A stretch of DNA of 64,000 nucleotides from positions 21,531,805-21,595,804 of the forward strand of contig OW121856.1 in the NCBI GenBank assembly GCA_933228895.1. Reading direction: 5' to 3'. Positions 1 through 64,000 of this stretch are shown here, in pieces (the first letter of the stretch is position 1; every line of letters begins with the position of its first letter). The position numbers and the translations under genes were made by a program. Under the pieces are notes generated by a model, which was not told the origin of the DNA, made no database searches, and saw nothing but the letters and a program-made list of their open reading frames with translations. The stretch is from Platycnemis pennipes (taxonomy: Eukaryota; Arthropoda; Insecta; Odonata; Platycnemididae).

Positions 1-234
1 AATTGACCCTCCCGTAAACCAACACAGCAATTTGTTGTGACCTGTGTTGCCAATTTTTACGACCGTTGAAGATTTTTTTTAGTTTTATTTGTTACTTTAG
101 GAGACCGTAGAGTTCAAAATACTTAGTCTTTAGTTATATGGCTGCATATTCTGATTCTCCGGTTTGAGGACTGAAATATCTAAAATGCCTTGCGCTGGAA
201 ACCTCATGTGCCTTCATATCTCTTTTGTCCGCAG

Positions 235-411
235 GGTGGAAGAGGAGAACAAGTGGGCGACTGGAGAGGGTGGGCAGTGAATCCGCTGCGATAGACCCGA
301 TGTGCGGCTGGGAGCAGCCTCCTACTTCGATCTCTCATCCAGGGGTGGTTAAGTGGCAATTGGTTAATGGCATCAACTACCTCTCCCCAGTGTCGTCCAG
401 AAGGCCTGACG
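235..411 (+). CDS. MAM-domain membrane protein, internal exon A (start of MAM domain)
   Basis: This is an internal exon of a host gene whose start lies left of the window. It begins after a pyrimidine-rich acceptor ending gtccgcag at 234 and ends before donor GTAAGC at 412. Both ends are phase 1, and the frame is open throughout. The translation contains MCGWEQ and KWQLVNG, which match the CGW-x-Q and W-x(n)-G core of MAM domains (extracellular adhesion modules of meprins, receptor phosphatases and ALK). The first conserved MAM cysteine is not seen, so it is probably in an upstream exon or replaced. Joining to exon B gives RRPDG|NILKAENK in frame. An antisense reading frame over the same bases looks like chance. 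Confidence 0.72.
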
Positions 412-412
412 G

Positions 413-1360
413 TAAGCGGGGTGATTTCCCCTGAGGAGAAGAATAAGCTTGTTCTCTGCGCCATTGTAGTGTTTAAAAATGTTATCAAATCTTGATAGCC
501 TCCGCATCATGATCGTGATGTATTGGTTCCACGATATCGATCCTGGCAGGGTGTTGGGTTTCGGACCCTTCGGATCCTCTTCAGTGCTTGAAAAAGACAC
601 TTGTAATGGGTGGCATTGAGTATTTATGTCCAATACGTCATGAGCTGAAATTGACTATGATGTCAGATAACTCTTAAAATTTTCATGCCACTGCTAACTT
701 TAAAACTGGGGCTTTAGTCTAAGAATCGTAGGATGATGAAATATATCATAGGCTTTCTGCTGGTTGTTGGTAGATTTTAAGCTGTTTTGGATTATGAAGT
801 CAGGCGAAGATAATTTGGCGATATACTTTTGCTATTAATTAAGTATATGAAATATCAGATTTTTTCAAGTGTTAACTGGTGAAACGCTAAGGGGCGCCTA
901 GAGATGCCTGATAATAACGCTCGGGAGTTCAAACCTAGATCATGAGTAAACCCTTTGCATTAGGGGACGAAACGTTTTTCATTCAATGTTTTATCCATCA
1001 GTCATAACTTAACCTTTAGGAGCCGGATTTAAATGCCCAAAAATCGACCTTCACGGCCGGATTTAATTTTGGCTCTTTAATGTTTTCTTGTCATCGACTC
1101 GAAAAACGCCAATATCTCAACAACTACTAAAGATAAATTGTTCAAATAAAAAGCGTTATTTAGCTAAATGTATGATTTAAATGTATTATTAATTTATTAT
1201 GAGGTCATTTATTTACAAAAATATTTAAAAAATCTCTTTTCTTGTACAAAGTTAAAACAAACAAAGTTGGAGTAATTTTTTCCCTAGAGAAATTAAGTTC
1301 ATAATGATTTTACTTATTATATACATGTTACTATGTGGTATAATACATCTTATGTCAGAT
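413..1360. other. Intron 1, left part: no recognisable gene
   Basis: AT-rich intron sequence between exon A and the first piggyBac remnant. I see no open frame with family resemblance, no RNA gene and no clear repeat. The right end may hold the 3' flank of the piggyBac copy. Confidence 0.5.
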
Positions 1361-2656
1361 TTATATCCTTGTGTGATATTCTTGGAAACAGTTATAAGTG
1401 CATAGTCCAACCTCGCACACTCCGCACTTTGTAATTGTGCGCGTGTACAAACCCTTCTCGGAACACACGCGGCACCTTAGGCGGTTCCCTTTCACTGGCC
1501 AGTGAGTATTATCTCTCGCCTCCAAGCGACGCAGTTCTCTTCCACACGAGCTACTTGGCCTCCCCCTCCGTGAACTGAGAGCGGGAAGGGCAGAAGCCCC
1601 TATTCTACCATTCCCCTTATCAGTGAAAGCCGAAATTGCCGATGCGTCATCTGGCCCCCAGAAGAAGTAAATAACACGTAACTATTGAGGATGGTAAAGT
1701 TCAATACATGAGCGAAGAGCTTCTTCGTCCACTTCCAGCTACGTCGGCTAGTATCGTAGCTCGTACCCATCCTATCCCCTTTGTCAACGTAACCCATGTG
1801 CGCATTGTAGTCCTCAGTGATGGCTGGCTTCAAAGCTTTCCCTTGGTCATCGCAGAAATTTCCCTCTCTTGGTGGATTGTGTATGTTTGTCAGCATGAAC
1901 ACCTCTCTTTTGTCCTTCCATACTATGGCAGTCAAGTCATTTCTAACGCGCACCCGTAAATCTCCTCGCTTCATTTTTGATGTCTGACAATCAAAATTTC
2001 GTGGCATGCCTTTGCGGTTTTGTCTTACCGTACCGCAACAGAAAATTTCTTTAGTCTTCAGGTCGTCAAAAAGAGCAGGAGAGGAAAAAAAGTTGTCCAT
2101 GTACAATTTATGGCCAACCCCTTCCACTCTCCTTGTCAGCGCCCTCACTGTCGCGTGCGTTGCTGACATGTCCTGTGTCACAATCAGTCGGTCCTTTCCT
2201 AAATAGACTTTCATGTCAAAAGTGTATCCTGTTTTGTCACAGAGTTTATAAATTTTAATTCCAAAACGTTTGTGCTTTTTTGGTATGTACTGCCGGAATA
2301 TCACCCGGCCTTTGAAAAGCACAATAATTTCGTCTATAGCCAAGTGCTCAGCAGGATTATAATACTTAGCATAGCATTCATTGAGCTTATCTAGAACGGC
2401 CCTAATTTTCCATAGTCTGTCATAGTTTTCGTCATTTTGGGGTGGCTTTGAATTATCAGCAAAGTGGAGGAATCTCAAGATGTGAAGGAATCGGTCTCGT
2501 CTCATTGTGTTGCTAAAAAATGGAGCGAAAAAATAGTGCAGGAGGATCTGCCTCCTCATCTTCCGACGAAGTGTCCGACTCCCCGGCATCTGAGTCGGAA
2601 TCCAAAAACACTTCCTGCTCTATCTCTATCTCGGAAAATTTCCGCTTAGGAGCCAT
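1361..2656 (-). pseudogene. piggyBac-family transposase, broken copy 1
   Basis: A cut-and-paste DNA transposase of the piggyBac family, in intron 1 of the MAM gene on the opposite strand. Three blocks are visible. Bases 2656-2516 encode an acidic N-terminus starting MAPKRKFSEIE, rich in D/E/S, as is usual for the family. Bases 2589-1600 are one long open frame with the catalytic core: IDEIIVLFKGR and YMDNFFSSPALF carry two catalytic aspartates, and YVDKGDRM carries the late aspartate region. Bases about 1545-1361 encode the C-terminal Cys-rich domain (RCRVC, CGVC, LCTYNC). The three blocks are in different frames. About 80-100 residues are missing between the acidic N-terminus and FFSNTMRRDRF, so there is an internal deletion plus at least one later frameshift. 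It cannot encode an active enzyme. Confidence 0.9.
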
Positions 2657-3592
2657 GGATATGAACAGTAAATAATAAATACCTATTTATAAATAAATAT
2701 AGTGCAATAAGGGAAATATGAACCGGATATCTGAAGAGAATGTGTACTTACCAAAAATGTTACAATATCTCTAAAAATTCTATATCTTCGACTGAACACA
2801 AGGCAAACCGACAAGCGCACCCACCAGAAAGCTGAGATGGAATGAAGTTTGGTTTGAGTCCACCCGAAACATGGTAGAAGAATATAACGGACCCAAGAAC
2901 GGGTGCAACTTGCAGTCCCTTCCTTTATTGCACTCGCGTGGGCGGCGCCCCGCAGCCGAGAGAAGGTTCTTGGTTTTCCCTAATCTCCCCCTGGCCCGGG
3001 GGTCTATGGCCTTCGAAGGCCATGTTCCCCTCCTCAAACCCAGACCTTTTCACACCATTTGGATACACAATAGCATTACTGCCCCTATAGGAAGGCGTTT
3101 TCTTGGAAATGAAATGAGGTCGCAGTTAGCCGTCAACACTAGAGCCACCGCCAATGTTTATGAGGTTTTGACCGTTTGATACCAAAATCAAGAAGAAAAA
3201 TACTATATTTTCATTGCCTGTGCACGTACAAGGCATTAAGTAAAACTAACTATGGAAATATTCAAGGAAAATAGCAGATTAAAGATCATCAGAAGTGACT
3301 ATAACAAAGTTGTCTTATAAGAAATATTAACACCGCGAGACATCATTCATATACCAAATTTATCTAAAAAAGACATTCTTAAAAATATAAAAACTAAGTA
3401 ATTGTATCAATAAAACATTTTTATATAATAATAAAAAAAATTTCCCCGCTAAATTGAAATTCATTGAAGTTAGAGCCGATCGAAGTTAGTGTGCCCATAC
3501 TGGCACGCTCGGCCCCGAGTGGAGCTTTTTTACCGTGCCCGTACGGGCACGCCAGTCCTTTAAAGGTTAAGTTAGTGTAATTTACGGGCAAG
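2657..3592. other. Intron 1, right part: no recognisable gene
   Basis: It contains a GC-richer patch around 2930-3020 with short overlapping frames on both strands, none resembling a known protein. The rest is AT-rich intron. Confidence 0.4.
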
Positions 3593-3813
3593 GGCCTAGC
3601 CACGTTGATACACCGGTTCCAGGCAGATCACCGAAGTTAAACAACGTTAGACCCGGACGGAGGTTGGATGAGTGACCCCTCCATACCCCTACCGTGGTGC
3701 TCTTGTCCCCTGTCTGCAAGTGGCGGGCAGGTTAAATGTGGGTTGGTACATGATATAAAGAGGTCTAAGTGCCAGGGGGACTCCAGAAGGCCTCCGCCTA
3801 CCCCTCCAATTTA
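3593..3813 (+). mobile_element. 5S-rRNA-derived SINE, copy 1
   Basis: About 220 bp. The first 80 bases track 5S ribosomal RNA: a GCC...CCACG-TGATACACCGGTT start, then GATCACCGAAGTTAA, an ACGTTAGACCCGG block and GGTTGGATGAGTGACC. These correspond to the A box, intermediate element and C box of the internal RNA polymerase III promoter of 5S genes. The remaining 140 bases (CCGTGGTGCTC...CTGTCTGCAAGTGG...CCCTCCAATTT) are unrelated to 5S and recur in the copy at 62794-63005. A shared 5S head plus a shared non-5S body is the structure of a SINE3-type retroposon, not of a 5S gene or simple 5S pseudogene. It ends 57 bp before the acceptor of MAM exon B. Confidence 0.82.
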
Positions 3814-3869
3814 TTTTAATGTAATTCACTCTTTTGTAAACTTTGCACTTAAAATAACTTATTTTTCAG

Positions 3870-4010
3870 GGAATATTCTCAAGGCAGAAAACAAGCGGTA
3901 TGGGTTGAATTCAACGCAGAACCGTGCCACATTAATGTCACCAGCATTTACTAAAGTTGTTCCTGCTGGAACTTCTGCCTGTTTCTCCTTCTTGTATAAG
4001 GTAATTAACG
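3870..4010 (+). CDS. MAM-domain membrane protein, internal exon B
   Basis: Acceptor cttatttttcag ends at 3869 and donor GTAAGT starts at 4011. A second possible donor at 4001 (GTAATT) is weaker and would break the join to exon C. The phase is 1 at both ends. The translation reads NILKAENKRYG, then RATLMSPAF and SACFSFLYKVING. These fit the central MAM signature: the A-x-L-x-SP strand, followed by a conserved Cys with aromatic residues two to four positions later (C-F-S-F-L-Y). Joining to exon C gives VING|SLQVML, matching the G-x-L-x-V strand of MAM domains. Confidence 0.82.
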
Positions 4011-4029
4011 GTAAGTCTTTCTATACAAT

Positions 4030-4355
4030 TATAATAATAAATTTAGTAGTAGTAATTGAGGGCAGGTGAACCACAGCTTAAGTCCATTGCGCCTTTTAAG
4101 AGAGGAATAGATAGAGATGGAAATGTTAGGTAACGATTGAAGGGAGGAGGGAAACCCTTCGTCAGCATTAGCCGACTCATAAATGAATGACTCCCAGGTG
4201 TCCAAGTTCTAAGGTCCCCACTGATTGATGGACTACTGCACTGAGGCCATCCACACTTCACTCAATGGGACCAATGAAAAATCTCTTCCCCGGGTTTCAA
4301 ACAAGGGACCTCGGGGTGGGAAGCCAGCACTCTAACCATTACCACCCTAACCCAA
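4030..4355 (-). mobile_element. tRNA-derived SINE (minus orientation)
   Basis: Read on the minus strand, it starts with a tRNA-like head: an A-box-like TGGTTAGAGTGCTGG, then a degenerate B box around TTGTTTGAAACCCGGGG. It continues through about 250 bp of body (GAAGAGATTTTTCATTGG...) and ends in a simple ACT/ATT-rich tail beside the exon B donor. The GAAGAGATTTT-CATT body motif after a B box recurs at 10890-11195, so this is a repeat family. The exact ends are uncertain. Confidence 0.6.
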
Positions 4356-5159
4356 TCCCCGCAATGCACTAATTGTACTAAAAGTGACGGGTCATGGAAT
4401 ATAGGTGTATCATGTGTAATCATTCATAAATATTTGAGTATCAGAACGAACATAGGTGAAACTGACTAATACAGGAGTACTTGATAGAGTTCATGGATAT
4501 CTCGATGAGAACCCGTATGGATACAGAGGCAACTTAAGCCCCTCAGTGAATAATCGAATATCTTATTGAATACGCATGAATACGAAAACACAAATGAGTA
4601 CTTAGTCGACTTCCCGAGTATCTCTATAAACATTTGAACATCTAACTGAATACGCCAGCTTCCAAATAACGGCCAGGCTACGGACAACTCTCATTGCTTT
4701 GTTTATTGGGAGTTCTGAAGGAATTGGGTGAACTTCGTGCTTTAATTACAGTGGTACTTGGGGTCCTAAGTAAAATATACTCGGTAGCTACACAGAAAAA
4801 AATTAATGAAGTAAGTATAAACATATAGCCTGTACAAAAGTCTGTTCCAGTCTGTACAAAAAATACACGCTGAAACTTTTTGGCGATAATGCCACTTTCG
4901 TCGGCCGGAAGGAATTAAGGCTCTCGAGTGAGTAACGCGTTGGCATGGGAAAGGATCCGACAGGAGTAGAGCTGAATTTCGGGATAGCAGAGAATTAGAG
5001 GTGATTCAAAACGCAAATATCTGGGGGGCTCAGGGTGATGAAAGTAAGCCTTAAGAGCCTGTGATCACGTTAGTTACCAGCGTCATCAACGTGCACGTGT
5101 TATCATCAAGGGAGGTGACCTATAGATAAGGTCATTAGCTCCACTGAGAATACGTGGGT

Positions 5160-5425
5160 ATTTGGAAAGAGGTAGGAACTTAGGGAGTGGAGGAAGGATG
5201 GAGAGATATCCGGCGTCGGAATCGGTCTCTCTTAGCAAGAGGTGCCACGGATTAACATCCTATATCCCATCCGACAGACAGAGTACTGAACTCGGGGTGC
5301 TCTCTACACAGCACTCAAGTAGGCACCGAAAACCAATGAACAATCCTTACCAAAATTAGGATTTGAATCTGGACCATCGGAATGGGAGCCCAGTTCATAC
5401 CACACTAATCAGATTACCCAGTTAT
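5160..5425 (-). mobile_element. tRNA-derived SINE, related or diverged copy
   Basis: On the minus strand, a tRNA-like head (TGATTAGTGTGGTATGAAC, then AGATTCAAATCC as a B box) is followed by AAGGATTGTTCATTGG and a body containing GGGATATAGGATGTTAATCC. The body resembles the other SINE copies at 13090-13285 and 14085-14290. It lies in intron 2 of the MAM gene. Boundaries are approximate. Confidence 0.55.
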
Positions 5426-5479
5426 GATGTTAACTTCAGGTGGAGGGCTCTACTGAATTTGATATCGCCGTGTTCCATT

Positions 5480-5805
5480 CTAAAATCGGTTTAGCCTAAA
5501 TTTTAACTTGTGTTCAGAAGGCAATTCCCATCCTAGTTCCTCTGTTAAACTCGTAACACCAATAGAAGTATCATAACGGCCTTTAAAAAATCTAGCAGAT
5601 CTCCTTTGCACACACTCTAATTCCTTTATCATGCCTTCCTCGTTCGGATCCCATACGCTAGTGGCATATTTTAAATGAGGCCTGACAAGAGTAAAATAGT
5701 TTCTTTCTAAAAAAAAAGAGTACTCTGTCATCTAAAATGCCTTGAATCCTTTTTATTAATCCTAATCTACGGCTTTTCTTGCCGGGTTTAGTTAAAATTC
5801 ATAAT
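5480..5805 (-). pseudogene. CR1-type LINE reverse-transcriptase 3' fragment
   Basis: The minus-strand translation contains KKSRRLGLIKRIQG, TLVRPHLKYATSVWDP, ECVQRRSARFFKGRY and LTEELGWELPSEHK. These are the thumb and post-RT segments typical of CR1-like LINEs (V-R-P-x-L-E-Y-A-x-x-V-W-D-P...VQRRAARF). One short frameshift near 5735 separates the first motif from the rest. Only the C-terminal part of ORF2 is present, as expected for a 5'-truncated LINE. It is in intron 2 of the MAM gene. Confidence 0.85.
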
Positions 5806-6433
5806 TTCTGCTTAACAAAGCTAGCCCAATGACGGGTAAAAGAAACAATACCCTGACTTTTCACGGTCTCATGAGCCCTTATATTTGTGGATGCACGTAA
5901 CACATTGAAAACTATTATTGGCAGTCGGTAGTCCATTAATTACGTAACGCTGTAGGTGGGCGAGCCCGTTGTTACGACGCACTATCTAAAGGGCGGAGTG
6001 GGGTGTCCCTGGCCTTCCGTTATGTTGGGAATGGAGGGTGGTCCAGCTTATCATTATGTTGAGAGAAGAAAGATATTTTCCCTTTTCCCTTTTCAATTAA
6101 TAATGGTCACACATATAAGTATTAGTAAACAAATCCTGGTGCTGAGAAATAAATACTGTGTTGTTGAAGAAATAATTTTTATCATTCGCTAAAAGAGATG
6201 GTTAAATGGCAGCGTGACGTAGTTTTAGGGGGGATCTAAGAAATGTTGCGGAGATTCATTGGGAGAGAGGAAGTAAAATTAGTGAGAAATCAGCTTTAGG
6301 AAATATATGGATAGTACCTAAATTATGTTTGACCCGTCGAATCTTACGCAGCCATAAGGTGTGCGTAAATGTGCAAAAACAGTGTATTTTCTAGGTTATT
6401 TAGTTAAATAAATTGTTTTTATTCCTCACGCAG
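5806..6433. other. Intron 2, remaining part: nothing recognised
   Basis: AT-rich intron. A patch near 5955-6040 has short GC-rich stretches vaguely like SINE body sequence, but I cannot assign it. Confidence 0.4.
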
Positions 6434-6552
6434 GTAGTCTTCAAGTGATGCTCCACAGCAACGGTACTTCTTCGAAGATAGGTTCGAATGTGTATCGAGG
6501 ATTTTGGTATCCTGCGAAAATGATGTTCAAACCACGAGGCGGTGACTTCCGG
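6434..6552 (+). CDS. MAM-domain membrane protein, internal exon C
   Basis: Acceptor cctcacgcag ends at 6433 and donor GTGAGT starts at 6553. The exon starts with two bases completing the codon split by the previous intron and ends in phase 0. Translation: SLQVMLHSNGTSSKIG, then GFWYPAKMMFKPRGGDFR. This fits the second half of a MAM domain: the G-x-L-x-V strand, an N-glycosylation sequon NGT, and the aromatic strand before the f-x-v-x-f-e segment. The exon is too short for ORF callers; support comes from consistent phases, consensus splice sites and the domain match across three exons. Confidence 0.8.
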
Positions 6553-8029
6553 GTGAGTAGCACTTAAATTATATTATACTTGATTGCTGATGAATTGTAT
6601 ACGCCATTCTCACGCCCTAAGACGAAACCACACAACCTCGAGATGATGGCCGGGATACTCAAGAAATTTATGCGAACTTAGGCCGGGTATGGAAAAGGAA
6701 TACGAACACCTGTCCTTTCGATGAAAAGCATTAATGTTGTGTAAACATTCCGATGGACAGTGAGTCGAAAAATATTGTTCTAGACTACGTTAAATTTAGG
6801 GTATCCATCTCTAGCTACTTGTACTCTTTAGAAAAAAAGGTCAAATAACAGTAAGGCAATCATGTACGGCATTATTTTTCATTAGCTTGGCTGTCGTTAG
6901 CTTGGACATTGGCTAACTCGTGAACTGTTTTATAAGCTTAGTGTGGTGGTTTCAGGCGTTTCTTTCTGGAATGGGCTCTTTTAATTGAAAGAAATAGTTT
7001 GTAATGCTCCACAGAACCTTTATTTACGTCCTAGGCTTAGGAAAAATAAAATTCTGTTGAAATTACAGATTATTTCTAAATAATATGAATTAGGGGCTGC
7101 TGCCTGTGCAAGAGAATAGGAAATGTGAGGGTAATGTGGTAAAGATCGAATGAATTAATTTTTAAGATCAGGATTAGCCAACAGAAAACTTCTGCGGTGA
7201 GAGGTATGGAGAATACTTTTACAGTAGTCGTGAGAAGAAACCTCTTTGTGCGTGGCCAAAACACCTTATTAAAGGGAGGGGATAAGTGGAAAGTCATTGC
7301 TGGAGACATTACGTTGGGTTATCCTTCAGGCACGGAGACACCCAGCCAGACTGAGTCACCTGCATATGTAGAGCGTAGGCGAGTTTTTCTCCACCACTGA
7401 GAGAAAAGTTAAGATGCTACACGATATTTGAAGACAATATCACGCAGATAAGGGCAGAGAAATAAAAGTTTAAAATGGATTCAAATGTACGTTCCTGCGT
7501 CGCATAATTCGCAGCCTAAAAGTGCAAATATGTCCTTGCAGCGTATCTGGATAAAAAGGTCTTCCCTTAATAATGCAACTGCTCATACTGCACATGAACA
7601 GATGGTATAAATTGATGCTAAGTCACTAGGGATATGGTAAGGATAGGTTACGTGGATGTTAGCTTTTATTGCAGGCCTGTGCGACTCATTAAATTTACAT
7701 AGTATGTGTGAATTATTTCTTAAATAACTCCTTGAATGCTCTGTAAAAGATGAACTGTGTTGCATGTCTCCTGCATGAAATTAATTTTATCGTGTTATTC
7801 GATAGTAGTACCACCATTATTGCATGTGCGTATCGCATTTCCGGCCGTTATTCACCCGTTTGTAATCCCACTCGTGGTGGCTTGTGGAGTTCTCAATGGA
7901 TGTAGATATGAAACATTACAGTCATTGCGTCATATCTTTCGTTAATATAATTATTTTGAATTTTTACCTCATAGTCCGCAAACTTTTACACTGACAGGTT
8001 TTATGATTGAACTCAAGTACCAGTTGGTA
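6553..8029. other. Intron 3, left part: nothing firmly recognised
   Basis: AT-rich intron. Around 7195-7330 a stretch resembling SINE body sequence (AAAGGGAGGGGATAAGTGG) is present without a convincing tRNA-like head. No gene is supported. Confidence 0.4.
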
Positions 8030-8240
8030 CTTGGAATGTGTATTGTAGAATCAGTGAAGTATCTGTGACGATAAAGTCCCCTTGCCTGTCAATCGCGGGT
8101 TCGAATCCCGCCCAGGGAGGTTTTTCACTCCGCGGGGCATGGATGTATTTGCTTGTGTAATTGTTATTAGTTGAAGTACGCGATGTAAAGACCACATGTG
8201 TTGTTTTCCGGTCAGTGATAAATAAAGAAATGAATAAAAT
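8030..8240 (+). mobile_element. Possible tRNA-derived SINE
   Basis: A perfect-looking B box (GGTTCGAATCC, 8098-8108) sits within GCGGGTTCGAATCCCGC, a T-arm-like hairpin. An A-box-like GTGAAGTATCTG lies upstream. No full cloverleaf can be drawn, so this is a tRNA-derived repeat or tRNA relic, not a functional tRNA gene. Ends are guessed. Confidence 0.45.
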
Positions 8241-8325
8241 ACGCATAAATTGGTACATTTTATTCAAGAATGATGATATATATTGAGTTTTCGCCATTTA
8301 ATTCCCTTTCTCAAAACTATTTCAG

Positions 8326-8428
8326 CTCGCCATGGAGGCTAGTGGAACCACCCCTTGGTCAGTTGAAGTCGACAATCTTTTGTTGGGGAACAGCAGCTTG
8401 TGCGAATCAAAATTGATTGGGACGACAG
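8326..8428 (+). CDS. MAM-domain membrane protein, internal exon D (end of MAM domain)
   Basis: Acceptor actatttcag ends at 8325 and donor GTACGT starts at 8429. It starts in phase 0, matching exon C, and ends in phase 1. The translation runs LAMEASGTTPWSVEVDNLLL and then GNSSLCESKLIGTT. It fits the end of a MAM domain, where the strand W-x-x-V-x-V-D-x-L is followed by G-x(3)-C, the last conserved cysteine. An NSS sequon is present. Exon E follows directly in phase if no exon is missed in the 16.6-kb intron between them: G|GG gives Gly, then VASITPRW. Confidence 0.78.
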
Positions 8429-10889
8429 GTACGTAAAATGACTCAGCGCGACTTATGTGGTATCATCGGCATATGCAGCGTGAAAAACGTTGCCTGCCGT
8501 CCTGTGCGTTGTTTTGCGGCTTCATTGGTGATAACGTGCAATACAGGGGGACTATGCCTATAGCGCCTATAGATACACACCCAGAAGAGTGTGCAGCAAG
8601 TCACATAAGTCGAAGCAGAACGTTGATCTTTCAGAAATGTGCGCACGTCACGCGTGAGTGAAAGGTTTACAAACTAGCAGCGAAAAAACCTCATAGATGG
8701 TGGAGCCGCGCCGTGCGCACATTCGCGGCCGCTTCGTGACATTGTACGTTACGGAAATTCATCTTCAAATCTACTTCCTTTGTAGGGAAGAATGGTGCTT
8801 CGGTTGCCTAAACAATCAAATGACGCAAACTTTAGGGATCAGATTTTAAATCCCGGTGAAGGTGAAAGAATTTTTTTTCCTATCGAAATCTTGCTAAATA
8901 GTACTGAGACGTTTCAATGAATTACGCATCACTTAAAATTCACATGCGATTGTAAAAGGTATTTCTTGCTGACGAAACCATAATGTTTTGAATCATAGGT
9001 TAATTGACAAACGTGTGAAATATCATAGAAAATAGCAGAAGGGGGGCGGGGACTCTCTCTTCATTGCGGTTCTGGTTCCCACCTCCCCTGGGTGACGCGG
9101 AGGCTACCAAATGCTTGCAGGGAACAGCACTCCTGAGATGAACCGCGAGGTGTGGGGAACGTGTGAAATGACAGCCTCGGATGAGGGTATTTTCCTCAAA
9201 AGGGTTGTTTTCTAACCCTTCCGCCGTCTCGAGGGTAGTTCCGAGCTGGTGTTTGTTCCTTCGGTGTATGGCGGGAGGACCTTGCGCTTGTTAGGGAGGC
9301 TTTAAGCCAACTCAGGCCTCGTATGAACAAGTAAGGGGCGACAGTGATGAGTTCGAACGTGCTTTTGGGAGCGAGAGGGAGCGGTCAGGGCGTTTTGACG
9401 GTTGCAGGAGCGTCTTGACTCTCGTACGCCTCTTCCTGGAAGAGAAGATACAATTAATGTGTCATGTGGTTACGTTGATTCTTAGATGCATCTACCAAAA
9501 ACCGCTGTCCAACGGTCTAATTTTTATCAAAATTTTCCGATGAAACAGAAGTGAGGTGTTCCACGACACAGTGTTTTGATTAAAAAACATACGTACCAAT
9601 GAAATGCGATAAAATAAACAATGAATGGGTGCAATAGCCGAATGTGAATAATCCGCGACAATTATAATTTTAGTTGAGAAGTCGTGCATAAATTAAATTG
9701 AGTTCATAATGACATATCATGTGTGAGGTAACGTATACAAATTATACTTTTCCAAGCACTCAATAAGTACAATAACTACCACAGGGCTTCATAAATACGT
9801 CAGTGACATCTGTTCTGTGATCACAAAACTTCAAACCAAAGAGCTACAGTCAAATCACACTTAAAATAGTGGAGTACGGTGACTACGTTTTTAGAAGTGT
9901 GTGACTGGTTGGTTTCATACATTTGGATGGAAATTTGCGAAGGTTCTATCTGTTTGGTCCTAAACTGTATGAAAATACTGCACCAAAATTCATTTGGATA
10001 CAATTCAACCATGACACGTGATCCAAGTCAGTTAAGTCCGTTTCAGCAAGTATGCTCGCTAGCATACTCGCTGAGCCACTGAATTTCATACTGGATGAGT
10101 TACTAGATTTCTAGTAGCTCCCAGTAGGACGCAGTACATCGACCAATAAAGTCATGTTACAGACGCTGTGCGAACTTTTTTTTAGTTAGTATGGAATCAT
10201 ATGGTATAACCGCTTCATGGAAAGCACAAGGTCAATGATCTTGTGAAACCTCCCAGGACGGTTCCGATCATGCTAGATTCCGTCCTCAATATCAAGTAGC
10301 GGCCAGCACAAGTATCCCAGCAGCACAAGCATAAGGTATCGTTTGAAACAGCCTTTATACAAATATTGACGAAAATTGGACCGCGGGGCACCAGATGAAG
10401 CATATAAGAGAAAGTAGCCGACTAATTTGGGGAGGATAAGTTTGGATTTTTTGAGGGGAGTTCCACCCCGTGACAGAATACCAGTGATAAGAATATTCGT
10501 TGTACGTCAATTTGGTTTATTAACGACGCTTTAGCGGATTATTATTGATTTCGAGAGGGCGGTCAAGGGAGTTTAAGAATTTCAGGGAAATTTTAGTTGA
10601 AATATTGCAGTAGCAATAATTATTCGGGGGATGGGACAGTTTACGTTAATCGCGGAATTTTTTATTAGGGGATATTTGGGACAAGATTGGAACTTTGCAG
10701 GCGCTATTTCAAGTGAAATATAAGTTGCATGGAATGTATTTCAAGCACATCTAAACCTATTTTTACCGATAGGTATTAGATAATGATATAAAGAGGAGGG
10801 ATAAGGTGAAAACTGACATCGCCATTTGTCTTCTATTAACGAAAGGCATCAAGGCTTTTACTGCTTAACGTTCTATCCGTAGGAAGGAG
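8429..10889. other. Intron 4, left part: nothing recognised
   Basis: It contains a GC-richer patch at about 9040-9430 with no protein resemblance, and AT-rich DNA elsewhere. Short overlapping frames on both strands near 8440-8660 have no family match. Confidence 0.4.
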
Positions 10890-11195
10890 CACCGAAAATC
10901 AAGTGCTTCCCTTACTGCTTTAAAATAAGGACCGGCTTATCTACATACTTCAAACCCTATAAGACACCGCCGGGGTGTACAGCAGGAGGAGAAACATTAT
11001 CAGGCATTCATTATTAATCAGGGAGAACTCTCACTACCCAGCAGGAATGCAAAAGAAACTACTCCTTTTAAACACTTCTAATATGAAATCAAGAGTCACA
11101 GTACAACCCCCCCCCTCCTGAATGGAAAATCTCTTCTACTGCCGGGATTCGAAGCCGGGAATTTGGGATGGGATGTCAGTCGCCAGCCGCCTAAT
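10890..11195 (-). mobile_element. tRNA-derived SINE (minus orientation)
   Basis: Read on the minus strand: GGCGGCTGGCGACTGACATC, then a B box in CCGGCTTCGAATCCCGG, then AGAAGAGATTTTCCATTC. The motif after the B box matches the SINE at 4030-4355. A homopolymer of C/G (11107-11116) lies just inside the body. Ends are approximate. Confidence 0.6.
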
Positions 11196-11244
11196 AAACC
11201 CCATATTTTTTACGTAATTAAGGTGAAATACGCAGATTAGACTC

Positions 11245-11640
11245 ATCTGAAGCTTGATTATTTACGACATTGAGGCATGGACGATAATAGCGATAGAGAA
11301 CTCAAGGCTGGAAGCATTCGAAATGTGGTGGTACAGAAGAATGAGAAACATGAAATGGATCGACCGAGTGACTAACGTAGAATCCCGAAGAGTGGGTGAA
11401 AATACGAGTAGAAATCTGCGAAGAAGACGGGAAAAGGTAATTGGTCTTATCTTGAGACATGATAACCACATGAAGACAATCGACGAGGGAAAAGTGAATG
11501 GGAAGAATGGAAAAGGAAGGCTTCCTGTGGAATATATAGAACAAGTGATGATGGATTTAAAAGAGAAAATATGAAGAGGTTAGCTAATAAGAGAATCGAG
11601 TAGAGACCTGCGTCAAACCAAAGTTGGTAGACTGATGATG
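11245..11640 (+). pseudogene. RTE-type LINE ORF C-terminus, fragment 1
   Basis: The translation has EAWTIIAIENSRLEAFEMWW, YRRMRNMKWIDRVTN, a frameshift or loss, then LILRHDNHMKTIDEGKVNGK and YIEQVMMDLKEK. This is the post-RT segment shared with the better copy at 48912-49988 (EAWTM...RVEAFKIWCYQRMMKIKWIDRV). The nucleotide tail continues to a GATGATGATGAAG end near 11640. It is a 5'-truncated, decayed LINE in intron 4 of the MAM gene. Confidence 0.85.
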
Positions 11641-12329
11641 ATGAAGTAGTTTAGCGTAGCGGAAGAGTGGTCCATGATGTATACATGGTTTATCAGTTGA
11701 AAATGAGGAGGCTGATGCTGATACGAAGAAACCTATGATCATTTCTATGATATCATCGACGGTACCACAAGTTACAATGGTACGGTAATTTGAAGATAAG
11801 AAGTAATCGCTCTGTACCACATACTTTCTAGTTGGCTTGCATGATACTCCGTAGGTTAAGGACTACCCTAGTCAACAGAAAACAACATACTAAAACTGCG
11901 CGAAATGTGATGAAGAGCAGGAAAAATAACTATGGATAGGTCGTGAGGAACTAAGTGCCAATCGAGGTCATTGCCACGTCGGTGACAATGACCTCGATGT
12001 CAATACACCCCTCAAAACTACTACTACTGCGAAAGGTCAACTTGATGTGAATTGTTTTAGCATTAGGAGCGTGGAATGTTTTAGCTACATTATGGGCTAC
12101 CTACTATGTGCATTTTTGATTATGATTCTTAGTGCATGTAGGTAAATGACCATGATGTAGAACATTATTGGTGGTGATTCACCTCTGCCACACACCTTAG
12201 TGGTGGCTCGCAAGGTTACCTGTAGATGTGCGGTACTTTGTGTCGAACATAGATGCATGTTAAGAAACGTAAGCAAGGAGAATCGGTGTAATGCCTGGAT
12301 GAACGTGATTAGCCACGGATTCCGCATTA
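11641..12329. other. Intron 4: nothing recognised
   Basis: A short inverted motif lies at about 11967-11999 (gaggtcattgcc...ggtgacaatgacctc, imperfect hairpin). No other structure is identified. Confidence 0.4.
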
Positions 12330-12605
12330 TTATAGTGGTTGCTTCAGTGTGGTCCTCTTCCATCAGGAGCAGGTGGCGGAAGGAGATAGTGGTAAAACGT
12401 CTGAGGATAGGGAAGTGCGACTTGAGCTGCAATTTCCTCTTCGCTGAAGAGAAGATAATGCTTCCTTGTGATTATACGATTGCCCTAACAGTTTGAGGCA
12501 TCTCCGGACAGAATGTGACCAATACCGGAAATCCTGTGAAATTCTAAGCATCGGGAGGGACTTAAATACGTTCGGGGCACCGATTTGATTGCGTAAGTCA
12601 GGTCA
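12330..12605 (+). pseudogene. I-type LINE ORF2 C-terminal fragment (copy 4)
   Basis: The translation SVWSSSIRSRWRKEIVVKRL followed by RIGKCDLSCNFLFAEEK matches the C-terminal zinc-finger region of the I-type LINE at 20046-24094 (SVWPSSVRNSRREEVVITRL...RIGHCPLTHSFLFTEEK). After a frameshift near 12490 the homology continues through the HLRTECDQYRKS-like segment. Only the last part of ORF2 is present, as in a strongly 5'-truncated copy. Confidence 0.85.
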
Positions 12606-13089
12606 CTTCTTAAGGATAAAGGATAAAATCTTTTTGTCAACTCTTTGTGGTATTTGTAGTCTCTCAAAATTTGTGAGAAGGAATGTTTTCCCGTTGCCTT
12701 CCTCTTTGCTGTTTTCAAATTTACACAGGGAATGCGTTTTTTCCAGAACAATTCTTTCCATGCCCTCGAAAATTGTTCTTTAGAAAATATCTTCTTTCAG
12801 AGAATTATTTTCGAATATTAAAGATGGAAAAAATATTTAAAATTTTGATTTAGTAAGAAGATAATTTCACCTCCAAGAAGAAAAGTGATCTAGTTGTGGA
12901 AACGGGTGTATTCAATCGAATCTGGTGGTAGAAATGAGCACTATAAAGTTCTTCCTTTCCATCAGTGCTTCAGTCTCTGGAGACAAAAGGATTTTAATTC
13001 AACTAATTTTAATGAAATTAGCACTATGTGTCGTGACTCTGATGACCAATTCTTAGTACCCGCTGTAATTCTGTTGGCATGGCTACATT

Positions 13090-13285
13090 ATTCCAAAGAC
13101 TGAAGTTGCTGGTAGGGGCGGCGACGGACAACTAGGAGCATTTGGATCTTTAAGAAGTAGTAAACTTAGTATTTGGGTAAAGATGAAATATTTTAAGGAG
13201 GAGATAAGGAAATGGAGGAAGAATGGAAAGCAACCCGACGTCAGGATGACCGTACCCTTATTAAAAGGTGCCAAGTAGTTCACCG
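13090..13285 (-). repeat. SINE-body-like repeat
   Basis: GGAGATAAGGAAATGGAGGAAG...CCCGACGTCAGGATGACC...AAAAGGTGCCAAGTAG aligns by eye with 5175-5250 (GGGAGTGGAGGAAGGATGG...CCGGCGTCGGAATCGG...AGAGGTGCCACGG). The tRNA-like head is not obvious in this copy. Confidence 0.45.
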
Positions 13286-13454
13286 TTCTGTTTTATGCTT
13301 ATACTTTATGAATTAGCAGTATCTGCCATTCATTTACCCTACACTATACTCGCTAAGGAAGCGTTATGCACGAGGGATAATCATCTTGGAGTCTTTATTT
13401 ACGTATTGGTGTGTAATACTGTGTTCTAAAGCAATATAGCTCTTTAATCTTAAT

Positions 13455-13675
13455 CGGACAACTTAATCGGCCACATCATGAGACTTGATGGCCGGATGAA
13501 GACAATCGTTGAAGGACAAGTTGACGGGAATAAAGGCAAAGAAAGGACGAGTGATGAAGGATTTGAAAGACAAGAAATACGTAAATATGAAGAGATTGGC
13601 CGAAAGAAGAATCCAGTGGAGGGCTGCGTCAAATCAATTTCAGGATTGCGTACTAATGATGATGATCAATATGAT
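13455..13675 (+). pseudogene. RTE-type LINE ORF C-terminus, fragment 2
   Basis: The translation reads LIGHIMRLDGRMKTIVEGQV followed by DGNKGK, then in a second frame KDKKYVNMKRLAERRIQWRA ending ASNQFQD. It is the same family as 11245-11640 and 48912-49988 (LIGHILGHDGLMKTIIEGKV; NYVNMKRLADRRIEWEAAS). It has one frameshift and ends with a GATGATGATCA tail. Confidence 0.85.
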
Positions 13676-14084
13676 TTCGTGCCATATATATTTTTGCCAA
13701 TGGTTAGTCTCACTTGTTTTCTAAAATAGTGCCTGTGAATATCCTTTTAGAATTAATCAGTGCCAGAGTCTATTTTCCTTATTTCATCTACATGGTCTGG
13801 TGTGGTTACAGAGAAAGAGTCATATTTTCTAGCCGGGCGCACGAGTGTGTCTGATCCCTGCGCCTTTCTCACAGTCGGGTGCTTTAATGCTGTCAATGGT
13901 GCAGGGACAAATGCACGTGACGCCGGCGTTGCGAATCACGAGTCATTATCGCTCGTCGCGCCTTCTCTGGCGTTTCCGGCCTACCGCCCACGACCTCTCT
14001 CTCCTCCCCTCTTATATTTAGCACTCTTCCTCTCTTGCTCAGCATGTGGCTTGTACCAGATCAGGGGCGGCAGTATACATTTAG

Positions 14085-14290
14085 GGAATGAAGTTTGTGT
14101 GGTGGTAACAGTGGCCGGCTACCCATCTGGAGAATCCACCTTCGAGTCCAATCCTTTGCTGATTTTTTAGTAAAATTCCCCACTTGAATTCCGTGTGGTC
14201 AGCCCTTGAAGCCTAGTAGTATTCCGTCCGTTAGATGGGATGTTAAACCGTGCACCCCTTCGCGCCTTTCGTTGAGGGAAATTTGATCGA
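14085..14290 (+). mobile_element. tRNA-derived SINE (plus orientation)
   Basis: A box-like TGGTAACAGTGGCCGGC and B box-like CCTTCGAGTCCAATCC are followed by GATGGGATGTTAAACCGTGCACCCC. The body motif GGATGTTAA-CCGTG-CACC also occurs in the SINE at 5160-5425. Ends are approximate. Confidence 0.55.
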
Positions 14291-15558
14291 CTTTTGCAAG
14301 TCTCCTTCACTGGAGAAAACGTAGAGATGTTAATCACCTTTGCGTCAAATTTGGCATAACTCTTATCCTTTTGTTTTTCCCTAGTTTTCTTTATGTGCAA
14401 TTTGTTTTCTTCACAACTTTGTAGAAATTCACTGTCAAAAAACTTGTTACCTTAAATTATTAGCTATATGTATCCTCTATAATCCTGTATTTCACAATTT
14501 AATCATAGAAAATAAGCGGAGAGGGCATAAAAATCTATTTTTACACTTTATTATTGAAATGTGTATTGATTTGAGTAACTGCTCATTAGTTGAGTTGTGA
14601 CGTTGATAAAATACTAGTGAAGAGTCTAATATGGTCTTCAAGTAAGGAGGATGAAGATAGACAAGAGGAATTTGAGATGTGAGTGTGGAGAAAGTAAAGT
14701 GGGTGAAGAAGGAGGACGAACGATGAAGTACTAGATTTGGTAGGAGAGGAAAGAATTTTGATTGATGATATAAGGAGAAGGCGTGCCTGGAGACAGTAAT
14801 AATGGGCGATGGTTTTTGGAAAGACGTGATAGAGGGAAAAATGTTGTGTTGGCAAGGAAGAGGGAGGGGAACGGATAGCTTGGGCAGATCAATGGGATGT
14901 GGGAAATATGTGCGGGAGGGGCATTGTGTGAAGTATAAGTCGTGGGAAGAATTTCAAGTCCATTTATACCTACCTTCACCGGTAGAAAAATAATTATAGC
15001 ATACGATTTCTCTCGATATCCAATAACCGATGTTGATTTTGTCATCACAACCAATAACTACAAATACTGGGTATTGAAAATTGACTTAAGGTACCACACA
15101 GCTCTAGTAGAGGTGGTCCTCAGCCGACGGATAAACGTCTTTTATCGTAGTAGGACTATTTAACCCGGTTAAAATGCTTGCTTATTTTAAAAGTTGCTCT
15201 ACCACGAAATGGAGAGCCAGGGAAATTTTTGGAGAAGAGAAATAAGAACACAGCCGGATTATATCTTGCCGAGGGGGTAAATAGGATAGCAGATAGTTAG
15301 AGGGTTTGAGGAAGGATCAACAACTGCGACGTCTATGTATGGTGTGTGTCATGGGAATGCAGGTGAGAAATATGCTGATTTAAATACAGGTAAGAACAGC
15401 TGTGTACGTTTGCATTGCGTCTGGCCGTTTAAAATTTGTACCTTTGAAGAAAATGATTGGCTTATTATTTCACACATTATCAGTTGAAAATATTGGTCTT
15501 GAACATTTGAAAATTATGAATTTAAACCGCACCTAAGAACAGTTTGTAATAGCTCCTT
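14291..15558. other. Intron 4: nothing recognised
   Basis: AT-rich; frames on both strands are short and without resemblance to known proteins. Confidence 0.4.
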
Positions 15559-15640
15559 TACCTTCCTGCGAGTAGGGGGATTGAGAATACTCCCGCAGTA
15601 TCCCTGCATGTCGTAAGAGGCGACAAAAGGGCGGTGAGAA
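15559..15640 (+). promoter_or_regulatory. Structured 5' leader of the I-type LINE
   Basis: It starts at a TGCGAGTAGGGGGATTGAG block shared with copy 2 (28901). Small hairpins are visible: ATACT-CCCGC-AGTAT and GTCG-TAAGAGG-CGAC. Copy 2 keeps the first with a loop change (CCCGC to CCTGC) and adds CTACCC-CCTGC-GGGTAG at its very start. LINE 5' ends often hold internal promoters or self-cleaving ribozymes; which applies here is inference. Confidence 0.5.
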
Positions 15641-16146
15641 AACCCCGAAACCAAACCCACAGTGCAGCCACGTATGTGTCTGAACAGGTCTGTGAATCTA
15701 CTGTCTGTGAGTGACCATACCAGCTGATCTTAGATTCACCCACGTGTGGGCCGTGAGTGGAGACCCGTAAGGAGGAGAAGCGGAACCTGGAAGGTGAGTT
15801 ACGCGGTTCCCAGCCGGGTGTCGGATGCTCGGCATGGACCGCAGGGCAATATCCCTCCTTGGCCCTGGATTCTCTGTAAACGGGCGGCCAGGAGCTAGCC
15901 ACTCCCGGTCAATCGCATTTGCGTTCTTGTGGCGAGTGCGGAGGTGTCGGGGGTCTTCCTAGGGCTGTTGGAGGTGTACTGGTTGGTGGGCCAGTGCACT
16001 GAAGACCTAACCCGAAGAAGACAACCGCACCGGATGCGCTATATCCCTTGTGCTAGTCCTGGCGACCGCACCGGCTTGCGGTGCGGCGTCCCAGATGTGT
16101 GGCTCCGGGGTGGGTGGGGAGGCCAAGGGATGAAGTGATACTAGGT

Positions 16147-17400
16147 ATGGGCGAGTACTCTCAACCACCACCTAAAAGATCCCGCCCTGACTTGGGCGGG
16201 GGAGATGTTGCAGAATCTAAGAAACTTCTTGGAATGAAATGTTTGAGTAGGGACGAGAATCTTACGAAGGCCTCCCCCTTCCTCATTAAGAAAGCGTTGT
16301 CCTCCTATGTTCCTGGGGAACTAAAGTCAGCTAAGAAGCTCCGAGATGGAACTTTATTAATAGAAACATGTACCGACAAACCAAGGGAAAAGCTACTTAC
16401 CATGACCATGTTGGGTAATATCCAGGTTAAGGTAGACTTACATCGTACCCTCAATATATGCAAGGTTGTGATTTAGCATTTTGATCTTCTATACGTAGAA
16501 TAAGAAGAAATTACAAGAGAAATTACCTCCCAGGGGAAAAGCTACTTACCATTACCATGTTGGGTAATATCCAGGTTAAGGTAGACTTACATCGTACCCT
16601 CAATATATGCAAGGGTGTAATTTAGCATTTTGATCTTCTATAGGTAGAATAAAAAGAAATTACAAGAGAAATGACCTCCCAGGGTGTTATTGATTGCCGA
16701 CGGATAAAAACAAACGTAACGGCGAAACGACCAACACTACATCGTTAGTACCTACGGTACCTACTAACGTTTTCAGGTGGCAAGATTCTAGAAAAAGTAA
16801 AAGCAGGCTATGAGTCTGTCACAGTGAGGCCATTTATGCCTAGCCCTATGCGCTGCTATAACTGCCAGAGATTCGGGCATATAGCTCCGAGATGAAAAGG
16901 TGAAACCACATGCCCTATCTGCGGGAAGAAAATACACGAAAATGACTGCGAATCAGAACCAAAAGGTGTGAATTGCAGTTAAGACCACCCGGTCTATTCT
17001 CGGAATCGTCCTAATTTGAGGGAAGAAAAACAAATCATGGAAATCCAGGTGACTGATAAAATATCATATTTCGAAGCTAGGAAATAAGTATCGTATTCTA
17101 TGTCCTACGTTCTCAAGGTCATTTGCAAAGATAACGAAAGCTGAACCTCAAAAGGTAGCCATCTCCACCCAAACGGAAATGGTTCTAGTGAAGGCGTTGA
17201 ACCAGGAAGAGAAAAATCAGACTAGCCCAATGCAAAATGAAGGAAGAGATAAGAAACCCACTAAAATGCCCTAGAAAGCGGAGGGGGGGCAGTAACAATA
17301 CCTTTCAAACAAAAAATCTGGCAAGTGCGCGGGAAGCGAGAGACTATAACGGTAGACGCGGATGAAATGGAGGCTGGTGACAGTATCTGAGACTGAAGTA
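16147..17400 (+). pseudogene. I-type LINE ORF1 (gag-like, CCHC), copy 1
   Basis: ORF1 proteins of I-clade LINEs bind the element RNA. The frame starts MGEYSQPPPKRSRP and continues through SAKKLRDGTLLIET, which is also in copy 2. It is broken by a stop at 16474 and by the 149-bp tandem duplication. Farther on (about 16850-17020) zinc-knuckle remnants are visible: CYNCQRFGHIAPR (C-x2-C-x4-H), then a stop where the last Cys should follow, then TCPICGKK and a DHPVYSRN motif also in copy 2 (AHPVYSRK). Several stops make it non-functional. Confidence 0.8.
16385..16682 (+). repeat. 149-bp tandem duplication inside LINE ORF1
   Basis: Two head-to-tail units offset by 149 bp (GCTACTTACC at 16392 and 16541), each running from GGAAAAGCT to CCTCCCAGGG. 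They differ at only a handful of bases, for example catgacc/cattacc and gttgtga/ggtgtaa. The original coding match to copy 2 exists once, so this is a local duplication after insertion. Confidence 0.9.
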
Positions 17401-17455
17401 AACCTTGCCAGCAAACATTAAATGCTGAGTTCCTCTTTATATTTAAATATCCCCA

Positions 17456-17701
17456 ATGGCCCTATTCATACAGTGGAACTGCAATGGCTTCCACTCCCAA
17501 GTAGAGGAAATGAAGCTTTTGGCCATTAATTTTAATCCAGACTGCCTGTTTATACAAGAAACTCGTTTTAAATCCGTTGACAAAGTGAATTTGAAAGGTT
17601 ATAAATTGGAAAGGAAAGATGGTCTTAGCGGTGAAAGAGCTCGTGGTGCGGTTGCTGTGTTCACTCGAGAGGCACTATACACTAGGGTGGGCCGAAAATA
17701 G
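17456..17701 (+). pseudogene. I-type LINE ORF2 endonuclease start, copy 1 (truncated)
   Basis: The first about 80 codons of an APE-type endonuclease: FIQWNCNGF (metal-binding Asn), FIQETRFKS (catalytic Glu motif, usually QETH), and ARGAVAVFTREALYT. These match copy 3 (MQWNCNGFYRHKE, LQETHFK, AQGGVAVAIREALYT). Coding homology stops at 17690, where unrelated sequence begins, so catalytic GDFN and SDH motifs are absent. Confidence 0.85.
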
Positions 17702-17971
17702 TTTTTTTTTTCCGTATCAAATTTGCCCTGCGCGGGAAAGTTGTGTACTGATATCAGGATCTTGCATGCAAAATTTTTTCGAAATTGGATAATATTAACC
17801 ACTGCCGCCCGTGCTGTAAAGTTAAAAATGTTGCGAAAATTCAGGCGGAAATGGGAAACAAACGGTTATAGAGAATAATTTGTTGCAAATACTGGGATAT
17901 TGGTAAACATCAACGATAGATACAAGTTCCTAGATTACAACACTGAAATTTGAAGTTTATTTGACGAGTCT

Positions 17972-18263
17972 CAACCAGGTAATATCATTTCTAAAATACA
18001 CAAATATCATCAACTCTATATAATATAATTTTTTTGTACCTGAAAGTAAAAGTATCGCATTCAAGATAACTGACAATTGCACTGGAATTTTTCGAGCTGA
18101 AACATCCCATAATAATTCAACCAGGTAATATCATTTCTAAAATACACAAATATCATCGACTCTGTATAATATAATTTTTTTGTACCTGAAAGTAAAAGTA
18201 TCGCATGCAAGATAACTGACAATTGCACTGGAATTTTTCGGGCTGAAACATCCCATAATAATG
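17972..18263 (+). repeat. 146-bp tandem duplication
   Basis: Units 17972-18117 and 18118-18263 are head-to-tail copies (CAACCAGGTAATATCATTTC...CATCCCATAATAAT) with about five differences. It lies between the ORF2 remnant and the LINE 3' terminus, so it is either part of a subfamily 3' UTR or DNA acquired later. Confidence 0.9.
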
Positions 18264-18330
18264 ATAGCATTTCAATAATAGATCGTGGTGCAAAATGACC
18301 TCTGCCGTCGACGCACCCTTAATATTAATT

Positions 18331-20034
18331 CCAATCCAAGCTGCTTAACGAAGAATGATTTACAGTCTGTATGTTTCACACTTCTCTGATAGGTATTCGT
18401 TAATTTTGGTTTTGAATGGGGTCGTCTGCCATTTTTTTTTAAATTGCCGAATCTGATAGTGTTCGTAAAATAAAGACACATTTATTTTTCTGTTCTTTCA
18501 TCCGCCAATCAGTGCTCGAATTGTAAGCGGTGGAAAAAATATGTTTTTAACCCTTTCGAAAAGGCGTGAGTTCAAATAACTAGTGCTTTGTTGAATCGCA
18601 ACTGAGACTGCGAATCTCCTTTGCTTAATCACAATGGGGGACGCAGCCGACTCTGCCAATGGAAGTGGTTGCGACAGGATATGTGCAAACAGACCTTCCG
18701 TCCCCTCCCCCACTTCCCTTCTTTTCCTTAAAAACAGTCAAGGACGGGATGTGGATGACGTAGTAATCCACAGCTCGTTTGTTGGCCGTCACCTTTTGCG
18801 TATTTTAATTTTTGATTTAGGAGGAGTGAATGGCTCTGTTAAAAACATTAATTATTTCACTAAAATTCATTTTTCGTTTCCATCTAACGATTTCGTGTAC
18901 AGAATAGCGATTTCGCTTCCGAGTAAACGCCCCCATATGTCCCACATATTATCACTTTCATCATATTGGATCATACAAACACAACTCTTGTCAAGATATC
19001 CAGTTGGTCTATGGAATTAAAAAAAAACACTTTTCCCAATGGATTTGTGGAGTTGATCATAGCCGCCTTAATTTCCAAGCGGAAAAGGATAGCATTATTA
19101 TTTAATTGGAATTTCCGTCATTTTTCTGGGCAGACACACTGTAGTAGAAAATGAGTTTCCCCTGAGTAAATTGAATTTACAAGACAGATACATTAATTTC
19201 TATCGCAAATGGACGGCATTTGCGTAATGAATTCAAATAAGGGCCGGTTGCGGTTAAGTTTTTTTTCGTCTTGAATAGTTTTAGATGGATTTTCCCCGTT
19301 GAGCGTTTGAATATCGGTGGGATATATGAGTTGAGATTCGCCGAGCTGCACCGATGTATGCATCTCTCTTGAATCACTTAATAAACATCGCTTTTGCTTA
19401 TTATAATCATTACTACTTCTGTTTTTGCATATTTTCGATAGACTTTCCCATGTTCGTTTTCTTTGTATCAGTGTCAGTGCCTTGCATGTGACAGCTAATA
19501 TATGCAATTGCGTGGGGCAATCGTTGGCTGACGGAAATATGACTGAAGGAAAGCATGACGCTCAAGAACTAAATTGAATATGCTTCGTAGTGAATGTTCA
19601 CGAGCGTCACGTCTCCGGGCTCCAGAGCATACGCATGATGAGACAGGAAGGAATTCCCTGAAGGAGAGAGATAAGATATCTACGGAGATGAAGTTTTTTT
19701 CTCTCTTTGTGTTGGAAACAACTGCTATCACAGTAAGCCTACATTTATGGCTTCCTCTTGACTTCTATATTCATCACGCATTAATTAGCTGGTATTATAC
19801 TTTTCCTGTGCTAAATTAATTCAAGCTATCAGAGTTCTTGTCAGCTAAAAGCAGCTTTTTAATGGAAATCAGAAACACAATGAAAAAGATTGTAATTTTC
19901 GTAAGAAAGAGATGTAATTGATCTCTCCTGTGCAAGTGTTTCTAATGAGCATGTATGCATCCAATTATATTATAAGTATGCTTTGTATAAGGGAGCCTAG
20001 TGATTGCAAATATCAGATTCAGTCTATATTATGT
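18331..20034. other. Intron 4: nothing recognised
   Basis: AT-rich; the frames at 18634-19020 and 19574-19819 lack resemblance to known proteins and have no splice or codon support. Confidence 0.4.
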
Positions 20035-20045
20035 TCCACGTCCGT

Positions 20046-20129
20046 CCAGAGCCAATGGAGGAGTGTCTATCAGACACTGAAATCCTCCAATTTGGCAGTA
20101 AGGGGAAGAAAAACCGCATTAAGCGTTGA
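20046..20129 (+). pseudogene. I-type LINE ORF1, C-terminal remnant
   Basis: The translation starts PEPMEECLSDTEIL and ends NRIKR before TGA at 20127-20129. It lines up with the ORF1 end of copy 2 (PECMEKDESLSETEVL...CRIRR). It starts exactly at the target duplication, so truncation happened at insertion. ORF2 starts 81 bases later in a different reading frame. Confidence 0.88.
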
Positions 20130-20210
20130 TCCCCTCAAAGTTTTAGCTTCTGGTATTTATTGTTTTAATCCCTTTTTATATTTATATTTATATATATTTA
20201 TTTATTTATT

Positions 20211-23200
20211 ATGGTTTTTATAATGCAGTGGAACTGCAACGGTTTTTATAGGCACAAGGAGGTGCTGGCTATTTTAATTCGAGATTTTAACCCTTTTTGC
20301 GTTTGTCTTCAAGAAACGCATTTTAAAGACACGGACAATGGGATTTTAAAACATTTTAACGTTTTTAGACATGACGACACCAGCGGCCAACGAGCCCAGG
20401 GTGGAGTGGCAGTTGCTATTCGGGAGGCCCTTTACACCTCCCGAATACAGCTAAATACACCGTTTCAAGCGGTGGCGGTTACGGTGCACGCTCCGGAGGC
20501 GATTACGTTATGCAACGTTTATCTGCCGGAGGGTGCACCGGTCAACCGTTTTAATCTAGAATCCCTTGTGCACCAGCTGCCTCGGCCTTTTATTTTACTC
20601 GGGGATTTTAACGCTCATGATCGTCTATGGGGAAGCACTGCGGTGCAGTGCAACCGAAGAGGACGCATTTTATCAAGTTTTATTTTAGATTTTAACCTAG
20701 TTCTATTGAACAACGGGGAGAAGACCCGGTTTAACTCTTTCAATGGTGATTTCTCCGCCATTGATTTATGCATTTTATCGAGCAGTTTAACCAATAAAAT
20801 ATCTTTGTCTGTACACGAAGATCTTTGTGGTAGCGATCACTTTCCCCTTTTAATTTTTAAGGAGCGATTTTTTAACTCTGATTTTATCCGACCAGGCAAC
20901 TGGATTGTCCGGAAAGCCGACTGGCCTTGTTTTAAAAGTAATTTTAAATACACGTGCGATGCAAATCGCGATAGCGCTTTTAATGTAAAATCATTGACTA
21001 ACAGCATCATCAACGCCGCCGACAAGAGCGTACCACGGTCTCGGCGCATCATGTCGAGAGCTCCCGTGCCATGGTGGAATGATGACTGTGCTAAAGCCAT
21101 CCGGCAACGCAAGAAGGCGTTGCGCATCTTCAATAAATATCCCACTCAAAACAATCTGTCCTCTTTCCGGCGTCTGAGAGCTAAAGCCCGTCAGGTCGTG
21201 AAGGAGGCAAAGAGGGCCTCTTGGATGAATTTTGTTTCTGGTGTCAATATCAGCACACCACTTGCACAGGTTTGGCGCAAGGTGAAGAGCATTTCGGGAA
21301 ATCATCAGCAGCTCGGTGTCTCCTTCTTAAAAGTCAGAGGAAATGTGGTTACATCTCCAGCTGCCATCGGCGAGATATTCGGCCAGTTAATCGCAAATAT
21401 GAGCAGCGATGAAAATCTGGATCCTGCCTTCCGAACGATTAAGCAACATCTCGAGAACATTCCTATCGGCTTCAAGGAGACGCGGACATCGGCAGATTAC
21501 AACCTCCCCTTTTCCTTGTGGGAGTTGAAATCTGCCATCGATGACTCCCACGACACCTCTCCAGGACCAGACGGGGTCCACAATGCTTTTCTCCGCAACC
21601 TCCCGGAGACAGCGCTGCAGGAAGTCCTGCAGACGTATAATCAGCTGTGGGCAGAAGGTAACTTTCCTTCGTCCTGGCGGGAGTCTGTCATTGTCCCCAT
21701 TCCCAAACATGGGAAAGATAGAGCTGACCCGAATTCTTACCGGCCGATATCTCTCACCAGCTGCCTGTGCAAGTTAATGGAGAGAATGGTGAACCGGCGG
21801 CTCGTTTGGTAGTTAGAGCGCCGGAACCTTCTCTCCAGCATCCAATGTGGATTTAGACGGGGCCGTTCCACAATGGACCATTTGGTGAGGATCGACAATT
21901 TCATCCAAGAAGGCTTTCTCCTCCGCCAGCATTTGATCAGGGTCTTCTTCGATTTGGAGAAGGCTTACGACCGGGTGTGGCGGCGGAAGGTATTAATGAC
22001 TTTGCACGAGTGGGGCTTTAGAGGCAATTTGCCGATTTTTATTCAAATTTTTTTAATGCACCGAGTTTTTAAAATTAGAATAGGCCAGTTTTTATCCAAC
22101 TTTTACCGTCTTGACAACGGAGTTCCCCAGGGTTCCGTATTGAGCGTGACGCTTTTCGCCATTGCGATTAATGACGTCGTATTTTGTATCAAGGCGCCGG
22201 TGATAGGCACACTGTTCGTGGATGACCTGGCAATTTTCTGCAGGTCATCCAAGGTTGTAACTGCATCCCGAATGGTCCAATTGACATTAAACAAATTGGA
22301 CCAATGGACCCAAAGGAACGGATTTCGGTTCTCCTTTGAGAAGACCAGGTGCGTCCATTTCCACAGGAAAATAGGAATCCAAATGCTGCCCACATTATCC
22401 CTTGGAGGAAGAAATCTTCCTTTCGTTCAGTCGGCCCGCTTTCTAGGTATGACACTCGACTCCAGGCTCAATTGGCGAGAGAACATTCAACTTTTAAAGA
22501 CAAAATGTCTGAAATCGTTAAACGTGTTAAAGTTTTTAAGCCACACATCGTGGGGATCAGACCGCACAACATTGCTCTTATTGTATCGCACATTGGTTCG
22601 TTCTAAACTAGACTACGGTTGTTTTATTTATGCGTCCGCCCGCGAGTCATGCCTGCGAGCATTGTCCCCCGTGCACAACGCGGGGTTGCGACTCTGTACG
22701 GGGGCATTTCGGACAAGCCCTGTCATAAGCATCTATTCTGATGCAGGGGAGCCTCCTCTATGCCACCGCAGAAACGCGCTTATGTGCAATTACGCCTCCA
22801 AAGTTTTATCCATGACGGCACACCCATGTTTTAACATACTCTTTAAACCACGTTTTTTAGACATTTTTAACCGACGGACGAAGGCCACTAGGCCCGTTTG
22901 CGTACGTTTTAACGATTTTATTCGTGGGTGTGATTTCAGTATGCCTAAAGTGTACCCTGTATCTTACGCAACCCACCCTCCCTGGTTAACACCCGCTCCT
23001 GTGGTTAATACAGTCCTGAGCAAACTACCAAAACCCTTTACCACTTCCTTGGAATACCAACGTCAGTTTTTAATGTTTCTGAGTAATCACTCCGATTTTG
23101 TTCCTGTGTACACTGACGGATCAAAATCGGAGTCGGCCTGTGCCTGCGCAGCGTTCTCTAGTACCCAAGGAGCCGTCAAAGCAAAATTAAATCCGCTGTG

Positions 23201-23912
23201 TAGTGTGTACACAGCTGAACTATTCGCCATGAAGATGGCACTTGAAACTCTATGTGACGAAGGTGGTTCCTTTGTTATATGCACCGATTCCCAGAGTTCC
23301 TTACATTCAATTTCCGGTTTTTCGCTCATGCACCCAATCATTCAGGATATGCATTCCTCCCTGCTGTCTCTCAGCAGAAAGGGAGTACTTGTTTGGTTCC
23401 TTTGGGTCCCGGGGCATGTGGGAATAGCCGGAAATGAAAAGGTAGACGCTTTGGCCAAAGAAGCTCTGAACGAGAAGGAGTGTAAGTCCACGCTGGTAAC
23501 ATACGAGGACCTACAATCTTGCCTGAGACAGATAGTCCTAGGGCAGTGGAAGGAATATTGGCGCAACACACATAATAATAAACTCCGCGACATCAAGCCG
23601 GGTACGTCAGTGTGGCCCTCTTCCGTCAGGAATAGCCGAAGAGAGGAAGTTGTCATCACACGTTTGAGGATAGGGCATTGCCCTCTGACCCACTCATTCC
23701 TCTTCACGGAAGAGAAACAACCACCTCAGTGTGATGACTGCAACTGTCCTCTCAGCGTTCGGCATATCCTGACGGAGTGTGACAAATACCGTGACGCGCG
23801 AAGGCGGTTAAACTTAGGGGGAGACCTAAAATCCGTCCTAGGAGACGACCCTAATGTTATAAGCCGAGTTATCAAATTTCTGAAAGAGACGGGACTATTC
23901 AGAAAAATATAA
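20211..23912 (+). pseudogene. I-type LINE ORF2: endonuclease, reverse transcriptase, RNase H (one stop)
   Basis: The replication enzyme of the LINE: it nicks target DNA and copies the element RNA at the nick. The frame is 1,233 codons, interrupted only by TAG at 21810-21812. Copy 2 has TGG there, so it is a single Trp-to-stop change. Endonuclease motifs: WNCNGF, LQETHF, GDFNAHD, AIDLCI, GSDHFPL. Reverse transcriptase: SYRPISLTS, VFFDLEKAYDRVW, GVPQGSVLSVTLF, LFVDDLAIF (FVDD catalytic box). RNase H: VYTDGSKSESA, YTAELFAMKMAL, VICTDSQSSL, WVPGHVGIAGNEKVD, so all catalytic acids are present. The C-terminus has a Cys/His motif (QCDDC...RHILTEC). An RNase H after the RT places it in the I/R1/LOA/Ingi group of LINEs. 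Alternative start: ATG at 20223. Confidence 0.95.
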
Positions 23913-24105
23913 CTCACCCTTTTTTTTAATAATAAATCACTGTATTCAATTTTTTAATAAGTGCCATAACTATGATAGACAATTTTTATTATTATTACTG
24001 TTACATTTATAAATTTTACTACTAAGAATGGATAGTGGTGCAAAATGACCTAGCCGTCGACGCACCCTACAAGTTCTAAACCTACCTACCTACCTCCACG
24101 TCCGT

Positions 24106-24692
24106 ATCTTTTTCCTAGCAATGTTTTGCGAGATGTGGTGTAAGATGGTTTCCTTGATAACACATGATGTTGCCTAATCATAGTGAAATTCGGCTGTCTC
24201 GTATGTATCACTAAATCCATCACTGCAGTTGACATTTGTTTGGAAAAGGTATTAAGATCTTCAAAACAGCACCTTTAAACGTTACTCATCCAAGGGAATA
24301 TCCGTGGCTGAGGATTACTGTATAAATTATAATTCATTAAGTTTGTTTTCGTATTCTTTTGCGACGTAAGTGGTGGTGTAGTGTTATTTTCAGGCTAATG
24401 CTATTTTTGTCAAAGAGCCTTAATAATGACAGACCACCCATTTTAATTAAAAAAATATTAATGAGATTTTAAGTATGGTTTTTGACGGCCCTGTGATCTA
24501 TTCATTTTTTCTTAAGATGTGCCTAATATTTACGGTAATGGCGTATATTTTTTAAAAGTTTTATATTAAGAGGGTAATGCACTCTTATAAATAAAACTTT
24601 TGTTTTTACGGCCCTGTCATCTTTTTTTTCTTAGGATACGCATAGTATTTGTAGTACTGAGCTACATTAAAAAAAAAAAAAGTTTTTCACTA
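24106..24692. other. Intron 4, right part: nothing recognised
   Basis: AT-rich with poly(A)/poly(T) runs; no open frame of note. Confidence 0.4.
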
Positions 24693-25015
24693 CCGTATTA
24701 ACCCGTGTAAGCCGCGCACGTTTTTTTCCGAGACCCCGGTGAAAATAGGTGCAGCTTTTACGAACACTCCGGATTTTTTTGTAGGCCGCTTACGTTTTTC
24801 TATTGCAGATTTTTTCCTCAATTCCCATTTCTTGGTTTTAAACTTATTCCTGTATCTTTAATTTTAATTAAAGTGCGTGTTTTCAGGTTAAGACGAAAAG
24901 TGGGAGGCTCAAGGGAAAAATCTTAATTTCGGACGAAAATATTTTTTTTCCTCGCGCACCTACCCAAAAATGGAGGTTCACGCATATACGTTTCGGGTTA
25001 CCCGAGTGAATACGG
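24693..25015. mobile_element. 323-bp MITE with CCGTATT-type terminal inverted repeats
   Basis: The ends are CCGTATTAACCCGTGTAA and, reversed, CCGTATTCACTCGGGTAA (15 of 18 match), flanked by TA on both sides (24691-24692, 25016-25017). There is no coding capacity. TA duplication suggests mobilisation by a Tc1/mariner/pogo-type transposase; the ends differ from the Tigger at 46041. It stops 54 bp before the acceptor of the last MAM exon. Confidence 0.75.
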
Positions 25016-25069
25016 TAATAGGTTCATGCAGATTGCAAAAAAAACCTAATTTTATTCCTGATTTGTTAG

Positions 25070-25521
25070 GGGTGGCGTCCATCACGCCGAGGTGGTTTTT
25101 CCCGACGACCGCTAGCAGCCATCGGCCCGTCTCTCAACCTAACGCATCACTCTCGACCGGCCATGTCTGGAGGACGTCGAGCTCTGGGACGCCGAAACAG
25201 GTGGGGACGACGCCGAGGACGACGTCGAGGACGCCGGAGCCCTCCGCACGGCCTTTCGAAGCCACGGACTTGGGGGCGGGGGCGACGACGGTAGCGGAGC
25301 CCGCCACCACCGGTGTTCCCCGGGCGGCCATATGGTCATCCGTGGCGGCCGCGGTGCTGCTACTGCTTCTTGTGGTGACGGTGGTCATCCGCCGACTGGC
25401 CAGTAGGCGCAAGGCGAAGCAACGAGAAGGAGGGGACGGCGACTCTGATGTGCGATACCTCACTTCGGACGAGGAGCACCTGGACTTCAGCCTGCAGAGG
25501 GCGGTGTGCGAGGACATGTGA
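25070..25521 (+). CDS. MAM-domain membrane protein, terminal exon E (stalk, TM helix, tail)
   Basis: Acceptor atttgttag ends at 25069; the stop is TGA at 25519-25521. The phase matches exon D. The exon is markedly GC-rich compared with its surroundings. Its 149 residues comprise a Ser/Thr/Pro-rich stalk (about 1-84, one NAS sequon), a transmembrane helix (about 85-106, around AAAVLLLLLVVTVVI), a basic stop-transfer RRLASRRKAKQR and an acidic 43-residue tail ending LQRAVCEDM, with VRYLTSDEE and no kinase or phosphatase domain. With the MAM exons this predicts a type I single-pass cell-surface protein, possibly in adhesion. The tail is not one I recognise. An in-frame ATG at 24970 lies in the MITE and is not a real start. 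Confidence 0.8.
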
Positions 25522-26830
25522 CAGGGGTTCTACGATTGTCGGGAGGACTGGGTTTTCCTCGGTTGGAGCCCAAAGGGTTTCGACGAGGGGACCGCACCCC
25601 GACCCCCTCGGACCGCTTGTTGAGAGATGACCTATGATTCCCCCCTTTGTGGAGATAGCGAGGGTGAATCGGTGCAAACACAAAACATTCCACTCTGGTC
25701 TGAACGTGGTTCACAGGTCAGTGATAGAACCAAACTCTCTTCTAGTGTTATTAATTTCATTTGTGTCATCGGAGTGTGGACTACCTTCAAGTAGCTTTTA
25801 ATGTGGCCACAGGTATTGTTCTAGACTATCTTAGTTTTGCATCCAAATGGGTGGCTGGGAACAATCTTACAAAGCCACACAATGTCTTCTTATGCTTAGA
25901 AAATACCATCCAGCAGGGTTAGATGACAATATCAGGAAAAGAGTTCCCTGGCCATATATCTCTCGGTTGCAAACTAGGAATCTCTGCAAGCCTTCAAAAA
26001 ACTTTACCAATTTTTGATATCCTTCCTAGAATGGAATTCTGGGTTGGAGTGTACAAATCAAGAAAACTGTTTGGCTGAGCATCTCTGGCATTTGTATTCT
26101 AAGTGTCATCTCACCCATGTGAACCTACAAGTCTATTCTGACATCCTTATAAATGTGTACACTTGTCTAACAGACAAGATTAACTAATGACTGTCATTTT
26201 GGAAACAAAATGAAAAGGAGAGAGACTGCACTATTTAAGATAAATGATAGCTCTCTAACTAGATTTTAAGGATCTATTTTGATGGTAACAGTTATGCACA
26301 TGGTGTTCACAGTGAAAGAAAATATATCTAGGAGTTATTTATATGACTATAATGGCTTTTAAATAATGATTTAGGTGTACATAGTAATGTGATAATATTA
26401 CTGTGATTGGTAATAACTTCAAACTTCAGTGAAAGGCTTGGGAATATTGAACCAGTACTGTGTAGCATTCAAGTGCTTGTACCTCCATCATCAACAACAG
26501 ATATCTAGGTATTGTAATTTTCAGTATGCTGGATGAGATTTTATGATTTTCTGGGAAACGTTGTGATTTCTAATACTTAATGTATTTTTATTTCCTAATG
26601 GCTAAATACAAATATTTTATTTTTGCTGCATTGGATTAATTTAGTCTGTAATTTTATTTAGTTGTTAGTGATGAATGTTTAGGATTTTAATCATCAATTT
26701 TACTCATCAAAATTCATGAGGAAAAATTTTTCCTTTTGTTTTGTTAAAACTTGTCCGATCTCATGTTATTCATCCCTGACGGAGCAATACTTGTAAGCAC
26801 ACTAAAGAGGAAATAAACCAAAAAACATAT
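25522..26830 (+). other. Probable 3' UTR of the MAM-domain gene
   Basis: Sequence after the stop codon falls from GC-rich to AT-rich with no further coding signal. A poly(A) signal AATAAA is at 26812-26817. The copia remnant begins just beyond, near 26955. Earlier cleavage sites are possible. Confidence 0.5.
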
Positions 26831-26954
26831 CAACTAACTGTTATTATGCTGATCTGTGTATTTATGCATGCCACAAATATTATTGATGGAAAACTCCAGT
26901 AAGATGTAAAAAGTTATTCATTCCAAGTTTTAATGACTAAGGGAGACTGTATAA

Positions 26955-27300
26955 GTATACTTAAATGTCAGTTAAAATGTCAGCAACCATTCTCTCTGTT
27001 GGGAGATATGCAAGGTGAACCACTTCAATGATTCACTTGCTGTATATAATGATAGCACATTTCTATATGCTTTGTACGATTGTGAAAAACAGGATACTGG
27101 CAATTTTTATCATACTCTGATTATCAACAAATATAGTGACTAGTTCATGTCTTTCTATTATTTCAGACAGAAAACTCTTTGAATATACAGCGTCCCTGAC
27201 TCCTTCTAATATTGACATGTACTCTGCCTCTGTAATAGCTGATCGTAGGTTTTCACAGCATGGATGATGTCCAGTTGTGTCTTTCAGTAGCAGCTGCGTA
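26955..27300 (-). pseudogene. Copia (Ty1-type) element, RNase H and C-terminus
   Basis: On the minus strand, AITEAEYMSILEGVRDAVYS and VTIFVDNQSMIKIA match the TEAEYMA...EDNQS RNase H motifs of Ty1/copia polyproteins. After a frameshift near 27115 the end of pol follows (NRTKHIEMCYHYIQQV, then PTERMVADILT). It continues the coding of the fragment at 28658-28899; the Penelope element lies between. No LTR was identified after it. Confidence 0.85.
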
Positions 27301-27389
27301 ACAGGCATGGTCATCCGAGCTTTCACACCCATTTCAGTGCATGTCATCTGGGAAATAATAATTATAGAGAAGCAATGATGCTGGTATTT

Positions 27390-28640
27390 ATGGAGGGTGC
27401 CATGTCCCCCCTCCCCATATCTCTTGGCCTTGGCTGGTTGCCGTTCTCTTCCACCGCCCCCCGCTGCTGACCTCAGTGAGTGGTGAGGGTCGTTCACCTA
27501 GGAAGAGTTTCTTCCAGACCGCGTTGAGTCGAATGCCATCATCTCTGTTGAAGTTTTCCGGCCTGTTCTCAATTTCGACAGCCTCTTGAATGAATCGGGA
27601 AAAGTATGATTTTTCCCTCGAGATAACCTTTGTCTCCTCGGTCAAGATCTGGTGGTCCTCTCCCGAAAGGGAATGGTCTGCAACTGCCGTATTCTTTTCT
27701 GTTGCCACGCAGGATTGCTCCCTGATGTTCCTTTACTCGGCACGCCACTGACATTCCACTTTGCTCTATGTACACTTTACCGCATGCGCACGGTATTTTG
27801 TATACTCCTTCTGTGTGAAGGGGGTGAAGCCGGTCCTTCGTGGGTGGTAGTATATCTTTGGTTTTCATCAATGTGCCGAACTGCATCTCTATGCCAGCTT
27901 TCCCAAGTGTCCAGGAAATGCATTCGGAAGATCTGGCGACGTATGGAATAATAGCATACCCTTTCGGTTTCGGAAGGTTGTTTTTGGGAAATCTTGGCTC
28001 CATCTTCAAGTGTCTCCTCATGAACGACTCCGAATACCCATTTCCGACGAGAGCAGCAACCATATGTGACTCCTTGTCTTTTAGAGCAGTGTTCTCGCGC
28101 ATCACTCTGGCCCTGTGCATTAGGGTTTTAACTAATGCCGCTTTTTGCCTTGGATGGTGGTGGGAGGTTGCATGGAGATACCGATCCGTGTGAGTTTTCT
28201 TTCTGTAGACGGAATGCCGCAGAGATCCATTGTCTCCTTTCTTCACCAAAACATCTAAAAATGGTAGGGTCCCATTCTCCTCCATCTCCATGGTGAATTG
28301 GATGGAAGGATGTATTGAGTTGATTTCTCTCTTGAAAACTTGTAATTTTTCCCTCCCATGGGGCCAAATGACGAATGTATTGTCGACGTAGCGTAGCCAG
28401 CAGGTTGGTCGGAGGCTGCAGGATGGCAGAGCATCTTCTTTAAAATGCTCCATAAAGAGATTGGCTACAACCAGAGAGAGAGGGCTTCCCATGGCTGCTC
28501 CATCCTTTTGTTCATAGAATTGGCCCTCCCAGAGGAAGTAATTGCTCCTCAGGCAGAAGTCAACCATTTTGGAGAAATCAGCTGGTATCCCAAATGAAAT
28601 CATTTTTTTAGGGTCTACAGAGCCCTTGATTGGACCCATC
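27390..28640 (-). pseudogene. Penelope-like element 1: reverse transcriptase plus GIY-YIG nuclease
   Basis: The long frame 28639-27569 starts inside the RT. Motifs include GAAMGSPLSLVVANLFMEHF (RT box B) and LRYVDNTFVIW, where the usual YVDDTF active site reads YVDNTF. Then comes PFLDVLVKK, and a GIY-YIG nuclease (GVYKIPCACGKVYIEQSG) in which YIG has become YIE. A frameshift near 27580-27650 moves the C-terminal nuclease part (HSLSGEDHQILTEETKVI...NFNRDDGIRL) to another frame. Penelope elements copy RNA at nicked DNA using this nuclease; both catalytic centres here carry a damaging change. Its 5' junction is a TTAG tetrad (28641-28656). It interrupts a copia gene. Confidence 0.92.
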
Positions 28641-28657
28641 TAACTAACTAACTAACT

Positions 28658-28899
28658 TGAACACATACCATGTAAATAATATTTTGTCAATTGAACAATT
28701 AGCAAAATAAGCATCACTTAGACCTACAAGATCCTCACTTGTCTTTCTAAACACAGGACTATAATCAGATGTGCCTTTTAAATATCTTAAATTTCTTTTG
28801 GCACTCTGCCAGTGTTCAATGTTATGTTTAACATTAAACTGGCTTAAATAGGTATCAGCGTAGACTATGTATATCCGGTCTAGAGTACATTAATGAACC
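28658..28899 (-). pseudogene. Copia (Ty1-type) element, RT end and RNase H start
   Basis: Minus-strand motifs: GSLMYSRPDIHS (usual GSLMYL-x(n)-RPDI), YLSQFN, EHWQSAKRNLRYLKGTSDY, VGLSDAYFANCSIDK and WYVFK. These are the typical copia block between RT and RNase H. The next conserved piece (TEAEYM) lies at about 27230, beyond the Penelope insertion. On the other side the coding stops exactly where I-type LINE copy 2 begins (28900/28901). Confidence 0.88.
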
Positions 28900-28900
28900 T

Positions 28901-29560
28901 ACCCCCTGCGGGTAGGGGGATTGAGAATACTCCTGCAGTATCCCTGCTTGCTGTAAGAGGCGACTAAAAGGGCGGGGAGACAACCCGGAAAACAAACCCA
29001 GAGCCAGCAAGGGTTGAGCCCGGATAGTATTGTGGGTCATCCGTCTGTGTGCGGCCACACCACCTGGCCTGTGATCCACCCGCATGGTTGCCATGTGCGG
29101 AGACCCTTAAGGAGGAGAAGGGGATCCTGAAGGGTGAGGTCCATGGTTCCCAGCCGAGTGTCGGATGCTCGGTATGGACTACGAGCCAATACCCTCTTTG
29201 GCCCCAGATTCACTGTAAGTGGGCGGCCGGGAGCTAGTCACTCCCGGTCAATCGGCTTCAGTCGCATTTGCATTCTGGTAGTGAGTGCAGAGGTGTCAAG
29301 GGTCTTCCTAGGGTGGTTGGAGGTGTACTACTGGTTGGTGGGCCAGTGCATTGAAGACCTAACCTGAAGAAGACAACCGAATTTTTAGTTAAAGGTTTTA
29401 TTGATGTCACGGACATGACACTTAATTCTGAGGGAATTCGTGCTACCCACTGTGGCACGAATACCCACATGGTGGGGAGTTCAGCGGATGAAATTTAGAA
29501 TTGGTATTGTGGATAATATCCTTCCACCAATTAAATGATCTCACCTGGACAATGTCCAGT
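28901..29560 (+). promoter_or_regulatory. 5' leader of I-type LINE copy 2
   Basis: Aligned by eye with 15559-16140 throughout (GAGAATACTCCTGCAGTATCCCTGC, GGAGACCCTTAAGGAGGAG, GTGTCGGATGCTCGG, GTTGGTGGGCCAGTGCA). It holds hairpins CTACCC-CCTGC-GGGTAG and ATACT-CCTGC-AGTAT. No long frame is conserved. Confidence 0.6.
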
Positions 29561-30680
29561 GGACATGGGAGTGGGAGAAAGTAGTATAAGCGGAAGTAAA
29601 CACTTCCTCATTATGAGATGTTTGAAGGAGGGGTGAGATCTCTGCCAAGGTTTCCCCATTCCTTATAAGAAAAGTCATGTCGGCATTGACATTTGGTGAC
29701 ATTAAGTCAGCAAAAAAGCTGAGGGATGGCACCTTGCTAATTGAAACGGCAAACGTAGCACAGAGCGAGAAACTGATGGCTATGGATAGATTCCATGACT
29801 TTCCAGTGAAAGTAGAGGTTCACCATACATTGAATACCTGTCGGGGAGTAATTAGTCACTTTGACCTCCTCCATGTAGAAGTCGATGAAATTAAGAGAGA
29901 AATGGCCTCTCAAGGTGTGAGCGATGTCCGTCAACTTACTACAAGGCAAAATGGCATAGTGATTAATACTACACCCGTGGTTTTGACCTTTGGATGTGAA
30001 AAGCTCCCCGATAAGGTATTCATTGGCTATGAGTCAGTACCAGTGAGGCCTTTTATTCCAGCTCCCATGCGCAGCTTCCAGTGCCAGCACTTCGGCCACA
30101 TTGCCACACAATGTGAGGGCAAGGCCACCTGCCCACGCTGTGGCCTGGATACGCCTGAGGGAGAAGACTGTGTGAAAGATACACACCGTGTTAACTGTGA
30201 GGGTGCACACCCAGTGTACTCTCGCAAATGTCCGAAAATTCTGGAAGAAAGGAAAGTCATGGAAATAAAGACCCTGGTAAAAATAACGTATTTTGAGGTG
30301 AGGAAAAAATGTAGGGCATTGGCTGCTCCCATCTTTTCCCACTCATTTACCTCAGTTTCCATAACAGCAGGCCCTAAATCCACTATAGCTATGCAAATGG
30401 AAAATAGTGAAAAATTAATTAAAGTAGCGCCAAAAGGTCGGCTAAAACCTTGTCACTGGCTCATAAAGTGACCAATAGTGCTGTGGGTTCTCCCAAGAAG
30501 AATCCCATTACAAATAATCCCGCAAACGCCAGTAACTTGTGTGAAAAGATACCACCCCCTGATGCATCCAGTGTGTCTAAGCCTGGACAGCCGGAATGTA
30601 TGGAGAAAGATGAAAGTCTCTCTGAGACAGAAGTCCTCCTCGCAAAACAGTCGGGGATAAGGTGTCGGATTAGGCGTTGA
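29560..30680 (+). pseudogene. I-type LINE ORF1 (gag-like, CCHC), copy 2
   Basis: The main open block is 29677-30471, followed by a frameshift to 30450-30680. Shared with copy 1: SAKKLRDGTLLIET, VRPFIPAPMRSFQCQHFGHI, TCPRCGLD, AHPVYSRKCPKILEERKVME. In the first zinc knuckle the leading Cys is Ser (SFQCQHFGHIATQC versus CYNCQRFGH in copy 1), so that knuckle is broken; the second pair TCPRC is kept. The C-terminus is LSETEVL...CRIRR. It is an RNA-binding protein of the LINE particle in intact copies. Confidence 0.88.
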
Positions 30681-30745
30681 TCCTCACGTTGCACGGATAG
30701 CTCGATCATAGCATAATTTTATTTTTATATTTTATACTATTAAAT

Positions 30746-33700
30746 ATGGCTTTCATCTTGCAGTGGAACTGCAATGGATATTACTGGCATAAGGAGGAGA
30801 TGACCCTTTTAATTCATGATTTTAACCCTTTTTGTATCTGTCTCCAAGAGACACATTTTAAGAGGATGGACAAGGGCATTTTAAAAGGTTTTAACGGTTT
30901 TAGATTTGACGACACCAGTGGCTGTTTATGTTCGGGAGGCCCTTTACACCTCCCAAGTACAGCTTAACACACCGTTTCAGGTGGTAACCGTGCATGCCCC
31001 GGAACCGATGACATTGTGCAATGTTTATCTCCCGGAGGCTGTACCGGTAACTTATTTTAACTTGGATGCACTTGTCCATCAACTCCCGAAGCCTTACATT
31101 TTATTAGTAGATGTTAAAGCCCATGACACCCTGTGGGGGAGTTCTAAGAGACAGTGCGGCTGAAGAGGTCGTGTTTTAGCCAATTTTATTTTAGATTTTA
31201 ACTTGATTTTATTGAACAATGGGGAGAAAACCCATTTTAATGCTTTTAATGGTCAGTACTCTGCAATTGACGTGTGCATTGCATCAAGCAGTTTGATTAA
31301 ATAGATTGAAATATCCATGCATAATGATTTGTGTGGGAGCGATCATTTTCCCCTCTTAGTCAAAAGAGACCAAAATCTCATTTTGGATTATATTCGTCCA
31401 GTTAACTGGATTGTCCGGAAAGCTGACTAGTCTTATTTTAAAAAAGCATTTAATTATAACCATGATGAAACCTGTGACCCTATACTGAATATAGAGAGAT
31501 AGATGAATTGCCTGATTGAAAGCGCTAGGTGCAGTGTTCCTCGGTCAAAGGGCACCACACTGAGACCAGCAGTTCCATGGTGGAACGAGGAATGCAAAGT
31601 GGCAATTCGACGATGGAAGAAAGCGCTAAGAATTTTTAGCAAATACCCCTCAGAAAGGAATCTATCCTCATTCTGCCGCCTTGGAGCTAAAGCTTGACAG
31701 GTAGTAAGAGAGGCAAAAAAGGTCTCTTGGATGGAATTTGTATATGCTATAAACTGCTGAACTCTGCTTGCACAGGTTTGGAATATGGTGAGGAGCATAT
31801 CGGGGAGCCAGCAGCGACTTGGTTGAGGACATCTCCTTAAGGGCGGCAATAACGTGATAACATCTCCACCTGCTATTTGTGAGGCCTTTGGTCAATTATA
31901 CACCAAGGCAATTAGAGAGGAGAGTTGCCATCCACAACAATTGAGGCATAAGGAGTGCTACGAGTCTGTCCAGCTTACTTTTGAGTCACGTATGGTGGCA
32001 GATTACAATCTACCTTTCTCCCTGTGGGAACTAGGTTCAGCCATTGGTGACTCCCATGACACCACTCCAGGAATGGAACAGGTCCACAATGCCTTTCTGC
32101 GGAATCTTCTGGAAAAGGCATTTTTGGAGGTCCTTCGCACCCTCAACCAACTTTGGTCTGAGGGTAGCTTTCCACCATTCTGGCAGGAGTCAGCCAGTTC
32201 CAATCGTGAAACAGGGTAAAGAGACCACCTATCCAAAGAGCTATAGACCAATATCCCTCACCAGCTGCCTGTGCAAGGCAATGGAAAGAATGGTTAATCG
32301 GCAGCTCGTCTGGTGGCTGGAGCACCGAAACCTTCTTTCCGACATCCAGTGTGGATTTCGGCAGGGCCGCTCGACTATTGACCACCTAGTAAGAGCAGAC
32401 AATTTCATCCTGGAGGCCTTTCTCCTCCGCCAGCACATTGTAGGTGTCTTCTTTGACTTGGAGAGGGCATACGATGGAGTCTGGTGGAAGAAGATTCTAA
32501 TAGTTTTGAATCAATGGGGTCTGAGGGGTAACTTGCTCACCTTTATTGGAAACTTTTTAATAGATAGGGTTTTTAGGATTAAAATAGGCCATCATTTATC
32601 TGGTCAGTGTACCCAGGATAATGGAGTTCCACAGTGCTCCATACTGAGCGTCACGCAATTTGCAATCACAATAAACGAGGTGGCAAACTACATCAAACCA
32701 CCCATCATGGGATCACTCTTTGTGGATGACCTTGCCATATTCTGTAGGTCTTCCAAACTAGTTTCTGCCGGCAGATTATTGCAACTCACTATTAACAGGC
32801 TAGAAGACTGGTCCCGAGAAATGGATTTATGTTCTCATTTCAGAAAACGAAGTGCGTACATTTCTACTGCCCTAGGGGAATCTTTTTTCCACCAGTGCCG
32901 CAACTAGCTGGCAGAAATCTCCCTTATGTGAAATCTGTACAGTTGAAATGACTCTCGATTATAGACTGAATTGGTACCAACACACAGAGGCGTTAAGAAT
33001 TAAATCTCACAGGACATTAAACATTTTAAAATTTTTAAGCCATTCGGCATTGGGAGCAGACCGCAAAACGATGCTTCTGCTCTACGGATCACTTATTCAC
33101 TCTAGACTTGACTACGGCTCAGTAGTCTATTCCTCGGGCCATGAGTCATACATAAGACCTTTGACGACAATTCACAATGTGGGGTTACGGCTGTCCACTG
33201 GAGCCTACAGAACTAGTCCAGTTGTTAGCATTTATGCTGATCCTGGCGAACTGCCACTCTCGTGCTGGAGGAGTCTTTTAATGTGCATCTATGCTGTCAA
33301 AGTTCTTATCACAAAGGCTCATCCCTGTTTAAAAATTTTTTTTAAACCCAGATTTTTAGAAATTTTAACGCAAGGGCAAGGTCTACCAGGCCACTGGGAA
33401 TACGTTTTAAATATTTTATCGATAGCGCTCGCATTACGCTTCCAGAAGTTTGGGTATTCGAACCACCCACCATGGTTGATTCCAAGGCATAAAGTTTACT
33501 CTGCTCTAGATAGCCAGTGAAAGAATTGCACCACCGCATCGGAATATCAACAACTTCTCCGAGAATACTTAAGCTGTCACTCCGACCTTGTCCCTATGTA
33601 TACAGATTGCTCTAGGTCGAACACTGCATGTGCCTGCGCAGTCACCTCGGCCAATCATGGAGTCATCCAGGCCAGGCTAAATCCAATGTGTAGTTTGTAC

Positions 33701-34330
33701 ACTGCGGGAATTCCTGGCCATCAAGATGGCTCTGGATGGGATAAGAAGTTCTGGTGGCTCATATGCCATATGCACTGACTCCATGAGTTCCCTGGGTTCC
33801 ATTTCCTACTTTTTCCCCACGCACCCTATAGTTCAGGATATACAGTCCTCCCTTTTATCCCTTGAGAGGAAGGTAATTAATATCATGTTCGTTTGGTTTC
33901 CTGGGCATGTGGGATTTGCCGGAAACGAGAGGGCAGATATATTGGCAAAGTATGCCTTGCTTATCCCAGAACAAGCACGTGCCCTGGTATCTTGTGAAGA
34001 CCTCAATGTATGATATGCAAAGTAGTAAAAGAGCAATGGTACAATGCGTGGGTTAGAAGTTGGAGAGAAGTCGTAGTTACACACTTACGGATAGGGCACT
34101 GCACCCTGACCCACTCCTTTCTCTTCATGGAAGAGAAAATTCCTCCACGCTGTGAAGATTGCGACTCTCCTCTCCCTGTCCGGCTCCTCCTGATGGAGTG
34201 CGCTAAGCACTGGGTAGTGCGTAATAATCAGGGGAGGCCTAGAAAACATTCTCGGAGACGACCCTGCTCGCCTGAGTCGGGCGATTATATTCTTCAAAGA
34301 AATAGGCCTTTTAAACAAAATTTGATTCTG
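30746..34330 (+). pseudogene. I-type LINE ORF2, copy 2 (many frameshifts)
   Basis: Pieces in order: endonuclease (ILQWNCNGYYWHKE; LQETHFKRMD; GSDHFPLL after frameshifts, with GDFN altered to VDVKAHD); linker; RT (SYRPISLTSCLCKAMERM, VFFDLERAYDGVW, FVDDLAIFC); RNase H (MYTDCSRSNTACACAV with Gly replaced by Cys, CTDSMSSLGS, WFPGHVGFAGNERAD); and the C-terminal zinc region (RCEDCDSPLPVR). At least ten stops or frameshifts separate these blocks. It has TGG where copy 3 has its stop (about 32313), which shows the ancestral codon. Confidence 0.93.
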
Positions 34331-34410
34331 CCAGCTCTTTTATGGTTTTAATAAATTTTTTACGGTTTTAAAGGTAGTTGTTTCAGGCTTGATTTGGTGG
34401 AATATTATAA

Positions 34411-34557
34411 CGAAAGAAAAAGACTGGCAATTTTCCACAAGAATAAGGATTTTACTCAACCGATTTCGGTGTACAACACCTGATGATGGTGTTGTACACC
34501 GAAACCGGTTGAGTAAAATCCTTATTCTTGTGGAAAATTGCCAGTCTTTTTGTTTCG
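34411..34557. repeat. Near-perfect 70-bp-arm palindrome (Penelope-terminus-like)
   Basis: The left arm 34411-34480 and right arm 34488-34557 are inverted copies with two mismatches (G/C near the outer end; ATCGG versus ACCGG inside) around a 7-base centre TGATGAT. Each arm reads CACCGAAA(C/T)CGGTTGAGTAAAATCC...GTGGAAAATTGCCAGTCTTTT, a pattern typical of Penelope-element ends. On the + strand the centre creates CTGATGATGGTGTTGTACAC followed by CGAAAC. It sits in the 3' UTR of LINE copy 2, whose family terminus resumes after it. Confidence 0.92.
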
Positions 34558-34695
34558 TTTTTATGGTTTTTATAACAATTCGTAAATATGCCTATGGTTA
34601 GTGTTTGGTTATACTTATGGTATGGACATTTTAGGTTGCATATGGTGTGAATGACCATAGCCGTCAACGCACCTTAAACCTAACAGTACTACTAC

Positions 34696-34901
34696 TGCTT
34701 GACCATAAGACACATTTTGGAAAGTGCCTTTTTCTCCTTTTTAGCATGTACAATTGTCATTGAATTGTCATCTTCAGGGCAACCTTATATGCACACCCTC
34801 AGATCCTCATGTTGGAAATATTTTTCCATCCAAAAACTCCAATCATTATAATGTTCTCTTTCATTCAACTTATCAAATGTCAGTAATGTATTTGATGCCA
34901 T
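34696..34901 (-). pseudogene. Copia (Ty1-type) gag N-terminus
   Basis: Minus-strand start ATG at 34901-34899: MASNTLLTFDKLNEREHYND, then WSFWMEKYFQHEDL, then a stop, GCPEDDNS and EKKALSKMCLMVKQ. This is a typical insect copia gag start. Just upstream lies AGGTTATGGTCC (34917-34906), similar to the internal initiator-tRNA-Met primer site used by copia elements. Coding is cut at about 34696 by the 3' tail of LINE copy 2. Confidence 0.85.
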
Positions 34902-34917
34902 CCTAGGACCATAACCT

Positions 34918-36449
34918 GATGAGATATTTGGTTGGATGGTTATTGATATACAATGATGTACTCAAAACGGATCAACTTTTATTCTGTCTCATTACGGCAC
35001 ACATAAACATCATACAGTATCATTAGACCAGAAGTAAGAATGTATAAATACAAAAAAGTAATGAATTATACTCTGAGGTGCATCTGCTGCCATTAACAAA
35101 CAAAAAACAATAAGCACCATATGAGATTACATATACCAGAACAACATAATAGATCCTTTTAATACTGACAAATTATGATAAAATTGATAAAATGTAAAAA
35201 CTCCAAAACAGCAATGTGTGATTCATAATTGCCTTTACACAATTGGAGAAATTCATCCATTCTATAAATAGTATTTGTAGTTTAAAAATCTCAAACACAT
35301 TTTTACAAAGCAGAATGGCTTCAATATATTTTTTAAACAAAGGGTTAAATATAGGATTTCGTTCTTTCTCGTCGAATTATATTAAAAATAATTCTCAAGT
35401 TTCAAGCCAAGTAAGTTTTTGGTTGCTGACGTTTCGATGGAACACTCCTCCATCGTACTCAGAACAATAAAGCTTGCAGGGCATTCTGCCTGCGCTTATG
35501 TAGCCATCTAATGCATTGTTGTCTCCTTTTTTCTTTTATTTTTTGAATTAAGGGGGTTCTATACCTCCGCAGAAAACGGCTCTGCAGACCCTTGCGAGAT
35601 CGAAGATAACGAGTTTAATATAAGTCGCAGAGCTGATCGGGTTTCACTGATCGTTAGATTAAGGATCAATGTGAGCGGCTATTTGAACAGAATTTTCATT
35701 AGCAGTACTCATTAAAGAGCTTCAGGCACTGAAAATCGTAAAAATAGCCTGATTTCAACTTTTTTTCCTTTGACATTGAAACCGTAATGGAAACATGTGT
35801 TCAATTATCCGCTGGGATTCGTCCTTCTCTTCTACTATTATATCAAACTCAAAGACCTTAGGTGCATACTAAAGTTGCTATTTATTATTTTCCGAACCAT
35901 GTTTTCACTATTTTACGTGCTAAAAATCTTTCGTTCCGTGGCGCTGCTCTAGTCCCCCCCCACTCCCGCTAACGTCACCCTCCACCTCCTGGCTCCTTAT
36001 CTCTCTCTCTCTCTCGAACCATTCCAAGGCCACGTCCGAGCCACTTCGCCTCCCTCCGGCCCCTTGTCGAAAGCCAGAGCTCTCAGACCGAGCGAGCTCA
36101 GCAAGGATATTTTTTTCATTAGCAGGCAGGCACGTAGCCAGAAATTTGCTTCGGGGGGGGCTAAGTTTAGCACGTTTGGCCTAACTTCAATTCAGCCTTG
36201 CCCGTCGGTACCGACATGAAACAAATGTCTTCCTTCATTTTCAGTGCTCGGTATTTGCTTTCACAGTGCCCATTCCTATCTGTTTTCTCTGGTTAAGCTC
36301 ACTGTTTATCCTGTCATGAAGCAGTTAATTTAACCGGCCCCAGAACAGAAGTTCAAATCATGCATACATATCAGATTACTACAGATACATACATATCAGA
36401 TTGGTAGATTAAATAGTGGGTCGATTAAATAATTATCGGGGAAAATTCT
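34918..36449. other. Possible copia LTR, Penelope-type hairpin, unassigned repeats
   Basis: Bases 34918-35300 should contain the copia 5' LTR (minus), but no matching second LTR was found to prove it. At 35429-35463 the minus strand reads CTGAGTACGATGG...CCATCGAAACGTC, a hairpin like Penelope ends. Bases 35540-36450 contain unassigned, partly GC-rich sequence with short C and CT runs. Confidence 0.4.
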
Positions 36450-39400
36450 AGCTGAAAAAGAGCACCAGGAGAGAAATAGATTGGGAGAAATAATTTCAGT
36501 CATAGTAGTGAATTGTCGTAGTTTAAGAAATAAAGTAGCCGAATTTCACCACCTCATAAAAAGTACTGATGCTGATATAATCGTACGCACAGAAAGATGG
36601 CTTTCGAAGGACATATCAGATATGAAGTATTCCCTAAGTGTTTTACCGTATACAGAAAGGATAGAGTAAGCAGAAACGAAGGAGTATTATTTATAGCTGT
36701 GAAGGACCCGTATGTTAGTAGAAGAAAACTTATTTCAGAGCGAAGTGTAGTAAGTATTTGGTGTTCCGTTTAAAGTAAAAGTAGTGACGCAAAAAAAAGA
36801 TATATTTAGGTGCATATTACAGGCCACCGGATGCAGACATCAATTCTATAATGGAACTAGAGTCAGAGATAGGAACATTGATTTCTCGGAACAAATACAG
36901 AGGAATAATAGTAGGCGGAGACTTCAATCTCCCTTCGATAGACTGGAATACGTGTAGTTTTATAACAGGAGGTAAGGATAAGTAACTCTGCGAATCACTG
37001 TTGAACACCTTTACGTCACATTTTTTACATCTACTTCTACATAATACTCTGCAAGCCAACATAAAGGTGTGAGGTAAGTGGTGAATTCTCACCAAACATG
37101 CACTACATATCATGCATAAAAAAAGGAATAGTACTCGTATAGGTACTGTTCAAAACTACGCTATTTAAAAAAAGATAAAAATAGCGAAGCATACATTCAA
37201 AAACATGCCGTTAGTTGGGTTAGCTATAAGTCCTTATACCAACATGCAGGTACCAATGTTATCCATTGCTACACTCGTACTGGATATATTTACCGTTATT
37301 CATATCCCTCAATGTACGTAGAAAAAAGGCCATTTTAAATCTGTCAGTTTGGCAATCATTTTCTCTAATTTCGTGATTATGGTCCAGTCTACCATAGTAA
37401 GTTGGGGTTCACAAAATATTTTTAACATCATCACTGAAAATATGGTCTTGGAATTTGTTTTAAGAGATTATGTCTAAGTTTCAATCTGCTACGATCTTCT
37501 TCAATTCAAGTGCTAAGAGGAGAGCTATTCATTTTCCAAAAATTCATCAAGAGACAATTATTAAATTTTAATTCTAAGTGCCATGTATCACACCAATTTT
37601 CAATTGCTTGTAGGTCATCATTTAAATATTCTTTATCGTTTGGGCATAGAATTCCCCTGTACACTACAGTGTCATCGGCAAATAGACGAAGCTTACTTAT
37701 GACAACCTTATTGATATCATTTATGTACAGGAGGAACAGGAGTGGACCTATCACACTACCTGATGGGACACTCAAAGTGACTTTAATTGCCGGTGAGGTA
37801 ACACCGTCCAAAACAACCCTTTGCACCCGATCATGCAGGAAATCATTTATCCATGATTTAATGTTACTGTCTATGCCATAATATTTTAATTTCAAGATTA
37901 GTTTGCTATGAGACACCTTCTCGAAAGCTTTTTTGAAATCGAGAAATATAGCATCCACTGGAATATAATTTTCGCCAGAAACTAAAATATTTTGAGAAAA
38001 GAGAGCAAGTTGAGTTTCACATGATTTGCTCTTCCGGAACCCATGCTGAACATCGGCCAATAAATTCTGGCTATATAGTTGTCCCATGACTGAACTAATA
38101 ATTATATGTTCCAGGACCTTGCATGAAATGGATGTGAGGGATATAGGTCTGTAGTTAGATGGCTGCTCCCTATCACCACTTTTAAAAATGGGTGTTACAT
38201 CGGCTGCTTTTCAGTCCATCGGTACGACGAAACTTTAAAACAACTAGTAAAAGAACCGACCAGGGGAGACAACATACTAGACTTATTCGCAACAAATATA
38301 CCCGAATAAGTTCTAAATGTAGCTACAGACAGGAATTAGTGATCATAAAATAGTTCATGCGATATTGAATGTAGGCGTTGAAAAACATTATAAACCAAGG
38401 AGGAGGGTATACTTATTTGGCAAGGCTAATTAACGACGGTATGAAAGAGGAATTAAGGGAATCGTTTGATGTATTTAGCGAACAAAGCAAAGGATTAGAT
38501 ATAGAGGATTCGGGGAGAGAAATTCTTGAGGTCACCCGTAAAGCAGTTAATAAATATATACCAAGTAAATTGATAATACAGAGCATAGGTGGTATGACGC
38601 GGAGGTTAGGAAATCACTAAAGCGACGAAGGGTATGCCACGCTGAGATGAAAAATGAAGGACAGGGTCTATCGGTAGAGGAAAAAAATGAGTTAGTTCAA
38701 AACTATAAAAAATCGAGAGCATTAGCAAGGAAATCATGTCGGCAAGCGTTATCACATTTCAAGAGCAAGATGTTAGGAGAATATTTAGATAGCAATCCTA
38801 AAGTGTTTTGGTCATATGTGAGAGAGAGAACTTCAGGGAAATAGGTCCACAGTAGGTACACACACTTAAAAGTGATAAAGGAATTAGAGTCACCTGAGGG
38901 TTTGGAAAATGCCAATACTTTAAAAGCCTTCTTCCAAAGCGTATTCAACTCATCGTCACACATCGCAGTGGAACCTCCGCCGAAAACATTCAGTGAGCAA
39001 ATGCCCGAATTAAAAATTTCAGGTCGCGGAATAGAGCAGCAGTTAAAAAACATTAGTAAAAACAAATCACCAGGTCCCGATCAAATTCCTTCCCGGGTAT
39101 ATAAAACATTAGCTTCTGAAATAGCCCCCTATCTAGAAATAATATTCAATAAAACACTAAAGAACCGCACAGTACCTACGCAGGGATTGGAAAGTAGCTA
39201 ACATTACACCTATTTTTGAAAGCGGTGATAGGAAAGAACCTAGTAACTACAGACCCATTTCACTCACGTTAATCTCTTGCAAAGTATTTGAGCACATTGT
39301 AGTCAGTACAATCATGGGGCATTTGGATATCAGGGATTGCTCATAAACAGACAACGTGGGTTCCGGAAAGGTAGATCCTGCGAGACAAATTAGGCTTTAT

Positions 39401-40020
39401 TTGTACACGATATTTTAGTCAACGGCGAAAACAGTACTGAAGTTCATGCGATAGATTTAAGATTTTAAAAATGCATTCGATAAAGTACCACATGATAAAT
39501 TAATCTTGAAATTAGAGAGTTTTGGTTTAAATAATGACGTTGTGTGTTGGATAAAAGAATTCTTAAGTGGGCGAGAGCAGAGGGTTGTCATAGATGGTAT
39601 CATGTCAGACACAATCAAAGTCACATCGGGAGTTCCCCAGGGTAGCGTAGTTAGTTTTACGCTTAGACTTTTTGCAGACGATACTGTAGTGCGCAGGGGT
39701 ATATCAGAAGAAGACAGGAAGCAAGGATTTAGATATAATTCAAGACATGGAGGAGGAATAATTCTATAGAGCGATCCTATAAAATTAATAACACGAAGGT
39801 CGAAAGCGTTGAAACCATAAGGTATTTAGGTGAAACAATCACTAAAGATTTATCGTGGAGAAGACACATCCGGGAAATATGCGGCCGAGCGAAGAGAAAG
39901 CTAGGATTTATAAAAAGAGTACTTGGGAAATGTGACGAGAAGACAAAATAGCGATGTTACTTTTCACTTAGCACATGAAATATAAGCAGTTTAATCCGGA
40001 TTATCATGCCCAGTTAAAAT
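36450..40020 (+). pseudogene. CR1-like LINE, interrupted (pieces 36450-37014 and 38223-40020)
   Basis: The endonuclease is at 36481-36960: VIVVNCRSLRNKVAEFHHL, IVRTERWLSKD, then AYYRPPDADINSI and IIVGGDFNLPSIDWNT. After the interruption it resumes with VKEPTRGDNILDLFATN. Linker and RT follow: NISKNKSPGPDQIPSRVYKT, RGFRKGRSCET, FDKVPHDKLILKLESFGLNN, SGVPQGSVV, LFADDTVVRRG, and the thumb IRYLGETITKDLSWRRHIRE. The order and motifs are those of CR1-group LINEs without RNase H. Several stops and frameshifts are present. A reverse-oriented relative splits it between SLLNTFTSH and the VKEPTRG block. Confidence 0.9.
37020..38215 (-). pseudogene. CR1-like LINE inserted in reverse (5'-truncated)
   Basis: The minus-strand frame 38087-37506 is an RT: VQHGFRKSKSCETQLALFSQ, IFLDFKKAFEKVSHSKLILK, LSVPSGSVIGPLLFLLYIND, LFADDTVVYRG. 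Upstream (about 38215-38090, another frame) is TPIFKSGDREQPSNYRPISL. After a frameshift the C-terminus reads NHEIRENDCQTDRFKMAFFL and RTLRDMN (about 37380-37290). The 3' end is GGCTTGCAGAGTATTATGTA followed by GAAGTAGATGTAA near 37020, the terminus style of arthropod CR1 LINEs. Its RT is related to that of the surrounding element, so the two form an imperfect inverted pair. Confidence 0.9.
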
Positions 40021-40604
40021 CAGAACGATAAAATTTCTTGGAAAAAGTTTCGGGTCCCCCTCCGTATCGCCTGGGAAATTCGGGGCCCCAGGCCCTGTTC
40101 TCGAAAGTAAATTGAGAAAAGTTAATTGAGGTAAAATAGTTAAAATGGGGAGCTTGTGTTCAATAAGCTGACAGTAAAACGCAGAATAATGGTCACCTGG
40201 TCCGACCGAGTAACCATTTACCGTGAAATTTAATATTTCCTTTTTAATGCATTAGAATGGATCTACAGTAACTGGATTACTCGTGCAAACTATTGTACTA
40301 TTTAGGATCGGAAAAAATTGCTTCCAACACATATTGGATAAAAGTACAGGGGGTTGACTCCTTCAAGCACCAATCTTGTTTATGTAAGTAATGCTAAATG
40401 GAAGCGTATTTTACGTTTACGTCCGAATTGGAAAAAATCCGAATCTTACGAATATAATCAACATTTTCGTAGAACTGCAGTTTAGTTTTTCTCGTATATT
40501 TCAAAAAAATATCGGAGACATTTCATCCCTCTGAAACTGCGGCACTGTGATTCAATAACTTTTGAAAGGCCAATTTACAAACGTAAATTCCTGCTTGACT
40601 TCAA
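40021..40604. other. No gene recognised
   Basis: AT-rich spacer between the CR1-like LINE and the Mutator-like remnant. Confidence 0.4.
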
Positions 40605-41400
40605 GTGATACCACTGAAGAGACAAAGGAAGGAGACAGCTTATGAGCCTTCTAGAAGAAAAATGTTTGATATAAGACACCGTTTCACTTCTCTGTTAGCT
40701 CTGGGAAATAATGCACCATTTAGCTGCAAATACTGCAGTATATGTGCGAAATGCAGAACTATGAAAACACAGGCCAAACAGCATATGTGCTTCAAGAATT
40801 GGAACAAGTCCTCGACGGAAATGGAAGCCGACATAATTGTCGAGGGATTTAAAACAAGAGTAGAGATGCACAATTTGAAGTACCACCGGCTTATAGGCGA
40901 TATAATATGATGTGCTTGTCATGAATCTTATAAATGGGTGTTGTGTAATTAGTTTTATCTTTCTTCACGCAAATACGATAAAATTTCCATTTAATTCGTA
41001 GGGGATGGCGACAGCAGTGCTACCAAGAAATTGGCCGAACTTCTTCCCTACGGCGTTGATCTCCCTGTCATTAAAATAGATTGCACCAATCACTTGCCGC
41101 GATATTGCTGTAAGAGGTGGAGAAAAATAGCTAAGGAAGCAAACTCCACAGAAACAAGATAGACAATATTAAGGCGATGGACCGAAGGATGCTAAGAAAC
41201 ATGCATGGAATTAAATAATGGACCGCTAATGACACAATACACGAAAAAGCTACAATTGACCCACTAGAAAAAATAATAACAAATCAAAGTACGAAATACT
41301 ACAAAACGATAGAAAACAGTGAAAACACAGCTATGGAATGTGCAGCCTTAAATAAAAACAATCCAATTGACAGTTTCCATAGACCGAATGATATTTTAAT
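40605..41400 (+). pseudogene. Mutator-like (MULE) transposase fragment
   Basis: The frame 40605-40910 contains KNWNKSSTEMEADIIVEGFK and LKYHRLIGD, a motif set (KNWxGSSTxMEADIIVEGF...IGDGDSS) of animal Mutator-like transposases as I recall the family. The continuation GDGDSSATKKLAELLPYGVD and IKIDCTNHLPRYCCK starts at about 41003, after an 80-base gap that ends in an acceptor-like TTCGTAG. The gap may be an intron with a lost donor. After that the frame decays. Confidence 0.7.
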
Positions 41401-42149
41401 GAATAATTAAAGATCCTAGTCGGTTCCGGGATTAAAATGACACATATAATAAGCCAGTTTTTGGCATACTATGAAATAAAGTCACCCTAGGGTGACGAGC
41501 CATCAGTCAGTCAGTTTTATTTCATTGAATTACTGATGCTCAATTTTCTTTTTTAAGATTCTCTCTTTGGACTTTTCATCTATCGAATAAATATAATTTA
41601 CCGTAGTCTATAAAAAGTTTTGCTCCAGTTCACACTTACAATGACGTTGTGTTTTAGTTTTTTCTCGATCCCATTTAATTTCTGGACAAACTTTAGACGG
41701 AGTTACACTCGTATTTGAAAAATCTTGCAATAAAGGAATTAGGTTTTAGAGAAGCATTTTACTTCTGTACTGAAAATAAATAGCCCCGAATATTTTACCT
41801 GGTAGCGAGAGTGGACTAAATCAAATCCCACTTATAGACAAGTTACGTTCGTGTTAGGTGAGTAGCAAAGATAAGCGGATAGCTAAGATGAGGAAGACGA
41901 ATGAATCACTCGTAAACAAAGATTCCCTCGGCCTTCGTCCAAGGGGTCGAGTGACGACGTGTGACGCAATAGGCGATAAGGAACATTTGGACCGGTGGTC
42001 ACTCATTGGTGACTGAATAAATAAGCCACTCCCCAAACACCCCTCAAAGATGACCCCCTCCTCCCAGTAAAGTTACCCATCCCACTGAAACTGAAGCGGC
42101 GGCTCTCGGAACTAACCCCCGTGGCGGTTACTCAAGAGATATTGGTTTG
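41401..42149. other. No gene recognised
   Basis: It contains a perfect 16-bp palindrome GTCACCCTAGGGTGAC near 41480. Otherwise it is unassigned. Confidence 0.4.
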
Positions 42150-42490
42150 GTATAGAACAGCCTTAACAGTTTCCATTCGCTGCTGAGGATATATCCAGAG
42201 TCCTGATTTAAGGTGTTATCGTCCAGCCTGATTTCAATGGCCTCTTTAAGGAGATGATCCCAATACCAATTTGCTTTGGAGACCAGTTGAGCCTCATCAA
42301 AGGAGATGATATGATCTTCTGATGTTCCGATAGGCTATGTTCAGCCAAGGCAGATTTTTCTGGGTGGAACAACCTAATACACCTCCTGTGCTCTTTTATT
42401 CGGGTCTCTATCGTGCACCCTGTCTCTCCAATGTATACTTTTCCACACTGACATGGTATATGGTTAACTCCAGGTGTTTTGAGTTCCAAT
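42150..42490 (-). pseudogene. Penelope-like element 2: GIY-YIG nuclease fragment
   Basis: On the minus strand, GVNHIPCQCGKVYIGETGCT and RIKEHRRCIRL match the GIY-YIG nuclease of Penelope elements (usual GVY altered to GVN, YIG kept). A frameshift near 42300 follows; in the next frame the terminal nuclease part continues (ANWYWDHLLKEAIEIRLDDN, then QDSGYILS). Nothing of the reverse transcriptase remains upstream, so this is a 3' remnant. Confidence 0.88.
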
Positions 42491-43101
42491 TCCTGCCATC
42501 ATTGGTGATGAACATCACCTATCACGGCTTTTCCGATTCTGTAACGTGATGAGGTGATGTTCTTCACATTTTATTTAAGATTTGTGATTATGACATGCGG
42601 ATAATGAATGTTGTAGCATATTCTGGCAGTATCCATGACCAATTCATTTGGAATCACAGCCAGGCAAAGGCTCCCATGCGGGAGACGTACGAGCAAAGGC
42701 TGGGAAATTTTTTTTTACTCAGTATGTATGACATACTTTGAATACTGAGCTACAAGTGTAAAGTGCTTCAATTTGGTATTTAGTTCAGCTGTGAAGTAGC
42801 TGAAGTTTATATCATTAAATTAATAGGATATGGAAAACAACATTTCTGCCATATCTTTAATACTGTTTGGTGACCTAATGTTGCAGGTGTTTCCTGATAT
42901 TCCCTTGATCCTTGGCTCCTCACACCTTTGCCACATGCACCTGCAGGGACTTAACAGGCTCGATACACAGATGCACATTGCAGGGCACGGAACTGTGTTG
43001 AGCATCTTTTTGGTGTCTTAAAAGGACGATGGTGATTCATTCTAAGGAGTAGGATACTCAATTATTAGCCAGAAATTTTTGTGAAGACTGTCTTGGCTTT
43101 T
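42491..43101. other. No gene recognised
   Basis: AT-rich, unassigned. Confidence 0.4.
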
Positions 43102-44131
43102 CCCACATAGCAAAGCAAGCTTGTCCTTGCAAGATAGCAAGCTTGCATCGGCAAGGTTACACTGCAAGCTTGCAGCAGTTTCATGCAATTATACAAAGGA
43201 GCTGTACCCATGTACCTAGCGAAACAAATTAGTTATCACAAAAAAAATCACTACTTGCATGAGTACACCTATAGTATCAGAATTTAAAAAGAAAATGATT
43301 ATAACTCATTTACCTGCATTTAGAAATGTGCAAGTTATATTTCTTAACCATTCATGGCACACGTATTTGCTTGCCCTACGTGTCTTATCAACTTTGCGTA
43401 ATGGACCTGATGAACTACTTTTTACAACAGCTATTTAGCGCTTCTTGCATGAATTCATTAGTGATAATTAACTTTACAACAAATGGACATGGATATTTGA
43501 ACTATTAAAACATTTCCCTGACTACCATTTTGTGGCTAAAAATAAGCATGACCGTTATGACTATGCATAACTGATATTCTTTCAACTCCAGGAGAGATAA
43601 ATAAGAGTTTCCTCAGTAATGTGCCAATCGCCATATTCATCGGACGGGCCACAAGATCCTTGGTGATACAAATAAGAACCCTGACGTCAATACCACTGTA
43701 GCCTGTACTCAATCAATCTGTATTCACGAACTTTACAACCTTGTTCTTCTTTGTCTGTTAATTTATCATTACGTGCTTAAGTTAATTTTGTGCTAATTTT
43801 TCCTATTTACTCGCTTTTCTTCAATTTACTTGAATTGTTTTTCCCTTATGGGAAATAAGCCTTGTGCATTCATGCAAAGGTAGCTCTATTCCTCCCTTAG
43901 TAGGAACCCTATAGTTGCAATTGCCTTGGGCCTTGCACTATTGCTACCAATGTTGCCAGAGTCCTGCAGCAAAGTAGCCAAGGTTGACACACAAGGTTGA
44001 AGTTGAGTGCAACTTGCCCGGAACGTGTCAATATTGGCAAACTTGCAGCAGCCTTGCATCTAGATTGCCAATCTCGGCAAGCTGTGTGCTAACCTCCAGC
44101 AAACTTGCTGTAATCTTGCATGCTATGTGGG
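43102..44131. mobile_element. 1.03-kb non-autonomous DNA transposon with GCAAG-rich ends
   Basis: Terminal inverted repeats start CCCACATAGCA at both ends (left CCCACATAGCAAAGCAAG; right, reversed, CCCACATAGCATGCAAG). The subterminal 60-250 bases at both ends are crowded with GCAAGCTTGC, CTTGCA and GGCAAG motifs in both directions. No transposase is encoded. Target duplication is unclear (TT at most), so the superfamily is not assigned. Confidence 0.68.
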
Positions 44132-44694
44132 TTGCTACTCTACACAACAATATGATGCATTATTGATGAATGCAACAATCCTAATTTAATGCTTAAAAAA
44201 AAGTGCCGAAGTGATTCTTACATTGCATAGTAATTGAAATTAAGCTTACCTTGGTATTCTTGAAACAATAGGTCATATTTCCCTGTGTAAATACTAACTT
44301 TTAACTGATTTTCTTTTACTGTCTATCACTGCCTAGGGAGTTGGAAGATGAGGACAATGTTTTTGCATTCAATGGACCCCAAGAAGGGGATAGATTAACA
44401 ATAGCTAGACATTTTCTAAATGAAATGATAAATCAATAATTGGTAGGATGTTTGTACCATTTTGCTTAAGTGCGTAAGTATGCAGGCTCCTACTTACTTA
44501 ATTGCTTAGCTAAAGTATGTATTTAACCTAGTATTTCTTCAGCCATTGAAATGATGGTTAATGGAATTAAAGTTTTTAAAATAATTTTCATTTTCTATGC
44601 CACAACAATATCCTTAACATGAATTTATAATTTTTGTCACCAATACATATTACTATTAAATTAAAGAATTTTATATTAATGTATTAGTATTATA
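44132..44694. other. No gene recognised
   Basis: AT-rich spacer; nothing assigned. Confidence 0.4.
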
Positions 44695-45180
44695 CAGGGT
44701 GTGTTCCGAAAGTAATGCAATTATTATTTTTTAAAGTAATTTATTCAACAGATTTGCACAAACACTTAAAATTCTTCAAAGTACTGTCCTTGGGCCTCTA
44801 CACATTTTTTCCAGCGACTCTGCCATGATTGGTACATGCCCTGGAAGGCGTTTTCGGGGACCTCTCGAAAGGTCTTCGTCACGGTGATTGGATTTCTTCT
44901 ATGGATGGAAAATGGGTTCCATTCCATTGTTGTTGGTTTTGCTGGTTGACAGCTGCCTGCCGCCCAGAGCGTTGTTCGTCGTGAACCTCTTCCCGACTTT
45001 TAACCACCTCAAAACCTGTGAGCAGGACAGAGCGGAGTCCCCGTAAGCCTCCAGAATCATTTTATTAGTCTCCTCAAGAGATTTTTTCAGTTAAGCACAA
45101 AGCTTAATCGCGTAACGTTGCTCAATCGTAGATTCCATTTCTCTGTGACACGGTCGGCATGCAGAGGTTTACAATAACTG
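44695..45180 (-). pseudogene. mariner-family transposase, internally deleted
   Basis: The left terminus CAGGGTGTGTTCCGAAAGTA follows a TA at 44693-44694, as in mariner elements. On the minus strand, ATG at 45138 opens MESTIEQRYAIKLCA, then AYGDSALSCSQVLRWLKVGK and GGRQLSTSKT, which are the N-terminal helix-turn-helix region. The frame then jumps directly to the C-terminal AFQGMYQSWQSRWKKCVEAQ and GQYFEEF with stop at 44766. The catalytic D,D34D centre, roughly 220 residues, is missing. The right-hand inverted repeat was not found. Confidence 0.85.
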
Positions 45181-45431
45181 ACGTCTTGCCGCTTCCACAG
45201 CTTCATTGTCAGTGTCAGTGTCATTTATGAATAATTAATATTCTCTTAATGAAAAAAAATCCATGATAAGGGCTGTAAAATGTTTTTTAATTGATTACAA
45301 ATAAATACTAAATATGATTTAAGTAAAAAATAGTGAAATAAGTGGCAAAAAAGGAGTAAAAAATACTAAGCCAATGGGTTAAAGTATTGGTATTATAGTA
45401 TATATTAAAGTATTAAATAGTATTGGACTTT

Positions 45432-45584
45432 TTAATCATGCATAGGTTTTTTAACACTCATGAGGCTATCGGAAAGTTTTGCTTGGCTGCTACGAATGTC
45501 CTTTAAAATTTGTAGCATCTCCTTCTGCATTTCATTACTTTGTTGGCTGTTGTGTGCCATGATACATAAACTATCTGCTATGGA
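45432..45584 (-). CDS. Putative coiled-coil protein gene, terminal exon d
   Basis: A predicted last exon of an unrecognised minus-strand gene. Acceptor CACCTTCAG ends at 45585, the phase is 0, and the stop is TAA at 45434-45432. It reads SIADSLCIMAHNSQQSNEMQ and then ILKDIRSSQAKLSDSL, with heptad-like spacing. It follows exon c (58556-58453) if the piggyBac composite between them is ignored; the phases match. The function is unknown. It could be host-encoded or the accessory gene of another transposon. Confidence 0.45.
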   Translation of the reverse strand, partial: SIADSLCIMAHNSQQSNEMQKEMLQILKDIRSSQAKLSDSLMSVKKPMHD

Positions 45585-46040
45585 CTGAAGGTGAAGTTAT
45601 TGGTTATAAGATATTTAATATATATCTTAATCCTTAAGTAGTCACGTGAGCTTAGGTTACGTAACTACTCGCGTCAGGTCATATTGACACAGATTTGAAA
45701 AACAATGTCTTTACATTTAAAGTTAATGGTCATATGATTAGAAATATATCTGAATTTTATAAGCATGATACGGTAACTACATAGACACCATAAATTGTAT
45801 TTTTCCAAAATTGCAGGAGTGGAAAACCTGATTTTTCAAATAATTTGCAATAATTATCTGTGTTCATCATATTTTATTTCACAATTATTCTTTTCATGTG
45901 ATAGGCATCTTCAGGAACATTAAAAGAATTGATTATAGAGAAGAAAACAGGTGTAGAATAACCAATTTGTGTTTACGAAAATAGTTTACAAATTTTTCTC
46001 ACATTGAGTACATAATTACTTGCAATGATTTTTACAAATA

Positions 46041-48334
46041 CAGTAAAACCTCTCTAAGGCGGCCACTGCCGGTTCCAGAAAAAAGTGGCCGTTTGGAGGG
46101 GTGACCGCTAAATAGGGGCTTTCAGGATAAATTACATAAAATACTTACATATGTTCATTTCTAAAATTAATGCATTAAAGTTTATTTTTAATAAAATTTT
46201 ATTTCATATTCAGCTAACAAATAGGGTTTATAATTACTTTTTGAAAAAACCTGTCAGAGTACTTTGTTTCAATTGGCTACATTTTCTTTTAATTAATACA
46301 TTTTCTAAACAATTTTGGAGATTTTCATAGGACTCCATTGAATTTTCATTGAAATCCTTGTCAATTTTTTGGAAGAATGATTTTAATTTTAATAGTGAAT
46401 CTAATCCTTCCTTTACGCTCATCTCAGTGATATTTTCATTTTCCACTTCTTCCTCTTCACTATCGCTTATGTCTGCATCTAATAAAGAAAGAAACAGCTT
46501 ATTATGAATGATCTCTTGGTTTGATGAAATTCGTAAGACTTCGAAAGAAAAATGAAACAACCCTTACCTTTGCCACAAATGCGAGACTCCCAATTTCCAT
46601 CTAAGTCATCGTAGCACTCTACATTCGCCTCTTCTGTGGTATCGTATGATATTCGCGCAGTCGACGCCAACATTTGGAGCTCCTGGTGCAGCGCATTGTT
46701 GCCATCAGAGCTGCAGGGAATTTCCTCTTCACAGTTTTCACCTGCTATTATTCCACAAGAATCAAAGCACTTCCTGATGGTTTCCTTCTCGACTTCTTTC
46801 CATGCCGATTTTGACCATGACACAGCCTCTCCCACATTGATTTTTTTGGTGAGATCACTAACACATGAAGCGTCGTCCATCATTGCCAGTAGGCTGCGTA
46901 GAACCTTTCGCCGGTATCTCAGTTTAAAAGATTGAATAATCCCCTGATCTAGGGGTTGAAGGCGAGCTGTTGTGTTTGGCGGTAAAAACTGAAGTTTTAC
47001 ATTCGAAAGATGTATTTTTGGATGACAAGTGGCGTTATCTAAAAATAAAATAACCTTTCTTCCTTTTTGGATCATCTTTTTATTAAAGGCACGTAACCAT
47101 TATTCATAAATTGCAGAAGTCATCCACGATTTACTATTTGCACACCACTTCACGCCAAGAAGATCCATGTTAACGTTTTTAAAGCACCGTGGCCTAAGTG
47201 CTCTTCCAATCACTAATAGGGGCTCCTTTTCTCCAACTGAATTACAACAAAACATAATTGTTATTCTTTCTTTGCTTAGTTTTCCACTTTTGCACTCGAC
47301 ATGTTTCAAAAGAAAGTGTCTTGTTCGGAATGGCTCTGTAAAAAAGACCAGTTTCGTCCATATTAAAAATGTCTCTGGCCTCATAACCCTCCACAATAGA
47401 CGACACTCTCAATTTCCATTCCTTAACAGTCTCTGGAGAAACATCTCCTCCTTCACCACTAATTGATCTAAAAACAATATTGCTCCTGGTCCGGAAACGT
47501 TCCAACCAACCATTACTAGCTGCAAATCCCTCAATCTGAAGTTGATTTGCAATGTCCAAAGCTTTCTGTTGCAGTATTGGACCACTAACCGGCAAATATT
47601 TTGCTCTGGCACACTTAAACCATTCATATAACCTATCATTAACTTCACTAAACTTCTGATCTCTCCTCTTCCTTTTTATCCCTCGATTCTTGTTGTCCTC
47701 TTGTAGAATAGTGTCCCTCTTTTTAATGATAACGTTTATCTGTGTCCTTCCGCACTTAAATTTTTCGGCAATTTTCCTTGCTGACATCCCATTATCACTG
47801 TCAAAAATAACACTTTCTCTCTTCTAAAGACAACACCACTTTGCTTTTGCTGCTCATTTCGCAATCCTCTCTTCCGTAAGCTCCAACCGCCCAACACACC
47901 GTGCCAATCGCGAATACGTTTTATATTTTGCCTCCTTTGCTTGAGGTGTCGGACCGGAAGCAGAAATAGGAAGCAGCATACAATGTAAGTCGCTTATAAG
48001 TAAGCTCGTAAGTATAATCGAGGAACTGACGGGTGGTCCCCGATATTCCCTTCGTCAGAGGGAACGAAACAATGTAAGTGTATCAAGTGTACATTTGAGC
48101 ATGGGCAATAAAGCTCCTCTAAGGCCAATCAGAGAGAGATTTGAATTTGAGATTTCATGGAAGTGGCCGTATCTTGTTGTTACGCTCTGGCCGCTGGTCG
48201 GGAAGAGAGGTGACCGCTGAATAGGGGGTCATTTTTCAAGGGGAAGATAGGGTAAACCATTCCGTTCTGGGGAAAAATGGCCGTTTACAGGGGTGACCGC
48301 TGAATAGAGGTGGCCGTTTGGAGAGGTTTTACTG
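46041..48334 (-). mobile_element. Tigger/pogo element, full length, inserted in piggyBac
   Basis: Termini CAGTAAAACCTCTC and, on the right, GAGAGGTTTTACTG, flanked by TA (46039-46040, 48335-48336). Further repeats of GGCCGTTTGGAG-GGGTGACCGCTGAATAGGGG lie inside both ends. The length of 2,294 bp is that of a complete autonomous Tigger. The TA lies in the codon series of the piggyBac Cys-rich domain; excision would restore CKQ-C-ICKNH in frame. Confidence 0.95.
46234..47857 (-). pseudogene. Tigger (pogo-type, DDE) transposase
   Basis: Start ATG at 47857 (MSSKSKVVLSLEERK), then a frameshift near 47800. The DNA-binding part SARKIAEKFKCGRTQI and the CENP-B-like second domain (FKCARAKYLPVSGPILQQKA; FAASNGWLERFRTRSN) follow. 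Catalytic motifs: NMDETGLFYR (D1), LFLDNATCHP (D2), LQPLDQGIIQSF (D3), so the triad is present. Defects: a frameshift near 47290, TAA at 47100-47102 just before WLRAFNKKM. A small intron 46567-46479 (donor GTAAGG, acceptor TTTATTAG) joins CGKG to the acidic C-terminus DADISDSEEEE; the stop is at 46234. Inactive as it stands, but only lightly decayed. Confidence 0.93.
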
Positions 48335-48911
48335 TACACTGTTTGCAGACACTGCACGTTTGTGAATATTTATTATCTTTAGAGCTAGGGCAAATGACAC
48401 CTCTTTCACTTTTTCAATGCAGGCTCATCACTTTTTTCTAGCATTTCTGGTTCCATGATATGGTTCCCTGGTTCCCTCTCTGACAGAAAAAGCCTTATGT
48501 TTAGAGGAAAATTGCAGGAAAAATGCTGACTATAAACCCTTCTAATAACATTAAGATTTCTCAAAAATTTTCTTCTTTTGATTTTTTCTCCTGTATTGGC
48601 TTTGTAAATACCATAAGCATTTGGTGCACTCACATTGATAAAGTGAAAGAAAACTTCTAATGGCATCTTCTAGTTCTACATCCTACATTGTAGTTGCTGC
48701 AGAGTTGGTCAGATGTGTCGACTCCGACTTTTGTGTAGTTGCAGACGCTTATGATTTCCGGTTTCATTTTGGACCCTGTCTCGATATAAATCTTATCATC
48801 GTGGTGCATGTTAGAGATACCTTCTACTGAATTTGACTTAGCATGAACATATGACCCCATGGCAATACCTTCAGTAAACCCAAAAACTGATGAATTGGCT
48901 TCTCGTTTTTT

Positions 48912-49988
48912 CATCATCACCAAGGGCCAGCAATCCTAGGATTGACGCAGCCTCCCACTCGATTCTTCTATCAGCCAGCCTCTTCATATTAACGTAGTTC
49001 CTCTCTTTCACGTCCTTTACTACTTGTTCTATGTAACTCATACGAGGTCTGCCTTTTCCATTCTTCCCATTCACTTTTCCCTCAATGATTGTTTTCATCA
49101 GGCCATCGTGTCCTAAGATGTGGCCGATTAAGTGGTCCCGTCTTCTTTTTATAGTTTTCATCAGAATTCTCTTTTCTCCCACTCTTCTTAGGACTTCTTC
49201 ATTTGTCACTCGGTCAATCCATTTTATCTTCATCATTCTTTGATAACACCATATTTTGAATGCTTCCACCCTTTTCTTCTCTGCTTCTGTCATCGTCCAT
49301 GCCTCACTGCCATAAAGAAACATGCTCCAGATATATGTTTTGATGAATTGCTTCCTTACTTCCAAGCTTGTATTTCCAGCTGTTAGTAGATTCTTCTTCT
49401 GATGGAATGCCCTCTTTGCCTGGGCTATTCTACTCTCTATTTCTTTCTTGCTTCGTCCATTGTTGGTTACTCTGCTTCCTAGGTAACAGAACTCTTTCAC
49501 CTCTTCCAGTTTCTGTTTTCCTAGTATAACGTTGGTTTTGGCCTCCTCTCTCTTGCTGCACACCAATATCTTAGTTTTCTTCTTATTGATCTTCAGCTGA
49601 TGTATGGCCATTGTTCTTTTCATGGTTGTTAGCATCTTATTCAGATCCTTCTGTCTCTAGTTCTCTATGAGAGCTATGTCATCAGCGAATTGTATCATAA
49701 TGATTGTTTTGCCGTGGATGTTCACTCCAGAATACTTCTCCTTGACTTCATTGATGGCTCTCTTAATGTAAACATGAAAAATTATAGGAGACAGTGCACA
49801 GCCTTGTCTCACTCCTTTCCTTATTCTTGCTTCTTTGCAGCTGGGTCCAGATTTTATCACCGCTACTTGGTTTTTATACAAACTGTGGATAATTCTTCGG
49901 TCATTGTATGACTCTCAAATTCCTTTCAATATTCCAAGCATTAAATTCCAATCCACATTGTCAAAAGCCTTCTCTTAATCCACAAATG
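48912..49988 (-). mobile_element. RTE-type LINE inserted in piggyBac (5'-truncated)
   Basis: Flanked by a perfect 10-bp target duplication CTCGTTTTTT (48902-48911 and 49989-49998). On the minus strand it starts inside RT motif A (EKAFDNVDWNLM). It continues VRQGCALSPIIFHVYIKRAI, MIQFADDIALIEN (FADD active site), a stop, then INKKKTKILVCSKR, YLGSRVTNNGRSKKEIESRI, LYGSEAWTMTEAEKKRVEAF and HILGHDGLMKTIIEGKVNGK. The end is GGTGATGATG just before the duplication. It has only two in-frame stops. It is the best of three related copies in the window (also 11245 and 13455). Clade assignment to RTE is by motif memory. Confidence 0.93.
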
Positions 49989-50145
49989 CTCGTTTTTTAT
50001 TGGGCAAAAATTCATTTCAGCATTTCAGCAGGTATTTCAGTTTTATTTTTTCAAATTGTTCCCACTAATGTCAGTTTGCTTTCTAACAATGATTTCACCA
50101 AAGGTATGCTGGTATACCAGTTATCAGTGGTTACTCCAGTGGAAC

Positions 50146-50295
50146 ATTGACGTAGTATCTACGTCGATTTTACATCGATACTACGTTGATGCTACGTCGA
50201 CGGTTACATCGACATCGACGTAATAATGGTCCTCGAAGCTACGTCGATTCAACGTCCATTATCAACGTCGATGCGTCGACGTCATATCTATGATA
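50146..50295. repeat. Left subterminal repeat array of the CACTA-like element
   Basis: About eight degenerate copies of TACGTCGAT or its reverse complement (CTACGTCGATTTT, CATCGATACTACGTTGATGC, CATCGACATCGACG, CTACGTCGATTCAACG). Subterminal arrays of this kind bind the transposase in CACTA elements. Confidence 0.85.
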
Positions 50296-51074
50296 CTTCG
50301 ATGTGCTTTCGAACCGAAAAATGCAGCTTACAAAATTTCTAAAATGTATTTTTAAATAGTATTTATTCAATTGTATTTTTTTAAATTGTTTGTTTAAAAT
50401 TTTTGAAGTCCATTTCTCTGCCTAAAATGCGCAGAATTTGTTTTCGATAATTTCAGGATTAGGTACATGGCTGCGGTAGAAGTAAAATGAGAACACTGCT
50501 TTTTGCCATTTTCATGGAACCTTTATTTGATTTTAACATTACGACATGGACATTAAATAAACAAATTAGGAAGTTTGAAATATATCAGTAACGGAATAGT
50601 TTTAGCAAAATAAACAGATTGGAATGAGCAAAAAAATAAAAAAAAACTATTCATTCAACTTGTTTTTGCCCTTCGCGGTGCGTCTTTTAGCCATCAACCT
50701 AATGCATCATCCACCTCATCTTGTTTTTAATCCTCCGGCCTTTTATTTCGTTCTGAAGAATTTCGAAGGACCACTATTGGAGAAAAATTGAAAAAATAAT
50801 GAAAGGATTAAAAATAATCACGTTTGATATAATTTTTTATGGAGTTCAACGTACCACAAACCAATTTATATATTATCGTTTTCTTGAAGCTTTATTTTAT
50901 TATTGCTTCCAGGTCTATATATTCCTTGCATGTTGTAGTTTTGTGCCACATAGTCCGTCATTAGAGCTTTATAATGGAAAATATTTTTTCTCTAGTTCCT
51001 CCAATTCCAAAAGTTGAGAGATATTGAACCTGCAACAAAATTCTTCGATTATACACGAAGGCTCCCGAGAGTGA

Positions 51075-51290
51075 TATATGGCAAAAGAAAGTATATCAGA
51101 TAGGACTGAAGGGATCACTTTGTGGAATTTAGTTAAACTATACATGGTATAAAATAAAAACTTTTAGTCTAAGACAAAATATACATTAGTCAAACTGGAA
51201 GAAAGTTTTCTATTCGCATCAAGGAACATAAACCGTATTTTATAAATCATTACGACAAATCTGGTACGCCAGATTACCTGACTGCCGCTA
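51075..51290 (+). pseudogene. Penelope-like element 3: GIY-YIG fragment inside the CACTA element
   Basis: The + strand translation VYQIGLKGSLCG, then IYISQTGRKFSIRIKEHKPY matches the Penelope GIY-YIG nuclease (GVYxIxC...YIGQTGRSFxTRxKEH), with YIG now YIS. It lies between exons of the DUF4806 gene on the opposite strand and may have replaced the missing exon(s). It is followed at once by the palindrome at 51293. Confidence 0.75.
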
Positions 51291-51292
51291 GG

Positions 51293-51338
51293 CCACGCCT
51301 AGTGGCATAGGTACCTATAACTATGCCACTAGGCGTGG
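51293..51338. repeat. Perfect 18-bp-arm palindrome
   Basis: CCACGCCTAGTGGCATAG (51293-51310), loop GTACCTATAA, then CTATGCCACTAGGCGTGG (51321-51338). A strong cruciform or hairpin; meaning unknown. Confidence 0.95.
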
Positions 51339-53265
51339 TGCTGTCATTTTTAGGGATATCGGCAAAGGTATGGTTTTTTATCTCTAATACTACCATTTGT
51401 GATCGTCCTTTTCTCGTTCCTCAATACGCATGTGAATTGAAATATAGCATATCCAAGTTTACACAACAAATAAGGTATGTTCTGCAACACATGGATTTTA
51501 ATGACAATTGTCCTCCATAAATAACGGAAATGATGACTTCAGTTACACTGAAGATGTCCGACTTAAAGGAAAAAGGATGTCTTTAACTATCACTCTCCTT
51601 ATTGAAGAGCTACGTGTCAAAGAATCTCATAGAACTTATTCGTTAAAAGATGACCCTGTGATTTAGGCTTTAGAATTTTATTCAAGGGGCTTAACTCAAT
51701 AATTATACTCACGGCAGAAGCAAATTTTTCCTCCTGGTGCAATTCCTCCATCTATTCATTTATCTGATCCTCGTTTTGCAATGGGAGGTTTGGAAAGTCA
51801 TAAATTGGTTTTATAGGTGTGTTCTGTCTATTATTTGAAGTTAATATTGCCAGTGTTTTATTCATTTTTTTATCCATTTCCTCAAACTTTATTTTTAATT
51901 TTAAAATTTCAGTCATAACTGGTTTGGAGCAAAGATCACCTTAAATGTAATAACATAATAAAACAATTTCACTTAAATTTCCGTATCAGTAACCTATAAA
52001 ATATTTTATTATATAAGAATTCTTTCATTAAAAGACATTTGAAGAACAGTTCCTCCAGTTTATATGTATCAATGAAGATCTAGTCTAGTGCATATACTAT
52101 TTTCTATGAATTAACTTGTAATGACTTCGTATAATACGCAAGATTATATACATTTCAAAATGATGATGATGCTTCTTCAATGTGGTGGGATTTCTACATT
52201 TCAGGTGAATAGGATTTATTTAAAATTAGAAGACGGCTACATTTAATTATCAAGGCAGACTCACTCGGAGGCGTTCTCTCCATATTGTTTCGATCGCTCG
52301 GGCTAGGTACATTTTCCTCTAAGGTAATGGTGGATGCTCGATTTTCCAGCATTTCTATAATGAGGATTTATTAGCATTGATTACATTCTGGAATGATAAA
52401 TAAACAAGTTGATTATATAAGGTTTGCTTCAAAGTATGATCTCTCTAACGTCTTTGATTAATTCTGAGTGAAGGCAGCTGTTCTTCTTCAACCTCAGACT
52501 CCTCGGATTCATATCTTGCCGGTTTCATAATTTTCTTTTTTTTGTGGCTTCCACTTGGTTCTTCGGAGGTTTCCAAATCTGAGGTGAATTGTGCCCGGGT
52601 TGACTTCTTCCTAGCCTCTTGCAGAGTATCTACGAAAGAAAATATTTTGAATTATATATTGTATTCGTTTTCAGAGAAAACATCGCAAATGGATCTGACC
52701 ACGCTATATATATATCATGATATCTTTTATTAAATGGACCTTATATCTTGATATCCCGTTTGAATTTGTATATGTATACGGTTCATTAAGTCACCTTTTC
52801 ATTAGAATTAATTAATACAAGGTAACTCACCGCACCATGCCCTGATTGTGACAGGGAATTCCATCCCATTTGGGGTCTCATCCGGGCATTTACGACTTTT
52901 GATAAATGATTCCACCTTTCCTTTCTCAGTTGGCCACTTACACATTCCTCTATAGATGGAAGTCATTCCGATTTCAATTTTTTTGGTATTTTTCACCCAG
53001 TTGGAAGGAACTGCCTCCACTTCAGCTGCATTGTCAAGATTAAACTCGACGACATAGTACTGAGGAGAGGGTTTATTTGAGCTATGAATGTTAAAAAATA
53101 TGTAGGATGATTAACTTTATTATTGATTCAAGTACACCTCTATGGTAATTCCATCTCGTTACAATTTGATCATTAGGAAAACATGTTTAAATAGCATATG
53201 ATAAAACCCATACCTCAATTTGTATCAAATGCTTTTAAAATACTCACCTGGCAGTCATTAGGCAT

Positions 53266-53561
53266 CTTCCGATGTAATTTATTCAATTTTCAAGTGTTGA
53301 AATACGTAAATTGAAACACGTAATCACGTAAGACGTTTTGTGAATCCCGCTTATCAGCCTGTTGTTCATTGCATTGCCAATGGTTACTCCTACTGGCACC
53401 AGTGGCGGTAAATACAATTTGAGTCTTCAATACGGCCTTTCCCGAGTCTAAGATATTTTCAATTGAATTCGTCTTGATTGAACAACAAGACCTTGATTTC
53501 TAATAGTTTATCGTCTGTATCTCCTCGCATCAAGGGGTTTTGTATATTTGTGTTCGTCACA
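53266..53561. promoter_or_regulatory. Probable shared bidirectional promoter of the CACTA-like element
   Basis: 296 bp between the start codon of the minus DUF4806-type gene (53265) and that of the plus transposase (53562). Both first exons are tiny (six codons each) and point away from each other. No TATA box is assigned; the promoter is inferred from the gene layout. Confidence 0.5.
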
Positions 53562-55862
53562 ATGAATCGGATTTATGAGGTAAGTGCAAAACATGCTGGC
53601 TTCCATACAGCATAAGTTTCCAACTAACATGTCTAAATACTTTAAAGATTACTAACGATCTGATTATCGATAAAATGGTTGTGATAAGTTCAAATAAAAT
53701 TATAACTAAGCTGCAGTTCTGACATTTCATTTTCATTATATTAACAGAATAGAAAATTACGAAGAAAGGCTTCAAAAGAGATTGCACGAGTGTTGATGGA
53801 ACAAGATCAACTTGTTACGCTAGAAACTTGCAACAAATATGGAGCCAATAATGTCTGCGAAGCGCCTCCCTACCACGAAAATGAAATTCGTTTGGCTGAC
53901 AAAAAAACAGACGATAATTTCACGGAAAAACTCCAAACCGTAAGCATAGATAAAGATGATAGCAATCTCACGACTTCATTCGAATCAGACCACATATTTG
54001 GCGCAAATGAAATGGAATCAAAAAATGGAATGAATAATGATTTAAGTTGTGCTTCAAGAGCGGATGAGAAGACGTCGCAGGCATCTCTCCAGTTTCAGTT
54101 GTCGAAGTGGGCAGTTACGCATAATATTCCACAATCTGCAACGGATGAACTTCTATTAATCTTAAGGAATTGTGGTCATTCAAATTTGCCAAGAAGAGCA
54201 AAAACCCTTCTAAAAACCCCTAGGTCCAATAAGGATTTAGTTAAATCATTATGTGGAGGGTTATATTGGTATAATGGAATATTGAAAAATATTCAGCCTG
54301 TGTTGGAAAGTATTACATTACAACAAGATACGGTGGCGATGGATGTGTTTGTGGATGGTATGTCCCCTTTCAAAAGTGTTAAAAAATCTATTTGGCCAAT
54401 TTTAGGTTGCCTGGTCGGAGGTAATGAGCCCTTTGTCATAGCCTTATGGTGCGGAGAATCTAAAATGCCTACGTGCGTTCACAGTTTTTTTGATGATTTT
54501 GTAGCTGAAGCAAAAATTCTAATTACTAGAGGTTTCTTTGTTAATGAAATACATAGAAAGTTGGTTATCAGAAGATATATTGCCGATGCACCAGCTAGGG
54601 CATGGATTAAACAGGTGAAACAGCATGGGAGCAAGATATGATGCGAAAGGTGTGTAGTAACCAGAGAATGGCACAGAAGAATGACCTATATTAGTTCGGA
54701 AATACCAAATGCACTGCGTACCTCAGATTCGTTCAACAACCAAAATCAGACCGAATATCATATTGGGACGTCACCACTCTTGAGTTTGAAAGCAGACATG
54801 ATCAAAGATATACCCTTAGATCCTATGCATTTGGTATACTTATGGGTTATGAAGAGACTATTGAGCATGTGGTTAGTACCAAAAAAGAGTAGACATTACC
54901 AAAAACCAGATATTATACGTAAATTATCCGTACACATGGCAACTCTTAAAGACTGCTTTCCTTGTGACTTCGCCAGAAAACCGAGATCGTTGTATGAGTG
55001 GAGGACATTTAAAGCCACTGAATACCAAAGTATTCTTCTCTATGATGGTATCGTTGTTTTTAAAATCTTGGGAAAAGAACTTTACCTCAATTTTCTAAAT
55101 CTTCACATTGCAATACGAATTTTAAGTGATCCATTGCTACGTGATCATATTCACGATGCCAATAAACTCCTTTCCAGTTTCATTAAAGATTGTAGTCGTT
55201 CGAACATGTATGGAAGGGAATTCATCGTGTACAATGTGCATCATTTAATTCATTTAGCAAATGAATGCATGGTACATGGTACTTTAGATGGTTTCAGTGC
55301 GTTTAAATTCGAAAGTTACCTCGGAGGTATCAAGAGGCATCTGAGATCACCCAGTAAGACTTTGCAACAAGTTATGAGATGACTTTCAGAAAAATCACAG
55401 TCATTTGCAAGAAACTTCAATCCAACCTTCTCTGGTACGCTGCAACAACACCTAATTAATAGTCCGTGAAATATCTTTGGTGAAGCTGAGTACAAGAAGA
55501 TAATTTGGAATGGTTTCGTGCTCCGTACCACTTGGCCAGACAATTGCATCCTATCGAAATTCGGTCAGATAGGAATTATAGAGAGGATAATTAATACTAA
55601 CACTAAAAAAATTACATTTGTAGGGAGATATTTTCAAAATCTACAGGACTATTTTAATTATCCATGTGCCTCGTCTGCGCTTGACTGTTTTAGGGTAAAA
55701 ATATTAGGTCAACCTGTAAATTGGTCATTAAAGCACATTAAAAGGAAATGTTTTCTTTTACCTCTGGATTTGAGAAGTGGATCTGAGACAGATTTATTCG
55801 ACAAATCATTATTTACTGGTTCTTTTGTATGTATACCAATGATAAAAAATGAATGCCTTTGA
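53562..55862 (+). pseudogene. CACTA/EnSpm-like transposase, near-intact
   Basis: Exon 1 53562-53579 (MNRIYE) has donor GTAAGT; exon 2 starts 53748 after TTAACAG, in frame (NRKLRRKASKEIARVL). The single frame then runs to TGA at 55862, about 710 codons, broken only by TGA at 54639-54641, 55380-55382 and 55467-55469. Motifs: MDVFVDGMSPFKSVKKSIWP (first Asp), WPILGCLVGGNEPFVIALW, YIADAPARAWIKQVKQHG (second Asp), CERCVVTREWHRRMTY (zinc-binding), DPMHLVYLWVMKRLL (third acidic block), KPRSLYEWRTFKATEYQSIL, and VHHLIHLANE...FSAFKFESYLGGIKRHLR, similar to the DUF4218 end of plant CACTA transposases. The superfamily assignment rests on these shared blocks. Confidence 0.8.
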
Positions 55863-57204
55863 TACAGGTGGTCTCCACCATAGACGTAAGGAATTTGTAG
55901 TACCTACGTAAAAATGTACTTAAATTCATATGTTATATTTCTACATCAAGTTGGATGTACTTCGATGCAAAACATGACAAATGTACAATTAATAAATGTC
56001 CTGCTGAATAATGGAAATTCATCCAGGAAATTTCATTCAAAATACCAATAATATGCTTTGTAAAATTTGTAATTAAATAATTATTTATAAAAACAAAAAT
56101 TACACTAAGGTTTATTTTCTCTGTTAAATTACATTTACATTATAATTTCTTTTAAAATGTGGCAGGTACAGCGTGAGAAATTCATCATAGAACAAGTATT
56201 ATCAATCAAATTGCATAATTAAGCCAAATTATTTCAGACCATACCAGCAAAATTACAACCCAAGAACGCAAAGGCCAGGCGACTGCTTGAAGCTTTCAAC
56301 TCTTCATCATAGACACAGTTGCACCACTGTGAAAGATCAAGTAACGTTTAATCTTTGATTAAAATATTGAATGAAAGCAGTATGTTCAAATTAATACTGA
56401 CCGATGCAAGGAAGGATTTTTAATAAGCTTTTCAATTGAAAACGTTAACCCCTCGTTGAGATGATTTAGCTTAAATATTGCTGACCCTTGGTGTTTTTAT
56501 AAGGAGAATATATGCTCAAAAAAGTTTGAAGCCACGTAATGTTGTCGGTAACTAGTAGAGCGTTACTCGCCGCAGCCTGGGCCGAGCGAGCGAAGCCGCA
56601 CTGCTCGGAAGCCCATGCGCATGGGCTGTGCTGAGTTACCGTAGTCGCTGCGTAATCAAAATCGGCTCCTACAATTGACGCTGCGTATGTCCAGCTCGGG
56701 TTTTCATACCATCAAAAATACTAATATTTTCTTAATTTTATAATTTATGCAAAGGGGACAGGGTCGTAATATCAACTCCTAGTATAAGTAAAATAGTAAG
56801 AATACCTATAGAAATGTTTTGTATTGCTTACACTATAAAAATTATTAATTACGTTAAGATCCCAAATAGGCAAAGGATGCTTCTGGTTCGCATATTATCA
56901 TTGCATCAAAAATTGTTGGTTACCCTAATACGCACTAGTTTCCGTACCACAATTTTTTAAAGATAAGCAATATGTTGATTTCCGGGAGATTGCAATTTTT
57001 TTATTAAAAACTAATCAAACAGGGTGGGAACACAAGATATTGCCCCAAAAGAGTATGGTGCAAGTTTCTGCCGAAGAGAAAATATGTATTTCATTCAATT
57101 TCCCAGCTATTCCTTACAAAATGTCAAATTACCATTTAAAATTGACAATTAAATGTCAAATTGAGACTTTAAAAAACACCTTTTTTTAGTAAATGGTAGA
57201 ATCG

Positions 57205-57400
57205 CGTAGATCGGTCCACGTCGATTCCACTCAGATATAACGTTTCAAAGTACAACGTCTATGCGTCAAAGTTACATCTACGTCGATTCAACGAAAACAA
57301 TCGACGTCGACCTGTCAACATTACATCGACGTAGATATTACGTCGATCTCCGTCAATCAACCAGAAATATGTCGATTCTACATAGATTCGACGTAGATGT
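57205..57400. repeat. Right subterminal repeat array of the CACTA-like element
   Basis: Degenerate ACGTCGAT motifs in both directions (CACGTCGATTCC, CTACGTCGATTCAACG, CATCGACGTAGAT, TTACGTCGATCTC, TTCGACGTAGATG), mirroring the left array. Confidence 0.85.
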
Positions 57401-58452
57401 TCCACTGGGGTATATTCCTACAAGACCCCTTCATAGGAGCAAATAGCCATTCGAAGATGTCCTGTGGTTTGTTCGACAGCTTGTATGGGCCTTCATGTTG
57501 AGTGCCAGGGTATACTTCAAATTTGATGAGGCAAAAGATTCTTGCATCAACAAGAGCGAATACCTTTATGTCGTATTTTTTGGGTTTTTAGGAAAGTACT
57601 GACAAAATGAATAACTGCTTCTGAATGGAATGAGTTTCTCATCAATGGTAGTGTACTCAGCCGGAGTATATGCCTGAGCATATTTCTCTCCAAGGAAATT
57701 CAGCATTTCTCAAGCATCAGCCAGTTTGTCTAAAGCCTTTCTTTCGGTCCCACTGTTCATGTCATCAAAACGTATGCATCGAAGCAAGAACAAAAATCTT
57801 TCATAAGAAATTGTTATTGAACTGTTAGTGGCCCATCTCTCCTCCATAGTTCTTCAAAGTGTAAGTGAGCAGCTCAATGTATTCCACCCATCAATAAAAG
57901 CCCAAAAAAAGCTTTCATTTCTACTTTATCAACACTTGGTATGTCACGGTCCCTACTAAAACTTTCCCGTATTTGTGAAATGTATAAATTGGTGCAATGA
58001 ACTAACATTCTACCAGATGGTCATCAAAAGAAAAGACGATAATAAATTGCAAATGGAACGCAAAGTATTGAGGCAACCTAAAAGTATCCACAACTATTAC
58101 ATTGTATCACAAATGCACGCAGTCATTGAGCAGTAATTTTCATGATGCAAACTCTCGCGTCGGGTCAGACGGTGATATATTTCATGATGCCAACACTTGC
58201 GTCAGGTTAAAATACTAAATTGTAATAGATATGGCATATTTACCAACAAAAAAATAGTATAGAAAGACAGAGGAAAGTAAGTAAAGAGATTACATGGGAC
58301 ACTCATTGCTACAGTAATTAACTGAATGCAAGTTTTATTCACTGAAAGTATCACTCGGGTCAAGTAAACCCAACATGTCTACTGAAGGGTTAAATAGAAA
58401 TGTAGTGACTTTGGATGCAATTATACTGATAGATAGATATACTGATACATGC

Positions 58453-58556
58453 CTTGAATAATGTCAGTTTTTCAGCCTCATATGCATCCATCCTTTGCTG
58501 GATGCTCTCCATTTCATGCCTTAAGTGTACAGTTATCATAGTGGGTTGTGATGTAG
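58453..58556 (-). CDS. Putative coiled-coil protein gene, exon c
   Basis: Acceptor TTTCCACAG ends at 58557; phase 1 start, phase 0 end. Translation TSQPTMITVHLRHEMESIQQ then MDAYEAEKLTLFK, a likely coiled coil. The donor that fits exon d is GC (AAG|GCATGT), a GC-AG intron; a GT donor three bases on (GCAT|GTATCA) would put the next exon out of frame. The piggyBac composite lies in the intron that follows. Confidence 0.45.
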
Positions 58557-58625
58557 CTGTGGAAAAATAAAACTTTTGTAATTATCAGGCAATTAGCTAT
58601 GTAATTCCATTATAGTTTCCTACAC

Positions 58626-58745
58626 TTTTTGTAAGAATCATCTCCTTGCTCCTTTTATTCTGAATGGGGCAAATAGTTTTACATATATTGTTTTGAAGTT
58701 TGCATTCAGCTGCTATGTACTTGCCTCGTGAAGGTGATAATAGTG
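58626..58745 (-). CDS. Putative coiled-coil protein gene, exon b
   Basis: Acceptor TTTCCATTTCAG ends at 58746; donor GTGTAG is weak. Both ends are phase 1, and the frame is open: LLSPSRGKYIAAECKLQNNI, then CKTICPIQNKRSKEMILTK. I do not recognise the protein. Confidence 0.42.
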
Positions 58746-58833
58746 CTGAAATGGAAATAAAAACAATGCAAAACGATTTCATGGTAGGTATGAGTCTGGG
58801 TTCATTTAGAAATAGGACAGTGGAATTTCTTAC

Positions 58834-58869
58834 CAACTGAAGTATGAGGTAGGTTTTCCTCCTCTTCTT
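58834..58869 (-). CDS. Putative coiled-coil protein gene, exon a (36 nt)
   Basis: Acceptor CTTGATCATAG ends at 58870 and donor GTAAGA starts at 58833. A 36-base exon, phase 1 at both ends, encodes EEEENLPHTSV and joins exon b in frame (TSV-A-LLSPS). The microexon model is supported only by splice sites and phase. Earlier exons are not identified; the gypsy element begins about 200 bases upstream. Confidence 0.35.
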
Positions 58870-59059
58870 CTATGATCAAGTGGAGAACCAAGGATTTCAA
58901 AATGTAATTTAATTCTTATTAACTCATTCACATGGTGGTTAAAGTTATAAAAGAATTTATCTAACTCTTATTCTATGACTTTTTCATGAGCATTATGAAA
59001 ATTCATATTTCATCCAAAATATGATTCAAACTGTGGTGATGTGAACAATTACCCATGAA

Positions 59060-62000
59060 GCGGAGGGTTTCGTATGGTCACCCACTCATCAGGCCAACCC
59101 AACCAGGTGTTGTTCTCTGGTGAATTGCTGCAGTCCTCGGTCGCGGCTTGTACCTTCGGGAAATCAGGGCAGGGATTAGTATTTACAATGACATTGGGAT
59201 TTTTACTAGCAGTCCATCTACGACGGAGTTGATTAACATTCCTTCACTCAACATGCTCAGAGTCAGAAATAATTTTGAAGTCATGAGGACCCTCAACGTC
59301 CGAAATTACTCCCTTCAACCATGGCCCTCCCCAACCATAATTCCTGTAAAAAACTGTCCCCAACAGAAAAATAATTCTTAGCAGCTTCCCTCCTCCCCAG
59401 CAGGATGGAGTTCCTTTTTCGGTCATTTAAATTTAAATTTGCAGGGTGTAGGTTGTCTAACACTTTTTTAATCTTCTCCCCATCAACAGCTCAGAGGGAG
59501 CTGACCCTGTGGAATTAGGAGTGGTACGTAATGTAAGTAGGATGTTGGCTAACTCCTTCTCCCATTCATTGGCTGGCAATTTAACAAGTAACCTTTTCAC
59601 TGTTTGCACCATCCTTTCTGCCAGCCCATTAGAGGCAGGGTTGTAAGGATGAGTTTTGTAAAGAAATATGCCATTTCTGCGGACAATTTCTGATATCTCC
59701 TCAGACCTGAATGCGGGTGACAATCTCATCTGGCAGACCATGAGTGGCAAACCAGCTGTGCAAATTTGCTATTGTAGTCTGTGATGATAGTGAACCCCGA
59801 GTGGAAGCTACCTCCACCCATTTGGACATGGTATCAACAAGGATCAAAAATGTATGACCCAAGATTGGGCCAGCAAAATCAATATGAAGTCTAGACCATG
59901 GCTTGGTAGGTATGCTCCATGGAATGGTGGGTACCTTAGGGGGATTGTTTTACAGCAAAGAACATTGGGGGCAAGATTTAATTAAGGACTCAATGTCCTC
60001 GTCGATCCCAGGCCACCATACATAACTCCTGGCCAGCCCTTTTGTTCGTACAATACCTTGATGTACCCGGTGTAGCATGGCTAATACTTGTGAACGATAT
60101 GTGGGAGGAATTACCACCCTGTTGACTCTGATTGTGAGAAGGCAAACCTTCATCACGGACAAGGATCCAGAAGGACCCCTCAGGTACCGCTGCACCTCAG
60201 GGGAATTTTTGGAGAAATCCCAGCCATGTAGGACTCCGCACAGGAACTTCGACACCACAGGATCCTTCCTTGTGGCGTCTGCGATGGCTCCAGCTGTCAG
60301 TGGGGAATGTTGTGCAGACTCCTCAAGGAAAAGGACACCTGCCGGGCCAGTGAATAATTCCTCTCCTTCCTCCTCCAGGGGCAACCTGCTGAGGAAATCT
60401 GCATTCCCATTGTGGGAGCCAGGTCTATATAAAACATTGCAATCAAAATTTGATAAGAAAAGACACCAACGGAGCACCCGTGGAGACATAATGTCTGGCA
60501 ATTGCTTCCTTTGAGGGTTGAAAATTCCCACTACTGGCTTGCTATCACTGTATATAGTGAATCTTCTTCCCCATAGATACACATAAAATTTAGTGAATAT
60601 AATAGCCAAGGCCTCCTTGTCCACTTGCGAGTAGTTTTTCTCCGCAGACTTCAATGTGCGGGTGCCAAAAGCAATGGGCCTCTCTGTTCCATCCGGCATC
60701 ACATGGCTTATCACTGCCCCAATACCATGGGGAGATGCATCCCCAGCAAGCACAAGGGGGAGATCAGGATTAAAATGCAACAGCGCTGCTTTTGTCACTA
60801 AATATTTTACATACAATAAACAATCATCATGCTCACTTCCCCACTCCCACTTAGCACCTTGCTTTAAGAGGTCATAAAGTACATGAAATCGGGAAGCTTT
60901 GTTAGGGAAAAATCTATCGTAGTAGTTAACTAAACCTAAGTAAACCCTCAAGCTGTCAGCATTTTTAGGCTTAGGTGCAGATAATATTGCAGTTACCTTC
61001 TTATCTGTAGGATTTATCCCCTCTGCACTTATTTGATAGCCCACAAACTCAATTGTTGGAACTGCAAATAGACACTTGTCCAACCTAAGGTGGAGCCCTG
61101 CATCGCCCAACTTATGAAGCACCGCCCTCACCCTCTGCCATAGATCCTCCTTTGTAGGGGCCTGAATGAGGATATCATCCAGACACACGTAGTTGGAATA
61201 AAATGACGTGATAACGAAGCAATTATTTCTTCAAAGGATTTTGAAGACGGTTTCTCGGGGGCACAAAGTTTCTTTACGAAGGCATACGTATGCGAGCCTG
61301 TGCAAGACAGAAAAACAGCTCTTTTTTGCATAGATGATATTATTTGGTTAGCCTCGAAATAAAATTGCGGCTGTTCTTTGAAGTCCTCGAAATCAGAGGG
61401 ATTACCAGAGAACTGTGGAACCATACCAAGATGCATGCCTCCCATAGCACCCAACGCGGGAGAACCATTTCCTGAATCCTCCGGCATTGTGGCCAGAAAT
61501 TAATTTTTAACACATAGTAAATGTTAACTTTAGTAAATTAAGGAACTAGCAGTCTGCACCTGAAAATATTTTTACATTTAAACATTTCGACGATGACTTC
61601 ACAGCATACAGCTTCCACCACGTGGCAACAAGTTCGTCAGTTCAAAGGCTTAACACAAAACAGACATTAAAATGACAATAATAAGCACGTAATAATAAGA
61701 GCAATTTTGCCAAAAGTTTGCAGACAGACAGTTCGTGGTAGCAACTTACGATTATGCGTTCTTACTTCTTAGCACCAACACAAGGCTTATTTCAATTGGA
61801 TTTCCCGGAAAGATTATCGCCAAACAGGCAGAATTTATAAATTGAAAGTCAGTTACGAAATAAATTGCATACTTAGAAACTTTCTCACCTATCCGGCAAG
61901 ACTTACACACCACATGGGGTTAAAATTTTGAAGTCCTCAAATTGGACTCGGGTGGCGGTCCAAATATTGGTGGTTTAATCTTGAATCCCGTCCTCGTCGC

Positions 62001-62180
62001 CATTCTTGTTATGTAATAACAACACTTATTCAAAAAAACAAACCGATTTAATCTTGTAGGAGACAGTGCCCGAGACACGTCCGACGTCCTCCATAGCCAC
62101 AATCCGAGAGGCAGTGAGCCCCCTCTTCTGCCACACCACTCAAGTGGGGCCACAGGCACAAAACAAGTGACATACAAAAT
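59060..62180 (-). mobile_element. Gypsy (Ty3-type) LTR retrotransposon, internally deleted
   Basis: A minus-strand element. A primer-binding-site-like TGGCGACGAGGACGGG lies at 62002-61987, preceded by a probable 5' LTR ending ACATAACA at 62007; the LTR start is near 62180 or beyond and is not fixed. The internal part runs through gag and pol to about 59060. No matching 3' LTR is found after pol, so the right-hand (3') end is lost. Confidence 0.8.
59065..61487 (-). pseudogene. Gypsy gag-pol remnant (gag start, RT end, RNase H, integrase)
   Basis: Gag begins at 61487 (MPEDSGNGSP; FSGNPSDFEDFKEQPQFYFE; RAVFLSCTGSHTYAFVKKLC). After about 95 codons, at about 61195, it jumps in another frame to the RT active-site region (CLDDILIQAP). 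The rest of gag, the protease and the front of RT are missing. RT end EFVGYQISAEGI; RNase H LAGDASPHGIGAV, VDKEALAIIF, IYSDSKPVVGIF; integrase zinc finger HRVHQG...CPQC; catalytic HIDFAGPIL and, after a stop at 59950 and a frameshift, NGLAERMVQTVK. A C-terminal GPWLKGVISDVEGPHDFKI module follows. It cannot move by itself. Confidence 0.92.
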
Positions 62181-62249
62181 GAATTAGCAGACATAATAAC
62201 AATGCTGATTGCATTGCTGAACCACCAGGTCTTCTATGTTAATTTACTT

Positions 62250-62870
62250 AACTCCCTTCGGCTCCATGGATGGTGTACCCTGGTGCATATTTCTGTGTTA
62301 TCATAACAGAAAGACATTCACCTAGTATGTGGGATATGGGTTCATCTTCTTTATAGCACCTTCTTCTGGCTGAATCTGCAATTCCCTGGAGGTGGAGGTG
62401 CCTTATCACAAAATAGTGTGCAATAAGGAGTGCCACTGTCATTCGTATTTGATCCCTAGTTAGTGAGTGGAATCTTTTTGAGAGCGCAAGTCTTGTTTCT
62501 CTTTTTACTTTGTTTGGCCTGTTGTAGCCTTTTTGTAGTTTGCTAGTTTACCAGATCTCAGAATGCCACTCTGAGCCCCACATTTTGATCCTGCCACCCC
62601 TATAGAGGTTGTAATATTCACGATTGGGTCTGGCCCAATCCGGCTGTGGCTGGATCCAGCATTTGCCAGTTCATCAGCCATCTTGTTTCCTGTAATGCCC
62701 ATTTCCTGGTGTACAGATAAGTTTCACCTTTTCCGGAAAAAAATCTTTTGATATTGTGGTGTTATTTGTGAAATAAATAAAGGAAAAAACTGTGGTTCCA
62801 GTCAGATCACCAAAGCTATGCAAAATTGGACCCAGATGGAGGTTGGATGGGTAACCCTCCTCCATGGTAC
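62250..62870 (-). pseudogene. LINE ORF2 RNase H and C-terminal fragment
   Basis: Minus-strand frames: HQEMGITGNKMADELANAGS (RNase H end, usual PGHxGIxGNExADxLA), then, after a gap and frameshift, TRDQIRMTVALLIAHYFVIR and RRRCYKEDEPISHILGECLS (C-x(n)-H-x(3)-C zinc motif after RNase H). This layout is that of R1/Jockey/I-group LINEs with RNase H, a different family from the I-type copies. Only the tail is left. Confidence 0.8.
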
Positions 62871-63005
62871 CTCTACCGTGGTGCTCATGTTCCCTGTCTG
62901 CAAGTGGAAGGCAGGTGAAATGTGGGTTGGCACAATGGATCTACAGAGGTTGAAGTGCCAGGGGGGCTCCAGAAGGCCCCCCAACCACCCCTCCAATTTG
63001 CATTT
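62794..63005 (+). mobile_element. 5S-rRNA-derived SINE, copy 2
   Basis: It aligns by eye with 3612-3813 over its whole length: GGTTCCAG-CAGATCACC, TGGACCCAGATGGAGGTTGG, ATGGGTAACC, CCGTGGTGCTCATGTTCCCT, GTCTGCAAGTGG, CCAGGGGGGCTCCAGAAGGC, CCCCTCCAATTT. The first 20 or so bases of the 5S head are missing and the middle of the 5S part is more diverged. Inserted beside a LINE fragment. Confidence 0.82.
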
Positions 63006-64000
63006 TTTAAAACAAGAAGGCAGATACCACTTCATTATACAATAGTAGTCACCATTATTGAATGGTTTAAAAGCCCTAGAAGTCTAATCTCATCCCTTCC
63101 ATATGAAATTTTCATTTGTATTATTTCCAGGGTCAACCTTGTAGCTGTTCTTGTGAATAATAAAATATGAACAGATTTTTTCTTTTTCATAGGAATGCCT
63201 ATTCCTAAAGTAATTTGAAATAAATGATATAATGCTGAAAATATTTTAATTGATAGAAAAGAAAAAAAAATAATTATTAAAAATTCTGTTTGGTGTCACA
63301 ATCCTGAAGCCAGTTAATGTATAGTATGGTGTCACAAGGTTCACACCAGTAAAATCTCTTTCTTCTTCCCGTAATTGGTACAGGCTGCAAAGCATCTTTG
63401 AGTGCTGGCCTTACATAATATTACCTTTAGAAAGTATTATTTTTATGAAATGCCTTTCAATTAGTCCCATAGTCTTACCATAAGAACCATCTTGAAAAAA
63501 CTTGAGTTCTAAATATGTCCCCATGTCCCATTTAGTCCCATATGGTGGCCTGGAACTTTTTGCTGATCTATTGCAGGTTTTACTATATATTTAATTCTTG
63601 TCTACTGAGATAGGCAACCATTATGCACATGTTCCGGTAAACTTATGTTTACCGGAACTTAAGTAAAATTTTATTAGGAACTATCTTAAAAAAACTTCTA
63701 AAAAAAGTTCTACATTGTTACCAACCTAAGACAAAAATCATGTAACTCAAAACCAAGAACACTGTACTTATACAGTGGTCTTACTCAAAACATAGGTACC
63801 AACCTATATGACACACTATATTTCTCTGCATAGCATTTATTTTTCTCTAAAATCTTTCCCACTAAATTCTTATAAAAGACAATTTGAATGACATCTTCAA
63901 TATGTTGCTCATTAATTGGTCATTTTTGAGAACTGGAGTTACCAATTACATTCTCTCTCTTTCCTTCATAATTGGAAATTTCTAATTACTAGAAAAATCT
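63006..64000. other. AT-rich end of window, one short palindrome
   Basis: No gene or repeat recognised apart from a perfect 12-bp-arm hairpin GTTCCGGTAAAC-TTAT-GTTTACCGGAAC at 63631-63658. Confidence 0.5.

What the first reader, a model, noticed from the sequence alone, without database searches (positions are those of the whole stretch)
45627..58393. One piggyBac carrying three independent nested transposons, each boundary exact to the base
A 2,097-bp piggyBac flanked by TTAA was hit by a Tigger (TA), an RTE LINE (10-bp CTCGTTTTTT) and a 7,277-bp CACTA-like element (TA). Subtracting each insert and one duplication rejoins piggyBac coding at all three points (CKQ-C-ICKNH; KKREANSS; RNI-TTDNWY). 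Four transposition mechanisms are dated relative to one another in 12.8 kb.
Basis: seen in the sequence. Interest (0 to 1): 0.85.

Follow-up and report, generated by a model that had tools for sequence, protein, structure and literature searches.

The report
Decayed piggyBac hit by three transposons
An old, already shortened jumping gene was later interrupted side by side by three other jumping genes; that is ordinary genome history, but one of the three is an unusual element that seems to carry two genes, one of them a RAG1-like transposase with what looks like a chromatin-reading tail.

Summary
A piggyBac (TTAA at 45627 and 58390) is interrupted by a pogo/Tigger (46041-48334, TA), a 5'-truncated LINE (10-bp CTCGTTTTTT) and a 7,277-bp CACTA-like element (50134-57410, TA). 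Of 18 related piggyBac copies fetched from the same genome, 15, 11 and 12 span the three joints uninterrupted, 13, 11 and 11 of them gapless at the joint. Each insert has other copies.

Corrections. The inserts lie side by side, so nesting dates each after the piggyBac but not against one another. The 2,097-bp piggyBac is not full length: six relatives measure 2.70-2.95 kb, and three other copies share its ~590-bp deletion.

The Tigger's TA is reused: another pogo-type element sits at the same TA in L048, a third's left end in L037. The CACTA-like element is of the animal TRC type: RAG1-fold transposase (modelled on a relative), predicted BAH-like tail, a divergent gene with a DUF4806 match, and ACGTCGA repeats at its ends.

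Nest: ordinary. CACTA architecture: possibly new; the second-gene assignment rests on exons joined by eye.

The parts
45627..46040 (-). piggyBac piece A: TTAA, one end, 3' end of transposase up to the Tigger TA
   Evidence: 32 further matches in the genome, some of them fragments of one copy
46041..48334 (-). pogo/Tigger element, CAGTAAAACCTCTC inverted ends, TA duplication
   Evidence: PF03184 1.6e-23 and PF03221 3.1e-16; 40 of 180 candidates scored, all 40 match, window included
48337..48911 (-). piggyBac piece B
   Evidence: PF13843 profile 248-330
48912..49988 (-). 5'-truncated non-LTR element (RTE-like by recall), cut off inside the reverse transcriptase (motifs read by eye), TGATGATG 3' end
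   Evidence: three other copies continue further 5'; 40 of 3,969 candidates scored, all 40 match, window included
49989..49998 (.). 10-bp target duplication CTCGTTTTTT (other copy 48902-48911)
   Evidence: one copy at the joint of relatives
49999..50133 (-). piggyBac piece C
50134..57410 (+). CACTA-like element of animal TRC type, 7,277 bp, TA duplication
   Evidence: 28 further matches to its right end in the genome
50134..50290 (.). left end with ACGTCGA repeats
   Evidence: 13 ACGTCGA or reverse in 550 bp of both ends, 0 in the 6,727-bp middle, 3 in the rest of the window
57200..57410 (.). right end with ACGTCGA repeats
50869..53265 (-). second gene, exons predicted by eye (about 53248-53265; 52835-53065; 52448-52630; 52263-52356; 51715-51940; 50869-51028) ending in DUF4806
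   Evidence: PF16064 6e-7, 30.1 bits, cut-off 25, on joined exons with X at one stop and one frame break; readings
53562..55862 (+). transposase gene: short first exon MNRIYE (by eye), then 53745-55862 with 3 in-frame TGA
   Evidence: 594 homologues; D, D, CxxC, HxxxH, E all kept
55470..55859 (+). C-terminal BAH-like domain of the transposase (predicted)
57413..58393 (-). piggyBac piece D with TTAA; carries the join of an old ~590-bp internal deletion near 58031
46039..46040 (.). TA used by pogo-type elements in two other piggyBac copies too
   Evidence: L048 both ends, L037 left end only

Best explanation
A piggyBac deletion derivative, lacking what reads as the N-terminal part of its transposase gene and therefore probably mobilised in trans, landed apparently in an intron of a minus-strand gene and then served as neutral landing ground for three unrelated elements: a pogo/Tigger and a TRC-type CACTA-like transposon by DDE/D cut-and-paste into TA, and a LINE by target-primed reverse transcription with 5' truncation. 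The order among the three is not fixed by the structure. The CACTA-like element most likely worked as a two-gene transposon: a RAG1-fold transposase with a BAH-like histone-reading tail cuts the ends, and a divergently transcribed DUF4806 (BEN-like) protein binds the ACGTCGA repeats at both ends, much as TnpD and TnpA work together in En/Spm. Shown here: boundaries, joins in relatives, other copies, shared deletion, conserved residues, end repeats. Predicted: RAG1 fold (on a relative), BAH fold, DUF4806. Inferred: trans mobilisation, the intron, all binding and division of labour.
Confidence: 0.6

Rival explanations
1. The nest is all there is: four ordinary decayed transposons. The second gene is unrelated captured or degenerate sequence, and the BAH-like tail is only a common beta-barrel arrangement.
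For: Nested insertions are common in this family: several of the other piggyBac copies carry hAT-like, LINE or unidentified insertions. DUF4806 support is weak exon by exon. Best Foldseek E for the tail is 3.7e-3.
Against: Exon pieces of the second gene recur with the transposase at two other loci, though without the DUF4806 exon. The 50 listed fold matches of the tail, of 178 with E<=10, are BAH proteins. End repeats are confined to the ends.
Confidence: 0.32
2. The TA at 46039 is a preferred target for pogo-type elements, so the Tigger insertion was not a random hit. (This can hold together with either reading of the CACTA-like element.)
For: Three different pogo-type ends at the same TA in the window, L048 and L037, one of 206 TAs in a 2.7-kb relative. 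Under uniform choice 3 of 3 has a chance of about 2.4e-5; with the two fully seen ones 0.005. A hAT-like element lies a few bases away in L049.
Against: Noticed after the fact; L037 shows one end only; copies were collected with a query that ends at this TA; 15 of 18 fetched copies are empty there, and L039 and L040 run across it too.
Confidence: 0.5
3. The arrangement is an assembly or recombination artefact.
For: None found.
Against: Two joins were read across and restore coding, the third begins in frame, and all three match relatives with the right duplication length.
Confidence: 0.02

Closest known systems
TRC elements of the CACTA superfamily (SmTRC1, Aedes, Tribolium; PMC1636069, passages read)
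   Same: Transposase_21/tnp2 kin (3 of 28 relatives match PF02992 and 23 of 28 DUF4218 at E<=0.1), CCC ends, 2-bp duplication, animal host
   Different: Here a second, divergent gene with a DUF4806 match, a BAH-like tail and ACGTCGA end repeats; none of these was seen in the passages read
En/Spm (CACTA) of plants
   Same: Catalytic pattern with CxxC and HxxxH; a proposed second DNA-binding protein and subterminal repeats
   Different: No CACTA end, 2-bp not 3-bp duplication; the second protein was not compared with TnpA
ESTA (fungal EnSpm-like with TA duplications; PMC12730594, passages read)
   Same: CMCT-type transposase, TA duplication
   Different: Fungal, with a TET/JBP gene; no tree was built here
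piggyBac
   Same: TTAA, PF13843, inverted ends
   Different: Internal deletion copy
pogo/Tigger
   Same: TA, CAGT ends, DDE_1 and HTH_Tnp_Tc5
   Different: Nothing notable

Membership tests
piggyBac | TTAA duplication and short inverted ends | tested here: met
   also at both ends of most relatives with both ends seen
piggyBac | PF13843 transposase | tested here: met
   4 pieces in order, 2 above the curated cut-off
pogo/Tigger | TA duplication, CAGT ends, DDE_1 plus Tc5-type HTH | tested here: met
RTE LINE | target duplication and 5' truncation | tested here: met
RTE LINE | reverse transcriptase of the RTE clade | not tested
   RT motifs read by eye, RTE by recall; no RT tree; the 254-aa ORF has no Pfam hit
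CACTA/EnSpm (classical) | CACTA/CACTR termini | tested here: not met
   ends CYCCAGTGG
CACTA/EnSpm (classical) | 3-bp duplication | tested here: not met
   TA in the window and in L060; L061 TA/CA
CMC/CMCT clade | D-D-E with CxxC and HxxxH between second D and E | tested here: met
   27 of 27 relatives and the window
CMC/CMCT clade | RAG1-like fold | tested here: met
CMC/CMCT clade | CA..TG termini (in most cases, PMC12730594) | tested here: not met
   the element begins CTCC / CCCC
TRC (animal CACTA-like) | CCC ends and 2-bp duplication | tested here: met
   window right end CCCC but left end CTCC; L061 CCCC at both ends
BAH domain | fold | tested here: met
   predicted models; TM-scores below 0.5
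BAH domain | sequence profile | tested here: inconclusive
   not reported by Pfam
DUF4806 (BEN-like) | PF16064 above cut-off | tested here: met
   30.1 vs 25 bits on exons joined by eye; the last exon alone is below
DUF4806 (BEN-like) | DNA binding | not testable with these tools
   BEN link cited in PMC11075544 (passage) from Pan 2023, which is not held

The most novel reading that the evidence does not exclude
Animal TRC (CACTA-like) transposons are two-gene systems: a RAG1-fold transposase that reads chromatin through a C-terminal BAH domain, and a divergent DUF4806/BEN protein that binds subterminal ACGTCGA repeats. That would give the 'unknown function' DUF4806, listed as enriched in Hydra as DUF4218 also is (PMC7642931, two parts of a table, passages), a transposon origin, and would show an accessory DNA-binding protein that arose independently of plant TnpA.
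Probability: 0.42. Interest if true: 0.65.

Novelty: new variant of a known kind. Interest (0 to 1): 0.37.

Why it matters
The nest itself is a clean worked example of relative dating but an ordinary event in a 1.8-Gb genome rich in repeats. What could matter is the element inside it: a RAG1-fold transposase with a chromatin-reader tail and a DUF4806 partner would link an animal gene family of unknown function to transposition and suggest how such elements choose or open chromatin. A TA used repeatedly by different pogo families would be a testable target preference.

Tried and rejected
Identical 5' truncation of the LINE in the window and in L039 (1,087 vs about 1,092 bp) looked like a fixed-length element; rejected, because other copies run on and L039 is cut a few bases further out. 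Viral and prokaryote contig scans for the transposase: 82 and 32 pattern matches, 0 confirmed. Second protein in the protein database: 43 and 308 candidates, 0 hits. PF16064 in the own genome: 0, controls silent. Solved-structure sequence search with the transposase middle part: 0 at E<=1. Shared insertion in L035 and L036 near one place: the two inserts show no similarity. The 12-mer CCAGTGGAACAT at both ends is not by itself beyond chance: 2 of 100 shuffles had as many near matches. Literature. Four papers hold 'DUF4806'; passages of three were read, none ties it to a CACTA-like element; PMC11445403 was not opened. The four papers with 'BAH domain', 'transposase' and 'DNA transposon' were seen as listing only, and 20 of 1,111. 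Most subscription papers are not held, so absence from print is not shown.

Full report
What was checked. The four elements and their boundaries were read and recomputed. The piggyBac has TTAA at both ends and inverted ends; four of its pieces hit PF13843 in the right order. The Tigger carries DDE_1 and HTH_Tnp_Tc5 domains, TA and CAGTAAAACCTCTC ends. The LINE lies on the minus strand between two copies of CTCGTTTTTT and is cut off inside its reverse transcriptase, as read by eye. The CACTA-like element is 7,277 bp with TA on both sides and the 12-mer CCAGTGGAACAT exact at both ends (2 of 100 shuffles had as many near matches).

Joints in relatives. The window lies in a 1.79-Gb genome of 88 contigs. 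The left piggyBac piece gives 33 matches, the window included. Eighteen other copies were fetched. Short joined flanks, with one duplication kept, were compared with them: Tigger joint spanned in 15 of 18, 13 without a gap near it; LINE joint 11 of 18, all 11 without a gap; CACTA joint 12 of 18, 11 without a gap. Compared piece by piece, neighbouring pieces overlap by exactly 2 bp in 13 copies, 10 bp in 9 (9 bp in 3 more) and 2 bp in 9. This is what single insertions with these duplications require. Matches to the Tigger (40 scored of 180 candidates), the LINE (40 scored of 3,969) and the right end of the CACTA-like element (29) occur elsewhere; each count includes the window.

Corrections to the finding. 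The inserts are neighbours, so each is younger than the piggyBac, but nothing in the nesting orders them. Six relatives whose two ends aligned measure 2.70-2.95 kb (L027, L029-L033; L032 lacks the right TTAA and L033 has lost a base of the left one). L035, with the same deletion and an insertion, measures 3.44 kb. The window lacks about 590 bp between reference positions 1746 and 2340, and L028, L035 and L048 have the same join within 8 bp, so it was probably a deletion derivative before it was hit. In L031 and L049 the missing stretch reads, by eye, as the acidic N-terminal part of the transposase. Other copies carry other insertions, so being hit is usual here.

A reused target. At the very TA where the Tigger sits, L048 carries a 1.88-kb element with ends CAGTGCAACC / CAGTGGAACC and TA on both sides, and L037 shows the left end CAGTAGAAGCCCG of a third, with no right end found in the 9 kb fetched. 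L049 has a hAT-like element whose 8-bp duplication ends three bases before the TA. The reference copy has 206 TAs. Uniform choice would give three in one place with a chance of about 2.4e-5, or two with 0.005; this was noticed afterwards and rests on few events, and 15 of 18 copies are empty there.

The second gene. On the minus strand, facing away from the transposase, exons with plausible splice sites end in a DUF4806 domain (30.1 bits, cut-off 25), after joining by eye over one stop and one frame break. Three exon pieces recur at 93-98% in L059 and L062, in the same layout as the transposase; the last, DUF4806-bearing exon was not found there. [quoted passage not shown] A table in PMC7642931 (passages) lists DUF4218 as enriched in Hydra viridissima and DUF4806 as enriched in both Hydra species. 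The motif ACGTCGA occurs 13 times in 550 bp of the two ends and not in the 6,727 bp between.

Placement. PMC1636069 (passages) describes animal TRC elements with CCC ends and 2-bp direct repeats; this element fits, though its left end reads CTCC. PMC12730594 (passages) describes the CMCT group, its CxxC and HxxxH motifs, its usual CA..TG ends, which this element lacks, and fungal ESTA with TA duplications. The working model, by analogy with TnpA and TnpD of En/Spm (partly from PMC1636069, partly recalled), is that the DUF4806 protein binds the end repeats and the transposase cuts; this is inference.

Verdict. The nest is real and ordinary. The element inside it deserves a look of its own.

Noticed in passing
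about 45450-45590 and 58450-58570, minus strand: The piggyBac seems to lie in an intron: stretches reading TSQPTMITVHLRHEMESIQQRMDAYEAEKLTLFK and SIADSLCIMAHNSQQSNEMQKEMLQILKDIRSSQAKLSDSLMS flank it (by eye).
   Followed up: partly
46039-46040; L048, L037, L049: The same TA is occupied by another pogo-type element in L048 and by the left end of one in L037; a hAT-like element sits a few bases away in L049.
   Followed up: partly
L060, L061: Short derivatives of the CACTA-like element share internal joins (positions 760/2796 or 2808, and 3418/6439), a non-autonomous subfamily.
   Followed up: partly
L059, L062: Another derivative subfamily begins at element position 1281 and lacks 4342-4900; in L059 it is preceded by a zinc-knuckle ORF, LINE-like by recall.
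   Followed up: no
1600-2589, minus strand: A second piggyBac transposase ORF, 329 aa (PF13843 5.7e-70).
   Followed up: no
51293-51338: Near-perfect 21-bp hairpin CCACGCCTAGTGGCATAGGTA inside the CACTA-like element.
   Followed up: no
3587-3708: 5S rRNA match just over threshold (39.9 vs 38 bits), perhaps a 5S-derived SINE.
   Followed up: no
11245-11645 and 13456-13632: Two more pieces of the same LINE kind at about 72% identity.
   Followed up: no
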